A DNA stretch of 64,000 nucleotides from Centipeda artemidis DSM 19719 (GTDB lineage Bacteria; Bacillota; Negativicutes; Selenomonadales; Selenomonadaceae), in contig NZ_AUFU01000012.1 of the NCBI RefSeq assembly GCF_000426665.1, forward strand, positions 1-64,000. Direction: 5' to 3'. The notes beneath the pieces were generated by a model. The model searched no databases. It was not told the DNA's origin and was given only the letters and a program-made list of their open reading frames with translations. The position numbers and the translations under genes are program-made. The stretch's first letter is position 1; every line of letters starts with the position of its first letter. Shown here piece after piece: positions 1 through 64,000 of this stretch.

Positions 1-90
1 GAACCATTATAGCACGGGATGTCACTATGGATTTTGTTTTTGTTTAGCTGTTCAACTTCATTTTACAACGAACCTCCAAAATACAATACA

Positions 91-106
91 GTATTGCATA
101 CAATAC
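91..106 (+). promoter_or_regulatory. Inverted-repeat operator over the -35 of toxin copy 1
   Basis: GTATTG-CATA-CAATAC is a 6-bp inverted repeat that contains the -35 hexamer TTGCAT (94-99). The same arrangement, with one changed spacer base, recurs in copy 2 at 380-395. Conservation of both arms while nearby bases differ suggests binding of a dimeric regulator. The regulator is not identifiable from this window. Confidence 0.55.
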
Positions 107-122
107 AAACGTTCGCTATAAT
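94..122 (+). promoter_or_regulatory. Sigma-70-type promoter of toxin copy 1
   Basis: TTGCAT at 94-99, a 17-base spacer and a perfect TATAAT at 117-122. The expected start site is near 129-130, inside the palindrome GGAACGTTCC (129-138), which also occurs at the same place in copy 2. Confidence 0.8.
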
Positions 123-156
123 ATCATTGGAACGTTCCCCGGACTTTGGCGGTGTC

Positions 157-173
157 TTTCCCCCGAAAGGGGG
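157..173 (+). promoter_or_regulatory. Shine-Dalgarno-sequestering hairpin, copy 1
   Basis: The leader reads CCCCC-GAAA-GGGGG: five G-C pairs closed by a GNRA tetraloop. The 3' strand is the Shine-Dalgarno sequence (AAGGGGGTG) of the peptide gene that starts at 182, so folding would hide the ribosome site. Masking of this kind is known for type I toxin mRNAs. The hairpin is conserved in copy 2. Confidence 0.7.
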
Positions 174-181
174 TGATGACA

Positions 182-253
182 ATGACCATAGCGGACGCAG
201 TAGTACTACTCGTTGCAGCAACAGGTTACTTGCTCGTCATTCTAAAGAAATAA
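182..253 (+). CDS. Tiny hydrophobic peptide, putative type I toxin, copy 1
   Basis: The reading frame is 24 codons (23 residues) and begins MTIADAVVLL. It has an acidic residue near the start, a single hydrophobic stretch and a Lys-Lys end, the architecture of small membrane-acting toxins such as the holin-like toxin (Hol_Tox), TxpA or Fst families. A strong ribosome site (AAGGGGGTG, 6 bases before ATG) and a consensus promoter support expression. It shares 19 of 23 residues with the copy at 470-541, and most differences are conservative, which argues for selection on the peptide. The stop codon lies inside the stem of the convergent antisense terminator. Membrane toxicity is inferred from architecture only. 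A small regulatory or signalling membrane peptide is the alternative. Confidence 0.7.
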   Translation: MTIADAVVLLVAATGYLLVILKK

Positions 254-367
254 CCGCCCATCCGGACAATGAGCGGTTAAATAAAAATAACCCGTAATTC
301 TGGAAAGATGCCGCCCGAGGGGCGTTCTTTCTATGGCTATTATAACAGCTTGTTCATCATCTCGCAA
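245..367 (-). ncRNA. Antisense RNA (putative antitoxin) to toxin copy 1
   Basis: On the minus strand there is TTGCGA (362-367), a 17-base spacer and a perfect TATAAT (339-344). Transcription should start near 332 and run leftward over the toxin mRNA 3' end. It would pass a hairpin (304-330, CGCCC/GGGCG with an outer AAAGA/UCUUU stem) and stop at AACCGC...GCGGTT (252-278) followed by ATTTCTTT. The RNA would be about 85-90 nt and overlap the toxin transcript 3' region, as RatA/TxpA and SR4/BsrG do. The interval given includes the promoter. Confidence 0.65.
304..330 (+). terminator. Hairpin and T-run ending toxin mRNA copy 1
   Basis: An outer AAAGA/TCTTT stem and an inner CGCCC/GGGCG stem form a two-part hairpin followed by CTTTCT on the plus strand. 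It is repeated almost base for base in copy 2. It lies within the predicted overlap with the antisense RNA, so it could also be the interaction site. Confidence 0.55.
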
Positions 368-379
368 GTCCAAAATACC

Positions 380-411
380 GTATTGCATCCAATACAGATG
401 TTCGCTATAAT
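380..411 (+). promoter_or_regulatory. Promoter and inverted-repeat operator of toxin copy 2
   Basis: GTATTG-CATC-CAATAC (380-395) contains the -35 TTGCAT (383-388). A 17-base spacer leads to TATAAT (406-411). The palindrome AGGAACGTTCCT follows directly, as in copy 1. Confidence 0.75.
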
Positions 412-469
412 ATCATAGGAACGTTCCTCGGACTTGGCGGTATCTTTCCCCCGAAAGGGGGTGGTAGGT

Positions 470-541
470 ATGACCATAGCGGATGCGATTGTATTGCTCA
501 TCGCAGCGACCGGTTACCTACTAGTTCTTACAAAGAAATAA
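470..541 (+). CDS. Tiny hydrophobic peptide, putative type I toxin, copy 2
   Basis: The reading frame is 24 codons and begins MTIADAIVLL, differing from copy 1 at four positions (V7I, V11I, I20L, L21T). The leader hairpin CCCCC-GAAA-GGGGG (about 446-461), ribosome site, promoter, operator-like repeat and downstream antisense unit are all duplicated with it, so the unit of duplication is the whole locus of about 290 bp. Function is inferred as for copy 1. Separate antisense promoters with diverged spacers suggest that each toxin has its own RNA antitoxin. Confidence 0.7.
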   Translation: MTIADAIVLLIAATGYLLVLTKK

Positions 542-656
542 CCGCCCATCTCCACAATGTGCGGTTAATATAAAATAAACGCTTAATTTTGGAAAGATGC
601 CGCCCGAGGGGCGTTCTTTCTGTTCTCATTATAACAGCTTACACGTCTCCTGACAA
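535..656 (-). ncRNA. Antisense RNA (putative antitoxin) to toxin copy 2
   Basis: The minus-strand promoter is TTGTCA (651-656), a 17-base spacer and TATAAT (628-633). The RNA would cross the hairpin at 593-619 and end at the AACCGC...GCGGTT stem (540-566), which overlaps the toxin stop codon and is followed on the minus strand by TATTTCTTT. The -35 and spacer differ from copy 1 while the hexamer distance is exactly kept. The interval given includes the promoter. Confidence 0.65.
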
Positions 657-678
657 GCACAAAAATACGCTGCTCATA

Positions 679-1662
679 TTAGAGCAGTCCGAGCGCGCGC
701 TGTACGATGATGGACGTTCCCGCGACGGCGATCCAGCAGACGAGCCCGAGGGCGAGCGGCCGCAGCCCGTTCTTTACGAGCGATGCGAGGTCGGTGTTCA
801 GCCCGATGGCGCTCATCGCCATGACGATGGCGAACTTTCCCAGTGCGCCGAGCCCGTGCGATACCTCCGCCGGCAGAACGCCCGTCGTATTCACGATGCA
901 GGCGAGGACGAAATAGAGCACGAACATCGGGAAGATGCGCCGCAGGGAAAAGCCCGCGCCCGTCTCCTTCGCACGGCGTGAAACGAGTAGCGCAAAGAAG
1001 AGACAGACGGGCACGATCATCAGTGTGCGCGTGAGCTTCACGATGGTCGCGTACGCCCCCGCCTCGTGACTGTACGCGTAGCCCGCCGCAACAACGGACG
1101 AGGTGTCGTTGATGGCGGTGCCCGCCCACATGCCGAAGCCCGCGTCCGTCATGCCGTAGCTGTGCCCGATGGCGGGGAAAATAAAGACCGCGAGCACATT
1201 AAAGAGGAAAATCGTCGCAATCGAAATCACGACGTCCCGATCCTTCGCCCCGATGACGGGCGCAACGGCGGCAATCGCAGAGCCGCCGCAGATGGCGGTG
1301 CCCGCCCCGACGAGCGACGTCATATCGCGGTCGAGTCCGAGCGCTTTCCCCATGAGAAACGCCGCGCCGAACGCCGCGATCAATGTGAATATCATGACGT
1401 AGAGCGACTGCGCCCCCACCTCGGCGACGTGAAAGAGATTCATCTCAAAGCCAAGCAGGATGATGGCATACTGCAAAATCTTCTTGCCCGTAAAGCGAAT
1501 GCCGCTCTCCACCGACTTCGGACGGCGGCGCCGCGCAAACAGCATCCCGATGAGGATGCCGAACACAGGACCGCCGACGATGGGGAAATAGCCACCGAGC
1601 ACATAGGCGGCAATCGCAAAAATGAGCGTGTAGAGGATGCCCTTCAGATCTTCCCGTTTCAT
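679..1662 (-). CDS. YeiH/YadS-type putative sulfate exporter family membrane protein
   Basis: This 327-residue polytopic membrane protein matches the UPF0324/YeiH family (Cons_hypoth698). It has about ten hydrophobic segments, the Gly-rich GAGTAICGGSAIAA segment near residue 120, and AGTAINDTSSVVAAG near residue 180, the two most recognisable signatures. Family members are annotated as putative sulfate exporters; the substrate is not established. AAGGAT lies just upstream of the ATG. It runs codirectionally behind the Spx-like gene at 1691, with only 28 bases between them, so the two may share a transcript. The gene ends just past the antisense promoter of toxin copy 2. Confidence 0.85.
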   Translation of the reverse strand: MKREDLKGILYTLIFAIAAYVLGGYFPIVGGPVFGILIGMLFARRRRPKSVESGIRFTGKKILQYAIILLGFEMNLFHVAEVGAQSLYVMIFTLIAAFGAAFLMGKALGLDRDMTSLVGAGTAICGGSAIAAVAPVIGAKDRDVVISIATIFLFNVLAVFIFPAIGHSYGMTDAGFGMWAGTAINDTSSVVAAGYAYSHEAGAYATIVKLTRTLMIVPVCLFFALLVSRRAKETGAGFSLRRIFPMFVLYFVLACIVNTTGVLPAEVSHGLGALGKFAIVMAMSAIGLNTDLASLVKNGLRPLALGLVCWIAVAGTSIIVQRALGLL

Positions 1663-1690
1663 CCAAAATCCTTTCTATCGAGGAACACCG

Positions 1691-2053
1691 TCACGAAAGC
1701 AGCTCCGCCCACTCCTTCTCGCGAAATCCCGTGAGAATCCCCTTCGGCGTGATGATCAGGGGACGCTTGACGAGCATCCCGTCCGTGGCGAGCAGTGCGT
1801 ACTGCTCCTCCTCCGTCATCGCGGGCAGCTTGTCCTTCAGCCCGAGTTCTTTATATTTCAGTCCGCTCGTGTTGAAAAACCGCTTGAGCGGCAGACCGCT
1901 GCGCTCATGCCACGCGCGCAGTTCGTCCGCCGTCGGCGGCTGTGCCTTGATGTCGCGCATCGGCGCGCCGCAGCCGTGCGCCCGCAGGAACTTCTCCGCC
2001 TTTTGGCAGGTCGAGCACTTCGGGTAGCCGATGAATAAAATTTCCTTTGTCAT
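1691..2053 (-). CDS. Spx/ArsC-like (arsenate reductase family) protein
   Basis: A 120-residue thioredoxin-fold protein of the ArsC/Spx/YffB group. It has GYPKCSTCQKAEKFL near the N-terminus with a CxxC pair, and a C-terminal KRPLIITPKGILTGF segment that holds the conserved cis-proline region. A CxxC pair is typical of Spx/MgsR-type proteins, which bind the RNA polymerase alpha subunit, rather than of classic arsenate reductases with a single CX5R cysteine. I chose the ATG at 2053 because GGAGGAA lies six bases upstream; an in-frame codon six residues earlier has no ribosome site. It probably responds to thiol stress, but no target is visible. Family confidence is high; the subfamily is open. 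Confidence 0.85.
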   Translation of the reverse strand: MTKEILFIGYPKCSTCQKAEKFLRAHGCGAPMRDIKAQPPTADELRAWHERSGLPLKRFFNTSGLKYKELGLKDKLPAMTEEEQYALLATDGMLVKRPLIITPKGILTGFREKEWAELLS

Positions 2054-2073
2054 ATGATGTTCCTCCCTCATAC

Positions 2074-2877
2074 TTACATATCTTCAGCACGGGCAATATG
2101 ATGCGAAATTGTTCTCGCAAGTTCCTTCGCCCTAGCAAAATCTTCTTCCGTGAGCACGATCAATACATAGTTGTCACTGCCGACATCCTGCGCCGCAAGC
2201 ACATAGCCGCGCCACGCGTCATTCAGGGCTTTGCACCACTGCTCTATATTTTCGGTCTCACCAAGCATATCTTCATGGATTGCGACCGGCAGACCTGCGG
2301 TCAATTGCTTTACGGCAGAGAGAAAATCGGCTTTTTCACTTTTGGCGTCAAGCGCAGTCGCCCTTCCTCTTCGCAGCAGCTCTTCAGAAAGCCGCATCCA
2401 TGCGGTTTCGATCTCCTCCGGGTCTGCCTTCCCAATGAATTGCTTGGCATACCCCGCATCGCCCGTCAGCAGCTCCGCTAAGGCGGCAAAGGACGCCGCG
2501 CGTTTTTCCGCATCGTCCTCCGGGACTTCAACGTATGTGCCGGATTCGGGAAGCCGGCGATCCTTCACGAAATTTCGCATCATCCGCACGGCATCTTCAT
2601 AGTGCAAGTCGGTGATCCGATATTTTTTATTCCGGACGTCCAGATATAAATCCACACACTCTTGACGTGCCCCGACAACCGCTTGCATCAGCGTGCAGCC
2701 GCCGATCTCATGCGGCGGGCGTATCTCCGTATACATGATATGTCCGTCCCGCATCGCGCGGAGCGAATTATCGATGCCCGTGATATGGAAGCCGCTGCGA
2801 TCATATATCGGGCTTTTCATGTGCCAGTCTTCATAGGTGTGAAATACTTTTTCCTGAATCAGGTGATAGAAATTCAT
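2074..2877 (-). CDS. Hypothetical protein, possibly DUF6630-like C-terminus
   Basis: A soluble acidic protein of about 267 residues without signal peptide or membrane segment. The C-terminal third (around AWRGYVLAAQDVGSDNYVLI) resembles DUF6630 proteins, which are small uncharacterised proteins often found among immunity-type genes; I hold this only as a possibility. The N-terminal region predicts a mixed alpha/beta fold with several aromatic residues. The start is either ATG 2877 or an in-frame GTG three codons upstream that has AAGGG close by. It ends 21 bases before the Spx-like gene and so may lie in one transcript with it. No function can be assigned. Confidence 0.65.
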   Translation of the reverse strand: MNFYHLIQEKVFHTYEDWHMKSPIYDRSGFHITGIDNSLRAMRDGHIMYTEIRPPHEIGGCTLMQAVVGARQECVDLYLDVRNKKYRITDLHYEDAVRMMRNFVKDRRLPESGTYVEVPEDDAEKRAASFAALAELLTGDAGYAKQFIGKADPEEIETAWMRLSEELLRRGRATALDAKSEKADFLSAVKQLTAGLPVAIHEDMLGETENIEQWCKALNDAWRGYVLAAQDVGSDNYVLIVLTEEDFARAKELARTISHHIARAEDM

Positions 2878-2987
2878 CGTAACCACACTGCCCTTTACGC
2901 GCGCTCATCGGCAATTGAAATATATCGCCGCTTCCACTTCATTATACAAGCACGGAAAAATTTTTCAACTTTTTTCTTTTTGACCTA

Positions 2988-3015
2988 TTGACTTTTTGAC
3001 TTTTCGTTGTATAAT
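2988..3015 (+). promoter_or_regulatory. Promoter of hsp20
   Basis: TTGACT (2988-2993), a 16-base spacer and TATAAT (3010-3015) lie about 115 bases before the ATG. No CIRCE or ROSE-type element was seen in the leader, so heat control, if any, is not evident from a named operator. Confidence 0.75.
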
Positions 3016-3132
3016 AACAATCAGAAGGCGGGCGATGAAGAAAGCCCCCCCTTCCAAAACAGACAGTGAACGGCGCGCGGCTCTCCAAACGGTACGCGCA
3101 CCGGAATAAAGCACAACGAGGAGTTGATCATC

Positions 3133-3591
3133 ATGTTTGGATTGGTACCTTTTGCCGGGCGGCGCGGACTCAGCCGCAACGATAACGCGAATCCCTTCGC
3201 TCTCTTTGACGCGATGCGCGATTCCTTCTTCCACGATGGGTTTCCTGCCGCAAACTGGGGCGCGGGCTCGTTCAAGGTGGACGTGAAGGATGCGGACGAT
3301 CACTATGAGCTGACCGCCGATCTGCCGGGCATGGCAAAGGAGGACATTAACCTCAACTACGAGAACGGCTATCTGACGATCGCCGCCACCCGCAGCGAGT
3401 CGAAGGACGAGAAGGACGACGCGGGCAACTACATCCGCCGCGAGCGTCATACGGGTGAGGTGAGCCGTTCGTTCTACATCGACGGCATCGACGACGCGAA
3501 CATTCACGCGGAGTTCAAGGACGGCGTGCTGCAGGTCAAACTGCCCAAAGCCGCCGGCGACGCGCCGCGCAAGCAGATCGAGATTAACTGA
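3133..3591 (+). CDS. Hsp20/alpha-crystallin small heat-shock protein
   Basis: A 152-residue small heat-shock protein. After an N-terminal arm (MFGLVPFAGRRG) the alpha-crystallin domain starts around residue 45 (FKVDVKDADDHYELTADLPG) and contains the family signature LPGMAKEDINL and the late GVLQVKLPK motif. It would act as an ATP-independent holdase that keeps unfolding proteins soluble in the cytoplasm. The ATG at 3133 is preferred over an in-frame TTG at 3124 because GAGGAG lies nine bases upstream of it. It is monocistronic: its own promoter lies upstream and a very strong terminator (3649-3697) follows. Confidence 0.95.
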   Translation: MFGLVPFAGRRGLSRNDNANPFALFDAMRDSFFHDGFPAANWGAGSFKVDVKDADDHYELTADLPGMAKEDINLNYENGYLTIAATRSESKDEKDDAGNYIRRERHTGEVSRSFYIDGIDDANIHAEFKDGVLQVKLPKAAGDAPRKQIEIN

Positions 3592-3648
3592 CCCGCAGCG
3601 TTGTTCCCTGCGAGCGGACGCGTTATCTCCCATAAACTCCCATAGCGA

Positions 3649-3697
3649 AAGACAGACGATTACCTGCCGTTTGGCAGGTGTCTCGTCTGTCTTTTTT
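3649..3697 (+). terminator. Intrinsic terminator after hsp20
   Basis: An extended stem AGACAGACGA...TCGTCTGTCT with an inner CCTGCC-GTTT-GGCAGG hairpin is followed by TTTTTT. It separates hsp20 from the convergent aldolase gene. Confidence 0.9.
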
Positions 3698-3762
3698 ATA
3701 TGCAGTTTTCTGTCGGACGGCAAGGATACGCGGCGACAGCTTTGCAGGTATTTTCTGTTGCG

Positions 3763-4410
3763 TCATGCCTTCCTATGCCGGTTCCGTACGCTCCCCGGGT
3801 GTTCTTCGCACATGCGCTCCCAATCTGCCGGCGGGATGTCGCTGACTTCTCCCGCGGCACGCGCGAGCGCATAGATTTTCATAACTTCTTCGCCCGCTTC
3901 GATCAGCGCGACAGCCTCTTCCAGCGTCGCACCCACGGCAATACAGCCGTGATTTGCAAGGAGCAGCAGATCGCGGTGCGCGATCGCCTCCTCGATGCCG
4001 TCCGCAATTGCGGGCGTGCCCGGTTGTCCGTAGGGCAGACAGGGAATATCCTCAAAGAGAAGCCCAAAGGTGGTGGAGCAGCGCAGACGGATTGACCGAC
4101 TGCAGAAGGCATAGGCTGTGAGATACGGTGCGTGGACGTGCACGGCGGCACTGCAGTCCGGCCGCGCGTCGAGCGCCGCCCGATGGAGCAAATATTCGCT
4201 TGACCGCCTGCAGCTGCCGCCGACCTGTTCATCGCCGCGCATGACGGCGATCATATCGGGCGTAACCAGGGATTTTCTCTTGCCGGAGGGCGTAATGTAG
4301 AGTTTCCCCTCCGTCCGATCCAGCACGGAAATATTCCCTTCCAGGGAGTTTACCAAGCCCTTCTCATCCAGCAGCTTGGCGTAGAACACAACCTCTTCCG
4401 CTTTTGTCAT
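3763..4410 (-). CDS. Class II aldolase/adducin family protein
   Basis: A 215-residue member of the class II aldolase/adducin family (FucA/AraD/MtnB relatives). The zinc ligands are visible as AAVHVHAPYLTAYA (HxH, about residues 90-95) and the later LLLANHGCIAVG histidine. SGNISV-type N-terminal binding is represented by NSLEGNISVLDR and ITPSGKRK. Such enzymes cleave phosphorylated or free aldol sugars, or act as MtnB dehydratases; the substrate cannot be named. The usual catalytic Glu region reads RRSSEYLLH. It lies alone and convergent to hsp20, upstream of the LysR gene in the same direction but 174 bases from it. Confidence 0.85.
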   Translation of the reverse strand: MTKAEEVVFYAKLLDEKGLVNSLEGNISVLDRTEGKLYITPSGKRKSLVTPDMIAVMRGDEQVGGSCRRSSEYLLHRAALDARPDCSAAVHVHAPYLTAYAFCSRSIRLRCSTTFGLLFEDIPCLPYGQPGTPAIADGIEEAIAHRDLLLLANHGCIAVGATLEEAVALIEAGEEVMKIYALARAAGEVSDIPPADWERMCEEHPGSVRNRHRKA

Positions 4411-4584
4411 GCGCTGTCACCCCACAATATTTCCATACATCCGGCGTATCCACTTCTTTATTTCGCGATCGCCGCAGAATTTCCTTCTGCGCGCCTGCAC
4501 CGGAGTCTCGCGTCAGTCGAACTTTATCCCTGCCCGTAGTACGCATTCTTTCCGTGCTTATTCATTGCCAATCGGCACCCGTGG

Positions 4585-5475
4585 TTAGCCTTTCTCCGCA
4601 AAAGCAGCGGCAACCATCTCGGCCAGAAGCATCAGCGGCTGCGGCAGCCACCGGTCTTTCACCGCGAGGATCTGCAGCTCCATGTTCATTTCATAATCCA
4701 CAACATCAAGGGGGACGACACGATGATCACAAATCGCATTGGCAACCGTGACGGCAGGTAAGATGGATATCCCCAACCCTGCCGCGACAAAGTCGATGAT
4801 GGTCTTGCTCGTGCCGATTTCGAGACGATCATATAAAAAAAGCCGGCGCGCTGCCAGATCATCTTCCAGCTGCTTGCGGTAGTTTGTCCCCCGCTCAGTC
4901 AGGATCCACGCGGTCTTCGTCAACTCCTCCAAACGAACAGGACGGTGCGCAAAGGAATTGTCCGGAGCTGCAATAAATTGTATGGGAGACGGCACATGAT
5001 ACAGGAGGCGTATGTTCGGCATTTCGCTGAACCGATCGAGGAGGATCGCCATATCGATGCCGCCCCGCAGGAGTTCCTGCCGGAGCTGCGGCGCCGTGCT
5101 CACATGCACTTGCAGCCGAACATGCGGATACCGCTGCAGGAACGCACCGATGCTGTTCATATAATGCGATGTGGCAATCGTTTCAATAACACCGATGAAA
5201 AAGATTCCTTCCGGCTCTGCCGCCCCGCGGAACTGTGCCAGGGTCTCTTGTTCCAAGGCAATCATGCGATTTGCATGCCACAAGAAGGCACGCCCGGCAC
5301 TCGAAAGCGCCACACGGCGTCCCATACGAATAAACAACTCTGTACCAAGTTCTTCCTCCAACAGGCGAATCTGCTGTGTTACCGTTGACTGCGCATAGTT
5401 CTGCCGCTGCGCCGCCTCGGTAAAGCTTCCCGTCTCAGCCGCATAAACGAAGGTCTTAATGTTCCGCAGCTCCAT
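4585..5475 (-). CDS. LysR-family transcriptional regulator
   Basis: 296 residues with an N-terminal winged helix-turn-helix (MELRNIKTFVYAAETGSFTEAAQ... QSTVTQQIRLLEEELG, residues 1-60) and a periplasmic-binding-like effector domain. The start at 5475 follows AGGAGGGGAG; an 18-codon upstream extension has no ribosome site. It is divergent from the AgcS/nitrilase/AspA run with 150 bases between, the usual arrangement for a LysR activator of the adjacent catabolic genes. A dyad TTATG-ATAC-CATAA (5549-5562) in the shared region is a candidate binding site. The effector is unknown; an amino acid or nitrile is a reasonable guess from the neighbours. Confidence 0.95.
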   Translation of the reverse strand: MELRNIKTFVYAAETGSFTEAAQRQNYAQSTVTQQIRLLEEELGTELFIRMGRRVALSSAGRAFLWHANRMIALEQETLAQFRGAAEPEGIFFIGVIETIATSHYMNSIGAFLQRYPHVRLQVHVSTAPQLRQELLRGGIDMAILLDRFSEMPNIRLLYHVPSPIQFIAAPDNSFAHRPVRLEELTKTAWILTERGTNYRKQLEDDLAARRLFLYDRLEIGTSKTIIDFVAAGLGISILPAVTVANAICDHRVVPLDVVDYEMNMELQILAVKDRWLPQPLMLLAEMVAAAFAEKG

Positions 5476-5548
5476 AAATCTCCCCTCCTTTCCATCATTT
5501 TTTTCGATAAAGAAATTTACTATTCTCAATTTTACTTAAGTGTTTCTT

Positions 5549-5562
5549 TTATGATACCATAA
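5549..5562. promoter_or_regulatory. Candidate LysR binding dyad in divergent promoter region
   Basis: TTATG and CATAA arms separated by four bases lie between the lysR gene and the agcS gene. Position and symmetry fit a LysR recall or activation site, but the spacing does not match the classic T-N11-A exactly. Confidence 0.35.
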
Positions 5563-5625
5563 ATATAGAAAGACGCAACCGTTATTCTGCCGCTATATTT
5601 CCTGTTTGGAGAAAGGAGCTTTGCC

Positions 5626-7017
5626 GTGGAAATCATCAAAGCCGTCAACGGCATCTTTTGGGGCTGGCTGATTGCCGGTCTCCTGCTTTCATGCGGTATT
5701 TTCTACACGATCCGCCTCGGCGTGCCGCAGGTAAGGTACTTCACCCAGCTTGTGCCAAACCTCTGGAAGGCCAGCCGCGACGCGACAGGCGTCAGTGCAT
5801 TCGGTGCGCTCTGCTCGGCCATCGGCAGCGAAGTCGGTGCGGGCAGTCTCGTCGGCGTTGCAACGGCGCTCGCCTCGGGCGGTCCCGGCGCGATCTTTTG
5901 GATGTGGGTAACGGCCATCCTCGGTATGCCCATCATGTTCGGCGAGGCGGTACTCGCGCAGATGTTCCGTGTGCGAAACGAAGACGGAACGACGTTTCGC
6001 GGAGGTCCCGCATACTACATGAGACGAGGGCTGAACGCCCGCGTACTCCCCATCCTCTTTTCTGTCTCGGTCATTCTCGGCAACGGCGTCGTTTACTGTA
6101 TGGTACAGAGCAACTCCATCGCGGGGTCGTTCAGCGGTCAAGCCGCGCTCCCGCCGCTCGGTGTCGGGGCAGTGCTCGTGATCCTTACGGCGCTCGTTAT
6201 CTTCGGCGGCATCAAACGACTGTCCACCGTCGCGTCCTACGTCGTTCCCTTCATGGCATTCGCCTATATCATCCTTGCGCTCATCGTGCTCGTGACGCAC
6301 GCTGAGTGGATTGCCGATATGCTCCGCCTTATCTTCGACTCCGCATTCGGTATTCAACAGGCGGCGGGCGGGGCGCTCGGCTACACGGTGCAGGAGGCGT
6401 TCCGCTATGGTGTCGCACGCGGGCTGTTCAGCAATGATGCAGGCGCCGGAACGACTCCGTCCATGCACGCGGCGGCAAATGTCAAGCATCCTGTGAACCA
6501 AGGGCTTTCCGGAATGCTCGGTGTTTTCGTGACAACGATCATCGTCTGCAGCTGCACGGCATTCTGTATCCTGCTCTCGGGCGCTCTGAACGGTGATCTA
6601 AAAGGGATCCAGCTGACACAGGCCGCATTCTCCGCTTCGTTCGGCGACCTTGGCTACTGGCTTGTCGCCGCCGCGATGTTCCTGTTCGGCTATACAACGC
6701 TGCTTGCCAATATGTATTACGGTGAGGTGAATACGCGCTACCTCTTCCCGGACAAGGAACACGCCGTAACCGCATATCGGATCTTCGCACTTGCGCTGAT
6801 CCTTTTCGGCTCTATCGTCCCCGTCACTTCTATGTGGGAGTTCTCCGATCTATTCGGTGCTCTCATGGTGCTTTTCAACGTTATCGCATTGTTCCGTCTG
6901 TCCAAATACGTAGTCTTTGCGCTCAAAGACTACCGGCAGAAGAAGAAAACGACCGATACGCCGCTATGGGACTATGACGCGGACGTCGTCGAACTCTATC
7001 GCAGCCGCAGCAACTGA
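5626..7017 (+). CDS. Sodium:alanine/glycine symporter (AgcS family)
   Basis: 463 residues with about eleven transmembrane segments, of the alanine or glycine:cation symporter family. Signatures include SAIGSEVGAGSLVGVATAL near residue 65, where the family binds cation and substrate, GGPGAIFWMWVTAILGM, and ARGLFSNDAGAGTTP near residue 265. It would import a small neutral amino acid with Na+ or H+. The GTG start at 5626 has AAGGAG eight bases upstream. It is the first gene of a codirectional run with nitrilase (21 bases after its stop) and aspartase. The cargo may be the nitrilase substrate or its product, but the sequence alone cannot decide. Confidence 0.92.
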   Translation: MEIIKAVNGIFWGWLIAGLLLSCGIFYTIRLGVPQVRYFTQLVPNLWKASRDATGVSAFGALCSAIGSEVGAGSLVGVATALASGGPGAIFWMWVTAILGMPIMFGEAVLAQMFRVRNEDGTTFRGGPAYYMRRGLNARVLPILFSVSVILGNGVVYCMVQSNSIAGSFSGQAALPPLGVGAVLVILTALVIFGGIKRLSTVASYVVPFMAFAYIILALIVLVTHAEWIADMLRLIFDSAFGIQQAAGGALGYTVQEAFRYGVARGLFSNDAGAGTTPSMHAAANVKHPVNQGLSGMLGVFVTTIIVCSCTAFCILLSGALNGDLKGIQLTQAAFSASFGDLGYWLVAAAMFLFGYTTLLANMYYGEVNTRYLFPDKEHAVTAYRIFALALILFGSIVPVTSMWEFSDLFGALMVLFNVIALFRLSKYVVFALKDYRQKKKTTDTPLWDYDADVVELYRSRSN

Positions 7018-7038
7018 ACGTGTTAAAGGAGCTATATT

Positions 7039-7965
7039 ATGAAGGATTTCAAGGAAACCTGCCGTCTTGGTCTGATTCAGGCAGCCCCCGTCATGTTTGA
7101 CAAAGCAGCGTCTCTCAAAAAAACACTCGAATGGATTGAAAAGGCTGCTGAGAAAGACGCCGAGCTCATCGTATTCCCCGAGCTGTTCCTCCCCGGATAC
7201 CCCTTCGGCATGACCTTCGGGTTCACCGTTGGCAGCCGCAGCGAGGACGGACGCAAGGATTGGAAACTCTACTATGACAACTCCGTTGTTTGCCCGGGGG
7301 CAGAAACGGCCGCCATCGGCGCCGCGGCAAAGAAGCACCATGCCTATATCAGCATCGGCGTCTCTGAACGTGACGATACGACGGGTACACTCTACAATAC
7401 AAATCTGATGTTCACACCCGACGGTGCGCTTGCCTCCGTCCACCGCAAGCTCAAGCCGACCGGCGCGGAGCGCTTTGTCTGGGGCGACGCGAACCGCGGC
7501 TACTTCCCGACGATCGACAGTCCATGGGGGCCGTTGGGAAGCCTCATCTGCTGGGAGAACTATATGCCGCTCGCGCGCGCGGCACTCTACGACCGCGGCG
7601 TGAACATCCTCATCGCGCCGAACACGAACGACGTTCCCTCGTGGATCAACACGGTACAGCACATCGGGCTTGAAGGCCGCTGCTACTTCATCAACGCGGA
7701 CATGGTCTTCACGCGGGACGACTATCCCCGCGCCCGGCTGCACTGCTCCGAGGAGATTGATCGGCTGCCTGAGATTGTCTGCCGGGGCGGCAGCTGCGTG
7801 ATCGATCCATTCGGCAATTTCTATACCGAGCCCGTCTGGGACAAAGAGGAGCTCATCGTCACGACGCTCGACCTCGGCAAGGCTGCGTCGGCCAAAATGG
7901 AGTTTGATCCCTGTGGTCACTACGCACGCCCCGACGTACTCGAACTCAAAATCAACGACAAATAA
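7039..7965 (+). CDS. Nitrilase (carbon-nitrogen hydrolase family)
   Basis: 308 residues with the complete catalytic triad: Glu in IVFPELFLPGYP, Lys in SVHRKLKPTGAERFVWG, and the nucleophile Cys in GSLICWENYMPLAR. The CWEN-x-MPLAR motif is that of true nitrilases (branch 1), which convert a nitrile to a carboxylate and ammonia, rather than of amidases. Length is normal for the branch. AAAGGAG precedes the ATG. Placed between an amino-acid symporter and aspartase, it could act on beta-cyanoalanine or a related nitrile to give aspartate or asparagine; that is inference. Alternative substrates are arylacetonitriles or aliphatic nitriles. Confidence 0.93.
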   Translation: MKDFKETCRLGLIQAAPVMFDKAASLKKTLEWIEKAAEKDAELIVFPELFLPGYPFGMTFGFTVGSRSEDGRKDWKLYYDNSVVCPGAETAAIGAAAKKHHAYISIGVSERDDTTGTLYNTNLMFTPDGALASVHRKLKPTGAERFVWGDANRGYFPTIDSPWGPLGSLICWENYMPLARAALYDRGVNILIAPNTNDVPSWINTVQHIGLEGRCYFINADMVFTRDDYPRARLHCSEEIDRLPEIVCRGGSCVIDPFGNFYTEPVWDKEELIVTTLDLGKAASAKMEFDPCGHYARPDVLELKINDK

Positions 7966-8013
7966 ACTCTGCAGGCGCCACATTCTGCACAAACGGATGA
8001 GGAGAGCAGTATC

Positions 8014-9402
8014 ATGAGAACAGAACACGATTTCTTGGGCAGTCTTGAGGTACCCGACGATGTGTACTACGGCGTTCAAACGATGCGCGCCATCGAGAAT
8101 TTCCGCATTACAGGGCAAAAACTTGACCCTGATTTCATCGTGGCGCTCGCGCAGGTAAAAAAAGCCGCGGCGCTTGCAAACATGGACACGGGGCGTCTCC
8201 CGCATGAGATTGGTGATGTTCTCGTACGCGCCGCCGACGAGGTCATTGCGGGCGAAATGTTCGACCAGTTCCCCATCGATCCGATTCAGGGCGGCGCGGG
8301 GACATCCATCAATATGAACATGAACGAGGTGCTCTGCAACCGTGCGCTCGAGCTGCGCGGCGAGGAAAAGGGACGCTATGACATCATTTCGCCGAACAAT
8401 CACGCGAATATGGCGCAGTCGACGAACGACGCGTTCCCGACGGGCATCAAGGTGTGTCTCTCGGCGAAGGGGACGCGCTTTGTCTTATCGCTCGACCGGC
8501 TTGCCGCAGAACTCGAGCGCAAGGCGACGGCATACCGCGGCATCCTCAAGATGGGGCGCACGCATTTGCAGGATGCCGTCCCCATCACGCTCGGGCAGGA
8601 GATGGGCTCGTACGCGTCCGCGGTGCGCCGTTCGATTCGGCGTATCCGCTACGTTCTGCGGCATATCCATACGATCAATATGGGCGGCACCGCCGTCGGC
8701 ACGGGACTCAACGCGGAGCCGGCGTACATCAAGGCGGTCGCAAAGCGTCTCTCGGAGGTCACAGGCGAGCAGTACCGCACGTCGCAGAACATCATCGACG
8801 CAACGAACAACACCGATGCGTTCGCCGACGTCTCGTCCGCGCTGAAGAATGCGGCGCTCGTCCTCATCAAGCTTGCCAACGATTTCCGACTTATGGCATC
8901 GGGACCGCGCTGCGGGCTGAACGAGCTGCATTTGCCGATGCGTCAGCCGGGCTCGTCCATCATGCCGGGCAAGGTGAACCCCGTCATCGCGGAGGTACTC
9001 GATCAGGCATGCTATCAGGTGATCGCCGGCGATCTCGCCGTCACGCTCGCCGTGGAGAACGGACAATTCGAGTTGAACGTGATGGAGCCGGTGATGGCGT
9101 TCAACATGTTCAACTCGCTGAATTACCTCACGCGCGCCGTCAACACCTTTGTCGAGAAACTGCTCGTCGACCTTGTGCCAAACGTCGATCAGTGTCAAAA
9201 GTGGCTTGACAACAGCGTCGGCATCGTCACGGCGCTCCTGCCGCACATCGGGTATGAGAAATCCGCCGAGCTCGCACGCGAGGCCTATACAACAGGAAAG
9301 CCCATCCGCGAGATCGTTCTGGACTGCGGCCTCCTCTCGAAAAAAGAGCTCGATCACATCCTCTCCCCGCGTCAGATGACACGCCCGGGCATCGCCGAAT
9401 AA
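8014..9402 (+). CDS. aspA: Aspartate ammonia-lyase
   Basis: 462 residues, the usual length. It catalyses L-aspartate to fumarate plus ammonia. The fumarase/aspartase superfamily signature GSSIMPGKVNPV is at about residue 312, with MGRTHLQDAVPITLGQE near 180 and the N-terminal RTEHDFLGSLEVPDDVYYG typical of AspA rather than FumC. GAGGAG lies upstream of the ATG. The gap of 48 bases to nitrilase suggests cotranscription; a strong terminator follows. Fumarate produced here would serve anaerobic respiration, and the next gene encodes a C4-dicarboxylate transporter. Confidence 0.96.
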   Translation: MRTEHDFLGSLEVPDDVYYGVQTMRAIENFRITGQKLDPDFIVALAQVKKAAALANMDTGRLPHEIGDVLVRAADEVIAGEMFDQFPIDPIQGGAGTSINMNMNEVLCNRALELRGEEKGRYDIISPNNHANMAQSTNDAFPTGIKVCLSAKGTRFVLSLDRLAAELERKATAYRGILKMGRTHLQDAVPITLGQEMGSYASAVRRSIRRIRYVLRHIHTINMGGTAVGTGLNAEPAYIKAVAKRLSEVTGEQYRTSQNIIDATNNTDAFADVSSALKNAALVLIKLANDFRLMASGPRCGLNELHLPMRQPGSSIMPGKVNPVIAEVLDQACYQVIAGDLAVTLAVENGQFELNVMEPVMAFNMFNSLNYLTRAVNTFVEKLLVDLVPNVDQCQKWLDNSVGIVTALLPHIGYEKSAELAREAYTTGKPIREIVLDCGLLSKKELDHILSPRQMTRPGIAE

Positions 9403-9411
9403 GTTTTCTCT

Positions 9412-9454
9412 GCCGATACACGACATGATTTTGCTGTGTATCGGCTTATTTTAT
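9412..9454 (+). terminator. Intrinsic terminator after aspA
   Basis: GCCGATACAC...GTGTATCGGC stem followed by TTATTTTATT. It ends the agcS-nitrilase-aspA transcript and implies that dcuC has its own promoter or depends on readthrough. Confidence 0.85.
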
Positions 9455-9551
9455 TGAAATTTTTCCGGTGCATTGGAAAGGATTTCGCCCGTATCTGCCG
9501 AAAATAATTCGAATAAGGTAATTTTCTGTATTTTTTAAGGAGGTCGTTTCA

Positions 9552-10826
9552 TTGGCTATCACCGGAGGAATTATTGTTATCCTCGCCTTTGTTGCCATCA
9601 TCAAAAAGTACGAGACACGCATGGTGCTCATTGCCGCAGGTTTTTTAATGTGCTTCATCGGCGGCGTAGGCGGCAATGCCGTCGCAGCATTCAGCAAGAC
9701 GATGGTGCACGGCTCACTCGTGCCGGTCATCTGTACGGTCATGGGCTTTTCGTATGTCATGAAAATCACGACGTGCGACCGTCACCTCGTCGAATCGATC
9801 TCGGGCGTCATTACGCGGAGCAAATTCATCCTCATTCCGCTGGCAACGCTCCTCACATGGTGGATCAACATCGCCATCCCAAGCGCTGCCGGCTGTTCGG
9901 CGGCGGTCGGCAGCATCCTCATCCCCACGCTCATGGCTGCGGGCGTCCATCCCGCGATGGCGGCGGCGGCGGTGCTCGCAGGCACATGGGGCAGCGCGAT
10001 CAGTCCGGGACAGGCGCACAACATCTTCGTCGCCGACCTCGCACAGACCGACCTCATGACCGTCATCATGGCGCAGGTGCCCGCCGCGATCATTGCCTCC
10101 ATCGTCGCGGTGATTACCCTCACCGTCATCGCAGCCATACGCAAAGAGGGGCCGGATGCCGCGCGCAGTGCGGCATATCTTGCAGAACTCGAGAAGGAGG
10201 AGGGCGGCAAGAACTTTAAGGTCAATGCCCTTTACGCGCTCGTTCCCCTCGTCCCGCTCATTCTGCTCGTGCTTGGCAGCAAGCAGATTGCGTTCCTCCC
10301 GCTCGTCGATGTGCCGACCGCGATGATCGTCGGCACAGTGCTCGCGATCATTGTCACACGCCAAGATCCCCAGGAGATTACAAAAAAATTCTTCAACGGT
10401 ATGGGCAGTGCCTACGGTGATGTCATCGGACTCATCATCGCCGCAGCAGTCTTTACCACGGGTATGGCGGCAATGGGGCTCACGGACAGCCTGATCGAAG
10501 CGATGAAGGGATCAGAATCCGTTGCCAAGCTCGCGGGCGCATTCGGTCCCTTCCTCATCGCTGTCATCTCCGGCTCGGGCGACGCGGCGGCGCTTGCCTT
10601 CAACGGGGCGATTACCCCGCAGGCAGCTTCGTTCGGCATGAGCATCATCGACCTCGGCTCGCTCGCACAGATGGCAGGTTCCATCGGACGCTCCATGTCG
10701 CCGGTCGCAGGCGCAGCACTCGTCTGCGCAGGGCTTGCAAAGGTCAGCCCCATGGAGCTCACCAAACGCAACGCTCTCCCGATGCTGCTCGCGACCGTCA
10801 CGTTCATGATTGTGCTCTTCCTCTAA
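9552..10826 (+). CDS. dcuC: DcuC-type anaerobic C4-dicarboxylate transporter
   Basis: 424 residues, about a dozen membrane segments, matching the DcuC family (SAAGCSAAVGSILIPT, GSGDAAALAFNGAI and the C-terminal SIGRSMSPVAGAAL signatures). DcuC proteins exchange or export succinate and other C4-dicarboxylates during fumarate respiration. The start is a TTG with AAGGAGG eight bases before; no ATG or GTG fits better. Its position after aspartase fits an aspartate to fumarate to succinate route with product export. Confidence 0.92.
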   Translation: MAITGGIIVILAFVAIIKKYETRMVLIAAGFLMCFIGGVGGNAVAAFSKTMVHGSLVPVICTVMGFSYVMKITTCDRHLVESISGVITRSKFILIPLATLLTWWINIAIPSAAGCSAAVGSILIPTLMAAGVHPAMAAAAVLAGTWGSAISPGQAHNIFVADLAQTDLMTVIMAQVPAAIIASIVAVITLTVIAAIRKEGPDAARSAAYLAELEKEEGGKNFKVNALYALVPLVPLILLVLGSKQIAFLPLVDVPTAMIVGTVLAIIVTRQDPQEITKKFFNGMGSAYGDVIGLIIAAAVFTTGMAAMGLTDSLIEAMKGSESVAKLAGAFGPFLIAVISGSGDAAALAFNGAITPQAASFGMSIIDLGSLAQMAGSIGRSMSPVAGAALVCAGLAKVSPMELTKRNALPMLLATVTFMIVLFL

Positions 10827-10842
10827 TAGAAAGCGTAACGCC

Positions 10843-11970
10843 ATGATCAACAAGAAAAGAGTTTTGGACGAGTTCTTCGCGCTCGTCTCCATCCGCTGCT
10901 CCACCCTCGACGAACGGGAAATGGGCAATCTGCTCACCGCTCGGCTGCGGGAACTCGGCGCCGCGGAGATTCATGAGGACAATGCCGGGGAAATCCTCGG
11001 CGGCAACTGCGGCAACATCGTCGCGAATTTCAAGGGATCGGTTTCCGGTGTTCCGACCGTCATGCTGACGGCACATATGGACTGTGTAGAGCCGTGCGCG
11101 GGTATTCGCCCACAGCTCGTGGACGGCGTGATCCGCTCGGACGGTACAACCATTCTCGGAGCGGATGACAAGGCGGGCGTCGTCGCCATCCTCGAGACGC
11201 TGCGCTGCCTGCGCGAGCAGCACATCCCGCACGGCGATCTGCAGATCGTCTTTACCGTCGCCGAGGAGGGCGGCGTGAACGGCTCGCAGAACATCGACCA
11301 ATCGCTCTTGCACGCCGACGTCGGCTTTACACTCGACACGCACGGTCACCCGGGCATGGCGGCGTTCAAGGCGCCGGGCAAGAATCAGATCGAGGTCGCC
11401 GTGCGCGGCAAGGCGTCCCACGCGGGCGTTGACCCCGACACAGGACGCAACGCCATCATCGCCGCAGGCAAAATCCTCGCCGCCATGCCGCAGGGGCGCA
11501 TCGACGAGGAGACCACCTGCAACGCGGGACGCATCACGGGCGGCACGGCGACCAACGTCGTCGCAGAATTTTGCACGATCAATTTCGAATCGCGCAGCCG
11601 CGACAAGGCAAAACTCGACGCCCTCACCGCGCGCATGGTTGAGATCGCCGAGCGCACGGCAAAAGAAGCGTCCTGCACCGCGACCGTCACCGTCAAGAAG
11701 GACTACGATCCCTACGAACTCCCGCAGGACGCGCTCGCGATCCGGTATCTGCACCGTGCCGCAGGCGCGCTCGGATTCCCCGTCATCCTCGAGGAGGAGG
11801 GCGGCGGCTCCGACGCGAACTTCTTCAACGCCTACGGCATCCCGACCACCGTCCTCGGCGTCGGCATGACCGACTGCCACACGAAGGAAGAATCCCTCCT
11901 CGAAGAGGATCTCTACAATGCCGCCGAACTCGCCCTCGAGATCGTACGGCAGGCGGCGCTCAAATCCTAA
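10843..11970 (+). CDS. M20 family metallopeptidase, peptidase T-like
   Basis: 375 residues with M20 metal-site motifs: TAHMDCVEP (His and Asp), GADDKAGVVAI (bridging Asp), VAEEGGVNGS (catalytic Glu pair), FTLDTHG (Asp), and a late TDCHTKEE His. The inserted dimerisation domain (residues about 175-285) contains GKASHAGVDPDTGRNA. The family, annotated as PepT-like, cleaves short peptides with zinc or cobalt. The ATG at 10843 is used; an upstream in-frame TTG would overlap dcuC. It starts 16 bases after dcuC and probably shares its transcript, supplying amino acids to the pathway. A strong terminator follows. Confidence 0.9.
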   Translation: MINKKRVLDEFFALVSIRCSTLDEREMGNLLTARLRELGAAEIHEDNAGEILGGNCGNIVANFKGSVSGVPTVMLTAHMDCVEPCAGIRPQLVDGVIRSDGTTILGADDKAGVVAILETLRCLREQHIPHGDLQIVFTVAEEGGVNGSQNIDQSLLHADVGFTLDTHGHPGMAAFKAPGKNQIEVAVRGKASHAGVDPDTGRNAIIAAGKILAAMPQGRIDEETTCNAGRITGGTATNVVAEFCTINFESRSRDKAKLDALTARMVEIAERTAKEASCTATVTVKKDYDPYELPQDALAIRYLHRAAGALGFPVILEEEGGGSDANFFNAYGIPTTVLGVGMTDCHTKEESLLEEDLYNAAELALEIVRQAALKS

Positions 11971-11984
11971 AAAATCTCCCATGA

Positions 11985-12024
11985 CAGCAAAAGAGCTGTG
12001 CACTTGCGCACAGCTCTTTTGCTG
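11985..12024. terminator. Strong hairpin terminator between peptidase and recombinase
   Basis: CAGCAAAAGAGCTGTGC-acttg-CGCACAGCTCTTTTGCTG forms a nearly perfect stem of about 17 bp with A- and T-rich flanks inside the stem. It can work in either direction. Confidence 0.85.
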
Positions 12025-12114
12025 TACATAACGCATCTATTTTAACACCTGTTGCTAACCCCTTTCCCACGTGATATAATCACTTCAACGATCAACGAAG
12101 GAGGAGGCGGGACA

Positions 12115-13173
12115 ATGAAAAAAGGAAATACAGATCAAGACGCAGATGCGCGCGTCCCCGCGCTCATCCCTCACCCTGCATCCGTCGGAAGCGTGCGCCC
12201 CATGGACGCCCCCGCGCTGAGCGTTCGGCAGGATGCCATCACGCCCGAGTATTTCATCACGCATTTCTATGAGTATCTGCCGCGCTATATCGCGGGCGGC
12301 GCCCCGACCGAGGACACGCGCGACACCTACGAGCTTGCGATCCGCCTGTTCCTCCGCTGGTGCGTAGAACAGGGACTGCACCCGCTGAATGACGTCCGCG
12401 ACTATCAGATCCGCGTCTACATGGAGGAGATGCGCCGCAGCAATTACAGCGCTGCGACCCTCATGATCAAGGGCGCCGCCATCCGCGCCTTTTATAAAGT
12501 CGCCCAGCGGCTTTCCTTTATCGCGGAAAATCCCTGCGCCGACCTCCAACTGCGCAACCCGCAGCACCTTGACGAGGACTATAAATATCTCACCGTCGAC
12601 CAGATCGGCGAGATCTGTGCCTATCTCAAAGAGGACAAAGACGCCCTCAAACGCCTCCGCAATCTCCTCATCGTCTACCTCATGGGCGTCGAGGGACTGC
12701 GCGTCGTCGAAGTCATGCGTCTCTCCGACGAGGACATCGACTGGCAACGCGGGCGCATCGAGGTTCGCGGCAAAGGACACGCGGGGCTCATCTACCCCTG
12801 CGAAGAAACCCTAGAGCTCCTCAAGGCATACCTCGAGGAGCGCGGCGCAGTGCCGCAGGAAAATCGGCTCACGCCGACCATCATCTCCTGCTCCCCCAAC
12901 AACGCACAGGGGCGTATCTCGCGCGTCGGCATCCGCTACGTCATCAACCGCGCGCTCACCGCAGCGGGACTCAAACAGCCCGGCTACGCCTGCCACCTCT
13001 TCCGCCACAGCTGCGGCACGAACCTCTACCAAGAGACCAAGGATCTGCGCGTCGTACAGGAAACCCTCCGCCAGCGCAGCCCCAAAGTCACCGCCAAATA
13101 CGCCCACGTCCACGACCGCATGGAACGGCGCTATACACGCGGAATCACCCCGGGCGTGAAGGTGGATGAGTAA
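12115..13173 (+). CDS. Tyrosine-type recombinase/integrase, XerC/D-like, altered catalytic box
   Basis: 352 residues: a 45-residue polar N-terminal tail, a SAM-like core-binding domain (about 50-150) and a catalytic domain (about 165-345). Catalytic residues seen are Arg in GVEGLRVVEVMRL, Lys in VRGKGHAG, His-x-x-Arg in CHLFRHSCGTNL, and Tyr in TAKYAHVHD. The box that normally reads LGH reads LRQ, so the second His is Gln. GGAGGAGGCGG precedes the ATG. It stands alone between strong terminators, without an excisionase, prophage or transposon genes. It may be a resolvase or a domesticated inverting recombinase, or a weakened enzyme. Confidence 0.9.
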   Translation: MKKGNTDQDADARVPALIPHPASVGSVRPMDAPALSVRQDAITPEYFITHFYEYLPRYIAGGAPTEDTRDTYELAIRLFLRWCVEQGLHPLNDVRDYQIRVYMEEMRRSNYSAATLMIKGAAIRAFYKVAQRLSFIAENPCADLQLRNPQHLDEDYKYLTVDQIGEICAYLKEDKDALKRLRNLLIVYLMGVEGLRVVEVMRLSDEDIDWQRGRIEVRGKGHAGLIYPCEETLELLKAYLEERGAVPQENRLTPTIISCSPNNAQGRISRVGIRYVINRALTAAGLKQPGYACHLFRHSCGTNLYQETKDLRVVQETLRQRSPKVTAKYAHVHDRMERRYTRGITPGVKVDE

Positions 13174-13225
13174 ACATAATGCCGTTAGATAACCGCCGTT
13201 TTTCCGACATAAAGGCGTATACATA

Positions 13226-13261
13226 AAACCGTGTAGGTCCATAGGACACACACGGTTTTTA
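13226..13261. terminator. Bidirectional terminator between recombinase and envelope cluster
   Basis: AAAACCGTGT...ACACACGGTTTTTA stem with T-run on the plus strand and A/T flank on the other. It could end both the recombinase transcript and the leftward glycosyltransferase transcript. Confidence 0.8.
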
Positions 13262-13356
13262 TATTTTATATTCTGATTTCTGTTCTTTTATCCATTGCCC
13301 GATATGACCGAAACCGATCTAATCGCCGTAATATTTTCAATTCCTTTTCTAACCGA

Positions 13357-14544
13357 TCACTCCCGTCTTGCTCGACCGGCTACCGCCTCGTTGATCAAAT
13401 TCTCCCATGCAGACCATATTCGATCAGGCGCATATTGCCGCATAGATTCGCGTGCCGCTCCCCCCATCTGTACGCGCAGAGCACGGTCTGACATCAATTT
13501 TTTCATTGCCGCCGCCAGAGGTTCAACCCCATCCTCGCATAGCAGCCCCGTTACACCGTCACGAACCAATTCGTTTACAGCCGCGCAGCTGCGATAGGCA
13601 ATCACGGGCAGCCCTTTGCTCATTGCTTCTGCCGGCGCAAGACCAAATCCCTCGTATGCGCTCGGAAATACAAAGAGATCACCTGCCGATAAAACCTCTT
13701 CCACATGCGTCGTCACGCCTTTCAAAAACACACGCTCTGCTAATCCGTATCGTCGAATGAGTTTCTCAAGCTCCCGCGTATATTCTCTGCGGCTCTCTCC
13801 TCCCCAAATCTCAACTTGCCACGCGGGAAACTGTTTTGCAACACGCGCAAAAGCCTCGATCAGAAGATGCGGCTGCTTATGATTTTTTACCAAACGGCCG
13901 ACAAATATAATCTTATATACGGGCTTCTCCACAGCAAGATTTGCCGATTCCCCATACTGGTCGACAACATTACCGATCACAACCGTTTTCATGTCCGGAA
14001 ACCGTCGTGTAATCGCCTCGGCAAACGACGGCATCAGAACTTGACAGGCAGCGCTCTTGCCGAGCGCCGGAATCTCCTCTGTCGCATATGTGTGAAAATA
14101 ATCCTCAGGATCCCCGTGCGACATCGTAATCACAGGAATATGTGTCCCTATATCGGACAGTAATAATTTACTCGAGGCAGGCTGAAACGCAACAATGACA
14201 TCCGGTTGAAATTTTTGTAAAACTGCGCGCGCCTGATCCTGCAATCGTCCATAGAACGTATCATTTACCCCACGCGCACGCCGAATATCGAATGGGCGAA
14301 GCAATTCGCGTTTGAGTCTTAAACACAGCGGATACTTGATATGCTTCCCGCCATAGTGCTGTAAATTATAGCACTGCACAGAACTGCCAAGCGGGAAAAA
14401 AGGCGCCCCCTCTTTGTCGTCACAATGAAACATCGCCACCGTATGCCCGCGGCGGCTCATTTCATTAGCAAAGAGACAGTTCACCTTCTCCATTCCTCCG
14501 GTCGCCCCCACAAGGCCGGCCGTATTCGCAGTCAGGATGCGCAT
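13357..14544 (-). CDS. GT4-type glycosyltransferase
   Basis: 395 residues with the GT-B fold of glycosyltransferase family 4. An N-terminal Gly-rich segment (GLVGATGGMEKVNC) precedes the acceptor domain. The C-terminal domain starts at IIFVGRLVKNHKQPHLLIEAF and carries the donor-binding E-x7-E box FPSAYEGFGLAPAEAMSKGLPV. It would transfer a nucleotide-sugar unit onto LPS core or O-antigen at the cytoplasmic face. AGGGGG lies five bases before the ATG at 14544; an in-frame TTG directly precedes it. It is the last gene of the minus-strand envelope run, nine bases after the VirK-like gene. Confidence 0.9.
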   Translation of the reverse strand: MRILTANTAGLVGATGGMEKVNCLFANEMSRRGHTVAMFHCDDKEGAPFFPLGSSVQCYNLQHYGGKHIKYPLCLRLKRELLRPFDIRRARGVNDTFYGRLQDQARAVLQKFQPDVIVAFQPASSKLLLSDIGTHIPVITMSHGDPEDYFHTYATEEIPALGKSAACQVLMPSFAEAITRRFPDMKTVVIGNVVDQYGESANLAVEKPVYKIIFVGRLVKNHKQPHLLIEAFARVAKQFPAWQVEIWGGESRREYTRELEKLIRRYGLAERVFLKGVTTHVEEVLSAGDLFVFPSAYEGFGLAPAEAMSKGLPVIAYRSCAAVNELVRDGVTGLLCEDGVEPLAAAMKKLMSDRALRVQMGGAARESMRQYAPDRIWSAWENLINEAVAGRARRE

Positions 14545-14553
14545 CAATGCCCC

Positions 14554-15453
14554 CTATCGCAGGATTTTCTGCATTTGCTTTTCAATTTCTTCGTCAATCT
14601 CATCAAGCATCTGAAACCTTCTTCGATAGACAGCGCGTTTTCGTGCGGGGACTTCCTCGATGGCTTTGCAATGGAGTGTGAGAGGAAGTTCATAAAATCG
14701 ATGATCCTCCGTCAAATGCCCGCCGACTTCCTCCCAAAAAGCGCCGAAGTCCGTTTTCAATTTGCGATCGCGCCGCACATGGTTATTGGCATAGTATCCT
14801 GCATTGGACACGGCAAAAATTCGCCGCACGCCAAGCGCACGAGCCACTGCCTGTGTCATAAAGAGGATGAGATTCTTCGTACGGAACCGATGCGCGCGTT
14901 TGGTCATCTCACGAACAAAATTCTGTGCATCATCGGTATTTGGTCCCTGCATCGCTCCGATCACCAGTGCCGGGTTTCCCTCCCGATGATCAATCCAAAA
15001 GATAATTTGGTACAGATGCACACCGTCCACATCCATGATCACGGAAAGCAAGCCTTCTTTGCGCTGTCCCGGCTCGAATTTAAGATAGGCACGCCATTCT
15101 ATATCATTTTCGGGCGATCTCCAAATCTCATGGATACCGTCAAGACCGAGACTAATAAACTGCTCTGCGCTCAATTTCTCTTCTAAGAATGCATAATGTG
15201 CTTGAATCAGGCGAATACGCCTACTTACCGTAGAGCCCGCATAAAAAAAGGCGCGCGTCGCCTGTTCTATCATATAGGGATTTCTTGCATAGAGTTCCGT
15301 GCGAACCCCATTCTCATGAAAAAATTGATATAGTTCACGAAGTTCATTCCAATGCAGCGCTGCACGCAACATAAAAATAGCGGCACGCCGCCCCTCCCGT
15401 AAATGATTGAACCGATAGGCACGACGTGCAACATCATAAATCTCTGCAAGCAT
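14554..15453 (-). CDS. VirK/YbjX family protein (DUF535)
   Basis: 299 residues matching DUF535 (VirK, YbjX, Mig-14 neighbours), with the central DGVHLYQIIFWIDHREGNPALVIGAMQG block and the FWEEVGG...FYELPL C-terminal part typical of the family. In enterobacteria relatives affect lipid A modification and cationic peptide resistance; the biochemical role is unknown. There is no signal peptide. It lies between two glycosyltransferases with gaps of 9 and 12 bases, so it very likely belongs to the LPS operon, which supports an envelope role. Confidence 0.88.
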   Translation of the reverse strand: MLAEIYDVARRAYRFNHLREGRRAAIFMLRAALHWNELRELYQFFHENGVRTELYARNPYMIEQATRAFFYAGSTVSRRIRLIQAHYAFLEEKLSAEQFISLGLDGIHEIWRSPENDIEWRAYLKFEPGQRKEGLLSVIMDVDGVHLYQIIFWIDHREGNPALVIGAMQGPNTDDAQNFVREMTKRAHRFRTKNLILFMTQAVARALGVRRIFAVSNAGYYANNHVRRDRKLKTDFGAFWEEVGGHLTEDHRFYELPLTLHCKAIEEVPARKRAVYRRRFQMLDEIDEEIEKQMQKILR

Positions 15454-15465
15454 AAAACAATTCCT

Positions 15466-16632
15466 CTAAACCGTCACACTCGTCCCACTATACTTAGGAT
15501 CAGAAATAAGTTCCATAAGCTGCACAGCAAGTTTCTTCGGCGCGTATCGCTCTGCAGCACGAGCAAGCTCCGCATGATATTGGGGCTCGTTAACATCATA
15601 ATTATTGATGAACTGCTCCATCGTACGCCCGAGAGCCTCCATATCACCGCTTGGGAACGTCTCTCCAATGTGAAAGGATTCAAATACTTCGGGGTTCATC
15701 TCATCGCTGACAACAACAGTTTTTCCAAACCCGATCGCCGTAAACAGCATCGCACTGCATTGATAACGATATCGCTCCGCAGCATATGGCATAAGCATCG
15801 TATCGACATCAGCGATCATACGCTGCCAATCCGCACCGATCAATCCTTTATGCAAGAACTCGATATTCTTCCGACCTTCATATTTTCGTATGATGCGGTC
15901 AAAGTCCGCCGCATCCTCCGGTCGTGTGGTTGCACCTTGCACAATAAGTTTCACAGGGCGCGTATAAGCACGGCTCATGAACACTGCAAGAAAATCTTCC
16001 AGTTTTTTCTCGCGCCGATATTGTCCAAAAAACCCCATCGTGAGTGTTTCTTTTTTTGTGTTTTCGGGAGGCGCATCTATATCGCGCGGAATATACGCCG
16101 GTGGGACAATGGCGTAGATATTCTTGAGCCGCTTGCCAAAAACATTCTGCGTCAGCGTCAGAGCGACCAGTTTAATATTAGGATATGGTAAAAGCTTCTC
16201 AGCTTCACGCAAAATCGTCGGTGCATCGTCCGGTCTAATCCCATGCAAAATAAGAACGATAGGAACGGGTGAGTTTTTCAAGATATTTTTTCGAAGTGCA
16301 CGTAAATAGCGATAAGAGGCAGTAGGAATAATAATTGCGTCAATATTCCCTTCCGTCGCCTCTTGATAAAGCTGCTTATACCAATTCTGCCGCCGACATT
16401 CTCTCCGTACTGCCGCACATATTTTCTTTATCCCATGCAACCCCGTATATGTAACAACTTCACCTTTTAGCCTATGCACAGGCACATGGTAATCCATGCC
16501 AAATTGGAATCCTTCCGGAACATAAAACGAGATCTCATGTCCCAGAGCACGCAGTTCCTCAACGAGAATGCGATCAAAATCGACCTCATGCCCGCCGGGG
16601 GTCATGATATTCTCAAAGATGGCAATTTTCAC
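15466..16632 (-). CDS. Glycosyltransferase, GT-B fold
   Basis: 388 residues starting MKIAIFENIMTPGGHEVDFDR, an N-terminal GT-B nucleotide-binding pattern. The C-terminal domain begins at MGFFGQYRREKKLEDFLAVF and ends with the donor site region ERYRYQCSAMLFTAIGFGKTVVVSDE. It resembles GT4 enzymes although the E-x7-E box is degenerate (AERYRYQCSAML). The donor and acceptor are unknown. It lies 63 bases downstream of the O-antigen ligase gene in the same direction. Confidence 0.85.
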   Translation of the reverse strand: MKIAIFENIMTPGGHEVDFDRILVEELRALGHEISFYVPEGFQFGMDYHVPVHRLKGEVVTYTGLHGIKKICAAVRRECRRQNWYKQLYQEATEGNIDAIIIPTASYRYLRALRKNILKNSPVPIVLILHGIRPDDAPTILREAEKLLPYPNIKLVALTLTQNVFGKRLKNIYAIVPPAYIPRDIDAPPENTKKETLTMGFFGQYRREKKLEDFLAVFMSRAYTRPVKLIVQGATTRPEDAADFDRIIRKYEGRKNIEFLHKGLIGADWQRMIADVDTMLMPYAAERYRYQCSAMLFTAIGFGKTVVVSDEMNPEVFESFHIGETFPSGDMEALGRTMEQFINNYDVNEPQYHAELARAAERYAPKKLAVQLMELISDPKYSGTSVTV

Positions 16633-16695
16633 GGTGATCCTCCATGTTTTAGTTAGCTGATTCTTACATGAAAAGTCGATGCGTTTTACTCTATT

Positions 16696-17907
16696 CTATC
16701 GTATCCGCTTGATTCCATCCAATCGCCCCCACTGCAGGCACAGCCCGAGCAGCAGCCAGTGCAGTTTCATGACGGCAGAGTTGCCCATGTTGTACTCTGT
16801 CAGCCCTTGCAGAATCAGCCCCATTACCACCGCCGCGGCAATAAGCGCCGCGATCTCATGCGTTGTGCTCCATATGCGAACACTTTGGAGAATCCATGTG
16901 CCCCAAAAGAAGAGCAGCGCCAAAAGCCCGACAGCCCCACACTCTGCAAGCATATGCATCACATTGCTGTGCGCATGTGTAAGTTCACGTTCCTTTGCTT
17001 CGGGAAGAATATAGCCGCCTTGATATTCCGATTTGAACTGCGCAAAGCCTACCCCAAGAGCAGGGTGATCCTCAAACATATGATAGGCGCTCGTCCATAG
17101 ACGAATCCGCTCTGCGTTGCTCTGCAGATTCATATCACCAATACTTTCAAACCGCGAGGAAAGTATCGGCACAGATGCAAAGATTCCCCCGAAAAGGATG
17201 CAGACAAGGACGGCGGCCGCAACGAATCGCTTCTTCTGCTTCATCAAAAGCCCGCAGCATAAAAACGTCACGATCGGTACTGCAAGCCACGCTCCGCGTG
17301 TTCCATTATAAAGAAGTGCGATGCACCCGAGAAGGAGCAGTATACGCGCCGGAATACGATATTTTTCATCCATTTGCCCGCTCAGCAGCAGCAATACAAG
17401 GGACGGAAGGAGCATCGATAGAAATCCGCCCACCGACATGTAGATGGAGAATCCGGACGCTCTAAAATTTCCTTGGAATATGCCTTGATATATCACGGCC
17501 AAATCATTGACCGCAAATGATATGGCGACACACACAGCAATGATTGCGAGCTGCCTTTTCTCTCGAATCATGAGAAGGACGGCATAGAGCCCCAACATGC
17601 GATAGCCATAGTAGTCGCCAAACGTCCTCAGACTCTTCGATATATCGCTCGAAAAAAGTGATGATAAGATAATCGCGCCCATGAGAATGAGCAGCGATAC
17701 TCTCATCCGGCCGTCAGGCAGCGCCGTCTGCCAATCATCGTGTTTGATCCATAGCCGCAAGAGCAACACAGCGACGAGTGTACCAAGGAATATATTGGCA
17801 CCTGCAATTGAGATATTACTGCATAATCCAAAGCCACAAAGCAAATAAAACGCCCATTGATGAACACGTCTCACAGACAGATTCAGAGACAACCCTCTCA
17901 CTCTCAT
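16696..17907 (-). CDS. O-antigen ligase family protein (WaaL-like)
   Basis: 403 residues, about eleven membrane helices, with the Wzy_C/O-antigen ligase periplasmic loop: the essential Arg/His-containing segment here is ERELTHAHSNVMHMLAECG, preceded by HPALGVGFAQFKSEY. Such proteins transfer undecaprenyl-linked O-antigen to lipid A-core in the periplasm. Its position next to ADP-heptose and glycosyltransferase genes fits. A polysaccharide polymerase (Wzy) role cannot be excluded from sequence alone. The start is ATG 17907, 17 bases after the GmhB stop. Confidence 0.87.
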   Translation of the reverse strand: MRVRGLSLNLSVRRVHQWAFYLLCGFGLCSNISIAGANIFLGTLVAVLLLRLWIKHDDWQTALPDGRMRVSLLILMGAIILSSLFSSDISKSLRTFGDYYGYRMLGLYAVLLMIREKRQLAIIAVCVAISFAVNDLAVIYQGIFQGNFRASGFSIYMSVGGFLSMLLPSLVLLLLSGQMDEKYRIPARILLLLGCIALLYNGTRGAWLAVPIVTFLCCGLLMKQKKRFVAAAVLVCILFGGIFASVPILSSRFESIGDMNLQSNAERIRLWTSAYHMFEDHPALGVGFAQFKSEYQGGYILPEAKERELTHAHSNVMHMLAECGAVGLLALLFFWGTWILQSVRIWSTTHEIAALIAAAVVMGLILQGLTEYNMGNSAVMKLHWLLLGLCLQWGRLDGIKRIR

Positions 17908-17924
17908 TTCAGCTCTCTATGAAT

Positions 17925-18431
17925 TCAAGTATTGATCGCCCCCCGCACCGCCTCGCATAAATCCCCGCCCGTATAGAGCACGCCGCGGACACCTGCCTGC
18001 TGCGCGCAGGAAATATCGCGCAGGGCGTCGCCGATCATGAGGGAGGCGGCGGGATCGATGTTGTGCTCGCGCAGGGCGCGCAGGAGAAGCCCCGGCGCAG
18101 GTTTGCGGCAGTCACAGTCCTGCCGGTAGGCGGGAATCTTTGCCTCCGGATGATGCGGGCAGTAGTAGAACGCGTCGATGTGTGCGCCGCACTTTTGCAG
18201 CTCCGCATTCATCCAGTCGTGCAGGCGCGTGACGTCGCGCTCGGGGAAATAGCCGCGCGCGACGCCGCTCTGGTTCGTGACGACGATCGCGAGATAGCCG
18301 TGCGCATTCGCCCAGCGCACTGCATCGATCGCCCCCTCCGTCCACACGAACGCCAGAGGGTCGTGGAGGTAGTCGACATCGACGTTGAGCGTGCCGTCAC
18401 GGTCGAAAAAGATCGCCTTATTCTTCGGCAT
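17925..18431 (-). CDS. gmhB: D-glycero-D-manno-heptose 1,7-bisphosphate 7-phosphatase
   Basis: 168 residues, HAD superfamily. The nucleophile motif is FFDRDGTLNVDVDYLHD (residues 7-23), motif II is VVTNQSGVARG, and the zinc-binding cysteine/histidine cluster typical of GmhB is CPHHPEA...CDCRKP. Motif IV is MIGDALRDI. The enzyme removes the C7 phosphate before adenylylation in ADP-heptose synthesis. The ATG at 18431 lies inside the end of hldD (14-base overlap), so the two are translationally coupled; long upstream extensions in this frame are only hldD shadow. Confidence 0.95.
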   Translation of the reverse strand: MPKNKAIFFDRDGTLNVDVDYLHDPLAFVWTEGAIDAVRWANAHGYLAIVVTNQSGVARGYFPERDVTRLHDWMNAELQKCGAHIDAFYYCPHHPEAKIPAYRQDCDCRKPAPGLLLRALREHNIDPAASLMIGDALRDISCAQQAGVRGVLYTGGDLCEAVRGAINT

Positions 18432-19392
18432 AGGAGAAATATCCGCCCCCGTCGAGGAACGCGCAATACTCCCGCACCGCCGTCTCCATGGGGGTAAATC
18501 CGCCGTCATAGCCTGCGGTGAGGAGCGCGGTCGTGTCCGCCTGCGTGTAGTTCTGATATTTGCCGCGCAGCACCTCGGGGAAGTCGCGATAGGCGATCTT
18601 GCCCGTGCCGAGTGCGTCGATGACGGCACGCGCCGCTTCGTTGTAGGTGTGTGCAGTCCCTGTGCCGCAGTTGTAGACGCCGCTCTCGCCGCCGTTTTCC
18701 CAGAACCACAGGTTGACGCGCACGACGTCCTTCACATAGACGAAGTCGCGCCGCTGCGCACCGTCCGCGAGGCCGTCCGTCCCGCGGAAAAGGCGCGTCT
18801 CGCCCGTTTCCTTGATCTGATTGTAGAGCTGGTAGAAGATCGACGCCATCTTCCCTTTGTGGTGCTCCTGCGGTCCGTAGACGTTGAAGTATTTCAGCCC
18901 GACGATCTGACTGCGCGCCTCGGGGATCACCTGCCGCACATAGCGGTCAAACGCGAGTTTTGAATACGCATAGGGATTGAGCGCATCCTCGCACACGTCC
19001 CCCTCGGTGAATCCGTGCTTTCCCCCGCCGTAAGTCGAGGCTGAGGAGGCGTAAAGGAACGGGATGCGTGCCGCCATGGCAAAGTGGAGGAGCGCCTTAG
19101 AGTACGCGTAGTTGACCTTCATCATGTAGTTGACGTCGTACTCCATCGTGTCCGAGCACGCGCCCTCGTGGAAGATGGCGTCGATGTCCGTCCCGTCGAA
19201 CTCACCGTCCTCAATGAGCCGGAGGAAGTCGTCCTTGTGCCGATAGTCGATGAAATGCAGTCCGCGCAGGTTCTTGTAGTTCTCGCCGTCCTTCAGGTCG
19301 TCCACGATGAGGATGTCCGTATGTCCGCGCCGATTGAGCTCGTGGACCAGATTGCTGCCGATGAATCCGGCACCGCCGGTAACGATGATCAT
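18418..19392 (-). CDS. hldD: ADP-glyceromanno-heptose 6-epimerase
   Basis: 324 residues, extended SDR epimerase. The NAD(P)-binding GGAGFIGSNLVHELN motif is at residues 6-20, and the catalytic Ser/Tyr-x3-Lys is ASSASTYGGG with YAYSKLAFD. The heptose-epimerase-specific segment KYFNVYGPQEHHKGKMASI is present. It converts ADP-D-glycero- to ADP-L-glycero-beta-D-manno-heptose, the last step before heptosyl transfer to LPS. It overlaps rfaE1 upstream by four bases (ATGA) and gmhB downstream by 14, so these three form one operon. Confidence 0.96.
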   Translation of the reverse strand: MIIVTGGAGFIGSNLVHELNRRGHTDILIVDDLKDGENYKNLRGLHFIDYRHKDDFLRLIEDGEFDGTDIDAIFHEGACSDTMEYDVNYMMKVNYAYSKALLHFAMAARIPFLYASSASTYGGGKHGFTEGDVCEDALNPYAYSKLAFDRYVRQVIPEARSQIVGLKYFNVYGPQEHHKGKMASIFYQLYNQIKETGETRLFRGTDGLADGAQRRDFVYVKDVVRVNLWFWENGGESGVYNCGTGTAHTYNEAARAVIDALGTGKIAYRDFPEVLRGKYQNYTQADTTALLTAGYDGGFTPMETAVREYCAFLDGGGYFSYAEE

Positions 19393-20387
19393 GCCGTCAC
19401 TCCTTCCTCACGGTCGAGCACAGCGAGGAGCTCTTCTCTGCTGACCGCATACGTTCCGACCTTCGAAACGACGACGCTCGCCGCGAGATTCGCGAGATAT
19501 GCGCCGTCCGCGGGCTTGAGTCCGCCCGCAAGCGCGAGTCCAAAGACCGCAATCACGGTATCGCCCGCGCCCGATACGTCGAACACCTCCTGCGCGTGCG
19601 TCGGGATGTGGGCAACCTCGTCGCCGTGGACAATGGAAAGTCCTTTCTCCGATCGCGTGAGGATGAGGTTGCGAATGCTGAATTTGCGCATGACGTAACG
19701 CGCCGCTTTTTCCACGTCAAAGTCCTCGTTCGCAATGGGTTCGAGGAGCACCTCGTTGATTTCCTTCAGATTTGGCGTGATGTAGTCGGCATCCTTATAT
19801 TTCGCCCACTGCGTCCCCTTCGGATCGATGATGACGGGAACGCCGTGATCGTGTGCGGCACGGATGATATGCTGCGCCGCAAATTCGGTGCACGAGCCTT
19901 TGCCGTAGTCCGAGATGATCACGCAGTCCATGCTCTCGTTCAGCTTGCCGTCGATATAGGAAAGGTACTGCTTCATGTAGTCGCCGTCCACTGCGCTGGC
20001 ATCCTCGAAATCAAGGCGCAGCATCTGCTGATGTCCGCCGATGACGCGAATCTTCGTCGTCGTCGGGCGGTTCGTCCGGACAAGCCCTGTGTAGTCGATG
20101 CCGCGCGCGGTGAATTTCTCGAGCAGCGTCCTGCAGTGCACATCGTCGCCGACAAAGCCCGCGATGCTGACGTGCGCGCCGAGAAGCGCGATGTTGTGCG
20201 CCACGTTTGCCGCGCCGCCGAGCGTCTCGCGCGTCCCCGTCACATGCGTGATCGGCACGGGCGCCTCGGGCGAGATGCGCGTGACCTCGCCGGAATAATA
20301 TTTATCCAGCATGACATCGCCGACAACGAGAATGTTGCTGCGCACGCTCTTTTCCGCAACGACAGCACGAATTTTGGTCATGTCCAT
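19389..20387 (-). CDS. rfaE1: D-glycero-beta-D-manno-heptose-7-phosphate kinase (HldE N-terminal half)
   Basis: 332 residues of the PfkB/ribokinase family, with VVGDVMLDKYYSGEVTRISPEAPVP near the N-terminus and the C-terminal anion-hole motif FDVSGAGDTVIAVF. It phosphorylates heptose-7-P at C1. In Escherichia coli this activity is fused to the adenylyltransferase as HldE; here the second half is a separate gene at 27361-27825. The ATG at 20387 has TAGGAG seven bases upstream; earlier in-frame codons lack a site. Coupled to hldD by a four-base overlap. Confidence 0.95.
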   Translation of the reverse strand: MDMTKIRAVVAEKSVRSNILVVGDVMLDKYYSGEVTRISPEAPVPITHVTGTRETLGGAANVAHNIALLGAHVSIAGFVGDDVHCRTLLEKFTARGIDYTGLVRTNRPTTTKIRVIGGHQQMLRLDFEDASAVDGDYMKQYLSYIDGKLNESMDCVIISDYGKGSCTEFAAQHIIRAAHDHGVPVIIDPKGTQWAKYKDADYITPNLKEINEVLLEPIANEDFDVEKAARYVMRKFSIRNLILTRSEKGLSIVHGDEVAHIPTHAQEVFDVSGAGDTVIAVFGLALAGGLKPADGAYLANLAASVVVSKVGTYAVSREELLAVLDREEGVTA

Positions 20388-20500
20388 GAAACCGCTCCTA
20401 TCTCCACTGATTCGGGTGTTCGTCCTATTGTTGTATATTGTACCGAAACTTTCGCCGGACTGCAAGCCTCACGCAATGTGCAACTGCCTACAAAGTGCCG

Positions 20501-20640
20501 ATACCCCAACTTTTTCGCTCAATACCCCAACTTTTTCGCTCAACACCCCAACTTTTTCGCCCAATACCCCAACTTTTTCGCCCAACACACCAACTTTTTC
20601 GCTCAATATCCTAACTTTTTTGCCCAACACCCTAACTTTT
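20501..20640. repeat. 21-bp tandem repeat array, six full copies and one partial
   Basis: The unit is about ATACCCCAACTTTTTCGCTCA. The first two copies are identical and the last ones diverge (TATCCTAAC), so divergence rises toward the AlbA_2 gene. On the minus strand each unit encodes a heptapeptide of the form EKVGVL(G/S) in one continuous frame that follows the AlbA_2 gene but is shifted by one base relative to it. The array separates that gene from rfaE1. No CRISPR features (the units have no spacers). Confidence 0.95.
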
Positions 20641-20646
20641 GGACTC

Positions 20647-22380
20647 TTACTTCTTGCGTCGATAGTACACAAACCGCCCTCTGCGCATCTTTTCAATCAA
20701 ATCCTTTTTCATCAATCTTAACACCGCGGTCCGAGCGCCTTCATCGGATTTGATTCTAGTAATCTCTTTGATCTGTTTTTTCGTGATAAGCTCATTCTCA
20801 CACAGATACTCATAGATCAGCCGATCTGTGGGATTGAGTCCAAGCGCTTCGGACACGGTAATTTCAGGTTCCGGCATTGTCTCCGTGCGTTGGTACTCTC
20901 TGTTCAGACGATAGGTTGTCCAACGCCCCTTATGATTCATGAGCAGCAAGCTGCGCTTGGTCAGTCCATACAACACCTTCCCGATGTCGGTCGGGTGGAG
21001 ATCGAGCAGTGATTGCAGCTGCGTGTTACTGACCTCATCCTCCAAATAGGCTGTCACCAGGATAATCTGCTCATGCGCTGAAAGCCGTCCATATGCCGCC
21101 CCAAAAAGTTGGTACAAATAGTCCGTACACTCCTGCGGCATCGCTGAGATCGTCCAAAGCTTCAGCTCCACAATATGAACGTCAAGATTATCGCTGAGAT
21201 CCGGTTTGCGCCAGTTCTCCTCGCCCCATGCCGATAGAATTGTGGGAAAGCCCGAACCGATATTATCCCCGAGGCCGATCATCCGAAGCATCGTCTGCAT
21301 CCGCGGGTTTCGCGTTGCTGAATGCCCGCCGCCATAAATCATATCGATCGGGAGTTTCAGATTTCCAGGGTTCGAAAAATAAAAGCCCCGATCTCTCTTG
21401 ATAATTTTGAGTACCCCGGAGATCAAATAATCGCTGTGGATGATCAGATTGACAAACGCCTCACGGACGGCACGATGTACCGCCGTATCGTCAATGCGGA
21501 CAATCCCCTCCATGCGGAAGGGACGTTTGATGTCCTCAATCAGTTTTGGAATAACCCGCTTGAGAAAATTATACAGATTATTTTCCCATGTGCCGTCATA
21601 CGTCAGGCGATCGCTCCACCGGCTTCCCGGGAGTCGGTTTGTCTCGTCGATATAGTCCATGCGGATATGATCAAACCGCTCGCGGATCGGCAGACCTTTT
21701 CCAAACATAAGAAGCCCCGCCGTCGTCAGCCCCTCACGCCCGGAAGGGCGCTCCACCGTATAGCCGCCAAGATTCATTAAAAAATCACGATGGGATAAGG
21801 GGCTCCAAACATGCCCCGGATTGCGTATATCAAACTCCATACGATACGCAGTCAGCGTATCAAGGTCGATGTCATCCATCGTATAACCGACTAAGAGTGT
21901 ACCGTCATTCCCTGCATCACTCGCATCGCGGAGCATCGCCTTGATTTCTTCCTCGGTGCAGTGATAGTCACCCTCGTACCCGCGCTTAAAGGTATTTTTG
22001 AGTACATTCTCATTGAGGTACACGGGGCGCTGCAGATACGTCGCCTGTGGGACGTCAATGCAGACGAGTGTTTTCCCGTCGACCACCTGTGTCGTCACAT
22101 CCGCATCGACAAGGATATTGACACTGACCTTATTGCTGTTGATCGTATTCCAAAAATCGCCAATCAGCTTGTCCGGATTCTGCACGCCGCAAATGTGATA
22201 TGTGCGTTCTCCGATTGGTGCGTCAAGCTGTTCCTCTACGCCGAGCACAATTGTCCCGCCGCGCGTATTGGCAAACGCCGAATAGGTCTCCCATATAGAC
22301 CGAGGAAGACCGCGCTCCGCTTTTTTATACTCGAGTGTCAAGCTTTCTCCATAGCGCAGGAGATCTTCCACATTCCGCAT
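20647..22380 (-). CDS. AlbA_2 (Schlafen-like) domain ATP-binding transcriptional regulator
   Basis: 577 residues. The N-terminal AlbA_2 domain shows LRYGESLTLEYKKAERG and SAFANTRGGTIVLGVEE (residues 8-50). A middle HATPase_c_4-type region includes DTAVHRAVREAFVNLIIHSDY and NPRMQTMLRMIGLGDNIGSGFPTI. The C-terminus holds two winged-helix-like segments ending in VLRLMKKDLIEKMRRGRFVYYRRKK. Family members are often annotated as RecG-like helicases or transcriptional regulators; none has a clear target. The repeat array directly after its stop could encode an alternative C-terminus by frameshift. It interrupts the LPS cluster and may be a regulator of it or a defence-related passenger. Confidence 0.88.
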   Translation of the reverse strand: MRNVEDLLRYGESLTLEYKKAERGLPRSIWETYSAFANTRGGTIVLGVEEQLDAPIGERTYHICGVQNPDKLIGDFWNTINSNKVSVNILVDADVTTQVVDGKTLVCIDVPQATYLQRPVYLNENVLKNTFKRGYEGDYHCTEEEIKAMLRDASDAGNDGTLLVGYTMDDIDLDTLTAYRMEFDIRNPGHVWSPLSHRDFLMNLGGYTVERPSGREGLTTAGLLMFGKGLPIRERFDHIRMDYIDETNRLPGSRWSDRLTYDGTWENNLYNFLKRVIPKLIEDIKRPFRMEGIVRIDDTAVHRAVREAFVNLIIHSDYLISGVLKIIKRDRGFYFSNPGNLKLPIDMIYGGGHSATRNPRMQTMLRMIGLGDNIGSGFPTILSAWGEENWRKPDLSDNLDVHIVELKLWTISAMPQECTDYLYQLFGAAYGRLSAHEQIILVTAYLEDEVSNTQLQSLLDLHPTDIGKVLYGLTKRSLLLMNHKGRWTTYRLNREYQRTETMPEPEITVSEALGLNPTDRLIYEYLCENELITKKQIKEITRIKSDEGARTAVLRLMKKDLIEKMRRGRFVYYRRKK

Positions 22381-22435
22381 GTACCGTTCACCTCAATTTT
22401 TCTCGGCTCTCGTGACTTTGCCCCGCATGAACGCA

Positions 22436-22888
22436 TCAGAGCTGCTTCGTATACCGATAGGACTCGTATTCCTCCATGCACTGATAGCCGAGGCGTTCGA
22501 ATGTGCGGCGCGACGCTTCGTTCTTCTTTTCCACATAGGCGACGAGGACGCTGCGCGGGTGGCGCGTGCGCATATGCTCTTCGAGCAGTGCGACCATGCG
22601 CGCGCCGTAGCCGTGCCGGCGGTATTCGGCGGCGATGCTGCACGAGATGACGAATCCCTCGTCCCTTTGGTTGACGCGGATGCGCCCGATGGGGGTCTCC
22701 CCCCGCATGAGGATGAACAGCTCCGCGCCCGGATCGCGCAGCGTCTCCTCCACCCACAGCAAGTGTGTCGACGCATCGAGCTTTTTGCTGTGAATTTCCC
22801 GTGACGTTCCATCGTTACGCCATTGAAACAAGAGCGCGGCATCCGCCATGGTTGCCTCCCGCAAAAAAAGTGTATCGATCGTCTTCAC
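22436..22888 (-). CDS. GNAT family N-acetyltransferase
   Basis: 150 residues. The acetyl-CoA-binding motif A is AAEYRRHGYGARMVALLEEHM (R-x-x-G-x-G/A, near residue 95), followed by the beta-bulge pattern VAYVEKKNEASRRTFERLGYQ. The N-terminal part (LREATMADAALLFQWRNDG) resembles acetyltransferases that act on amino sugars, such as PseH-type enzymes. Its place 125 bases downstream of a class III aminotransferase and within LPS genes is consistent with N-acylation of an amino sugar. The exact substrate is unknown. Confidence 0.9.
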   Translation of the reverse strand: MKTIDTLFLREATMADAALLFQWRNDGTSREIHSKKLDASTHLLWVEETLRDPGAELFILMRGETPIGRIRVNQRDEGFVISCSIAAEYRRHGYGARMVALLEEHMRTRHPRSVLVAYVEKKNEASRRTFERLGYQCMEEYESYRYTKQL

Positions 22889-23013
22889 CGCCCTTCGCTA
22901 TTGGAGCATTCGATTTCGTATAAACTTTGCAAATCGTCTTTTTATTATACCACAAAAGCGCAGCTCGTTATATAGCTGCGCTCTTTTCAGGTGTATTTAT
23001 TGACGAAAAATTT

Positions 23014-24309
23014 TTAGCCGAGGACGATCTTGAGCGGCGTCCCCTCCATGTAGGTCTCGGGATGCCCGCTCTTCAGCGCCGTGCGGTAGACCTTCATCGC
23101 GTCTTCGAACACGTTGAGCGAGAAATCCAGATCCTCCCGGGTATGCGTGTAGCACGGGAACACGTTCCATCCGAGCAGCACGCCGCGCTTGACGCTCTCC
23201 TGCATAAATATGGAGTTATAGAGCCAGTCGCGCCGCCCCTCGTAGTCCGTGTAGTCAAAATTCATGCGGCACGGGTAGCCGATGAGGTCGATCGGCACGC
23301 CGATGTCCTTGGCGAGTTTGCGGAAATTATCTTGGAGGTACTTCCCCTTCGCCCAAATCGCCTTCGTCACCTCGCCGGACTCGAGTTCCTTCATCACGGC
23401 GATGCCCGCCGCGAGGGAGAGACACTCGCCGCCGAACGTCGTCGAGATGAACACCTTCGGATCGACGTCCTCCATGATGTCTTTGCGTCCTGCGACCATC
23501 GCGAGCGGCATCCCGTTCGCCATCGCCTTGCCAAATGTGGAGAGATCGGGCGTCACGCTGAAATACGCCTGCGCGCCGCCAATGCCGAAGTGGAAGCCGT
23601 TCACGATCTCGTCAAAGATGAGCAGCGCGCCGTGTTCATGGCAGAGCGTTTTCAAATCTTCGAGATAATGCTCCTGCGGCGCCTCGTGTTCGACGGCTTC
23701 GGTGATGACCGCGGCAATGTCGTCCGGATATGCTTTGAAATAGTCCCGCACCTGTTCGAGGTCGTTGTAGTCAAATTTATGGATATAGCTGTGCGACTCC
23801 GGGAGGACGCCGCCCTGCCGGTCGTGCTCCGCCGCCGTCGTCCATTCGTGCCAGCCGTGGTATTTGCCGCGCAGGACGTGCCGCCGCCCGGTGTAGGCGC
23901 GCGCAATGCGCACCGCCGCCTCCGTCGCGCCGGAACCTGTCTTGAGGAAGCGTACCTTGCCCGCGCTCGGGATATGCTTTACGCACAGTTTTGCGTATTC
24001 GACCTCCTCGGGCGCGACGAGCGAGTAGCCCATGCCGCGGCGCAGCTGCGCGACGACCGCATCGTCGACAGCCTTGTATTGATAGCCGAGCAGGACGGGA
24101 CCCATGCCCATGTCGTAATCGATGTATTCCGTGCCGTCCACGTCCCAGACGTGCGCGTCCTTGCCGCGATCGATATAGATCGGCGAGACGCCCTTGATGT
24201 GCGTCTCCGTCCCCTTGCTGTAGAGCTGGCAGCCCGAGAGAATCGTGTCCTGCGCCTCTGCCCAAAGCTCGTTGGATCGGTCAAGTTTGCGGTTTAGAAT
24301 TGCGCTCAT
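23014..24309 (-). CDS. PLP-dependent class III aminotransferase, GSA-aminomutase-like
   Basis: 431 residues, fold type I. Visible signatures are KTGSGATEAAVRIARAYTGR (phosphate-binding), the FDEIVNGFHFGIGG aspartate pair, and the Schiff-base Lys in FGKAMANGMPLAM. It resembles the glutamate-1-semialdehyde aminomutase subfamily, but the location among LPS genes rather than haem genes makes a nucleotide-sugar or amino-acid aminotransferase more likely. No hemL-type partner genes are near. It may act with the acetyltransferase downstream to make an N-acyl amino sugar. Confidence 0.88.
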   Translation of the reverse strand: MSAILNRKLDRSNELWAEAQDTILSGCQLYSKGTETHIKGVSPIYIDRGKDAHVWDVDGTEYIDYDMGMGPVLLGYQYKAVDDAVVAQLRRGMGYSLVAPEEVEYAKLCVKHIPSAGKVRFLKTGSGATEAAVRIARAYTGRRHVLRGKYHGWHEWTTAAEHDRQGGVLPESHSYIHKFDYNDLEQVRDYFKAYPDDIAAVITEAVEHEAPQEHYLEDLKTLCHEHGALLIFDEIVNGFHFGIGGAQAYFSVTPDLSTFGKAMANGMPLAMVAGRKDIMEDVDPKVFISTTFGGECLSLAAGIAVMKELESGEVTKAIWAKGKYLQDNFRKLAKDIGVPIDLIGYPCRMNFDYTDYEGRRDWLYNSIFMQESVKRGVLLGWNVFPCYTHTREDLDFSLNVFEDAMKVYRTALKSGHPETYMEGTPLKIVLG

Positions 24310-24384
24310 ATATTGTAGTGACTCCTTTGTTTTGCTTCATCTTTTCCGAGGCTTTTTGAAAAGCCTTCTTTATCTAGGCAACGG

Positions 24385-25566
24385 TTATCTGCTCTGCGGC
24401 AGGGATGATGTTACGACGCGTCCCGCGGCGCCCGGCGGGGAGAGTGCGAAATGCCCGTCCGCCTGCATCTCGGCGACGCGCGTTTCAAACTGTGTGGGGC
24501 GTGGAAGTTCATAGGCGGGACGTCCGCCGGTCTCGGCGAGGAGCTTGTCGGCGTAGGTTAAAATCAGCTCGGGCGGCATCCGCTTCATGCACATCATGTG
24601 CTCGTCGCCTGTGAGCGGGCATTCGTGGATGCGGCAGGGGTGGCACGGGACGGGGGCGCGCACGGAGATGCTCTTTGCATCGTAGGGATAGAAGCCCGGG
24701 ATGGGGGATGCGCCGAACATGCACAGGACGGGGACGTTCATCGCGACACCGACGTGCATAGGGCCCGAGTCCGTCGTGATAAAGAGGGCGCACCGCCGCA
24801 GAAGCCCCGCGAGCGTGCCGAGCTTTACTTTCCCGGTAAAGAGATGCAGATGCGGATGCGCCCGCTCCTGCATCTGCGCAACACAGGCGTCTACAATCTC
24901 GACGTCCATGGGGCCGCCCATCACGGCGACATGATAGCCGCGTGTGAGATAGCTGTCGGCGACGGCAGCGAAATAACCGGACTCCCAGCGTTTCGTCCGC
25001 CAGCTCGCACCGATATTGAGCGCGACGACTTGATCCTCCGGGGCGAACTCCGCCGCCCACAGGCGCGCAGCCTCTTCCTCCGCTGCGGGCGGCACCCACA
25101 TCTCGAGCCCTGCGTCGTCGATCGTGCCGATGACGCCCGCATCGCGCAGCGCTGCATAGTGAGAGTGGATCTCGTGCATGATCTTATTTTGATCGGGGCT
25201 TACGGTGTCAAATGCGAGGGCAAAGCCCGGCTTTGCATATCCGACGATGCGCCGCCCACCCGAGAGTGCGGCGAGCGCCGAGGCGCGTTCGTTGCGGTGG
25301 AGATTGACGACGAGATCGTATTTTTCTTTCCGCAGCTTCATCGCAAAGCGGAGGATGCCGAGGAAGCTGTCGTCCTTCCCTTTTTTATCGATGAAGAGAC
25401 AGCGATCGATATGCCGGTTCTCGCGCACGATGTCGGCGAGCAGAAGGTCGGCGAGGAGGGTGATGCGCGCGGCGGGGTAATTGTGCCGGAGCGTGCGCAG
25501 GACGGGCGTCATGAGCATGAGGTCGCCGAGGTGCATGAGGTTGATGACGAGGATGTTTTCGTACAT
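24385..25566 (-). CDS. Glycosyltransferase family 9 (ADP-heptose:LPS heptosyltransferase type)
   Basis: 393 residues with the GT9 pattern: N-terminal ILVINLMHLGDLMLMTPVLRTLR, a GASWRTKRWESGYFAAVAD donor loop, and the C-terminal TTDSGPMHVGVAMNVPVLCMFG motif. It would add an L,D-heptose to the LPS inner core. The last 30 residues after PELILTYADKLL are Pro/Ala-rich and not typical of the family. It is second-to-last in a tight run with the GT2 gene (6 bases) and another GT9 gene. Confidence 0.93.
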   Translation of the reverse strand: MYENILVINLMHLGDLMLMTPVLRTLRHNYPAARITLLADLLLADIVRENRHIDRCLFIDKKGKDDSFLGILRFAMKLRKEKYDLVVNLHRNERASALAALSGGRRIVGYAKPGFALAFDTVSPDQNKIMHEIHSHYAALRDAGVIGTIDDAGLEMWVPPAAEEEAARLWAAEFAPEDQVVALNIGASWRTKRWESGYFAAVADSYLTRGYHVAVMGGPMDVEIVDACVAQMQERAHPHLHLFTGKVKLGTLAGLLRRCALFITTDSGPMHVGVAMNVPVLCMFGASPIPGFYPYDAKSISVRAPVPCHPCRIHECPLTGDEHMMCMKRMPPELILTYADKLLAETGGRPAYELPRPTQFETRVAEMQADGHFALSPPGAAGRVVTSSLPQSR

Positions 25567-25572
25567 GCGCCC

Positions 25573-26316
25573 TCAGTCCTTTGCCTGCATATAATACAGC
25601 TTCACATATTTTGCCATCGTGTAAAACGCGTGGAACGCGGCAAGGACAAAACCGAGCCGCCCTTCGAAGATGCCGCCCTGCAGGATGTAAAACCGAAAGA
25701 ACGCAAACGGCGGATCGAGCAGCACTTTTGCAAACGAGCAGGTCTTGCCCGCCGCATGTTGACGCTGTGCCATCAGCATCGTGTATTGGTTGAATTTTTG
25801 AAAATAGCGATCCCAGCTCGTATATGTGTAGTGGTAAAGCTCGCCTGCAAGCCGCCGCACGGGCAGCTCCGTACGGGCACGCTCATGGACAAGCCCCTCC
25901 CAGCGAACGGCATCGCGCGGGAAAAACCGCAGGCATAGATCGGGACGATGCCCGCCGTAACGCATTTTCTGCCCAAAGGCGATATTGACACGCTTGATCT
26001 CATAGGCAGCCTTGGGGTTCTCCTCCGCGATGCGGCGCATCGTCTCCCCCGCCGCAGGACTGACGCGCTCGTCCGCATCCAAATAGAGCACCCAATCCGC
26101 CATCGTCTGCGTGAGTGCAAAATTGCGCTGTGCGGCAAAGTCCCCCGCGAGCAGGTGAGAAATAACGCGCGCTCCCGCCTCTGCCGCGATCTCGCGCGTC
26201 AGATCCTCGCTCTCATCATCAATCACGAGGATCTCATCGGCGAACGCCGCACTCCGGATGCACGCGCCGATATGGGCTTCCTCATTGTGCGTGAGAATAA
26301 TCACCGCGATTTTCAC
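25573..26316 (-). CDS. Glycosyltransferase family 2, WaaE/KdtX-like
   Basis: 247 residues, GT-A fold. VKIAVIILTHNEEAHIGACI starts the family pattern. IDDESEDLTREIAAEAGARV and the DxD motif LYLDADERV follow, with HERARTE and two C-terminal hydrophobic stretches. Such proteins (WaaE, LgtF) add a beta-glucose to heptose I of the core. I chose the GTG at 26316 because AAGGAGG is five bases upstream; an ATG ten codons earlier overlaps the upstream gene and has no ribosome site. Confidence 0.92.
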   Translation of the reverse strand: MKIAVIILTHNEEAHIGACIRSAAFADEILVIDDESEDLTREIAAEAGARVISHLLAGDFAAQRNFALTQTMADWVLYLDADERVSPAAGETMRRIAEENPKAAYEIKRVNIAFGQKMRYGGHRPDLCLRFFPRDAVRWEGLVHERARTELPVRRLAGELYHYTYTSWDRYFQKFNQYTMLMAQRQHAAGKTCSFAKVLLDPPFAFFRFYILQGGIFEGRLGFVLAAFHAFYTMAKYVKLYYMQAKD

Positions 26317-26338
26317 AAAATCCTCCTTGCCGGTTCGG

Positions 26339-27364
26339 TCATGCATCGCCGGAAATGAGCGGCATCGCCCGCGCCATCACCTGCTCCGGCGTAATCACAT
26401 CAAGGCAGTCGAGCCCGAGCGGGCAAACGCGCTTCATGCAGTGCCGACAGGGGCGGTCGATCTCGATGACGTTCTCTCTCTGCCGGTAGAGCCCGTTGCG
26501 CGCGGGCGGCCACGAACCCATGAGCATGAGCGTCGGCGCACCGACCGCATCCGAGAGGTGCGTGGGCCCCGTATCGCCGCCGACCACAACGCACGCGCCG
26601 CGCAGGAGCGCGGCAAGCTCGGGGAACGTCGTCCGCCCGACGAGCGACGGCGGGGCTTCCTCCGAGAGTGCCGCGATCTCGTCGGCACGCCGCTCGTCTG
26701 CCGCGCCGCTCCCCACGAGGAGCGGCGTGATTCCCGCCGTGCAGAGCAGTCCCGCCAGACGCGCAAAATGTGCCGCCCGCCATATCTTATTCGCCCGGCT
26801 TGCCCCGACGATCAGGACAGCATAGGGACGATCACCGCCGCAGACCGCCGCGCGCTTTTCCGCCGCAGCGCGTGCGGCATCCTCCGGGATCTGCAGGGGG
26901 AAGCGAATCTCGCGCACGGCACAGCCAAGGGCGCGCGCGACGTCGAGATTCTGATCGACGATGTGCCCGCCGCTATGCGCCCCCCGCACGGGGCGCGAGA
27001 CGAGCCACGCCCCCTCGCGCATAAAGCCTGTGCCGATCTTTTTATCTGCACGCACAAAAAAAGCGATCGCCGCCGACTTAAACAGCCCCTGCAGATCGAG
27101 TGCCGCATCGTACCTCCGCACCCGAAGAAGCCGGCGAAATGCCGGAAAGCCGCGCCGAAAGCCCACCCAAGTCCGCAACTCCTTTTTCGGAAAGACGAGC
27201 ACCTCGTCCACCGAGGGACACATGCGGACGATGTCATATGCGGGCGGCTCGACGACCCACGTGATGTGCGCCGCGGGATACGTTTCCTTGATCGCGTATG
27301 CCGCGGGGAGCGCATGAACGACGTCTCCGATCGCGCTGAGTTTGACGATGAGGACGCTGTTCAC
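26339..27364 (-). CDS. Lipopolysaccharide heptosyltransferase (GT9, WaaC/WaaF type)
   Basis: 341 residues. It opens with [20 protein letters not shown], the classic heptosyltransferase I/II start, and carries the C-terminal [22 protein letters not shown] motif that binds ADP-heptose. The catalytic Asp lies in [11 protein letters not shown]. It overlaps rfaE2 by four bases, so the enzyme that finishes ADP-heptose and the one that uses it are coupled. WaaC (first heptose on Kdo) is likelier than WaaF from the N-terminal pattern, but not certain. Confidence 0.93.
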
Positions 27365-27825
27365 GATTCCTGCATCCGCCGGATGATATTCGTCGTGGAC
27401 TTCCCTGCCACGAGCGGGATGAACGCGACCTCGCCGCCATAACCTTCGACGATGCGCGCCTCGGGCAGTGTCTCGCGCGTATAGTCCCCGCCCTTGACAT
27501 AGACGTCGGGGCGCACCTCGGCGATGAGTTCCTCCGCCGTATCCTCGCCAAAGATCACAACTGTGTCCACGGATTTCAGCGCGCCGACGACCTCCGCGCG
27601 GTCATGCTCATCGTTGACAGGGCGCGTCTCCCCCTTCAGCCGGCGCACGGACGCGTCACTGTTGAGTCCAAGGATCAGATAGTCGCCGCACGCCCGCGCC
27701 GCCGCGAGGTAGCGCACATGCCCCGCGTGGAGGATGTCAAAACAGCCGTTGGTAAAGACAACGCGCTGCCCCGCCGCGCGCAGCGCCGCGGCATATGCAC
27801 GCACCTCGTCCCGCGGCATCAGCAT
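27361..27825 (-). CDS. rfaE2: D-glycero-beta-D-manno-heptose 1-phosphate adenylyltransferase (HldE C-terminal half)
   Basis: 154 residues, cytidylyltransferase-like nucleotidyltransferase. [20 protein letters not shown] holds the HxGH nucleotide-binding motif, with [13 protein letters not shown] and the late [11 protein letters not shown] (ISSTxII-type) motif. It makes ADP-heptose from heptose-1-P and ATP. GAGGAG precedes the ATG at 27825. The gene is a stand-alone half of HldE; the kinase half is about 7 kb away on the same strand. Confidence 0.95.
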
Positions 27826-27889
27826 GGCAACCTCTCCTCTCTGCGCGCGGCAGTGCACGACGCTGCGGCACATAGTCCCGCAGCGTCTT

Positions 27890-29416
27890 TTACCACGGCG
27901 TGAACTCCCATTTAATTTTAAGCGAATTCTGCTTCGACCGCCAACGCAGAATGATCTGCGAACAGTGCAGGTCATGGAACCAGTAGTAATCGACATCCGT
28001 CCACGTCCGCGGCTCCTGTGCATATTTACCGCCGATGGCAATGCGGTTACGCTTATCAATCCGCAGGCTCATGCCGACCTGCCAGACCTTTGAATAGTCC
28101 TCTTGACCGTAGGCAAAAAGCGCATTCTGCTTTGTGTTCTTGGTATAAAGATAGCCGACATACGCAGCGAGGCGATCGTTAAACTCCTTTGTAAGGAACG
28201 CGCTCGCGTTCATGCCCTGCACACGCGAATGATCGTAGCTTTCGCGCGTGATGGAATATCCCGCCGCAAGATCAAGCTCAAATCCGTGAAAGGGTATCGT
28301 ATCGTGCGCAACGGAGATGCCGTAGACCCAGTGATTGCTGTGGATGCCGCTGCCGTACCAGCGCCCGTACTCGGAACTGAGGCTGTAGTGAATCGGTGAC
28401 TTCCCGATGCGCTGTCCATAACCAAGAATGAGCGAAGGTTCCTTTTTGATCCACTCGCTGTCACTATCCTCATAGTTGCCGTAGGTCAGGAGTGCACGCG
28501 CCCCCCCATTCTCCCAGCCGAGATCGTAGTGCGTGCGCCACCCTCGATTCGTCGTCACGTGGAGGTTCACCGCCGCCGTCACGCGCGGCGCAACGGTCTG
28601 TTCAAAGGTCTGTTCCACCCACGCCCCGTCGTCGCTGTCATAACCCGCGCGTGGGAAATTTCTCTGTATGGGATGCGAAACGTCCACCTCATGGCGTTTC
28701 TTTGTGAAGATCACTTTATTCTTCAGCCAAAACTTCACATTTGTGAGCACGAGCCGTTCCCCCGGATACAGCTCTGCCACGTCCGCACTCAAATGATAGT
28801 CGGGATGCTGGGCGCTGCACTTCGTCTGTGTGCCGTCGTAGACTACAATTTTATCGGGGTAAAACTCAAACCGCTTCCCGGTCATATAGTAGGCGCCGAC
28901 CTTGCCCGCCGCCTCGTCCATCGTCCCCGTGCGCTTTTGATAATTGTAGTTGATGTGATAGCCGTCGAGCGTAACGCGCGCCGCGCCCTCGGTGAGCTGG
29001 AGCAGATGTGCGCGGTCGGGAATAGAGACGTCTCCGGAGGTTGTATTCCCCTCCACATAGTCCCCTTGGAACCGCCGCGCCGCGAGCTGCACAATATCGA
29101 CATGCCCCTTCGCCGTGAACGCGCCCGTACTCTGATCGTAGGTGAGATCGTCGCCCTCAAAGGCGATCGGCGAAGGCTGCGCAGCATCCACAGGATGCCT
29201 CAGATATTTCCGCATCGCCTCGACATCCGCGAGCAGTTTCTCCTGCTCCGGCGTGAGTGCGTTCGCACGCGCTTCGCGGCGGCGGTTCTCGATGAAGTCC
29301 AAATGCTGCATCCCCGTCTCGCCGTCCGCACTGTACGCCGCCTCGACCGCCTGCGGAAATAATGTACAGGCGGCGGTGAGCGCGAGTAAGATACGCTTTT
29401 GCAAGGCTGTGGTCAT
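27890..29416 (-). CDS. lptD: LPS-assembly protein LptD-like (OstA family), short form
   Basis: 508 residues with a signal peptide ([19 protein letters not shown], cleavage near residue 27). After a linker, an OstA/LptA-like beta-jellyroll starts near residue 65 ([25 protein letters not shown]), followed by [20 protein letters not shown] and a long stretch of alternating polar and aromatic strands that fits the C-terminal beta-barrel. LptD translocates LPS across the outer membrane. It is about 270 residues shorter than E. coli LptD, which is common in Negativicutes homologues. AGGAG lies upstream of the ATG at 29416; an ATG-like codon 12 residues earlier is not used. Confidence 0.85.
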
Positions 29417-29614
29417 GGGCGCATTCTCCTGTCTTTTCAAAAATAATTGCACGTCTATACTACATCATAAACGGAATTTTCGCAACCAAAAAGGGGGATG
29501 CAGTGCGGCGCCATACACAGATAAGATAAATTTGACGCGCTATGCGATTTCCTCTATAATGGAACGGATATGAAAGCGAATGTGGGATCGGGGATCCCCC
29601 CAAAGGAGGCGTTG

Positions 29615-30031
29615 ATGCGGATGCGGCGATACAGTGTGCGTGGACTCCTGCTCGCCGCTCTCGTGTTCCTCATGGGACTCGGTCACTGCGCGGCGGCAGA
29701 GGATATGCAGTTCGTCGATGCGGACGGTGACACGGGCTACTATGTGGATACACTCTCCATCGTGCGCGTGTCGGAGGCGGAGCGCGACGCCGTCGTTGCT
29801 GTCGTGAAGGCGGCGGAGAATCGGCGCTATCTCTATCGGATGCGTTTTGACCGCGCGCAGAGCACCTACCGCATTTTTTCCACGCAGGTGGAAATTTACG
29901 ACACGAAGGAAGTCCTGCGCACCGTCCCCGGCATAGACGCGCCGCAGCACTATACGCCCGGCTCGCCCATGCGGAGCATTGTAGACTTCATCGAGGAATT
30001 TCTGACGGCAGAAAAACAAACGGCAAAGTAG
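29615..30031 (+). CDS. Small exported hypothetical protein
   Basis: 138 residues. A Sec signal peptide (RRYSVRGLLLAALVFLMGL...CAAA) leads to a mature domain of about 110 residues starting EDMQFVDADGDTGYYVD. The rest reads as a small beta-rich domain, with no cysteine or lipobox for anchoring apart from the signal-peptide Cys. AGGAGG lies five bases before ATG 29615; an upstream ATG at 29570 lacks a site. It precedes another exported protein by 15 bases, so the two are probably cotranscribed. Function unknown; a periplasmic role is inferred. Confidence 0.75.
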   Translation: MRMRRYSVRGLLLAALVFLMGLGHCAAAEDMQFVDADGDTGYYVDTLSIVRVSEAERDAVVAVVKAAENRRYLYRMRFDRAQSTYRIFSTQVEIYDTKEVLRTVPGIDAPQHYTPGSPMRSIVDFIEEFLTAEKQTAK

Positions 30032-30046
30032 GAGGATGATCTATCC

Positions 30047-31066
30047 ATGCGAGAAAAAATCTGCGCACTCATGCTGACCTTTGTGCTCGTACTCACGTCT
30101 GTGGGCACGGCATTTGCAGCGGAACCGCCGAACGCGGTACAGTCCAAACTGGCGCTCATCGAGCAGGATACCTACGGCAAGGAACAAACGGGCGCACTCA
30201 TCGACCGCATCAACCGGCTTGAGCGCGACTACGACGGCAAACACCGCTCGGGCAGCCTGATGGCGCGCATCGACGCGCTCTACGAGGAAATCTATACGAC
30301 CGGCACCGTACCGTCCGTGCTGATGGATCTCAACGCGATCGAGTGGAACATCAGCCACGAGACGAGTATGCGCTCCGTGCAGGAACGCATCGGCGAGATG
30401 GAGATGTCACTCCTCGGAAAAACGGAGGACGGCACATTCAAGAAGCGCATCTCTGCACTCAGCACCGCTTCGTTCGGCACGAAGGATATTCCTGTCGTCC
30501 CCGTGACCGTCCCGGCGAATACGCTCATCAAGGTTGCGCTCGTCACGCCCGTCAACGCAAAAAACCTCAAGGTGGGCGACACGATTGAGTACCAGGTCGC
30601 GGACGACGTATTCGTCAACGATACACTCGTCTTTACGAAAGGTTCGCGCGGCGAGGGCACGGTGACGAAGGTACGCCAGTCACGCAATTTCGGGCGCAAC
30701 GCACAGGTCGAGATTGACTTTAACAACACAAAGGCGCTCGACGGCACCTATGTGACAACCTACATCGGCGAAGAGGCGAAAAAGGAAATGCAGCATCTGG
30801 CGATGGCGGCAGGCGCATCGCTCGCGGGCATGGCTGTGCTCGGTCCCATCGGAATCGTTGCGGGCGCTTTTGTCCGCGGCAAAAACGTCGACCTCCCCGC
30901 AGGAACAGAATTCTACATCCAGACAAAGGGCGAGACGACGCTCTACGGTGTACAGACCACCTATGACAGCGCCGCCTCGTTCCAGCCTCCTGCATCAACG
31001 CAGTCGGGTACGTCGGCAGATGATACGGCGGGGTATGACGACAGTGTCTATGATGACGCGACATAA
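30047..31066 (+). CDS. Exported hypothetical protein with a hydrophobic Gly/Ala segment
   Basis: 339 residues with a signal peptide (ICALMLTFVLVLTSVGTAFA). Residues 25-135 contain three related helical repeats of the form G-x-L-x-x-R-I-x-x-L-E/Y (GALIDRINRLERDY, GSLMARIDALYEEIY, GTFKKRISALSTASFG). A central beta-rich domain (TVPANTLIKVALVTPVNAKN...) follows, then a Gly/Ala-rich hydrophobic stretch (AAGASLAGMAVLGPIGIVAG, about 255-275) and a Ser/Asp-rich tail. AGGAGG precedes the ATG. It may be an envelope-associated protein of Negativicutes; no domain name can be given with confidence. Confidence 0.75.
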   Translation: MREKICALMLTFVLVLTSVGTAFAAEPPNAVQSKLALIEQDTYGKEQTGALIDRINRLERDYDGKHRSGSLMARIDALYEEIYTTGTVPSVLMDLNAIEWNISHETSMRSVQERIGEMEMSLLGKTEDGTFKKRISALSTASFGTKDIPVVPVTVPANTLIKVALVTPVNAKNLKVGDTIEYQVADDVFVNDTLVFTKGSRGEGTVTKVRQSRNFGRNAQVEIDFNNTKALDGTYVTTYIGEEAKKEMQHLAMAAGASLAGMAVLGPIGIVAGAFVRGKNVDLPAGTEFYIQTKGETTLYGVQTTYDSAASFQPPASTQSGTSADDTAGYDDSVYDDAT

Positions 31067-31195
31067 GGTGCATCATAGGATTTTCATCCGCAGCGTCCAT
31101 CTTCTTAGCCCTTGAACACGCTGTCCCACTGCAACGAGTTCAAGAGTAAGGCATCGCCGCCCCTATCGAGGCGGCACAACACACAAATCTCCATA

Positions 31196-31236
31196 AAAAA
31201 CGGGACTGCTGCCCAGAATGCAGCAGTCCCGTTTTA
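31196..31236. terminator. Bidirectional terminator between convergent exported-protein genes
   Basis: AAAACGGGACTGCTGC-ccagaat-GCAGCAGTCCCGTTTT forms a perfect 16-bp stem flanked by A on one side and T on the other. It separates the gene ending at 31066 from the convergent DUF3887 gene. Confidence 0.92.
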
Positions 31237-31327
31237 CTGTATCTGATTGATTATTTATAGCGGACACAGCGTCCACGCCCTCGCTTATGACACTTGATTA
31301 TCCACCAGTGCGCACACCGTTCGGCAA

Positions 31328-31804
31328 TTACTTCACAAAGAATCCCGCGAGCTTCATATTCCGGTCATAAGTGAGACGATAGACGACCGCCGTCGCCTTG
31401 TACCCGACTGCGATCTCACCGATTGCAATAACCTCGTCCCCTTGACGCAGCGCAACCATATACGGCTTGCCGAACGCCACACGCGCCCCCCATTTCGGCG
31501 CGAACTCCGCTTTTGCTTCATTCACGAGCTGCTCCGTGAGTCCCGAACGCATCTGGTCGGTTGCGCTCGCCTGCAGCGCCGCAATGTCGCCCTTTTCAAA
31601 GAGGTCAATTGTCGCCTTCATCTGTTCCTCGAGCTTCGCCACGGTAAAGACACCGCTCTCCTCGATGGACATCTGCACAACCTCGGGTGCAGCCTGCTGC
31701 TGTTCCGCCGGCGCTTCTTCGGCGAACGCCGCAGGTGCGGCAACGGTACCGCCGAGCATCAGCCCCATGCAGAGCGCACATACGATACGACGAAATTTCA
31801 TCAT
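31328..31804 (-). CDS. Exported DUF3887-type protein
   Basis: 158 residues, with a signal peptide (FRRIVCALCMGLMLGGTVAAPAAFA), a low-complexity Glu/Gln/Ala linker and a domain of about 100 residues. The domain (ALQASATDQMRSGLTEQLVNEAKAEFAPKWG) resembles DUF3887, an NTF2-like accessory domain often found on secreted enzymes. Three consecutive ATGs lie behind AAAGGAG; the middle one (31804) has the best spacing. Downstream of it are no genes in the same direction for 260 bases, so it is probably monocistronic. Function unknown. Confidence 0.8.
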   Translation of the reverse strand: MMKFRRIVCALCMGLMLGGTVAAPAAFAEEAPAEQQQAAPEVVQMSIEESGVFTVAKLEEQMKATIDLFEKGDIAALQASATDQMRSGLTEQLVNEAKAEFAPKWGARVAFGKPYMVALRQGDEVIAIGEIAVGYKATAVVYRLTYDRNMKLAGFFVK

Positions 31805-31829
31805 CATCTACTCCTTTGAACCAAACATT

Positions 31830-32525
31830 TTACTTCACACAAGAAAAACATGCCAGCGACTCCACACACTCCACGGAGACCTCGCGGTAGAGCTTTTGCA
31901 GACGCATCGTAAGACTCTCCTCCGTGTCATACGGCGGCGTGAAAAATCCCATGCGCTGATAGAGCTGCGTGACGACAAACGTCGTCCGCGGGTTCTTCCC
32001 CAGGATGAACACCGAGCCTGTCAGCCGCCCGCCCGGACGCAGTACGCGGTGCACCTCCGCCCATGCGCTCTCCTTGTCCGGGAACGCGTGAAAGCCGTTG
32101 ATGGATACCACCGCGTCGAAGAAATCATCCTCGAACGTCAGCTGTCCGACATCCCCCTCGACGAAAGCGACGTTGCGCACGCCGAGTGCATCCGCCCGCG
32201 CCCGCGCCGCCGCGAGCATCGCGGGCGAGTAGTCGAGGCAAGTGATGTCGGCGTCCGGGAGTTCCGCGTAAACGGGAAGCGAGAGACAGCCCGTCCCGAC
32301 CGGCACCTCGAGCAGCCGCCCCGCAAATCCCTCGTACGCCGCGCGCAGCGCGAGCCCCACATAGCGCGCAACACCCGCGCGATCGAGCCCCCACACGAGC
32401 CGTGAGACGAATTTCCCCGACCATGTACTGTACGTCATCATGCCGTCGTACAGATTCGCAAGCCGCCCAACCGATCGGTACGCCCCGCGGATCTTTTCGT
32501 ACCGCCGCTGTTCCTCGTCCATCAT
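31830..32525 (-). CDS. Class I SAM-dependent methyltransferase
   Basis: 231 residues. The Rossmann motif I is LLEVPVGTGCLSLPVY, acidic motif II ends at ITCLDYSPAML, and the motif near FEGDVGQLTF/FDAVVSINGFHAFPD follows. The pattern resembles Methyltransf_11/25 enzymes close to UbiE-like C-methyltransferases, though a menaquinone role is not shown by context. The Cys-containing tail ECVESLACFSCVK is unusual. It starts with ATG ATG behind AAAGGAT. It precedes the DUF3887 gene by 25 bases in the same direction and might be cotranscribed. Confidence 0.88.
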   Translation of the reverse strand: MMDEEQRRYEKIRGAYRSVGRLANLYDGMMTYSTWSGKFVSRLVWGLDRAGVARYVGLALRAAYEGFAGRLLEVPVGTGCLSLPVYAELPDADITCLDYSPAMLAAARARADALGVRNVAFVEGDVGQLTFEDDFFDAVVSINGFHAFPDKESAWAEVHRVLRPGGRLTGSVFILGKNPRTTFVVTQLYQRMGFFTPPYDTEESLTMRLQKLYREVSVECVESLACFSCVK

Positions 32526-32708
32526 GAAATCCTTTCTCCTATCGATTTCGTTATTGTACCATAAATATGGCGGCTGTTCAAATCTTCACGATATGGACAG
32601 CGTTCTGATTCGGTGGTAGAATTCGCATATACTCTATTTTCTCCGTACAGCCTCGAACCCGATGGACATGTGATGAACCGCTTGACAGATCGATGAAGGG
32701 AGACGAAT

Positions 32709-33761
32709 ATGCAACAGCACTTCTATACGGTACTTATTCTCGCAGCAGCGATTGCCGCGGCGGGCTGCGGCACGACTGCTGAAAAGGAAATGCCGCCTCC
32801 CCTCGTGCGAACGGTCACGGTCGGCGATGCCTCTTCTACAGGCGACACGGGCTATGCCGGCACGGTGCGCGGACGATACGAGACAAAGCTCGCCTTTCAG
32901 GTCGGCGGACAGATTCTCTCGCGCAACGTGAACGTCGGGACGCGTGTCCGCGCGGGCGATGTGCTCATGGTCATCGACGCGCGCGACGTACAGCAAAAGG
33001 CGAACGCCGCGGATGCGGGCGTTGCCTCGGCGCGCGCACAGATGCAGCTCGCGCGCACGAATCTCGCGCGCTATGAGGAGCTCTACGCCGCACAGGCGAT
33101 CTCGGCGGCAGCGCTCGATCAGTACCGCGCACAGGCGGACGCCGCCGAAGCTGCCTATCGTCAGGCGGCGGCGCAGAGCACAGAGGCGAGCAACGCGCTC
33201 GGCTACACACACCTCGTTGCAGGTGCGGACGGTGTCATATCGAATATCACGGTCGAGGAGGGTCAAGTCGTCGCCGCGGGGCAGACGGTCATGACGCTCA
33301 CGCAGGAGGGCGCGCGCGAGATCGAGATCGCCGTTCCGGAGAGCCGACTATCGGATGTCTCGGTCGGTATGCCCGCCGCCGTGACGCTCTGGGCAGACGA
33401 TATTGCCTATACGGGCACCGTGCGCGAGATCGCCCCCGTCGCCGATGCCGCGACGGGCACCTATACTGCACGCATCGCGCTCACGAATGCTCCCGCGGAG
33501 CTGCCGCTCGGCATGACGGCGCATGTACGTCTCGCCGCGGCGGATGCGGCGGGCGCAGTGATCCCGCTCTCCGCGCTCTATCAGACGGGCAATACGACAG
33601 GCGTTTACATCGTCGCGGACGGCGCGGTGCATCTCCAAACGGTCACGGTCACGGCATTTCATGATAACGACGTCGTCGTCACGGGACTCCCCGCAGGCGC
33701 CGTCGTCGTGACGGCGGGCGTCCACCAACTGCACGAGGGAGAGGCGGTGCGCACACAATGA
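32709..33761 (+). CDS. RND efflux periplasmic adaptor subunit, lipoprotein
   Basis: 350 residues. The signal peptide ends in a lipobox (AAIAAAGC, Cys near residue 20), so the protein is predicted to be lipid-anchored, as AcrA/MexA are. A biotinyl-lipoyl-like hairpin (FQVGGQILSRNVNVGTRVRAGDVL; GYTHLVAGADGVISNITVEEGQVV) brackets an Ala-rich coiled-coil (about residues 100-160), and a beta-barrel domain follows (IEIAVPESRLSDVSVGMP). It bridges the inner-membrane pump to an outer-membrane channel, which is not encoded here. Its stop overlaps the pump gene by four bases. Confidence 0.95.
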   Translation: MQQHFYTVLILAAAIAAAGCGTTAEKEMPPPLVRTVTVGDASSTGDTGYAGTVRGRYETKLAFQVGGQILSRNVNVGTRVRAGDVLMVIDARDVQQKANAADAGVASARAQMQLARTNLARYEELYAAQAISAAALDQYRAQADAAEAAYRQAAAQSTEASNALGYTHLVAGADGVISNITVEEGQVVAAGQTVMTLTQEGAREIEIAVPESRLSDVSVGMPAAVTLWADDIAYTGTVREIAPVADAATGTYTARIALTNAPAELPLGMTAHVRLAAADAAGAVIPLSALYQTGNTTGVYIVADGAVHLQTVTVTAFHDNDVVVTGLPAGAVVVTAGVHQLHEGEAVRTQ

Positions 33762-36700
33762 GGAATCTCACTGAGCTCTCGCTGCGCCATCGTTCCCTCG
33801 TTTGGTATTTCATCATCGTCTTCGCCGTCGGCGGCGTCTTCGCCTACCGGTCGCTCGGGCGCATGGAGGATCCCGCGTTCACCATCCGCCAGATGGTCGT
33901 CTCCGCCGCATGGCCGGGCGCAACGGCAGAGGAGATGCAGGAGCAGGTCACGGACAAGCTCGAGCGCCGGTTCCAAGACGTCCCGGGGATGAAGCAGATC
34001 AAGAGCGAGACGCGCCCCGGGCAGACCGTCATCTATCTGGAGCTGCGCCCCGAGGTGGACAAGGCACAGATTCGCCCGACGTGGCGCGACGTGCATAACT
34101 TCGGCGAGGACGTAAAGCGCGATTTGCCGGACGGCGTGCTCGGTCCCTACTACAATGACCGCTTCGACGACGTCTACGGCTCGATCTACGCCGTCACGGG
34201 CGCGGACTACTCCTATGAGGAGCTGCGCGCGATGGCGGAGGATGCCCGCCGCCGCATCCTCGCCGTGCCGAGCGTGCAAAAGGTCGTCCTCATCGGCGTC
34301 CAGCACGAGCGCGTCTACGTCGAGATCGCGCTCGACCGCCTCGCGCAGCTCGGCATCAGCCCGCAGGTCATCACGGACGCTCTGGCGGGACAGGATGCGA
34401 TGATGACGGCGGGGCGCATCGAGACGGAGACAGACAACGTCTACCTGCGCGCCTCGGGCGTCTTTGAAAACGTCGAGGATATCCGCGCGCTGCCCATCGC
34501 CGCGAACGGGCGCGTCTTTCGTCTCGGCGACATCGCAAAAGTCGAACGGCGCGACATTGATCCCGCCGATCCGAAGATGTTCTACAACGGTGCCCCCGCC
34601 ATCGGCATCGCCGTCTCCATGGCGGACGGCGGCAATATCCTCGAACTCGGGCAAAATCTCTCGGCACTCACCGCAGAGATCCGTGCAAACCTGCCGCTCG
34701 GTGCACAGCTCAGCGAGGTCTCAAACCAGCCCGCCGTCGTGCAGAACTCCATTGACGATTTCGTCGAGACGCTGCTGCTCGCCGTCGTCATCGTGCTCGC
34801 CGTCAGCTTCCTCTCGCTCGGACTGCGCACGGGGCTCGTCGTCGCGTGCTGCATCCCGCTCGTGCTCGCGGGCACGTTCGTCGCGATGTATATCCTCGGC
34901 ATCGACCTGCACAAGGTCTCCCTCGGCGCGCTCATCATCGCGCTCGGTCTCCTCGTAGACGATGCGATCATCGCCGTCGAGATGATGAGCGTACAGCTTG
35001 AGCGCGGCATGGATCGCTTCGACGCCGCGTGCTACGCCTTTACCCAAACGGCAAAACCGATGCTCACGGGCACGCTCATCACCTGCGCGGGATTCATCCC
35101 CGTCGCCTTTGCAAAGGGGCTCGCGAGCGAGTTCTGCGCCGCGCTCTTCCCCGTCATCGGCATCGCGCTCGTCCTCAGCTGGATCGTCTCCGTCATGGTC
35201 GCGCCGCTGCTCGGGTACTACCTCATCCGTGTGAAAAAAGAAGCGGCCGCGCACGATCCGTATGCGAGCCGCTTCTACCGCCTATTTCGCCGCGTACTGA
35301 CCGCATTCCTCGCGCATCGCGGCATTGTGCTCGCGGGGACGGCGCTCGTATTCGCGGCATCCCTCGCGGCGTTTCCGCACATCAAGCAGACCTTTTTCCC
35401 ACCGTCCCTGCGCCCCGAACTGCTCGTCCGGCTAACCCTGCCCGCAGGCGCGTCCATGCAGGCGACGCAGACAGAGTCGGATCGGCTTGCGGCGATCCTC
35501 GACGCGCATATGGACAAAATCGAAAACTACGCGTACTACGTCGGCAGGTCTACGCCGCGGTTCGTCCTCACCGTCGATCCGAAGGCGGACGCCGACAACA
35601 CGGCGCAGTTCGTCATCACGGCGAAGGGCACGGCGGAACGCGAGCAGCTTGCCGCGCTGATCGGAGACGCACGCCGTGACGAGCTCTCGGGCGCACGCGT
35701 CACGACGCAATACATCCAGACGGGGCCGCCTGCCAACTTCCCCGTCATGCTGCGCGTCTCCGCCCCCACCGCGGACGAAGCACGGCGCGTTGCCGAGGAG
35801 GTCGCTGCGATCGCGAGCAGCGACTCCGCGACCGCGAACGTACACCTCGACTGGACGGAGAAAACGAAAGCTGTCCGCATCGATTTTGACAAGGAAAAAC
35901 TGAAACGTCTCGGCATCACTGCCAAGGCTGTCAAGCAGATGCTCTACACCGAGCTCTCGGGCGCTCAGGCAGCGGAGTTCTACACGGGCGACCGCACGAT
36001 CGGCATCGCTCTGCGGCTTGCAGAGCCAGATCGGACGAATATCGAGCGGCTCGGGGAGCTCCCCGTCGCCACGTCCGGCGGATACATCCCGCTCGCGCAG
36101 ATTGCGCATATTTCCTACGAGGCGGAAGATGGATTCATCAAGCGCCTCAACCTGCGCCCGTCCATCCTCGTACAGGCGGAGGTCACGCAGGGCGAGGGCA
36201 ACGACGCCGCACGCCGCATTTTCGCCGCGACGAAGGAGCTGCGCGATGCTCTCCCCGCGGGAACGACGATCGAGACGGCGGGCGCGCTGGCGGACTCCGC
36301 GGACTCCATGAGCTACCTCGTAAAGCCCGTGCCCGCCATGATTTTCATCATCATGACGCTCCTCATGATACAGGTCGGCAGCATGGGCAAGATGACGCTG
36401 ACCATCCTCACCGCACCGCTCGGGCTCATCGGCGTCGTGCTCGCGATGCTGCTCACGGACTCCGCCGTTGGATTCGTCGCGTATCTCGGCATCCTCGCGC
36501 TCTTTGGCATGATCATCCGCAACTCCGTCATCCTCATCGATCAGATCAAAAAGCATGAGGACGCGGGCGAGCGACCCATGGACGCCATCATCGACTCCGC
36601 CGTCCTGCGGTTCCGCCCCATCATGCTCACCGCAGCCGCCGCCATCCTCGGAATGCTGCCCCTCATGCGCAGCATCTTCTGGGGTCCCATGGCGGTCGCC

Positions 36701-36784
36701 ATCGCGGGCGGACTCATCGTCGCCACCGTGCTGACACTGCTGGTACTCCCCGTGATGTATGCCGCCGCGTATCGCGTGAAGTGA
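33758..36784 (+). CDS. RND efflux transporter permease subunit (AcrB/HAE1 family)
   Basis: 1008 residues with the RND plan: TM1 (LVWYFIIVFAVGGVFAYRSL), a first periplasmic loop, a central block of TM helices that includes the proton-relay helix with Asp pair (GALIIALGLLVDDAIIAVEMM), a second periplasmic loop and TM7-12 (PLGLIGVVLAMLLTDSAVGF; GLIVATVLTLLVLPVMYAAAY). Drug or bile-salt efflux is the usual role, energised by protons. It overlaps the adaptor gene by an ATGA. A hairpin terminator follows at once, so the operon has just two genes. Confidence 0.96.
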   Translation: MRNLTELSLRHRSLVWYFIIVFAVGGVFAYRSLGRMEDPAFTIRQMVVSAAWPGATAEEMQEQVTDKLERRFQDVPGMKQIKSETRPGQTVIYLELRPEVDKAQIRPTWRDVHNFGEDVKRDLPDGVLGPYYNDRFDDVYGSIYAVTGADYSYEELRAMAEDARRRILAVPSVQKVVLIGVQHERVYVEIALDRLAQLGISPQVITDALAGQDAMMTAGRIETETDNVYLRASGVFENVEDIRALPIAANGRVFRLGDIAKVERRDIDPADPKMFYNGAPAIGIAVSMADGGNILELGQNLSALTAEIRANLPLGAQLSEVSNQPAVVQNSIDDFVETLLLAVVIVLAVSFLSLGLRTGLVVACCIPLVLAGTFVAMYILGIDLHKVSLGALIIALGLLVDDAIIAVEMMSVQLERGMDRFDAACYAFTQTAKPMLTGTLITCAGFIPVAFAKGLASEFCAALFPVIGIALVLSWIVSVMVAPLLGYYLIRVKKEAAAHDPYASRFYRLFRRVLTAFLAHRGIVLAGTALVFAASLAAFPHIKQTFFPPSLRPELLVRLTLPAGASMQATQTESDRLAAILDAHMDKIENYAYYVGRSTPRFVLTVDPKADADNTAQFVITAKGTAEREQLAALIGDARRDELSGARVTTQYIQTGPPANFPVMLRVSAPTADEARRVAEEVAAIASSDSATANVHLDWTEKTKAVRIDFDKEKLKRLGITAKAVKQMLYTELSGAQAAEFYTGDRTIGIALRLAEPDRTNIERLGELPVATSGGYIPLAQIAHISYEAEDGFIKRLNLRPSILVQAEVTQGEGNDAARRIFAATKELRDALPAGTTIETAGALADSADSMSYLVKPVPAMIFIIMTLLMIQVGSMGKMTLTILTAPLGLIGVVLAMLLTDSAVGFVAYLGILALFGMIIRNSVILIDQIKKHEDAGERPMDAIIDSAVLRFRPIMLTAAAAILGMLPLMRSIFWGPMAVAIAGGLIVATVLTLLVLPVMYAAAYRVK

Positions 36785-36793
36785 AGAGAAATC

Positions 36794-36832
36794 AAAAAGC
36801 TATCGCATAGAAAATTCATGCGATAGCTTTTT
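36794..36832 (+). terminator. Terminator after RND operon
   Basis: AAAAAGCTATCGCAT...ATGCGATAGCTTTTT, a perfect 15-bp stem, ends in TTTTTAAT. Confidence 0.9.
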
Positions 36833-36840
36833 AATTTCTA

Positions 36841-37036
36841 TTCGCGGCTCAGTGTATCTTTCTCGCTGCTGCGCAAACGACGCGGCAGTGCGGTGTCATT
36901 ATCTAGTGCGTTCCGCCGCACAGTCCTGCGGACTGCAAAGCGGCAGTCTCACACCCTCCTTTTTAGCTCCTCAATGTGCCGCGCCGCCCTTCAGGTTTTA
37001 TGCTTCGCAGCGTCGATAAGACACCCGTTCGCTGCA
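36841..37036. repeat. Interspersed intergenic repeat, copy A
   Basis: About 195 bases that reappear in inverted orientation at 60424-60636. Shared blocks include GCGGCTCAG, CGCAAACGACGCGGCAG, GGACTGCAAAGCGGCA and GCGTCGATAAGACRCCCGTTCG. There is no transposase or conserved reading frame. The conservation is in blocks separated by variable bases, as in structured or regulatory repeats. It directly precedes the tandem structured elements at 37079. Confidence 0.8.
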
Positions 37037-37078
37037 CCTCACAAAACGGTGGTACACGCCACATCAAACTGTACCGTA

Positions 37079-37202
37079 GTGACGCGGAAGTTTCGATGCA
37101 TAGCTAGGCATGAGGAGAACGCGAAGGAGTCGTAGTTAAAAACCTACGTCGACTGAAGCGTTCGACGATATAACGACGGTGGGCGCAAAAATCCCGCATC
37201 AT
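37079..37202. repeat. Structured intergenic element, tandem copy 1
   Basis: Begins GTGACGCGGAAGTTTCGATG. A central hairpin CGTAG/CTACG (37131-37135 with 37144-37148) sits inside an outer stem GAACGC/GCGTTC (37117-37122 with 37158-37163). The spacing from arm to hairpin is almost the same as in copy 2, where the outer arms have different sequence but still pair. The 3' end reads AAAAATCCCGCAT. No reading frame is shared. Function unknown. Confidence 0.7.
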
Positions 37203-37215
37203 AACCGCACCCTAA

Positions 37216-37339
37216 GTGACGCGGAAGTTTGGATGCAGAGCAAGGAACTAGAAAAATCCAAGGAAAGGCGTAGACAGAGCCTACGTCGACCGCAGGATTT
37301 TTCGCAGTGACACAGCTATGCGCCAAAATCCCGCGTTAC
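37216..37339. repeat. Structured intergenic element, tandem copy 2
   Basis: Begins GTGACGCGGAAGTTTGGATG and ends CAAAATCCCGCGTTAC, so its ends are near-inverted repeats (GTGACGCGG with CCCGCGTTAC). The hairpin CGTAG/CTACG is at 37269-37273 and 37281-37285. The outer stem GAAAAATCC/GGATTTTTC (37251-37259 with 37295-37303) has nine pairs. The end of the element overlaps the stop codon of the DUF421 gene. Confidence 0.7.
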
Positions 37340-37968
37340 ATTTCGTAAGGGTAGAAGACTAGTTCCCCCTCTTTATACTCTCCAATATAAATATCCTTCA
37401 GCTCATATCCCGCCTCGCACAGTGCGCCCTTTAACCACACGCGGTCTTTATCGATGAGTTCGAGGGCGTCGTCGTCGATCTGCCCGTCAAGGATGAGCGG
37501 ATAGCGCGCATTTTGCTCGCCGTACTGGATGACGGTGAGCTGCCCGTTCGGCTCGAGCACGGCGCGCTTCACATCCTTAACGAAGTAGACGCCCGCCATG
37601 CGCAGTTTCAGATGAATGTCGTGCGCAAGCAGACCGTGCCGCATGCACTCCTCCACCTTGAGTTTGCCGCGCTCGATGAGGACGGCGGGGCGTCCGTCCA
37701 CGAATGCCTTGAGCGTGCTGCTTGTGGACTTTAGATATTTCAGAATCAGGACGAGCAGCGTCCACGCGATGAGCTCGAGGACGAATTCGAGCACCGAGAT
37801 GTCGTTGTTGTAGATCACGCCGCCGATGATGCCGCCAAGCACATAGTTCTGCACCTGATCCGTCGCCGAGCTCGGCGCGAGGTTCCCCTTGCCGAGCAGA
37901 TTGATCTGCAGAATGAGACACAGGAGTCCGAGCGCGAGCTTCACGAGTACGAGCGAATAGACGATCAT
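37336..37968 (-). CDS. DUF421 membrane protein
   Basis: 210 residues. Three N-terminal membrane helices (residues about 5-25, 45-60, 70-90) precede a cytoplasmic beta-rich domain with the DUF421 motif ISVLEFVLELIAWTLLVLILKYL...FVDGRPAVLIERGKL and the late GQIDDDALELI. The family (YetF/YdfS) is linked to spore or envelope functions in Bacillus and is often paired with DUF3290, as here. AGGAGG lies just before the ATG at 37968; the longer upstream frame is not supported. Its role is unknown. Confidence 0.87.
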   Translation of the reverse strand: MIVYSLVLVKLALGLLCLILQINLLGKGNLAPSSATDQVQNYVLGGIIGGVIYNNDISVLEFVLELIAWTLLVLILKYLKSTSSTLKAFVDGRPAVLIERGKLKVEECMRHGLLAHDIHLKLRMAGVYFVKDVKRAVLEPNGQLTVIQYGEQNARYPLILDGQIDDDALELIDKDRVWLKGALCEAGYELKDIYIGEYKEGELVFYPYEM

Positions 37969-37969
37969 G

Positions 37970-38421
37970 TCAGTCCTCCTTATCCACGATCTGCACATCC
38001 CGACTCATCAGATGCGTCCGATCATAGCGAAACGAGGTAAAATCCGCATTGAACGTCACGGTGTAGTATGTCCCGTGCACGCTGACGATCATCCTCTGTT
38101 TCAGATTGGTCGAGTTCGTCCGCACCTCATTCACCGTGACGCCGAGATCATCCGCGATGCGGTGCAGGAACAGCGCCATGCGCGATGTCTGCTCCCGATC
38201 GCTCCTCGTCTGCGTATAGCCCTGTACTGAACGCCGCCGAGAAATAAAACGGTGAGCAGCAGAATAACGATGAGATCACGGTAGCGCGAGACGAACCGGC
38301 TGCACAGATATTTGAAAATCACAAAGAGCAGCGCCGCCAGCGCGAGAAACGAAAGCGCATACTGCACGGCATCGCTGATCTGACTGCGCTGCACGATATA
38401 GGCATAGGTATAGAACTGCAA
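37970..38421 (-). pseudogene. DUF3290 membrane protein, frameshifted
   Basis: The N-terminal part reads (M)QFYTYAYIVQRSQISD and two membrane helices to FLGGVQY. The C-terminal part (DLGVTVNEVRTNSTNLKQRM...TSFRYDRTHLMSRDVQIV) lies in another frame. Adding one G to the run at 38220-38222 (CCC on the plus strand) would join them through QYRGYTQTRSDREQ, which fits the family. The start is TTG at 38421 with GGGAGG upstream. So either a real loss of function, phase variation at a short homopolymer, or a sequence error. Paired with DUF421 downstream by one base. Confidence 0.75.
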
Positions 38422-38541
38422 GTGTTACCTCCCGATATTTCTGCAAAAGTTCAATGATCGTATAGATTACTACGCCGCCGCCCATGCATCAATAGCCCCG
38501 TATACACAGACCGAAATACGACATGTATTCATGCATTTTAT

Positions 38542-38570
38542 TTCTTTTCTTCTGTATTTTCTGTTATAAT
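38542..38570 (+). promoter_or_regulatory. Candidate promoter of the kor operon
   Basis: A perfect TATAAT at 38565-38570 lies 103 bases before korD. The hexamer 17 bases upstream is TTCTTT, a weak -35, in an AT-rich stretch. Confidence 0.5.
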
Positions 38571-38672
38571 AGGACTATCATCCAAAGAAGAAACGGCAGC
38601 ATAGCCGGCGGGATGAAGATGTGTTCTGTGTATTGTGGGATGTGTTCCGCATCCCGGCGGGAGTTGAACGCC

Positions 38673-38873
38673 ATGAAGGGTGAGCTGTTTATCAAAGAAA
38701 AAAGGTGCAAAGGCTGCGGTATCTGCGCAGCATTCTGCCCGAAAAAGGTGCTCGAGGTGAGCCTCCTCGGCAAGATCACGCCCGTCCGTCCCGACGATTG
38801 TATCGCGTGCGGGCAGTGCGAGATGCGCTGTCCCGACTTTGCGATATTCGTGGAGCGGAGGGCAGTCGTATGA
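38673..38873 (+). CDS. korD: 2-oxoacid:ferredoxin oxidoreductase, ferredoxin subunit (KorD-like)
   Basis: 66 residues with two 4Fe-4S motifs, CKGCGICAAFCPKKVL and CIACGQCEMRCPDF, the delta subunit pattern. It passes electrons from the thiamine-diphosphate centre to ferredoxin. GGGAG lies about nine bases before ATG 38673; in-frame ATGs up to 150 bases earlier would add a Cys-rich extension without a ribosome site. Its stop overlaps the korA start (ATGA at 38870), so it leads a four-gene operon. Confidence 0.9.
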   Translation: MKGELFIKEKRCKGCGICAAFCPKKVLEVSLLGKITPVRPDDCIACGQCEMRCPDFAIFVERRAVV

Positions 38874-40030
38874 GCAAAATAAAATCCGCTGCCCGGCTGA
38901 TGCAGGGCAACGAGGCGGTCGCCGAGGGCGCGGTCGCGGCGGGGGTGACCTTCTTCGCGGGCTACCCCATCACGCCGTCGACGGAGATCGCGGAGCAGAT
39001 GGCGCTCTTGCTGCCGAAAATCGGCGGCACGTTCCTCCAAATGGAGGATGAGATCGGCGCGATGGGCGCGATCCTCGGCGCGTCGCTCGCAGGGGCTAAG
39101 GTGATGGACGCGACGAGCGGCCCGGGCTTTTCGCTGAAACAGGAGCTGATCGGCTACGCCGCGTGCGCGGAGATTCCCTGCGTCCTCGTCAACGTCCAGC
39201 GCGTCGGTCCCTCCACGGGACAGCCGACCGCGCCCGCGCAGGGCGACGTGATGCAGACGCGCTGGGGCACGCACGGGGATCACCCGATCATCGTGCTCTC
39301 GCCGTGGAGCGTCCGCGAGTCGTTCGACATGGCGGTCATGGCGGTGAACTACGCGGAGCGGTTCCGCTCGCCCGTCATTCTGCTGACGGACGAGATCGTC
39401 GGGCATCTGCGCGAGAACGTCACCCTGCCCGCGCCTGAGGAGCTAGACATCTACCCGCGCCGCCTGCCGACCAAGACACGCGCCGAAGGCTACCAGCCGT
39501 ACGCCGTGGGCGAAGACCTCGTCCCCAACGTCGCACGGTTCGGCGACGGCTATCGCATCCATGTGACGGGGCTTCTCCATGACGAGACAGGCTTCCCCTC
39601 GGGCAGTCCCGCCGTGACCGAGACCATGCTGCGCCGCCTGCATGAGAAAATCGACCGCGTGGGCGAGGAGATCATCCATGTGGAAGAACATTTTATGGAG
39701 GGCGCGGACTTTGCCGTCGTCAGCTACGGCGGCACGGCACGCACCGCCTACGAGGCTGTCCGCGCGGCACGTGCGGAGGGTCTTCCCGTCGGTTTCCTGC
39801 GTCTCCAAACGATTTGGCCCTTTGCAAATGCCGCGATCGGCAGACTTGCCGACCGCGTGAAGAAAATCCTCGTTGCAGAGCTGAACTACGGTCAGCTCGT
39901 GCATGAGGTCACGCGCGCGGCGCACGGCACACCCGTCCGACCCTGCCTCAAATATAATATGCTGGACTTCACCCCGCAGGAGATTCTTGCGGAGATTCGG
40001 CGCATGTGTGAGGAGGGACGGGCATCATGA
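38870..40030 (+). CDS. korA: 2-oxoacid:ferredoxin oxidoreductase, alpha subunit (KorA)
   Basis: 386 residues. Pyrimidine-binding and transketolase-C-like domains are seen, with AGVTFFAGYPITPSTEIAEQM near the N-terminus (the substrate-binding YPITPS motif of KorA) and QMEDEIGAMGAILGASLAGAK. A C-terminal domain carries the PVGFLRLQTIWPF motif. The enzyme decarboxylates 2-oxoglutarate to succinyl-CoA or runs in reverse. 2-Oxoisovalerate activity (Vor) is the alternative. It overlaps korB by four bases. Confidence 0.93.
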   Translation: MSKIKSAARLMQGNEAVAEGAVAAGVTFFAGYPITPSTEIAEQMALLLPKIGGTFLQMEDEIGAMGAILGASLAGAKVMDATSGPGFSLKQELIGYAACAEIPCVLVNVQRVGPSTGQPTAPAQGDVMQTRWGTHGDHPIIVLSPWSVRESFDMAVMAVNYAERFRSPVILLTDEIVGHLRENVTLPAPEELDIYPRRLPTKTRAEGYQPYAVGEDLVPNVARFGDGYRIHVTGLLHDETGFPSGSPAVTETMLRRLHEKIDRVGEEIIHVEEHFMEGADFAVVSYGGTARTAYEAVRAARAEGLPVGFLRLQTIWPFANAAIGRLADRVKKILVAELNYGQLVHEVTRAAHGTPVRPCLKYNMLDFTPQEILAEIRRMCEEGRAS

Positions 40031-40881
40031 CGGATACGCATACAAATCTGCACGCGGACATCGACCGCGGCTACGAGCAGTTTTTCCGGCAAAACCGTCT
40101 GCCGCACCTCTGGTGTCCCGGCTGCGGCAACGGTACGGCGCTCAAATGCATCGCCGAGGCGATCGAGGGCGCGGACGGCATCACGCAGGACAACACGGTC
40201 ATCGTCTCCGGCATCGGCTGTTCCTCGCGCGGGTCGGGCTACATGGACTTTGACACGGTGCATACGGCGCACGGGCGCGCCATTCCCTTTGCCACGGGCA
40301 TCAAGCTCGCGCGCCCCGAGCTGAATGTCATTGTCATTACAGGAGACGGCGATTGTACTGCCATCGGCGGCAATCATTTCCTGCACGGCTGTCGGCGCAA
40401 CGTCGATCTGACGGTCGTCCTTTTCAACAACAATATCTACGGCATGACGGGCGGGCAGACCTCGCCGACGACGCCCACGGGCATGTCCACGACGACCGCG
40501 CCCTACGGCACGGTTGACCGCGTGCTCGACGCCTGCCGCATTGCCGAGGCTGCGGGAGCGACCTATGTCGCGCGCTCGACGGCGTTCCACGTCAAACACC
40601 TCACGCAGATGATTGCGGGCGGTCTCGGGAGTCACGGGTTCTCTCTCATTGAGGCGATCGTCCAATGCCCCACCGCCTACGGACGCCGGAACAAGATGGG
40701 TACGCCCGCCGCGATGCTCTCGTGGATGCGCGACCACGCCGTCATGAAGAGCGCGTGGGACAAACTTCCACCCGAAAAACGCACGCCGGACAAATTCCCC
40801 ATCGGTCTCCTTTATTCGTGCGAAGGCGCGGAATACGGCGCGGCAAATACCGAGATCATGCGCCGCGCGGGAGGGCTTTGA
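40027..40881 (+). CDS. korB: 2-oxoacid:ferredoxin oxidoreductase, beta subunit (KorB)
   Basis: 284 residues. The thiamine-diphosphate-binding subunit, with HLWCPGCGNGTALKCIAEAI (cluster and TPP region) and the TPP motif GDGDCTAIGGNHFLHGCRRN...LFNNNIYGMTGGQ. AGGAGG precedes the ATG, which overlaps korA. The closest neighbours and the gene order korDABC are those of 2-oxoglutarate synthase in anaerobic Firmicutes, feeding a reductive branch of the TCA cycle. Confidence 0.94.
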   Translation: MTDTHTNLHADIDRGYEQFFRQNRLPHLWCPGCGNGTALKCIAEAIEGADGITQDNTVIVSGIGCSSRGSGYMDFDTVHTAHGRAIPFATGIKLARPELNVIVITGDGDCTAIGGNHFLHGCRRNVDLTVVLFNNNIYGMTGGQTSPTTPTGMSTTTAPYGTVDRVLDACRIAEAAGATYVARSTAFHVKHLTQMIAGGLGSHGFSLIEAIVQCPTAYGRRNKMGTPAAMLSWMRDHAVMKSAWDKLPPEKRTPDKFPIGLLYSCEGAEYGAANTEIMRRAGGL

Positions 40882-40882
40882 C

Positions 40883-41422
40883 ATGCAGAAAGAACTTCGT
40901 CTCTCCGGCTCGGGCGGACAGGGCGTCATCACCGCCGCCATCATCTTTGCGGAGGCGGCAACCGCGTGCGGTATGAACGTCGCGCAGTCGCAGTCCTACG
41001 GTCCCGAGGCACGCGGCGGCGCGTCCCGCTCCGAGGTCATTGTAAGCGATGCCGCCATCTACCACCCGCACGTGGAGCACCCCGACATCGTGCTCGCCAT
41101 GACGCAGGCGGCGGCGGATAAATACGCGGGCGACCTCGACGACGCGGACGGTATCCTGATTGTGGACAGCGAGCTCGTCCCTCATGTGCCGCACGCCGCG
41201 CACATCGTCTCCGTCCCCATCACCACGCTCGCTATCGAAAAACTTGGCAAAGCCCTCTTCGCGAACATCGTCGCCCTCGGCGCCATCACGCGTGTCGCGG
41301 ATCTCGTCCCCCTCTCCGCCGTCGAAGCCGCCGTGAAAAACCGCGTCCCGCCGCATACCGTGGAGCAGAATATGCAGGCGCTCATACTCGGCTACGAGGC
41401 AGCGGTAGAAAGTAAGGCCTGA
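40883..41422 (+). CDS. korC: 2-oxoacid:ferredoxin oxidoreductase, gamma subunit (KorC)
   Basis: 179 residues. It shows the gamma-subunit core LRLSGSGGQGVITAAIIFAEAA, SQSYGPEARGGASRSEVIVS and the terminal block ALGAITRVADLVPLSAVEAAV. It completes the four-subunit enzyme and lies one base after korB. A strong terminator follows. Confidence 0.94.
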   Translation: MQKELRLSGSGGQGVITAAIIFAEAATACGMNVAQSQSYGPEARGGASRSEVIVSDAAIYHPHVEHPDIVLAMTQAAADKYAGDLDDADGILIVDSELVPHVPHAAHIVSVPITTLAIEKLGKALFANIVALGAITRVADLVPLSAVEAAVKNRVPPHTVEQNMQALILGYEAAVESKA

Positions 41423-41427
41423 CCGTT

Positions 41428-41481
41428 AAAAGGGCTCCTCCACATTGCACTATAAGCAGCAATGTGGGGGAGCCCTTTGTT
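41428..41481. terminator. Terminator after kor operon
   Basis: AAAGGGCTCC-TCCACATTGC...GCAATGTGGGGGAGCCCTTT forms a stem of about 18 bp followed by TGTTTTGTT. It also separates the convergent phosphorylase gene. Confidence 0.88.
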
Positions 41482-41490
41482 TTGTTGCCT

Positions 41491-42366
41491 TTATCCTTTA
41501 TCAGATTCCTTATTGTAAACATCCTTAAGCAGTGTCTCTTTCCGCAGGGCGCGGCATTCGCAGGTATGCGCGTCGTCGGGGACGCTGCGGATCGTTGAGA
41601 GGAGGATGTCGCCGATCATGGGCGCATCGTCATAGAAAATCTGTGAGAGTGTATCGTGCGACCACGGGCGGATGCCCTCGCCGTAATTGACGACGAAATA
41701 CAGCCCCGCATAGCACGCGCCGATCTCACGCGCGAGGTAGACTTCGGGCGCAAGGCTCTGTCCGACGATGTCGGCATGCCCGCGCAGCATGGCGATCTCG
41801 GCGGGGCTCTCGAAATGCCGCCCGTCCGTGACGGCGTAGATGCCGCGGTCAAAGATGCGCCCCGTGTAGCGTTTGCGCGTCTCCGCGACAAGCGTCTCGC
41901 GCATCTCGCGGCAGAGCGCGTCGCGCATGACGAGGAGATACCGCCCGTCGAGCATGACGTCCTTGCGCATGGAGAGGTCGATGTAGTCGTCGGGGATGAG
42001 GAAATCGCGCGGGTCGAGCAGGGGGTTGACCGTGCCGACGCCGCCCTCGGAGAGGATGCGCCGCACGCCCGCCGCGCGCAGTACCCAAAATACTTGGCGC
42101 GACGCGTCCGCGCGCGTGACGCCGCTGCGCCAGCCGTGCATCCGACAGGTCAGTACGCGCCGCCCCGCCACGGAAAAAAGGCGGACCGCGGGGCTCTCCC
42201 CGTACGGCGTTGCGAAAACAAGCCCGTCCGCGATGATCTCCACATCCGCCGCCCCGGATGCGCGCGGAAAATCGCTCGAGAGCGTCCCCGACCCGCCGAT
42301 CACGGCATACCCCGCCTGCGGCACATCCTCTGCGGGCAGTATCTCCCGCTCCGTCTCTGCGCTCAT
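41491..42366 (-). CDS. MTAP/PNP-family nucleoside phosphorylase
   Basis: 291 residues of the PNP/MTAP family. Motifs: AVIGGSGTLSSDFP near residue 20, RILSEGGVGTVNPLL, and SLAPEVYLAREIGACYAGLYFVVNYGEGI with the usual base-binding region; a phosphate-binding RMHG lies near residue 75. Phosphorolysis of 5'-methylthioadenosine or 5'-deoxyadenosine is likely. It sits one base after mqnC and is probably cotranscribed, so it may recycle the 5'-deoxyadenosine made by radical SAM enzymes. It could instead replace MqnB in the futalosine pathway, but a phosphorolytic product would not suit MqnC. Confidence 0.85.
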   Translation of the reverse strand: MSAETEREILPAEDVPQAGYAVIGGSGTLSSDFPRASGAADVEIIADGLVFATPYGESPAVRLFSVAGRRVLTCRMHGWRSGVTRADASRQVFWVLRAAGVRRILSEGGVGTVNPLLDPRDFLIPDDYIDLSMRKDVMLDGRYLLVMRDALCREMRETLVAETRKRYTGRIFDRGIYAVTDGRHFESPAEIAMLRGHADIVGQSLAPEVYLAREIGACYAGLYFVVNYGEGIRPWSHDTLSQIFYDDAPMIGDILLSTIRSVPDDAHTCECRALRKETLLKDVYNKESDKG

Positions 42367-42367
42367 C

Positions 42368-43393
42368 TCAAAACCTCCGTATCACGCGGTAGCGCGTGTC
42401 GCGCTGTGCGGGTTCGCGCCCCGCGCCGCGGATCATCTCGATCATCTTGCGGATCGACATATTATACGCCGTGCCCGCCGCGCGCACGACGTTCTCCTCG
42501 AGCATGATACTCCCGAGGTCGTCCGCGCCGAATGCGAGCGTGAGCTGTCCGATGCGCTCCCCCTGCGTCACCCACGATCCCTGTATATGCGCCACATTGT
42601 CCATGTAGAGCCGCGTGACGGCAAGTGTCCGCATGTAATCCCAGCTCGATGTCTTTTCCCCGCCGAGCGCGGTGTTGCCGGGCTGGAACGTCCATGTAAT
42701 GAACGCGCGGAATCCGCCCGTCTCCTCCTGGAGCCGCCGAATGTGCTCCATGTGCTCCACGCGTTCCTCCGGGGTCTCGCCGAAACCGATGACCATGGTC
42801 GCGGTTGACTCCATGCCGATCTTATGCGCCGTGCGCATGACGCGCAGCCAGTCCTCGGTCATGATCTTCTTCGGAGCGATGAGCCGCCGCACGCGGTCGA
42901 CGAGGATCTCCGCGCCGCCGCCGGGGAGCGACGCGAGCCCCGCATCTTGGAGCCGCCGCAGCGTCTCCTCGACGGAGATGCCCTCCTTCTCGGCAAAATA
43001 CAGAATCTCCGTCGCCGTGAAGGAGTGAATGACGATGGAGGGGTATGCGTCCCGTATCGCCCGCAGCATGTTCTCGTAATACGAGAGCGGCAGATCGGGG
43101 TGAATCCCGCCCTGTATCATCACCTGCGTGCCGCCCGACGCCGCCGTCTCGCCGACCTTTTCGAGGATCTCCTCCATGGGGAGGAGGTAGCCGTCCGCCG
43201 CGCCGGGCTTCGTGTAGAACGCGCAGAAGCGGCATTCGTTCACACAGATATTCGTGTAGTTGATGTTGCGGTCGACGATGAACGTCACCGTGTCGCCGAA
43301 CCGCCGCGCGCGCTCCGCATCCGCCGCGCGTCCGAGCGCGATGAGATCGCCGTGCGCGAGCAGCTCCGCTGCTTCCTCTGAGGAAAGTCTCAT
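42368..43393 (-). CDS. mqnC: Cyclic dehypoxanthinyl futalosine synthase
   Basis: 341 residues. Radical SAM motif CVNECRFCAFY (CX3CX2C) near residue 50, followed by GGTQVMIQGGIHPDLPLSYYENM, SLPGGGAEILVDRVR and the C-terminal FGADDLGSIMLEENVV region. It forms the cyclic intermediate of the futalosine (aminofutalosine) menaquinone pathway from dehypoxanthinyl futalosine. The gene overlaps mqnE by four bases. The predicted product needs a 4Fe-4S cluster and SAM. Confidence 0.95.
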   Translation of the reverse strand: MRLSSEEAAELLAHGDLIALGRAADAERARRFGDTVTFIVDRNINYTNICVNECRFCAFYTKPGAADGYLLPMEEILEKVGETAASGGTQVMIQGGIHPDLPLSYYENMLRAIRDAYPSIVIHSFTATEILYFAEKEGISVEETLRRLQDAGLASLPGGGAEILVDRVRRLIAPKKIMTEDWLRVMRTAHKIGMESTATMVIGFGETPEERVEHMEHIRRLQEETGGFRAFITWTFQPGNTALGGEKTSSWDYMRTLAVTRLYMDNVAHIQGSWVTQGERIGQLTLAFGADDLGSIMLEENVVRAAGTAYNMSIRKMIEMIRGAGREPAQRDTRYRVIRRF

Positions 43394-44496
43394 GCCTCAC
43401 CGACCTCCTCCGCCGCCGCAATCGGGCGATAGAACGTGTCGCGCTCCACGGGTTCATAGCCCGCCTCGCGGATCATCGCGTCGAGCTCACGGCGCGTGAT
43501 GCCGGTCTGCGTCTGCGCGCCCGCCGCGTGGATGATCTTCTCCTCGCCGATCGTGCCGTCGAGGTCGTCCGCGCCGAATGCGAGCGCGAGCTGCGCGATC
43601 GGCTGCGTCAGCATGACCCAGAACGCCTTGACATGCGCGATGTTGTCGAGCACGAGTCGCGAAAGCGCGAGCATCTTCATATCCTCCCACGAGCCGACAC
43701 GCCGCAGTTTGCGCTCCGCGCCGAGGGCGGTGTTCTCGGGGTGAAAGGGAAAGAGCATGAAAGCCTGAAAGCCGCCCGTCTCATCTTGAAGCTCGCGCAG
43801 GGCGATGAGATGGTCGATGCGCTCCTCGACGGTCTCGATGTGTCCGTACATCATGGAGGCATTCGTCCGTATGCCCAGCGTATGGGCGATGCGCATACAA
43901 TCAATCCACTCCGCGCGCGTCGCCTTGTTCGGGCAAATGATCTCCCGCACACGGTCGGAGAGAATCTCCGCGCCGCCGCCCGGCAGAGACGAGAGCCCCG
44001 CCGCCTGCAAGTCGGTGAGGATCTCGCGCACGCTCCGCCCCTCCGTCTTTGCAAAGTTCACGATCTCGACGGGCGTGAACGCCTTGATGTCCGCGTCGGG
44101 GAGCGCCGCGCGCACCTGCCGCACGACGCTCTCGTAGTAGGAAAAGGGACGGTCGGGGTGCAGTGCGCTGACGATATGAATCTCAGTGAGACGCGGCGTT
44201 TTTCGTGCCGTCTCCAAAATCCGCGCCACGTCATCCGTCTCCATGATATAGCCGCGCGCGTCGCCGCGTTCCACCTGAAACGCGCAGAGCGGACAGTTCG
44301 CACTGCATATATTTGTCAAATTGATATGGCGGTTGACGGTATAGTAGACGTCCCTGCCGCTCGCACGCTCCTTCGCCGCGCGCGCCCATGCCCCGAGCGC
44401 GAGGAGGTCGTTGTCCTCGTAGAGCGCGAGCGCATCCTCCCGCGTGAGGCGCGCCCCGCGCTCCGCGGCGGCACGCGCAGATCTTTTATCCCTCAT
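43390..44496 (-). CDS. mqnE: Aminofutalosine synthase (MqnE), copy 1
   Basis: 368 residues. Radical SAM CX3CX2C in NICSANCPLCAFQ, then IHIVSALHPDRPFSYYE and SLPGGGAEILSDRVR, GHIETVEERIDHLIALRELQDETGGFQAF, and a C-terminal FGADDLDGTIGEEKI. MqnE joins 3-[(1-carboxyvinyl)oxy]benzoate with the deoxyadenosyl radical. Adjacent MqnC strengthens this. A paralogue lies at 51595-52689. The start follows AGGAG at a rather long distance (12 bases), so a later start is possible. Confidence 0.93.
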   Translation of the reverse strand: MRDKRSARAAAERGARLTREDALALYEDNDLLALGAWARAAKERASGRDVYYTVNRHINLTNICSANCPLCAFQVERGDARGYIMETDDVARILETARKTPRLTEIHIVSALHPDRPFSYYESVVRQVRAALPDADIKAFTPVEIVNFAKTEGRSVREILTDLQAAGLSSLPGGGAEILSDRVREIICPNKATRAEWIDCMRIAHTLGIRTNASMMYGHIETVEERIDHLIALRELQDETGGFQAFMLFPFHPENTALGAERKLRRVGSWEDMKMLALSRLVLDNIAHVKAFWVMLTQPIAQLALAFGADDLDGTIGEEKIIHAAGAQTQTGITRRELDAMIREAGYEPVERDTFYRPIAAAEEVGEA

Positions 44497-44638
44497 CAGC
44501 TTGCTTATCTCCTTATCACACTCCCGTCAGTTTAGCAGAGCATGCGGTATTTTGCAAATTGTACGCGCGCTCCATCCTTGCTTTTTTCGCCGCCCCGTGC
44601 TAGCATAGGCACATTATCTATGGGGAGGGGAATTTACT

Positions 44639-45967
44639 TTGCCGCAGCTTTCTCAGCCGATCACCTACCGTACGCTGCTTTCGTTCGCCGTGCCGATGAT
44701 GATTTCGCAGGTCTTTATGAATATCAATTTCATCGTGGACGGCATCTTTGTCGCGCACGCGGTCGGGACGGACGGGCTGTCGGCGATCAATATTGTCCTG
44801 CCGTCGCTCCTCCTGACGATCGTCTGCGCGACGATGTTCGGCACGGGCGGCAGCGCTCTTGTCGCGGCGCAGCTCGGCGCGGGCGAGCGGCTGCACGCGC
44901 GGCAGAACTTCTCTCTGCTCGTCGCGGTCGCCGTGCTCCTCAGCACGGGATTTTCCGTCCTCGGGCTCGTCTTCCTGCGCCCTCTGCTCTATGTGCTCGG
45001 TGCGGACGACGCGCTCTATCCGCTCTGCGCAACGTACGCCGTCCCGCTCTTCATCTCGACGCCGCTCACGATGGCGGGGCTCGTCCTCGACATCTTCCTC
45101 ATCGCGGCGGGACAGCCGCGGCTTGCGATGCTCTCCTCCTTCGTCGCGGGACTGACGAATATCTTTCTCGACTACACGTTCCTCTTTGTCCTCGATCTCG
45201 GGCTCGTCGGCGCGGCGCTCGCAACGGGCATCGGCTACTCCGTCTCCGCGTTCGTCGGATTTTACTACTTCGGCATACGGCGGCGCGGCACGCTGCGGCT
45301 CGTGCGCCCCGCGTGGCGGCTGCGCGCGGTGCGGAACGCCATGGGCAACGGCGCGAGCGAGATGGTGACGCAGCTCTCCATGGGCATCTTCATGATCGTG
45401 ATGAACAATACGATGATGCGCCTCGCCGGCTCGGACGGGGTCGCCGCCGCCTCCATCGTGGACTATATTTCGCAGCTTCTCGCCGCGGTCTATCTCGGAT
45501 ATGCCGAGGGCGTCGCGCCGCTGACGAGCTTCAACTACGGGCGCAAAGACAGCACCGCGCTCCGCGGGATTCTCCGGCGCAACCTCATTCTCATCGGTGG
45601 GTTTTCGCTCACAATCGCAGCGGTTAGCCTCATCATCGCGGCGCCGATCACGCAGATCTTCGTCCCTGCGGACTCGCATGTCTACGACCTCGCCGTGACG
45701 GGATTCCGCCTCTATGCAATCGGCTTCCTCTTCGCAGGGTTCAGCACCTACGGATCGTCCTTTTTCACCGCGCTCGGCGACGGACGCACCTCCGCCCTGC
45801 TCTCGTTCTGCCACACGATGCTCTTCCTCCTCGGCTTCCTCCTCCTGCTCCCCCGATTCTTCGGCATCCACGGCGTCTTTATGGCGACACCCGCCGCCGA
45901 TTTCCTCGGCGCATCGCTTACATTCCTCCTGCTCTGGCGGAAGCGAAAGAAATACGATTATCTGTAG
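44639..45967 (+). CDS. MATE family efflux transporter
   Basis: 442 residues, twelve membrane segments in two halves of six (MISQVFMNINFIVDGIFVAH in the first; SEMVTQLSMGIFMIVMNNTMM in the second), the MATE fold. Such carriers exchange Na+ or H+ for cationic drugs. The TTG start is accepted because GGGGAGGGG is eight bases upstream and the N-terminal MPQLSQPITYRTLLSFAVP fits the family; no ATG is available. A terminator (45975-46016) follows. Confidence 0.9.
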   Translation: MPQLSQPITYRTLLSFAVPMMISQVFMNINFIVDGIFVAHAVGTDGLSAINIVLPSLLLTIVCATMFGTGGSALVAAQLGAGERLHARQNFSLLVAVAVLLSTGFSVLGLVFLRPLLYVLGADDALYPLCATYAVPLFISTPLTMAGLVLDIFLIAAGQPRLAMLSSFVAGLTNIFLDYTFLFVLDLGLVGAALATGIGYSVSAFVGFYYFGIRRRGTLRLVRPAWRLRAVRNAMGNGASEMVTQLSMGIFMIVMNNTMMRLAGSDGVAAASIVDYISQLLAAVYLGYAEGVAPLTSFNYGRKDSTALRGILRRNLILIGGFSLTIAAVSLIIAAPITQIFVPADSHVYDLAVTGFRLYAIGFLFAGFSTYGSSFFTALGDGRTSALLSFCHTMLFLLGFLLLLPRFFGIHGVFMATPAADFLGASLTFLLLWRKRKKYDYL

Positions 45968-45974
45968 AGAGAGA

Positions 45975-46016
45975 CGGGGCGTTGCACGAAACTAAAAACT
46001 TCGTGCAACGCCCCTT
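45975..46016. terminator. Terminator after MATE gene
   Basis: GGGGCGTTGCACGAA-actaaaaac-TTCGTGCAACGCCCC is a perfect 15-bp stem followed by TTCTTTG. Confidence 0.9.
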
Positions 46017-46024
46017 CTTTGTAC

Positions 46025-46145
46025 CCCTTCCACCGGCTGGCGCGGTCCCCCTTCCCCGTCAAACAGGGAAGGCTTAGGATAAAACGGTATATCAGCGTCC
46101 CCCGCAAACGGGGGAAGTGGCGAGCACAGCGAGCCGATAGGGGGC
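46025..46145. repeat. Intergenic hairpin-rich repeat element
   Basis: Two G-C hairpins, CCTTCCC...GGGAAGG and CCCCCGCAAACGGGGG, flanked by short CACCGGCTGG and GAGCACAGCGAGCCG segments, form a compact element without any reading frame. It looks like the small interspersed repeats common in Selenomonas-type genomes. No second copy was found in this window. Confidence 0.5.
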
Positions 46146-46268
46146 ATGCAACAGTCCATTTTTGTTTCCCAAACTTTACCCGAAAGACCTATTGAAGCCG
46201 CCTTTTATCCATACTATCATAAAGTAGATAAATCGTCCCATAACATGGCGCACAGAAAGGAGCCGGTC

Positions 46269-46331
46269 ATGACGCTTCCCCACCAATGCCCCGACTGCCG
46301 CATCGTCTCCATGCAGCATCAACAAACATAA
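46269..46331 (+). CDS. Short ORF upstream of SUFU gene
   Basis: 20 residues (MTLPHQCPDCRIVSMQHQQT) behind AAAGGAG with five bases spacing. It ends 12 bases before the SUFU gene. It contains CPDC. It might be a leader peptide or the remnant of a SEC-C-type zinc motif; expression is not shown. Confidence 0.3.
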   Translation: MTLPHQCPDCRIVSMQHQQT

Positions 46332-46342
46332 GGAATTCCACG

Positions 46343-48310
46343 ATGAAAAAAATTGGCAGAAATGACTCTGCATATAAAAAGAAAGCTCCGATGCCCACGG
46401 AACTCTACGCCGAAGAAGAGGTGGACGCCGTCGAGAATTACATCGAAGCAAACTTCGGCACATACGGGCACGTCTTTCATGAGGTCGTATCGCCGGACAT
46501 CCATCTGGACATCTGCATCGTTGAGCCGACCGAGGAACGCAGCTACTATATGCTCGTCACCCTCGGGATGGGCGCGCACCGCATGAATGTGCCCGCGGAG
46601 CTCGCAGATCGCAAACTCGAACGTGCCGAGCTTGCGATTGCCCTGCCGCGCGACTGGAACATACACGAGAATGCAGAGGAGCATTACTGGCCGATCCGCC
46701 TGCTGAAGACTCTCGCACGTCTGCCAATCGAGGACAACACTTGGCTCGGCTGGGGACACACGATTGACGGCAGATCTCCCTACGCAAAAAATACTGCACT
46801 CTCCGCCGCACTGATCGTCAGCGGTCAGGTCAAAAAGGGCGGCAGCAACGTCTGCGTTCTCCCCGATGGAGATGAGGTCAACTTCTATCAGATTATCCCG
46901 CTCTACAAGGACGAACTCAAATACAAACTAGAACATGACGCAGATGCCCTGCTCGACCGTTTCGCCGAGCGTCACGTGCGCTTCGTCATTGATCCGCAGC
47001 GGCGCAGCGCACTTGCGCCCGAGGACTTCACCGATCTCGTGATGGACAATGCACAGTGGCACCTCGATACGCTGCGCGAAAAGAAGCTGCCCGTGGATGA
47101 GCTCACGGCATATAACCACCTCGCGATCTATCTGCGCTGGTGCATCAAACACGAACTGATGGCAGATTGGTTCGTCCGTCAGTACGCGGCGACCATCCGT
47201 GCCGTACAGGAGCATCCGGCAGATACCGACCTGCGCCCCTTTCTCCGGGACGAACTGCACGGGATTCTGATGCACGGCTTCTTTGGCGAGGAGGGCACGG
47301 CATTCGCAGAGTATTACTACGACGGTGATGCCCCCTCCTTCCCCTCGGACATCGACAATCATGCCTTAGCGTACTTCGGTGCGGAGCAGTACTTCTCGGA
47401 GGAGTTCGACGACGAGGCATATCTCTTCGTTCCGTTCGATGAGGACTACTATGCGGCAATGGCGGCGACCATCGCACAGCGGTGGGACGCTTGGAAGCGG
47501 AACAGCGCCGAGCGGAAAGAAAAAGAAGATGAGAGGCCAAACGACGTTGCTTTGGCGATCATGCAGTACCTGAATTGCGGCAGGGCAGACTGCACACTGA
47601 CGTACTTCCCACCGATGGCGGACGACGATCCGATTATGGCAGCGTACAGCTATGCCGTACGCCGCAGTGTGCACGACGGCTATGTTCCTGTGCTCATCGT
47701 ACCGAGCGATACGCTGTGGGAGATTCTGACGATGAACGCAGAGGCGGAAAAGGGCGTGTTCGAGGACTATGACTTCGATGCGGATGCCGTGGTGCAATAC
47801 CGCGAAAAAATGCTTGCACAGTCCATCGGGAACGGCAAGGCAATACTGACGGAGCGCCTCCCCATGCGCTTTGGAGAACGCCGTGAGGAAGCGCCGGACG
47901 ATGAAGATGCGGAGGAGTTCCGTGAGACTGACCACTTTATCAGCTATTGGGACTACGAGACGCAGAAAACCCAGCCGATGATTCTCGCCAAAATTCCCGT
48001 AAAGAATCCGTGGGAGGTGTTCGCCTATCTGCCGTTCGGCGGATGGAACGACTGCCCCGATACGACGGCACTCATGGCGGTATCGAAGTACTGGCACGAG
48101 CAGCACGGCGCCGTCCCCGCCGTCCTCACTTACGATACGCTCGAGTACAGCGTGCCCGCGCCTATCGCAGAGGAAAGTGCCCGTGAACTCGCGGCAGAAC
48201 AGTACGCGTTCTGTGCCGACATCGTCGAGCAGGGCGCGCCCAGCATGACCGTCGGCAAACTTGCTGCCGACCTTAAGAGGTCAAATATCTGGTATTTCTG
48301 GTGGGATTGA
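46343..48310 (+). CDS. Suppressor-of-fused (SUFU) and DUF4253 domain protein
   Basis: 655 residues. The N-terminal 30-230 region (GHVFHEVVSPDIHLDICIVEP...YYMLVTLGMG...ELAIALP...WPIRLLKTLARLP) matches bacterial SUFU domains. A middle part of about 200 acidic residues shows no known domain. The C-terminal part (VPVLIVPSDTLWEIL and, after a spacer, FAYLPFGGWNDCPDTTALMA...NIWYFWWD) matches DUF4253. SUFU domains are known immunity modules against polymorphic toxins. AGGAA lies seven bases before the ATG. The TPR gene follows after nine bases and may act with it. No toxin gene is seen in the window. Confidence 0.75.
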   Translation: MKKIGRNDSAYKKKAPMPTELYAEEEVDAVENYIEANFGTYGHVFHEVVSPDIHLDICIVEPTEERSYYMLVTLGMGAHRMNVPAELADRKLERAELAIALPRDWNIHENAEEHYWPIRLLKTLARLPIEDNTWLGWGHTIDGRSPYAKNTALSAALIVSGQVKKGGSNVCVLPDGDEVNFYQIIPLYKDELKYKLEHDADALLDRFAERHVRFVIDPQRRSALAPEDFTDLVMDNAQWHLDTLREKKLPVDELTAYNHLAIYLRWCIKHELMADWFVRQYAATIRAVQEHPADTDLRPFLRDELHGILMHGFFGEEGTAFAEYYYDGDAPSFPSDIDNHALAYFGAEQYFSEEFDDEAYLFVPFDEDYYAAMAATIAQRWDAWKRNSAERKEKEDERPNDVALAIMQYLNCGRADCTLTYFPPMADDDPIMAAYSYAVRRSVHDGYVPVLIVPSDTLWEILTMNAEAEKGVFEDYDFDADAVVQYREKMLAQSIGNGKAILTERLPMRFGERREEAPDDEDAEEFRETDHFISYWDYETQKTQPMILAKIPVKNPWEVFAYLPFGGWNDCPDTTALMAVSKYWHEQHGAVPAVLTYDTLEYSVPAPIAEESARELAAEQYAFCADIVEQGAPSMTVGKLAADLKRSNIWYFWWD

Positions 48311-48319
48311 GGAGTTTTT

Positions 48320-50839
48320 ATGACCTTGCTCGAGCAGTGCCAACGCTGGCACGAAAACGAAGAGTATCAGAAAATCATCACAGAGATCGAGGCGCTGCCC
48401 GCCGCAGAGCGCACGCCGGAGCTCGACAGCGAGCTGGCGCGTGCCTACAACAATGCAGCGTGCGTCGATGACCGTGCGTATTTTGAGAAGGCAATTGCCC
48501 TCCTCACGCCGCACGCGGACTACTTCAAGGGCGATCACCTCTGGAACTTCCGCATGGGCTACTCCTACTACTACCTTGACCGCGAGGACTGCGCCCTCCC
48601 CTACTTCGAGGAGGCGCTTGCCGCGCTCCCCGGCGACGCGGACACGGAGCGCATGATCGAGAGCTGCCGCAAGATGCTCTCCCTGTCGCTCTTTCAGCGC
48701 CCGTTCCGCAGCCGCGTGCAGGAGGCATGGACAGCCTTCGCGCAGGCAGAGACGGATCTGCGTGCGCTGATGGACAGTGATGAGGACCGCGGCGAGGAGC
48801 TGATTGCACGTGTGGAGGACATTCTGCGCATCGCCTTTGATGACGCCTCATTCGAGCTTGGAAAGGGCGGCGCGAAATATGAGCTGATCCTCACGCCCGA
48901 GGGTATGCGCACCAAGCTTTTTTCGCTCGTCTATTTCGCACGCCTTGCCCCCGCCTCCGTGCGCGAGCACTGGGACATCCGCGTCGGGCGCACAGCCTCT
49001 CTTGGCTTTGCCCTGCGTACGAACGACTACAGCGTAGAGATGGAGGATGTCGCCGTCTGGTTCACACAGGAGGGAGAGGGGATCGCCCTCACACTCTACT
49101 GCGAAAAGTTCCTTCCTCTTCTGCGGGGGGACGAGGATCGCGCATGGTGGATGCTCTCCATGATCGTCGATCAGGCACTCGGCGAGATTGCCGCTATGCG
49201 TCTCATCCACGATTTTGAGATCATGGATACGCCGAAGGAAGAGCCTTCGATTACGCTGGCCTGCCTTCCAAAGGCTCTCTCGGAGGCGGGATTTTCCCTC
49301 GACAGCGACGCAGAGGACTATCTTGAACACTCCTATCTCGCCTACGAGCGCGACCCCGACACCTCTGCTGAAGCGGACTTGCGGCTCGATGTCTATACGG
49401 GCAGTACACGTCTGCCCGCTCTGCTCAGCGCCTATATGGAAAACGACGCGACACTTGTGAATATGTATCATGCGGACGGGATTGCGGCGGGCTTTCTCGC
49501 CTATCCGCTGCCGGAGGATCTGCGCGGGAAATCCGAGGAGATCCTTGATTTTCGCGACACGCTCATGGAGGCGATCACGGAGGCGGCAGGAGCAGATGCC
49601 GTGACCTTCCTCGGCGGTGCAACGGGCACGAGCTGCGGTTATCTGGACTTTATCGCATGGGACTTGCGGGCGGTGCTGGATGCGGCGGTTCACTTTCTCA
49701 CGGAGACAACGCTGCCGTGGGCTCTGTTCCACTCGTTCCGGCGGGACGCGAATCCCATCTGCCTGCTCGACCGCACAGAGGAGGATCAAGAAAGCGACGC
49801 CCCTGCGGCATCCTCCCTGCTCTCCCCTGCTGCAGTCAAAAAGATGGAAGCGCTGGATGACGGTTCCACGGGATATTTCTACAAGATGCTCAAATATCTG
49901 GAACAGTATATCAAGAACGGTGTCATCAAGGGGAATTTCACACGCGAGGAGGCGCGTGCCGATCTGGACATCGCCCTCTGGTATGCGTATGCGTGCAACA
50001 ACATCGATACCTACGAGTACTACTACCGCACGACGCAGTGGATGCCCGCCTCGGAGGTGAACGCACGCGGCTGCGGCACGTGGTACTACCGCTACGCCGT
50101 CGCGCTCATGTACTGCGGCCGTCTGGAGGACGCGCTCCGCTATGCCGAGCAGGGGGCATTGGAGGAGCCGGACTATCCGTGGACGTATCTGCAGTTCGGC
50201 AAGCTCCGCGCCCATTTTGGCGACCGTGACGGTGCTCTGTTGGCTGTGCAGTGGGGGCTTGCGCTCGTGCCGGACGACCACGAATTCCTGACACTGGAAC
50301 GCGAGATCAAGGAGGGGGCAAGCATTGAACAGATGTCCTATCACTGGATTGATCCCACGTTTGACGAGGAGCTGCAAGGAGCGGCAACGACAGGCGAAAT
50401 ATTGGGGCTGCGCGATGGTGTGGATGCCGATGGAGAAATGTACGAGAAGCAGTGCGCCATCGCCTGCATGACGGTGAACGAGGCGGGGCTTGCGTACTTT
50501 CGCCAGCTCTTCCGCCCCGATCCGAAGAGCTACGAGAAGAATGCGCCCTATTGCAGCTTTTCCTATCCCGTAGGAGATACGTCCGTGCGCCTCGTCTTCC
50601 GCATGAATGAGGCAGGGCTGTCGAAGCGCAGTCCCGCATGGCTGCGCACGCAGAAGGAACGCCTCGACGACGGGCGCTGGCTGAGCCGCGTCGACGAGAA
50701 GGGCACGGGGGCACTGAGCGCAGTGCATTTTGAACTTGACAATCAGGTCACACTCGAGTACCAGTACCCATGGCGGGATAAAAACCTCTACATTCCATTG
50801 GATGAGGACGGAAATCCGAGGGATGATGGTGAGACGTAA
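48320..50839 (+). CDS. TPR-containing hypothetical protein
   Basis: 839 residues. The N-terminal 1-110 region holds TPR-like helices (HENEEYQKIITEIEALP...LARAYNNAACV...FRMGYSYYYLDREDCALPYFEEAL). Another TPR-like block lies near residue 590-660 (YYRYAVALMYCGRLEDALRYAEQGALEEPDYPWTYLQFGKL). Between them and in the last 130 residues is an acidic alpha/beta region without a recognised domain. No signal peptide or membrane helices. The 9-base gap after the SUFU gene suggests a shared transcript. It may be a scaffold in a toxin-immunity or stress system. Function unknown. Confidence 0.7.
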   Translation: MTLLEQCQRWHENEEYQKIITEIEALPAAERTPELDSELARAYNNAACVDDRAYFEKAIALLTPHADYFKGDHLWNFRMGYSYYYLDREDCALPYFEEALAALPGDADTERMIESCRKMLSLSLFQRPFRSRVQEAWTAFAQAETDLRALMDSDEDRGEELIARVEDILRIAFDDASFELGKGGAKYELILTPEGMRTKLFSLVYFARLAPASVREHWDIRVGRTASLGFALRTNDYSVEMEDVAVWFTQEGEGIALTLYCEKFLPLLRGDEDRAWWMLSMIVDQALGEIAAMRLIHDFEIMDTPKEEPSITLACLPKALSEAGFSLDSDAEDYLEHSYLAYERDPDTSAEADLRLDVYTGSTRLPALLSAYMENDATLVNMYHADGIAAGFLAYPLPEDLRGKSEEILDFRDTLMEAITEAAGADAVTFLGGATGTSCGYLDFIAWDLRAVLDAAVHFLTETTLPWALFHSFRRDANPICLLDRTEEDQESDAPAASSLLSPAAVKKMEALDDGSTGYFYKMLKYLEQYIKNGVIKGNFTREEARADLDIALWYAYACNNIDTYEYYYRTTQWMPASEVNARGCGTWYYRYAVALMYCGRLEDALRYAEQGALEEPDYPWTYLQFGKLRAHFGDRDGALLAVQWGLALVPDDHEFLTLEREIKEGASIEQMSYHWIDPTFDEELQGAATTGEILGLRDGVDADGEMYEKQCAIACMTVNEAGLAYFRQLFRPDPKSYEKNAPYCSFSYPVGDTSVRLVFRMNEAGLSKRSPAWLRTQKERLDDGRWLSRVDEKGTGALSAVHFELDNQVTLEYQYPWRDKNLYIPLDEDGNPRDDGET

Positions 50840-50852
50840 CCGTTCGCATATG

Positions 50853-50880
50853 AAAAAGGCGGCAAATGCCGCCTTTTTGT
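50853..50880. terminator. Bidirectional terminator after TPR gene
   Basis: AAAAAGGCGGC-AAAT-GCCGCCTTTTT forms a perfect stem with T-run and mirrored A-run, between two convergent genes. Confidence 0.92.
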
Positions 50881-50890
50881 GTGTCCAAAT

Positions 50891-51526
50891 TTACAACCCA
50901 AGTTCCTCCTCGATCAGTACCAGTTCCATCGGGCGGTAACTCATCTTCTTGTAGTGGATGGTCAGCGCATTGCAGATGCGCTCAAGTGCCGCGCAGTCAT
51001 AGCAGCGCGTGCCGTCCTTCGCGCAGGGCGTTTTCTTGCCCTTGCGGTGCGCGTTGCGCGGGGCGGCGACGCGGTGAATGCGCTCGATCCCCGCCTCGAT
51101 GTCGGGGACAAGCTTGTTGATGCCGACGACGAAGTAGGTCTTTTCATGTCCGAAAAGCGAACCCGCGACACGATTGCCCGCACCGTCCATGTTGAAGATC
51201 TGCCCCTGCTCGGTGATGGCGTTCGCCGAGAGCAGGAACACATCCGTCATCAGCGCCTCTCTCCCTGCCGCGAGAAATGCCTCGATACCGCCGACGTGCC
51301 CCGCGCGCGGCGGGTCGATTACCTCGTTATGCATGCTCAGACGCTCGTAGAGCGAAAGTGCCCGCAGCGTCTCGGAGTCGCCGAATCCTACGCGCTTGCC
51401 GCGAATCTCGTCGGCAAGATAGTCCGCCGCTGCTGTGCGCTCCGCGAACCGCGAGACATCGTAGCGATTTTTGAGAAACGCCTCCATCGTGCGCACAATG
51501 CGCTCCTCATAAGCTGTGTCGGACAT
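50891..51526 (-). CDS. LUD domain protein (LutC/DUF162 type)
   Basis: 211 residues. It shows the LUD (lactate utilisation) domain: GKRVGFGDSETLRALSL, LLSANAITEQGQIFNMDGAGNRVAG (the most conserved block) and YFVVGINKLVPDIEAGIERI. Such proteins occur in LutABC complexes or alone. Here LutA and LutB are absent, and a Cys pair CAKDGTRCYDC lies near the C-terminus. AGGAGG lies eight bases before the ATG at 51526. The MqnE paralogue lies upstream with a 68-base gap, so cotranscription is possible. Confidence 0.85.
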   Translation of the reverse strand: MSDTAYEERIVRTMEAFLKNRYDVSRFAERTAAADYLADEIRGKRVGFGDSETLRALSLYERLSMHNEVIDPPRAGHVGGIEAFLAAGREALMTDVFLLSANAITEQGQIFNMDGAGNRVAGSLFGHEKTYFVVGINKLVPDIEAGIERIHRVAAPRNAHRKGKKTPCAKDGTRCYDCAALERICNALTIHYKKMSYRPMELVLIEEELGL

Positions 51527-51594
51527 TGTTCCCACCTCCTTCGTACCCCCATACCCCCTGATACCAATGTGTCACGAAGCGAACCCGCTCCCTC

Positions 51595-52689
51595 TCAATA
51601 CGTCTCTATGATGTTAAAGTTCGAATCACATACCGCGGGCGTCCGCCCGATCTCACGGATGACACGAATAATGTGATCCTCGGAGAGGGCGCGCGGGCTC
51701 TTTGCGCCCGCATCGTGGAGAATGGTCTCCTTGTGCACCGTTCCGTCGATGTCGTTTGCGCCGAAGCAGAGGGCGACCTGCGCGACGGGAACGGTGAGCA
51801 TGACCCAGTACGCCTTGATATTGCGGAAGTTATCGAGCATGAGCCGCGAGATCGCAATCGTCCGCAAATCGTCCCACATGGAGGTCTGCTTCACCTTCTG
51901 CCCCAGCTCGGTATTCGACGGGAGAAACGGGAACGGGATGAACGTCTGGAAGCCGCCCGTCTCGTCTTGGAGGTCGCGCAGGCGCAGCATATGCGTGACG
52001 CGCTCCTCGATCGTCTCGATGTGCCCGTAGAGCATGGACGCATTCGTCTTGATGCCGAGCTCATGTGCCGTGCGTGCGACCATGAGCCACTCGTCTGCCG
52101 TCGCCTTGTTCGGGCAGAGCTCGCCGCGTACGCGATCGGTGAGGATCTCCGCGCCGCCGCCCGCGATGGACTGAAGTCCCGCATCGCGCAAACGCAAGAG
52201 CACTTCTTTCACAGACAGCCCCGATGTCTTTGCAAAATGTGTGATCTCAACCCCCGTAAAGCCCTTGAGATAAAGCGACGGGAACGCCTTATGCAGGGCG
52301 GCGAGCCGCAGGAGATAGTCGTCGAACGTCCAGTCCGGATGCAGTCCGCTCACGACATGGAGTCCCGCCAGATGCGGATCGCGCATCGCGTCCGCGACAT
52401 GGGCGACCGCCTCATCGACGCTCATCTCGTACGCGCCCTGATCCTCGGCATCACGCCCGAATGCGCAGAATTTGCAGTGTGCCGTGCAGATATTCGTCAG
52501 GTTGACATGGCAGTTCACGTTGTAGTACACAATATCGCCGCATTTCTCCTGGCGCACACGGTCGGCGAGCGCCCCGATCCGGGCGATGTCCGGACACGCG
52601 AAAAGACGCACGCCGTCCTCGTGCGTCAGTCGCTTCCCACGCTCAATTTTCTTCTCGATATCCAAAATATCCAAATCATCGCTGTGCAA
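51595..52689 (-). CDS. Radical SAM protein, MqnE-like paralogue
   Basis: 364 residues. The radical SAM cluster is NICTAHCKFCAFGRD, followed by LHVVSGLHPDWTFDDYLLRL, SIAGGGAEILTDRVR, GHIETIEERVTHMLRL and FGANDIDGTVHKETI, all equivalent to motifs of MqnE at 43390. It is a full-length homologue of aminofutalosine synthase, not a fragment. One of the two copies may have a different substrate. It stands alone with the LUD-domain protein downstream and an exported protein upstream. Confidence 0.88.
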   Translation of the reverse strand: MHSDDLDILDIEKKIERGKRLTHEDGVRLFACPDIARIGALADRVRQEKCGDIVYYNVNCHVNLTNICTAHCKFCAFGRDAEDQGAYEMSVDEAVAHVADAMRDPHLAGLHVVSGLHPDWTFDDYLLRLAALHKAFPSLYLKGFTGVEITHFAKTSGLSVKEVLLRLRDAGLQSIAGGGAEILTDRVRGELCPNKATADEWLMVARTAHELGIKTNASMLYGHIETIEERVTHMLRLRDLQDETGGFQTFIPFPFLPSNTELGQKVKQTSMWDDLRTIAISRLMLDNFRNIKAYWVMLTVPVAQVALCFGANDIDGTVHKETILHDAGAKSPRALSEDHIIRVIREIGRTPAVCDSNFNIIETY

Positions 52690-52756
52690 TCGATCCGTCT
52701 CCTAAAATATGCTGTGGAACAATTTCGCCGCCCCTCGTGAAAATTCCTGCCACACA

Positions 52757-53377
52757 CTATTCCGCTTTGTCCGCCTGCACCCGAATCGACGTCAGCAACT
52801 CGTCGATCCGCGGCGCAACCGCGGTATTGTCCGCGCGGCGCGCAAGGGTAATATTCCACTGATTGAAGCCAATCGCCACGACGATGCTGTCGTCGATATA
52901 AGACGCGCCGTTCACCGTATATGAATACGAGAAGAGGTGCGCGGGCACCCCGCCGAGATCGATCCGCTCGTTTCGCATCATACGGTCGGGTTGATACGCC
53001 GCCGCGATCGCATCGCGCGCGCCCGCCACAGCCTCGTCGAGTGTCGGCGGCGCAGTGCCGTCGTCCGCGAATACGCTGTGCTGGACGAGCACGTCAAGCC
53101 CCGCCGCCTCGGCACGAGCAGTATATTTGCTGATAGAAAATCCTATCGCCGGAAAAGACTGCTCCTCTTTTTGAAACGCCGGAAGCTGCGGAAGCAGCAT
53201 CGTCAGCGTCTCTCCGTGATCCGAGATCGTAACGGGAGCAAGTGCGATCGGCGCGGTCGTCTCCGTCTGTGCGGGTGATGATGCAGCTGCTTCCGCCGCC
53301 TGTGCGGTTGTCGCGCCAAGAGACGCGGCGCATATCCCCAGTGCGATAAAAGCGTATGCATATTTTCCTGCGGTCAT
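52757..53377 (-). CDS. Exported hypothetical protein
   Basis: 206 residues with a signal peptide (YAYAFIALGICAASLGATTAQA) and a mature domain beginning after an Ala/Ser/Thr-rich linker. The domain (ITLTMLLPQLPAFQ, GGVPAHLFSYSYTVNGASYIDDSIVVA) has a beta-rich pattern resembling small periplasmic binding or PsbP-like folds, but no family can be named. AAGGAG lies seven bases before the ATG at 53377. The gene is in the same direction as the RloB gene that ends 34 bases upstream of it, and as the MqnE paralogue downstream. Confidence 0.7.
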   Translation of the reverse strand: MTAGKYAYAFIALGICAASLGATTAQAAEAAASSPAQTETTAPIALAPVTISDHGETLTMLLPQLPAFQKEEQSFPAIGFSISKYTARAEAAGLDVLVQHSVFADDGTAPPTLDEAVAGARDAIAAAYQPDRMMRNERIDLGGVPAHLFSYSYTVNGASYIDDSIVVAIGFNQWNITLARRADNTAVAPRIDELLTSIRVQADKAE

Positions 53378-53411
53378 ATTGTACTCCTTTTTCACCGGTA
53401 AAAATACGGCG

Positions 53412-54071
53412 CTATGCCGACGGCCAATCAATCACGTCGAAAAGCTCGTCAAAATTACTTCCGCGCAGAGGCAGATCCGATTTGGAAAAAATAGTCTCTC
53501 TAATTTCGATGGAAACCGTCGCCCTCTTCACCGTGTATCGATGATAAAGCGGTTTTTGCCCGGACTTCAAACGCGCAATCATGTGCGCCCGGCAATATTC
53601 GTTCGCGTTCAGGAAGCCGTAAACATCTTCTTTTTTCTTAAAATCCGCAACACGTTCGAATCCCATCGTGTCGCAGATAAATTTTTCGGAGGATTGTCCT
53701 GTAAAGTCCTTCGCGTGAAGGCAGGCAACATATTCGAAATTCGGATTGTTAAGGATGATGAAACAAGGAATCCCCCTCTTTTTGTTCTGCTGCCTGCAAT
53801 AGTCAACCAGCTCTTCAAAAGCATGTGCCTCTCCGACATTCGAGGTAATACGGTCTCCATCGACAATCATAAACCGTGCAACGCAGTTTACTTGTCCTTT
53901 CGTCTTAAGCTCATTAAGAAATGCCGCATAACCGCCGCCCTTCATATTAATCGGACAAAGTGCGATTTCGACACCTTGTCGTGTTCTCATCCCGTCAATG
54001 TAGTGATATTCGGTATCGCCTTCACAAAAGATCTCGAACCGTTTGCGCAGGAGCCGTTTGGGTCTACTCAT
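53412..54071 (-). CDS. rloB: RloB/AbiLii-type TOPRIM-like protein
   Basis: 219 residues. FEIFCEGDTEYHYIDGM near the N-terminus is the RloB motif (acidic residue after a beta-strand, as in TOPRIM folds), and FMIVDGDRI (DxD-like) and FEYVACLH follow. It pairs with the ATPase at 54064, a gene order seen in RloAB and AbiLi/AbiLii abortive infection systems. Nuclease activity is inferred. GGAGG lies eight bases before the ATG at 54071, inside the ATPase gene's end; overlap of eight bases shows coupling. A second frame start (TTG 54086) is less likely. Confidence 0.8.
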   Translation of the reverse strand: MSRPKRLLRKRFEIFCEGDTEYHYIDGMRTRQGVEIALCPINMKGGGYAAFLNELKTKGQVNCVARFMIVDGDRITSNVGEAHAFEELVDYCRQQNKKRGIPCFIILNNPNFEYVACLHAKDFTGQSSEKFICDTMGFERVADFKKKEDVYGFLNANEYCRAHMIARLKSGQKPLYHRYTVKRATVSIEIRETIFSKSDLPLRGSNFDELFDVIDWPSA

Positions 54072-55233
54072 CGGCAGTGCCTCCAAGGATTCCCTTCATA
54101 TAAAATTCGTAGATTTTCGTTGTGCCGTAGCGAATCTCCGGAAAATCTGCCAGTGAGTAGATCTCAGAGTTCAGATTTTCTCGATTTTTCGTAATGAAAT
54201 AAATCTGCTCTTTCATGTAGGTAGTGAGGTTGAGATGTAGGACGTTATGCGTTGTAAAAACGAACTGCCCGTGATGTTCTTTTCCGCTCATATAGGCAAT
54301 GATACGGTCGGACAGCACGGGGTTCAGCACACGATCCATCTCATCCGCAAAGATTATTTTATCCTCGTAGATGACGCGGAAAATTTGTATTGCCCATGAA
54401 AAAAACTCTTTCACGCCGGAAGAATCCATATGAAGTTCTCTTTTGTAAGTACGATGTTCCTTGTCCTCGCGCACAATCATCGTCTTACCGTACGGATTCT
54501 CCTCATCAAGCTCGATGCGCAGAATGCTGTAATCGACCATCCGCAATATATCTATATACCGTGGATCCTGCAAAATCTCAATCTCCGATGCACGTCCGGC
54601 AGGGCTTTTCCGTTCGTCGTCCAACGATACAACCGATAGGCGGTGCGTCATCCAATCCAGCAAAATATTCGCCGATGCATCCCCCAACAAGGCTAATTTT
54701 GTAACAAACAGACCTGCTTTTTGTTTATTCCCCTGAAGAATTAACGGGTAATCGGCCGGCGCACTGCCTTGAAATAGTTCCATGTCACCGCGACGTAAAT
54801 ATTCTAGGATGATATGCTCGCGGGATTTACGCTTTTCACGTTGATAGAAGCCTTCCGAAACAATCCCCCTGCTGTCAAGAATTAATCGATACCGAAAAAT
54901 CTGCGTGCCATTGGGTGTAAATTCCAACTCGAAAAATTGCTCCGCATTTTTTTCCTCTCGCAAGGCAGACACATTCACATAGGGGGACACCGTTTTGACG
55001 ATCGTATTTTCAATAAAGAGCGACTGCAAAAACATGAGGCTGCGGATAAAGTTTGATTTTCCCCCCGCATTCTCGCCGACTATTACCGCCGTCTTGAGGG
55101 GATGTGTGCCGCATTCGGCAGTATTGTAATTGCCGGGGTAGCGCCGCAGCACCTTGCCGGAGGAAGCGTTCAACGAAAAGAACCCTTGCCCCTGAAAGGA
55201 GCAAAAGTTACTGAAGCTATAGTTTAAGAGCAT
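54064..55233 (-). CDS. rloA: RloA/AbiLi-type AAA ATPase
   Basis: 389 residues of the AAA_15/AAA_21 (OLD-like, ABC-type) ATPase group. Walker A is VIVGENAGGKSNFIRSLMFL near residue 55. The signature region and Walker B IIFADEMDRVLNPVLSD are near residue 300, followed by QFVFTTHNVLHLNL (His switch). The N-terminal SFSNFCSFQGQGFFSLNA is the usual start. In AbiL and PARIS-type systems such an ATPase senses a phage trigger and controls a partner nuclease. It lies alone with RloB; no restriction genes are near. Confidence 0.82.
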   Translation of the reverse strand: MLLNYSFSNFCSFQGQGFFSLNASSGKVLRRYPGNYNTAECGTHPLKTAVIVGENAGGKSNFIRSLMFLQSLFIENTIVKTVSPYVNVSALREEKNAEQFFELEFTPNGTQIFRYRLILDSRGIVSEGFYQREKRKSREHIILEYLRRGDMELFQGSAPADYPLILQGNKQKAGLFVTKLALLGDASANILLDWMTHRLSVVSLDDERKSPAGRASEIEILQDPRYIDILRMVDYSILRIELDEENPYGKTMIVREDKEHRTYKRELHMDSSGVKEFFSWAIQIFRVIYEDKIIFADEMDRVLNPVLSDRIIAYMSGKEHHGQFVFTTHNVLHLNLTTYMKEQIYFITKNRENLNSEIYSLADFPEIRYGTTKIYEFYMKGILGGTADE

Positions 55234-55241
55234 GAGTGCAC

Positions 55242-55255
55242 CTCATTATAATGAG
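55242..55255 (-). promoter_or_regulatory. Palindrome and -10 upstream of rloA
   Basis: CTCATTATAATGAG is a perfect 14-bp palindrome that contains TATAAT in the rloA direction, just before the gene. The overlapping ATGAG-TGCAC-CTCAT (55233-55247) adds a third arm. The -35 is poor. It may be an operator for autoregulation. Confidence 0.5.
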
Positions 55256-55338
55256 AAAATCACATTTTTGCTTTAGAAGAATCTTTTCTCCTATTTTATA
55301 CGCAAAAATGCAGAAAGTAAATCATTTTTTTGCATTAC

Positions 55339-55378
55339 AAAAACGCCGCCCTGCCTCACGGAGATAGGACGGCGGTTT
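55339..55378 (-). terminator. Terminator of the aldehyde dehydrogenase gene
   Basis: AACGCCGCCcTGCC...AGGACGGCGGTTTT forms a stem of about 10-11 bp just after the ALDH stop. T and A runs lie on both sides, so it may stop transcripts from both directions. Confidence 0.75.
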
Positions 55379-55410
55379 TCACGCGGGGTGATTGCTCCGC
55401 GCAGATGCGC

Positions 55411-56916
55411 TTAGTACAGTCCGAACGGGGCTTCGCTCAGGCTGATGTAGATGTTCTTCGACTGGGTATATGCGTCCATGATGACCTTGTGCGTCTCGCG
55501 CCCGATGCCGGATTTCTTGTAGCCGCCGAACGGTGCGTGCGCGGGGAGCTGATTGTAGGTGTTGACCCACATGCGCCCGGTCTCGACCGCCTGTGCGACG
55601 CGGAAGGCTCGATTGATGTCCTTCGTCCAGACAGCGCCGCCGAGTCCGTACTCGCTGTCGTTCGCCATCTTGACGACCTCCGCTTCGTCGTGGAACTTGA
55701 TGAAGCAGACGACGGGTCCAAAGATCTCTTCGCGTGCGACGCGCATGTCGTTCGTGACGTCGGCGATGATGGTCGGCTGCATGAATGCGCCGCCTTCGAG
55801 CCCCGCACCCTCGGCGCGTGCGCCGCCGCAGACGATGCGTGCGCCCTCTTTCTTTGCGATGTCGATGTATTCGAGACTGTTCTTGAGCTGGTGCGTGTTG
55901 ATCTGCGCGCCGATCTGCGTCGCATCCTCCCACGGGAGACCAACCTTCACCGCTTCGAATTTCTCCTTGACTGCCGCGAGGAATTTGTCATAAATCGTGT
56001 CCTGCACGAATACGCGCGATCCGGCACAGCAAACCTGCCCTTGGTTAAAGAGAATACCGAGGCAGACGCCCTCAACCGCCTTTTCCCACGGCGCATCCTC
56101 GAAGTAGATGTTCGCGGATTTGCCGCCGAGCTCGAGCGTCGCGGGGATCAGGCGATCCGCCGCCGCCTTTGCGACGTCGTAGCCGATCTCGGTGGAGCCG
56201 GTGAAGGCGAGTTTTTTCAGCCCTTCGTGCTCGAGGATGTAGTTGCCCGTCGTGGAGCCGCGCCCGGTGACGAGGTTGAACACGCCTGCGGGCAGGAGGT
56301 CTTTGATGATGTCCGCGAGGGCGAGCACGCTGAGCGAGGTCTCGCTCGAGGGCTTAAATACGATGCAGTTGCCCGCGGCAAGCGCGGGGGCGAGTTTCCA
56401 CGCCGCCATGAGGAACGGGAAGTTCCACGGGACGATCTGTCCGACGACGCCAAGCGGTTCGCGCAGAACGATAGAGAGTGTATTCTCGTCGATCTGCGAT
56501 GCGGTGCCCTCTTCGGCGCGGATGACGCCCGCGAAGTAGCGGAAGTGATCGCTCGCGAGGGGAACGTCGACGGCGCGCGTCTCGCGGACGGGCTTGCCGT
56601 TGTCAAGACTCTCGATGTAGGCGAGATCTTCGGCGTGCTCATCGATTCGGTCGGCGATCTTCAGCAGAATATCAGCGCGCTCGGCGGGGCTCGTCTTCTT
56701 CCACGCGGGGAACGCCTTCCAGCCCGCCTTGACCGCCTTATCGACGTCCGCCTTCGACGCCTCGGCGCAGACGCCGATGATCTTGCCCGTGGCGGGCGTC
56801 GTCACTTCGTACGATTTCTCGCCCTCGGCGGCGATCCATTCGCCGTCGATGAAGAGCCCCCAGCAGGCGCGATAGCTGCCGTTTTTGATTTCTTCTGCGA
56901 TTTTGCTCAATATCAT
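55411..56916 (-). CDS. Aldehyde dehydrogenase, NAD(P)-dependent
   Basis: 501 residues of the ALDH superfamily. Motifs: PWNFPFLMAAWKLAPALAAGN, FTGSTEIG, LELGGKSANI (general-base Glu) and FNQGQVCCAGSR (catalytic Cys). It resembles the AldB/betaine-aldehyde group and probably oxidises aliphatic aldehydes. The ATG at 56916 has AGGAAAG upstream; an in-frame GTG lies directly before it. Neighbours give no pathway. A terminator follows and the upstream region to 57100 is AT-rich with no gene. Confidence 0.92.
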   Translation of the reverse strand: MILSKIAEEIKNGSYRACWGLFIDGEWIAAEGEKSYEVTTPATGKIIGVCAEASKADVDKAVKAGWKAFPAWKKTSPAERADILLKIADRIDEHAEDLAYIESLDNGKPVRETRAVDVPLASDHFRYFAGVIRAEEGTASQIDENTLSIVLREPLGVVGQIVPWNFPFLMAAWKLAPALAAGNCIVFKPSSETSLSVLALADIIKDLLPAGVFNLVTGRGSTTGNYILEHEGLKKLAFTGSTEIGYDVAKAAADRLIPATLELGGKSANIYFEDAPWEKAVEGVCLGILFNQGQVCCAGSRVFVQDTIYDKFLAAVKEKFEAVKVGLPWEDATQIGAQINTHQLKNSLEYIDIAKKEGARIVCGGARAEGAGLEGGAFMQPTIIADVTNDMRVAREEIFGPVVCFIKFHDEAEVVKMANDSEYGLGGAVWTKDINRAFRVAQAVETGRMWVNTYNQLPAHAPFGGYKKSGIGRETHKVIMDAYTQSKNIYISLSEAPFGLY

Positions 56917-57099
56917 CACTCTTTCCTAAGAATACTTATCCAAATGTTCTTTTATTATAGTGCAACCGGGATTCCTTTTCAACACTAATTGAAAATATTT
57001 TTCATTTGTTACGATTTTCACAAACAAATTTGATTCAGGTAAAACTGTGTATTTAATTCTTCCTATTTTGAAAATCTCCTTTATTTTTCTTTCCGGCTA

Positions 57100-57127
57100 T
57101 TGACAATTTTCTAAAATTTGATATACT
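57100..57127 (+). promoter_or_regulatory. Consensus promoter of the large RNA
   Basis: TTGACA (57100-57105), a 16-base AT-rich spacer and TATACT (57122-57127). Start near 57134. No ribosome site with an ORF of useful length follows within the next 590 bases. Confidence 0.85.
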
Positions 57128-57133
57128 GAAATC

Positions 57134-57722
57134 AGTAAAGGAGCCTGTAAAAGGAAGCCTGATTCAGGACAGGCAACCCGCCCGTATGAACCGTAAACAT
57201 ACGGTGCGCAGCTCCGGGATTTTCCCACAGTGTTGACCAACGATTCGTTGTGTGTGCGGGATTCAGTCGATGTCACGGTAAGAGCCGCGGGTGCGGCACA
57301 CATCGGCTGCGTCCCCGACGGGCTGGGAGGAGATTCCAATGGGATATTGAGCAGCCGTACAACTCCCCGCAGCGGGGGTGCATGATCCTTCCGTGGAAGG
57401 GCGGATCGGATGTACCGGGCAACGCATAAGAGGCGGCAGGAGGACGCGGCAGTCCGCTGGGGCGGATGCAGCGGCGAACGGGTGCGCCGCGTGAGAACGT
57501 GTCACGCGCGGAGGAACCTGAGGGTCAAGCGCACAATGAGGTTCGCCACCGCGGTTTTACCGCGGTTCGTAAGGTTTTCGTGAGGAAAGTTCCCCGGCGC
57601 ATGCTAGCGGCGATGAGGAACGAAGCAAAGGACGTTTGGATGCAAGAGAGTTTTCAATCACTTCCCGTATTTTCCGCATAACCGCCGCCGGGTGACGAGA
57701 AAGCCCGCCGGCGGTTTTGTAT
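57134..57722 (+). ncRNA. Candidate large structured noncoding RNA
   Basis: About 590 bases between a consensus promoter and a strong terminator, with no credible protein gene on either strand. Hairpins read directly: CCGTATG/CATACGG (57182-57204), CAACG-ATT-CGTTG (57238-57250), CCCCGC-A-GCGGGG (57365-57377), GATCC...GGATC with CCTTCC/GGAAGG inside (57384-57407), GCGTGA/TCACGC (57488-57508), GAACCT/AGGTTC (57514-57543) and a CCGCGG hairpin (57549-57565). Repeated single-stranded GAGGAA-type segments lie between. It is too long for 6S or SRP RNA. I could not match tmRNA or RNase P signatures. Families of similar size (OLE, ROOL, GOLLD) are the natural comparison. Confidence 0.6.
57679..57722 (+). 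terminator. Intrinsic terminator of the large RNA
   Basis: AACCGCCGcCGGG...CCCGCCGGCGGTTTTG: a stem of about 12 bp with TTTTGT, a strong Rho-independent terminator. Confidence 0.85.
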
Positions 57723-57812
57723 TGCAAAATTTTATCTAGTTCCGTTGACATTAATTTTCCCCTTTTCTTAGATTTTCCCGGGTTTATATCGTAGAAAAGT
57801 CCTAATAGGCGT

Positions 57813-57838
57813 TTACTTCCCTTTTTTCTATGTTATAA
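57813..57838 (+). promoter_or_regulatory. Promoter-like sequence before a gene remnant
   Basis: TTTACT and TATAAT (57833-57838) lie about 16 bases apart, directly before the remnant at 57854. Confidence 0.4.
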
Positions 57839-57853
57839 TGTGCCCCGCTTTCC

Positions 57854-57961
57854 ATCGTAGACGCCGGGTTCTCCAATATCGCTGAAGGGCTGGGGCTTGT
57901 CGTCTTTATCGGGCTGCTCTTATATTTTGGAAAAATCGTACGGGGTGAGAAAAAAGCATAA
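57854..57961 (+). pseudogene. Remnant of a membrane protein C-terminus
   Basis: An open frame of 35 codons reads IVDAGFSNIAEGLGL..., followed by a hydrophobic helix (VVFIGLLLYFGKIV) and RGEKKA, then stop. It has no start codon. It looks like the end of a membrane protein whose front has been lost. A promoter-like sequence lies directly upstream. Confidence 0.4.
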
Positions 57962-58035
57962 AAAATAAGGACTGCTGCAGGCGCGTCCCGGCGCATGTGA
58001 TGCAGCCCTATTTTTATGTGCGGATGTCGCGTTCC

Positions 58036-58541
58036 TTATCCCCGCGGCAGTTTTGACAGCAGGAAGCGCAGGAGAATGTAGGCGGCGATGCTGCCCGCGC
58101 CCGTGGAGATGAGGAACGGGACGATGTAGACGGTGTAGCTCGCAGGCGAGAGTCCCATGAGGAGCGCTGCGACGGGATAGGCGGCGAGCGCGCCGAGAAT
58201 GCCCGTGCCGAGTGCTTCGGCGATACAGGTCAGCCCAAGACGGTGCGTATAGCGATAGACGATGCCGCAGACGAGCGCGCCGACCATGCTGCCGGGGAAC
58301 GCCATGAGACTGCCCAGCCCCGCGATGTTCCGCAAAAGGCTTGCGGAAAAGGCGACGCCAACACCCCATAGAGGTCCTAGGAACACGGCGGCAAGGATAT
58401 TGACGAGATGCTGTACGGGCGCGCAGCGGCTGCCGAGCACGGGGAAACTGAACACGCCGCCGAGGACGGCGATCGCGACGAGGATGCCCGCAAGGGTGAG
58501 TTTTCGTGTGGGTGTGTCAAATATTATTTTTCCTTTCGCAT
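58036..58541 (-). CDS. thiW: ThiW, ECF-type thiamine-precursor transporter S component, with apparent frameshift at its start
   Basis: The protein is recognisable as ThiW (CAPVQHLVNILAAVFLGPLWGVGVAF...GSLMAFPGSMVGALV...ISTGAGSIAAYILL). The open part reaches upstream to TRKLTLAGILVAIAVLGGVFS, the first helix, but no ATG/GTG/TTG starts it. ATG 58541 is out of frame by one base; an extra A in the A5 run (58527-58531 on the plus strand) would give MRKEKIIFDTPTRKLTL. GTG 58455 is open but lacks the first helix and a ribosome site. The 3' end overlaps no gene. ThiW supplies the S component to a shared ECF transporter. Confidence 0.8.
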
Positions 58542-58567
58542 GGAGGATGTCGGCGGTTGCCGGGACG

Positions 58568-59377
58568 TCAGGACTGGATAAACGCGCTCTTTAGATCAAA
58601 GGTATGCGCCATCGGGCCGTGCCCCTTCCCGAGGTTAAGTCCCGCCGCGAGCGCGCCCGAGAGGTACTCCTTCGCGCGGGCGACCGCCGCGTCTATGTCC
58701 ATGCCGTACGCAAGATTCGAGGCGATTGCACTCGAGAGCGTACAGCCCGTGCCGTGCGTGTTCTCCGTCGCGATGCGCCGCCCCCGGAACCACCGTGCAC
58801 CCGCAGCATCGACGAGCAGATCGTTCGCATCATCCACTGCGTGCCCGCCCTTCATCAGCACCGATGTCCCGTAATCCGCATAGATTTTCGCCGCCGCATA
58901 CTCCATATCGGCGGTATTTTTGATGTCCATCGCGGCGATCACCTCTGCCTCGGGGATGTTCGGCGTGATGAGATCGGCGCGCGGCACCAGTTCTTTGCAA
59001 AGCGCATCAACCGCCTCCTCAGCGATGAGCCGCGCGCCGCTCGTTGCGACCATCACGGGGTCGAGGACAATGTTGCGTGCGCGGTACTCCGCAAGTTTCT
59101 TGGCAATCACGCGGATCAGCGCCGCATCCGCGACCATGCCGATCTTAACTGCATCGGGCGGGATGTCGGTGAACACGGCATCGATCTGTGCCGCGAGGAA
59201 TGCGGGCGGCACGGCGAGGATGTCCGTCACGCCCTTTGTGTTCTGCGCCGTCAGCGCAGTGAGCGCACTCATGCCGTAGACGCCGTGCGCCGTCATCGTC
59301 TTGAGATCCGCCTGAATGCCCGCCCCGCCGCTCGAGTCGCTGCCGGCGATGGTGAGGACCGTGGGTTGTTGGTACAT
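58568..59377 (-). CDS. thiD: HMP kinase / HMP-phosphate kinase
   Basis: 269 residues, ribokinase fold. N-terminal TVLTIAGSDSSGGAGIQADLKT is the ThiD signature; SVLMKGGH and TENTHGTGCTLSSAIASNLA close the active site. It phosphorylates HMP twice for thiamine synthesis. AAGGAG lies eight bases before the ATG at 59377. It lies between thiM and thiW in the same direction, so it belongs to the salvage operon. Confidence 0.95.
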   Translation of the reverse strand: MYQQPTVLTIAGSDSSGGAGIQADLKTMTAHGVYGMSALTALTAQNTKGVTDILAVPPAFLAAQIDAVFTDIPPDAVKIGMVADAALIRVIAKKLAEYRARNIVLDPVMVATSGARLIAEEAVDALCKELVPRADLITPNIPEAEVIAAMDIKNTADMEYAAAKIYADYGTSVLMKGGHAVDDANDLLVDAAGARWFRGRRIATENTHGTGCTLSSAIASNLAYGMDIDAAVARAKEYLSGALAAGLNLGKGHGPMAHTFDLKSAFIQS

Positions 59378-59560
59378 GGTTTCATCTCCTTGAATATGAT
59401 GCGTTTTTCCCTCGCGTTGTTTTATTTTATGCGGCGGAACACGATGCGCCGCCATGCAGGATCCGTCACACAGAACTTTCGTGCCGAAGAGGTGTCTGCC
59501 GCAGCCATTTTTAAGCCCCGCTTTTTTGGCAAGGCAGATACCGGAACGGTGATACAAAAT

Positions 59561-60385
59561 TCAAACCTGTTCCACCTGCGCGCGCCGCATCAGCATTTCT
59601 TCATCCATACAACAAATCGCATCAATGATCTTCGTACGGTACGCGGCGTTGCCGTCCCCCGCCCCCATGCGCGACCAAGCGATCTCGCCCGCGACGCCCA
59701 TCAAGACGACTGCCGTCAGCGCGGCATCGAGCGGACGTACCGGCACAGCCGCCAGCGCCGCCGCAGTGAGCGCCGAGAGCTGACAGCCCGTCCCCGTCAC
59801 GCGGCTCATCTCCGCGCGCCCGTTGCGCACCGCATAGCAAGTCTCCCCGTCAGTCAGGAGGTCGATCGCCCCCGTGACCACTGCGATGCAGCGATGCTCC
59901 GCTGCAAATGCACGGACGAACGACGCCGACGCCGCGAGATTTTCCTCCGTCACCGCGTCCGCCGCCGCGGCATCCACACCGTCCGAATGCCCCGTTCCCA
60001 TCGCGAGCGTCCGAACCTCGGAGATATTGCCGCGCACAGCCGTAGGTTTTACCTCATAGAGCAGGTCGCGCGCCGTCGCCGTGCGCAGACGACTCGCCCC
60101 CGCGCCTACCGGGTCAAGCACGATAGGCCGCGCAAGCGCATGCGCATGACGTCCCGCCGCCATCATCGCGGGAATCGTCCGCGCGTTCAGCGTCCCGATG
60201 TTGAGACACAGCCCCGCGCACAGTTCCGTAATCTCCTCGACTTCCTCCGGGTCGTCCGCCATGATCGGACGCGCCCCCGCCGCCAGCAGGACATTCGCCA
60301 CATCGTTCACCGTCACATAGTTCGTGATGCAGTGAACGAGCGGCGCGGCGGATCGTATGGAGGGTAGAATATCGTTGAAAGCCAT
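59561..60385 (-). CDS. thiM: Hydroxyethylthiazole kinase
   Basis: 274 residues. Signatures: PLVHCITNYVTVNDVANVLLAAGARPIMAD, LDPVGAGASRLRT and VTGTGCQLSAL (anion hole and catalytic Cys region). It phosphorylates the thiazole moiety. AAAGGA is 8 bases before the ATG at 60385. It is the first gene after the interspersed repeat and is followed after 183 bases by thiD. Confidence 0.95.
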   Translation of the reverse strand: MAFNDILPSIRSAAPLVHCITNYVTVNDVANVLLAAGARPIMADDPEEVEEITELCAGLCLNIGTLNARTIPAMMAAGRHAHALARPIVLDPVGAGASRLRTATARDLLYEVKPTAVRGNISEVRTLAMGTGHSDGVDAAAADAVTEENLAASASFVRAFAAEHRCIAVVTGAIDLLTDGETCYAVRNGRAEMSRVTGTGCQLSALTAAALAAVPVRPLDAALTAVVLMGVAGEIAWSRMGAGDGNAAYRTKIIDAICCMDEEMLMRRAQVEQV

Positions 60386-60423
60386 TATGTTATCCTTTCG
60401 TGGCGTGACGTGTGATCTGTATG

Positions 60424-60636
60424 ATGCAGCGAACGGGCGTCTTATCGACGCCGCGAAGCATTGAACCCCGAAGGGGCGGCACGGCATGTTCTTTATCAGT
60501 ACGGGGCAGTGTTAGAATGCCGCTTTGCAGTCCGCAGCGCGCAGCGCAAGAGGCTGTGCGGCATCATTTACTATAAGACGACACCGTCTCTGCCGCGTCG
60601 TTTGCGAAGCGGCGAGAAAGATGCCCTGAGCCGCGC
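60424..60636. repeat. Interspersed intergenic repeat, copy B (inverted to 36841-37036)
   Basis: The reverse complement matches 36841-37036 in long blocks (GCGGCTCAG, CTTTCTCGC, CGCAAACGACGCGGCAG, GGACTGCAAAGCGGCA, GCTTCGC-GCGTCGATAAGACGCCCGTTCG). It lies between cytX and thiM, with a distance of about 23 kb from copy A. No ORF or transposase is linked. Confidence 0.8.
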
Positions 60637-60655
60637 ATAGACACTTTCAAGAATT

Positions 60656-61831
60656 TTACCGCGTCGTCCGCGCCCCCAACGCCTTATTCACCGCATACGC
60701 AAGCGCCATCGTCAGCGCGATGGTCGGCAGTGTGCTCCCGACGGGCGTATCGACGACCATCAGATACCGATAGCACAAAAATCCGACGAACCAGACGGCG
60801 AGATTCGCTCCGTGCACGGCGCGCTCCGACGCGTCCTCGTGCAGGACGAAGCTGCTCACGATCAGCACCGCGATCATCGGGGCAAAGACCGATCCGATGA
60901 TGTAGAGGAAGCCCGTAATATCGTCCATCGGGTAGACCGCTGCAGCCGCCGTCCCCACGAGTGCAGCGACAATGCCGACAGTGCGCCCGGAGATGCCGCG
61001 CACGATGCTCTCGCTCGACACGCCCGCCGAATATGCGTCGAGGTACGTCGTCGTCACCGTCGAAAGCACGACGATGCCGAGCCCCGCCGCGCCGAGCCCC
61101 GCATGCAGCATGATCTGCGCGATGTCGGACGTCCCCGCGAGGATCGCCGCGCCCATCCCGATGAAATACATCCAGCAGCTCACGAGCCCGTAGACCACGG
61201 CGCTCACCGCAGCCGCCGCCACGGGACGCTCCGCCGCGCGCGTGTAGTCGCTGATGAGCGGCAGCCACGAGAGCGGCATCGCAATCGAGAGCTCGAGCGC
61301 CATCGCAAAGCTCATCGTCTCCCCCGCCGCGGACGCCGCCGCACCGTCTGCGCCCATAATCGTCACGCAGAGGAGGACGGTCAGGAGAAACAGCCCCGTC
61401 ATCGCGACCGCATTCACAGGCCCGATGCGCAGGATGCCGATGCGGATCCAAAGGACGATGAGCGCACCGATGCCGAGACACCAAAGCGCGTGCCCCGCGT
61501 CCATAATACTGCCCGCCGCGAGTGCTCCATCATAGATCATGATCGACGTCCACCCGACGAGCTGGAGCACATTGAGCACGGCAAAGAGCAGCCCCCCGCG
61601 CCCGCCGAACGCCATCTTCACCGTCTCCATCGCGCTCCGCCGCGCACGTGCACCGATCACACCTGCAAGAAAGAGCAGGAAACAGCCGACGATATGACCG
61701 AGCACGATCGCCGTGCCGCCGTCCGCAAACCCAAGTGGAGAAAAGAACGTCCCCGTTAAAATCTCCGCGAGCGATACGCCCGCGCCGAACCAAATCAGCG
61801 CATTCGCGCCGAGACCTGTCTGCCGCTCCAT
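60656..61831 (-). CDS. cytX: Putative HMP transporter CytX (NCS1 family)
   Basis: 391 residues with about twelve membrane helices. The start GLGANALIWFGAGVSLAEILTGT and the SWLPLISDYTRAAERP block match the CytX subgroup of NCS1 transporters. It would import hydroxymethylpyrimidine. Two ATGs follow GGAGG; the second (61831) has the better spacing. A TPP riboswitch lies upstream, so TPP represses it. The repeat element lies between it and thiM. Confidence 0.92.
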   Translation of the reverse strand: MERQTGLGANALIWFGAGVSLAEILTGTFFSPLGFADGGTAIVLGHIVGCFLLFLAGVIGARARRSAMETVKMAFGGRGGLLFAVLNVLQLVGWTSIMIYDGALAAGSIMDAGHALWCLGIGALIVLWIRIGILRIGPVNAVAMTGLFLLTVLLCVTIMGADGAAASAAGETMSFAMALELSIAMPLSWLPLISDYTRAAERPVAAAAVSAVVYGLVSCWMYFIGMGAAILAGTSDIAQIMLHAGLGAAGLGIVVLSTVTTTYLDAYSAGVSSESIVRGISGRTVGIVAALVGTAAAAVYPMDDITGFLYIIGSVFAPMIAVLIVSSFVLHEDASERAVHGANLAVWFVGFLCYRYLMVVDTPVGSTLPTIALTMALAYAVNKALGARTTR

Positions 61832-61855
61832 CATATACCTCCGTCCGATACAGAT

Positions 61856-61892
61856 ACAAAAACGCAGCCATGCCAAGAGACATAGCCGCGTT
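61856..61892 (-). terminator. Riboswitch-controlled terminator
   Basis: On the minus strand AACGC-GGCTATG...CATGGCT-GCGTT followed by TTTTTGT forms an intrinsic terminator downstream of the TPP aptamer. TPP binding would favour it. Confidence 0.75.
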
Positions 61893-61903
61893 CGACTGCA
61901 TCG

Positions 61904-61993
61904 GTATATCCCTACGTTGGCATTACCCAAATCAGGTTGCGGGTCGGGACGCACACGTCCCCTCTCAGCCGCCTCGTGGCAGCTCCCCTTTAT
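61904..61993 (-). promoter_or_regulatory. TPP riboswitch (thi box)
   Basis: On the minus strand the conserved GGGGAGCTGCC...GGCTGAGAGG segment is followed by ACCTGATTTGGGTAATGCCA and ACGTAGGGA. This is the classic THI element (CUGAGA and ACCUGAU...GGNUAAUGCCNRCGUAGGGA). It is about 70-75 bases upstream of the cytX start. Control should be by transcription termination. Confidence 0.97.
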
Positions 61994-62028
61994 ATTATGG
62001 AGAAAATACTCCAAGCACCGGCTGCCGG

Positions 62029-62991
62029 TTACTGTGCACTCATCGACAGCTCAATGAACTTATTCCCAAGCTTTGCCTTTTGCAGGACTTCCTCGGTGAT
62101 GTCCGCGCCCGCCTCAACGATGACAACGCCGTTGTCCATCTTGATTGTGCGCGTCGCCTTCTTGCCGAGCAGGAAGCGGCGGTGACGATCCTCGTTCACA
62201 CGCTCCGCGCTCTTTTCCTCCTCTGCGTGGGCAGGCTCTGCCGGAGCGGGCTCCTCCGCCGGAGCACTCTCAACAACCGGCTCCGGTGCAGGCTCCTCTG
62301 CGATCGGCTCTTCTGCGGGCAGCTCCTCCGCTGTGGGCTCTGCCGCAGGGGCTTCTTCTTCAGCGGGAGCTTCCTCTACGGGAGCAGTCTCTGCCGCGGG
62401 GACTTCAGGCGCGGGCTCTGCCGCAGGAATGTCAACGACCGGCTCGACTGCGGGGAGCTCTTCCACCGCAGGCACAGGCGCAGCGGATGCCGCCGGTGCT
62501 GCCGCTGCGTCAGATTTTTTTCCGGCATCGCCCTCCGGGGAGATCACGGTGACTTCCTTCCCAAAGATGGAAACCTGATCCGCCGTAACCTCGGACGTCA
62601 TGCCCTCGGGTGTTGTAACCTCGCATTTCTCGATGCTGCCGTCCTCGCCGATGAAGATCTCGGAGATGATCCCCTGAATCACACCCGTGCGCGTGATCGC
62701 CTTCGTTCCGATGACACGGATGTTGTCGTCGAGCAGCGTCTCAAAATCCCCCGCTGCATCGAGCGTCAGGATATTCTCGCTGTTGTTGATCGTAACGGCA
62801 TCCTCACCGACCGCAATGACATTATCGTAGGGAATGAGCTTGACTCCGCGATACCAGTCCTCGTCCTCGATCGTGACCGCTGCCACGACGCGGTTCGGCG
62901 CATCGATGAGCAGGGTCTTGCTCATGCCGAGTTCACGCCCCTCCGTGATGCTGATGACGGGAAGTCCTAGGATGTCAACGCTTTTCTTCAT
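62029..62991 (-). CDS. PRC-barrel domain protein with long Glu/Ala/Pro linker
   Basis: 320 residues. Two PRC-barrel modules are seen: SVDILGLPVISITEGRELGM...DEDWYRGVKLIPYDNVIAVGEDAVTI (residues 3-70) and IRVIGTKAITRTGVIQGIISEIFI...TTPEGMTSEVTADQVSIFG (residues 90-150). A linker of about 110 residues is very rich in Ala, Glu and Pro with EEPAP-type repeats. The C-terminus (RRFLLGKKATRTIKMDNGVVIVEAGADITEEVLQKAKL) is another small domain with the form of a PRC or rubredoxin-like tail. GGAGGAA precedes the ATG at 62991. It may anchor at membranes or ribosome; function unknown. Confidence 0.83.
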   Translation of the reverse strand: MKKSVDILGLPVISITEGRELGMSKTLLIDAPNRVVAAVTIEDEDWYRGVKLIPYDNVIAVGEDAVTINNSENILTLDAAGDFETLLDDNIRVIGTKAITRTGVIQGIISEIFIGEDGSIEKCEVTTPEGMTSEVTADQVSIFGKEVTVISPEGDAGKKSDAAAAPAASAAPVPAVEELPAVEPVVDIPAAEPAPEVPAAETAPVEEAPAEEEAPAAEPTAEELPAEEPIAEEPAPEPVVESAPAEEPAPAEPAHAEEEKSAERVNEDRHRRFLLGKKATRTIKMDNGVVIVEAGADITEEVLQKAKLGNKFIELSMSAQ

Positions 62992-63017
62992 TTCTATTCC
63001 TCCATTTTTCAAAAATG

Positions 63018-63830
63018 TCAAGGGTGGGAAGCGGGTGCCTCGTCCGCCTGTCGGTTCGCCGCGTCGATCAAATCCTTCGGCACGTCGCCAAAGGGAAGCG
63101 TCGGCGTGCCCCGCAGGGCAAGCAGAAGGGAGAGCGCGTCCATGTACCGCAGGGATCTTTGGAACTCCTGCACCATGACGAGGTTCCGCGCGATGCTCGG
63201 CAGCGTGAGCGCGTGGTTGAACAGGCTGCGTGCCGCGCCGTAGTCGCCCATGTTCTTGTAGAGCGTCGAGAGCTCAATGACCAGATACGGCATATAGGAG
63301 TCTCCGGGATGCCGCGCGAGCGCCTCCCGGTACGCACGTATGGCATGCGCGGGGTTCTGCGCCGCCGACTCGTACGCGATGTCAAGCAGCGCATCGAGAT
63401 CGGTCGGCAGCCGTTCCTCCTCCGCAGCGACAACGGGTACGTCAGAGACCGGATGAGACGCGGCGGAACGCACTTCGTCCGCCGTGTGATCGGCAGGAGC
63501 GTCAGCATCGTGCATCGATACGGAGCGCTCCGGTTCCATGCACACCGCCGGATCCGCGGACGGTGCTCCGGCAGCCGCCGCATCCGTGATCGGCTCCGGT
63601 ACAGCGTCCGGATCCTCCTCAAAGGAAAGCGGCGCCGCATCTGCCCGCGGGCGCACCCGATGTGCGGCTCTTCGGTTATAGATTGTCACACACGCGCCCG
63701 TACCGAGGATCAGCAGCGCCAGATGTACATAGTACATCCGCGTCAGCGCGGGGCTAAACGCGATCAGCCCCGCGACAAGCCCGACACCGAGCAGTGCCGC
63801 GAGAACGACGGAGGAAAGCCGGATCTGCAT
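63018..63830 (-). CDS. Membrane protein with C-terminal TPR-like region
   Basis: 270 residues. Two N-terminal membrane helices (SVVLAALLGVGLVAGLIAFSP and YVHLALLILGTGACVTIYN) are followed by a polar, Ala/Pro/Asp-rich linker (about residues 60-140). The C-terminal half contains helices in pairs (DALLDIAYESAAQNPAHAIRAYREALARHPGDSYMPYLVIELSTLYKNMGDYGAARSL) in a TPR pattern. GGAGG lies 7-10 bases before GTG 63833 and ATG 63830. It ends 26 bases before the PRC-barrel gene and is probably cotranscribed. Unknown function. Confidence 0.75.
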   Translation of the reverse strand: MQIRLSSVVLAALLGVGLVAGLIAFSPALTRMYYVHLALLILGTGACVTIYNRRAAHRVRPRADAAPLSFEEDPDAVPEPITDAAAAGAPSADPAVCMEPERSVSMHDADAPADHTADEVRSAASHPVSDVPVVAAEEERLPTDLDALLDIAYESAAQNPAHAIRAYREALARHPGDSYMPYLVIELSTLYKNMGDYGAARSLFNHALTLPSIARNLVMVQEFQRSLRYMDALSLLLALRGTPTLPFGDVPKDLIDAANRQADEAPASHP

Positions 63831-64000
63831 CACTGCGCCGCCTCCCTCCTTTTCCCCTCGATCTCCACGCCGCGTTTCCTATGCCGCATTCACCGCACAG
63901 GTATTCTAGGACTCTTTCGACACGAATGAGAAAAATCCTTCCTTTTTCTGCAAAATATTCTTGAAAAACATTTTTATTTCCACCCTTTATTTTGGAGGGT

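Follow-up and report, generated by a model that had tools for sequence, protein, structure and literature searches.

What is encoded at positions 57100-57722 of a 64,000-nucleotide stretch of Centipeda artemidis DSM 19719 DNA (hereafter the window)? A sequence-only reading of the locus had proposed a large structured noncoding RNA of about 590 nt, enclosed by a consensus promoter and a strong terminator, with no plausible protein and no match to a known family. Is this RNA real and conserved, does it belong to any described family, and how might it act?

Gene layout and conserved fold

The locus has the layout of a free-standing RNA gene, with a promoter, about 585 nt without a conserved ORF, and a terminator hairpin (Table 1). 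The proposed length was right, and both enclosing signals hold up. The promoter is close to the sigma-70 consensus, and its -35, its -10 and much of its spacer are kept across the genus in an alignment of 14 copies; from its position the start site is predicted at about 57133-57135 on the forward strand. The terminator hairpin at 57677-57719 is real and covaries (16 pairs, 4 of them with double changes); a simple terminator scan missed it, probably owing to its 9-nt loop. In the relatives the RNA is 538-569 nt long. Judged by these signals, the gene is probably transcribed on its own. As a side observation, conservation in the promoter region (57100-57139) reaches past the hexamers into the spacer and the start region, and an ACTAT...ATAGT inverted repeat lies there in many relatives, a possible operator or 5' hairpin.

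Table 1. Coordinates of the RNA gene, its structural elements and the adjoining remnant of the transporter gene
Feature	Position	Strand	Remarks
Sigma-70 promoter, TTGACA-N16-TATACT, TG ahead of -10	57100..57127	+	11/12 consensus match; hexamers invariant in 14 genomes
RNA gene body, about 585 nt	57134..57722	+	14/14 genomes; fold and covariation; no conserved ORF
P1, GGAGC (57140-57144) with GCTCC (57211-57215); closes the domain holding P2 and P3; seals SD-like AAGGAG	57140..57215	+	
P2 hairpin, GCCTG-ATTCAGGA-CAGGC; invariant loop containing CAGGA	57157..57174	+	Helix 1
P3 hairpin, 8 bp	57181..57205	+	Helix 2; double changes in 5/8 pairs, strong covariation
Central domain, long interrupted helix around CACAGTGTTGACC ... 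GACGGGCTGGGAGGAGATTCC	57217..57338	+	Helices 3-8
Long-range covarying arm GGCGAAC/GTTCGCC with variable sub-arm within	57473..57547	+	Helices 16-17
Conserved 3' domain, source of model R1	57549..57656	+	Helices 21-25
Hairpin with covarying stem and 9-nt loop ATGCTAGCG; palindrome GCTAGC (57603-57608), candidate kissing-loop dimer site	57589..57621	+	Helix 24
Near-invariant tail TCACTTCCCGTATTTTCC ahead of terminator; predicted to pair back to central junction	57657..57676	+	
Intrinsic terminator hairpin and T-rich tail	57677..57722	+	Helix 26 of consensus model
Surviving promoter of deleted OPT gene, TTTACT-N16-TATAAT; outside RNA	57812..57839	+	Same context upstream of OPT in 11 relatives
OPT C-terminus remnant, about 38 codons, rest of gene deleted; outside RNA	57845..57961	+	17/38 identical, 27/38 similar to a relative's OPT C-terminus

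Could the RNA be the mRNA of a small protein behind a conserved structured leader? The Shine-Dalgarno-like AAGGAG(G) conserved near the 5' end would suit such an mRNA. However, this strand is paired in P1 with compensating changes, and although ORFs of 50-80 aa exist within the RNA, none keeps its position, frame or sequence over the 14 species, in agreement with the earlier view that the locus holds no plausible protein. A small-protein mRNA is thus highly improbable.

Then is the RNA really structured? Taken alone, the window copy folds mildly better than chance (z -2.1 with the terminator, -0.9 without it). These single-copy values are modest, and the case for the RNA therefore rests on comparison. 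From the 14-copy alignment (A2), RNAalifold gave a largely consistent multi-branched model of 26 helices, and 92.7% of cells pair in the consensus fold. Both sides have changed in 44 pairs, a count that none of 500 shuffles reaches (shuffled value 21.6±3.1), and once the partners are slid, 37-45% of cells pair and 6-21 pairs have double changes, both controls leaning in favour of the model since RNAalifold picked the structure from the same alignment. In a covariation screen that uses no predicted structure, the top three stems are all present in the model, and the best-scoring one is the GGCGAAC/GTTCGCC arm. The strand of the RNA is fixed by an excess of G·U cells (298) over A·C cells (73), and the sense strand folds 20-48 kcal/mol better in every copy.

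Several parts of the model deserve comment. P1 was misaligned by MAFFT and its covariation was read by hand; it changes between clades as GGAGC/GCTCC, GGAGCC/GGCTCC, GGAGAACT/AGTTCTCC and GGAGA/TCTCC. The central domain is the best conserved part of the 5' half. Long invariant blocks of the alignment are GTGTTGACC, CTGGGAGGAGATTCC.ATGGG, the palindromic loop discussed below, and TTCCCGTATTTTCC. The RNAalifold runs disagree on the partner of the near-invariant 3' tail, which has alternative predicted pairings that exclude one another. A pseudoknot screen gave no well-supported extra helix; a possible pairing of 57256-57261 with 57672-57677 (GCGGGA/UUCCGC) varies in one clade only. Covariation supports conservation of the fold in all 14 species, far above the shuffled and slid controls, and the model suggests that the RNA may fold into a compact multi-domain particle. 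Thus the proposal of a structured RNA stands, and from the aligned sequences 57134-57722 is almost certainly a real structured RNA gene.

Distribution and relation to known families

How widely does the RNA occur? With one genome per species as the comparison set, it is present as a single copy, with promoter and terminator, in 14/14 sampled species of the oral Selenomonas/Centipeda genus. BLAST placed the element, promoter included, at one site in each of the 13 other genus genomes, with 68-75% identity where the full length aligns and otherwise in two or three pieces, and found it absent from the sampled other genera of the family. An exact-pattern scan of GTDB species gave as carriers Selenomonas sp. 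F0473, S. noxia, S. infelix, S. flueggei, S. massiliensis, S. felix, S. sp. FOBRC6, oral taxon 892 and Centipeda periodontii. A Haloferula pattern match in the same scan is due to chance, and the R2 model described next gives no match there.

Two covariance models were used, R1 built on the 3' domain (57549..57656) and R2 on the 5' domain, and both recover all 14 genus members. No credible member was found by R1 in 137 other genomes of the family or in 396 non-genus genomes of the phylum sample, nor by R1 and R2 in 366 other genomes of the class; about 750 distinct non-genus genomes were covered overall, as genomes recur between searches, and the large searches were more strictly filtered. A less filtered R2 search of 36 non-genus genomes of the family gave only scores of 13-16 bits, which are chance matches, and an unfiltered R1 search around homologues of the OPT transporter (see below) gave no match. 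Two phylum-level R1 matches, which scored 24.7 and 23.4 bits with a per-genome E of about 0.008 in a search of 398 genomes, are at chance level and come without an R2 match. Weak R1 matches in the genus g46 correspond to the 3' end of a flavodoxin-like gene and its terminator, and lack the 5' domain. In another Selenomonadaceae genus (loci L041, L042 and L043, 1501-1577), the terminator of a flavodoxin-like gene is followed by TCATTTCACGTATTTTCC, a sequence similar to the RNA tail TCACTTCCCGTATTTTCC; this was judged to be chance. Plasmids, phages and viral contigs were also searched, with no match to the RNA. Thus the search for covarying homologues succeeded within the oral genus, where covariation is strong, and yielded no credible covariance-model copy in other Selenomonadaceae genera. 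Judging from these sequence searches, the best explanation is that the RNA is vertically inherited and specific to one genus of oral Selenomonadaceae.

Does the RNA belong to any described family? At the gathering threshold, Rfam matched nothing in the whole window except a TPP riboswitch at 61892-61998, and the RNA locus was without match. With E<=10 the best matches within 56900-57900 are plainly chance, and with E<=1 the loci of four homologues gave none. The models of OLE, GOLLD, ROOL and raiA match neither the window RNA (gathering threshold or E<=10) nor the homologue loci (E<=1), and the RNA has no match to the Csr/Rsm families or to known ribozyme or sRNA families. The earlier claim of no known-family match therefore survives the Rfam check at permissive E-values, for the RNA and its homologues alike. 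A divergent RNase P, prompted by GAGGAAAGU, is ruled out: the class A RNase P of this genome lies at G000:C2:43899-44241 (309.8 bits) and none was found at the locus. 6S RNA has no match at the locus either, a sub-threshold candidate lying elsewhere (G000:C1:532687-532839, 38.4 bits). No report of the RNA was found in the open-licence literature, and the passages found of a 26-genome and a 50-genome ncRNA survey do not mention it. The best reading is that the RNA represents a new family, one that appears to fit neither the sequence nor the structure model of any described family; no proven new mechanism is claimed, and large structured RNAs without known function are themselves a loosely known group.

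Two other loci of the window may be noted here. The TPP riboswitch is on the minus strand, near the thiamine genes ThiW (58036-58455) and phosphomethylpyrimidine kinase (58568-59557). Also on the minus strand, a gene pair at 53412-55233 consists of an AAA_21 ATPase (54064-55233) overlapping a 224-aa ORF (53412-54086); this ORF looks RloB-like, and the pair is possibly of the two-gene RloA/RloB type.

Neighbouring genes and probable action in trans

Does the RNA act on its neighbour? In 12/14 genomes an OPT oligopeptide transporter gene lies downstream on the same strand, and in 11 of these it follows the RNA directly. The terminator of the RNA precedes OPT, an arrangement that a giant cis-acting leader or attenuator of OPT would have. 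However, in the 11 relatives where the two are directly adjacent, OPT has its own TATAAT promoter past the RNA terminator. The RNA is intact in the window despite the reduction of OPT to a remnant (the same genome has a complete OPT copy on a different contig, G000:C12:2441-4447), it is kept in the genome G013, where OPT is about 92 kb away, and it is absent from the OPT loci of other genera. A supposed empty cyclase-OPT site in a sister genus was rejected, as the upstream gene there is not the cyclase. The upstream neighbour also differs: it is an aldehyde dehydrogenase gene in the window and in G013, and elsewhere a cyclase, MqnE-like, SemiSWEET-like, altronate dehydratase-like or peptidase-like gene (these names are based on the sequences themselves and not on a family search). 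Because OPT has its own promoter and is lost or distant while the RNA stays, and because the upstream genes differ, the RNA very probably acts in trans and not on its neighbour, and a cis-acting leader is very unlikely.

Then what might an RNA acting in trans do? One possibility is a sponge like CsrB, in which many GGA motifs sequester the translation regulator CsrA, and CsrA binding is the strongest specific rival to the reading developed below. GGA is the most enriched trinucleotide over the 14 RNAs (19-26 per RNA against 13.6-18.7 expected; pooled z 9.9) and AGGA is about doubled, while RNase P of the same genome has no GGA excess. In the predicted fold, 46% of GGAs are fully unpaired against 26% for all trinucleotides, with 8-14 fully unpaired per RNA; 2-4 per RNA lie in hairpin loops, among them the invariant P2 loop AUUCAGGA. 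Another loop, at alignment columns 448-453 (GUGGAG, GCGGAU and similar), has retained GGA in 12/14 copies over a stem that changes. CsrA is encoded in 14/14 genus genomes, which permits a sponge. Like CsrB, CsrC and RsmZ, the RNA is free-standing and terminator-ended, and carries many GGAs, some in hairpin loops. However, it is larger than these RNAs, with a conserved multi-branched fold and no match to the Rfam Csr/Rsm families; its long GGA-free conserved stretches and elaborate branching exceed what a sponge needs, and many of the GGAs pair with UCC, which is also enriched. Firmicutes are not known to have an sRNA of the CsrB/CsrC/RsmZ type. The host also has FliW, adjoining CsrA in the window's genome; FliW is a protein antagonist of CsrA in, for example, Bacillus subtilis and is absent from the Gammaproteobacteria that use Csr sRNAs (PMC7652899). 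On balance a CsrA sponge is unlikely.

The RNA might also be catalytic, or it might be a regulator of antisense type whose conserved strands lie exposed and pair with mRNAs. The large conserved core has invariant unpaired or junction strands, such as the P2 loop and the GAGGAAAG junction, that could serve in either role, but no known ribozyme or sRNA family matches, and single copies at a mostly stable site speak against a mobile intron. We give this alternative the same low standing as the sponge.

A palindromic loop and comparison with large RNAs

The reading we prefer draws on the hairpin loop of helix 24. Its GCTAGC is invariant in 14/14 copies while the flanks and the stem vary with compensation. 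GCUAGC is self-complementary and occurs once per RNA, and CTAG is three-fold depleted in the window (18 observed vs 55 expected). Within the loop, the six-base palindrome has two bases before it and one after it, which is the layout of the HIV-1 dimerisation loop. As a 9-nt loop around an invariant palindrome, it resembles the dimer-forming kissing loops of OLE, GOLLD, ROOL and HIV DIS. In OLE, GOLLD and ROOL the RNA copies associate through symmetric kissing loops (PMC12286853). By chance, 1 in 64 conserved loop windows of 6 nt would be palindromic, and with about eight such windows the chance becomes about 1 in 8 by a rough count. The palindrome never varies, and therefore offers no covariation proof of dimerisation.

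If the loop works as its likeness suggests, the exposed GCUAGC in the 3' domain would pair with that of a second RNA copy, and the paired copies would form a homodimeric scaffold, made of RNA or of RNA and protein, comparable to OLE, ROOL and GOLLD. From sequence and analogy, self-association through this loop falls a little short of an even chance; its partner may instead be a protein or some other RNA. Homodimer formation would be the most likely specific feature of the RNA.

How does the RNA compare with the known large RNAs? OLE RNA is about 600 nt and ROOL RNA about 580 nt. Like OLE, the window RNA is a free-standing structured Firmicute RNA of similar size, and like ROOL, it combines such a length with a complex secondary structure. 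The OLE homodimer forms partly via a symmetric palindromic kissing loop, and ROOL has a complex secondary structure, a symmetric kissing loop (L18) and no described function (PMC12286853). Unlike OLE, the window RNA is without an OLE Rfam match, is confined to one oral genus, carries its palindrome GCUAGC in the 3' domain, within a 9-nt loop, and neighbours OPT, MqnE, cyclase or aldehyde dehydrogenase genes. ROOL occurs in phages and prophages, whereas the window RNA is chromosomal and single-copy, has no phage, plasmid or viral-contig match and no ROOL Rfam match, and is flanked by metabolic genes. GOLLD is large and structured, assembles partly by kissing loops, and is often longer than 800 nt and phage-borne (PMC12286853); the window RNA is likewise large and structured, but has no GOLLD Rfam match and is not phage-borne. 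With about 585 nt, and 538-569 nt in relatives, it exceeds the 500 nt used as the size criterion for OLE, GOLLD and ROOL. The raiA motif, a monomer of about 205 nt (PMC12286853), is also a conserved structured Firmicute noncoding RNA, and differs in size and by the lack of an Rfam match. We tentatively suggest, with less than even confidence, that the RNA is a new class of large ornate bacterial RNA, forming kissing-loop homodimers or higher RNA-only or RNP particles, in a single diderm Firmicute genus and not phage-borne. The best overall reading, to which we assign about an even chance, is a free-standing, genus-specific large structured RNA that acts in trans, probably as a self-associating scaffold.

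What does the finding mean? Very few non-ribosomal RNAs of bacteria combine a length above 500 nt with an elaborate conserved fold, and for three of these RNAs recent structures revealed unexpected RNA-only particles (PMC12286853). The present RNA is a concrete candidate for a new Rfam family. An independent family from a human oral genus, for which 14 diverged sequences and a dimer site open to testing are at hand, would offer a new case in which to ask what makes bacteria retain RNAs of this kind and whether many of them self-assemble.
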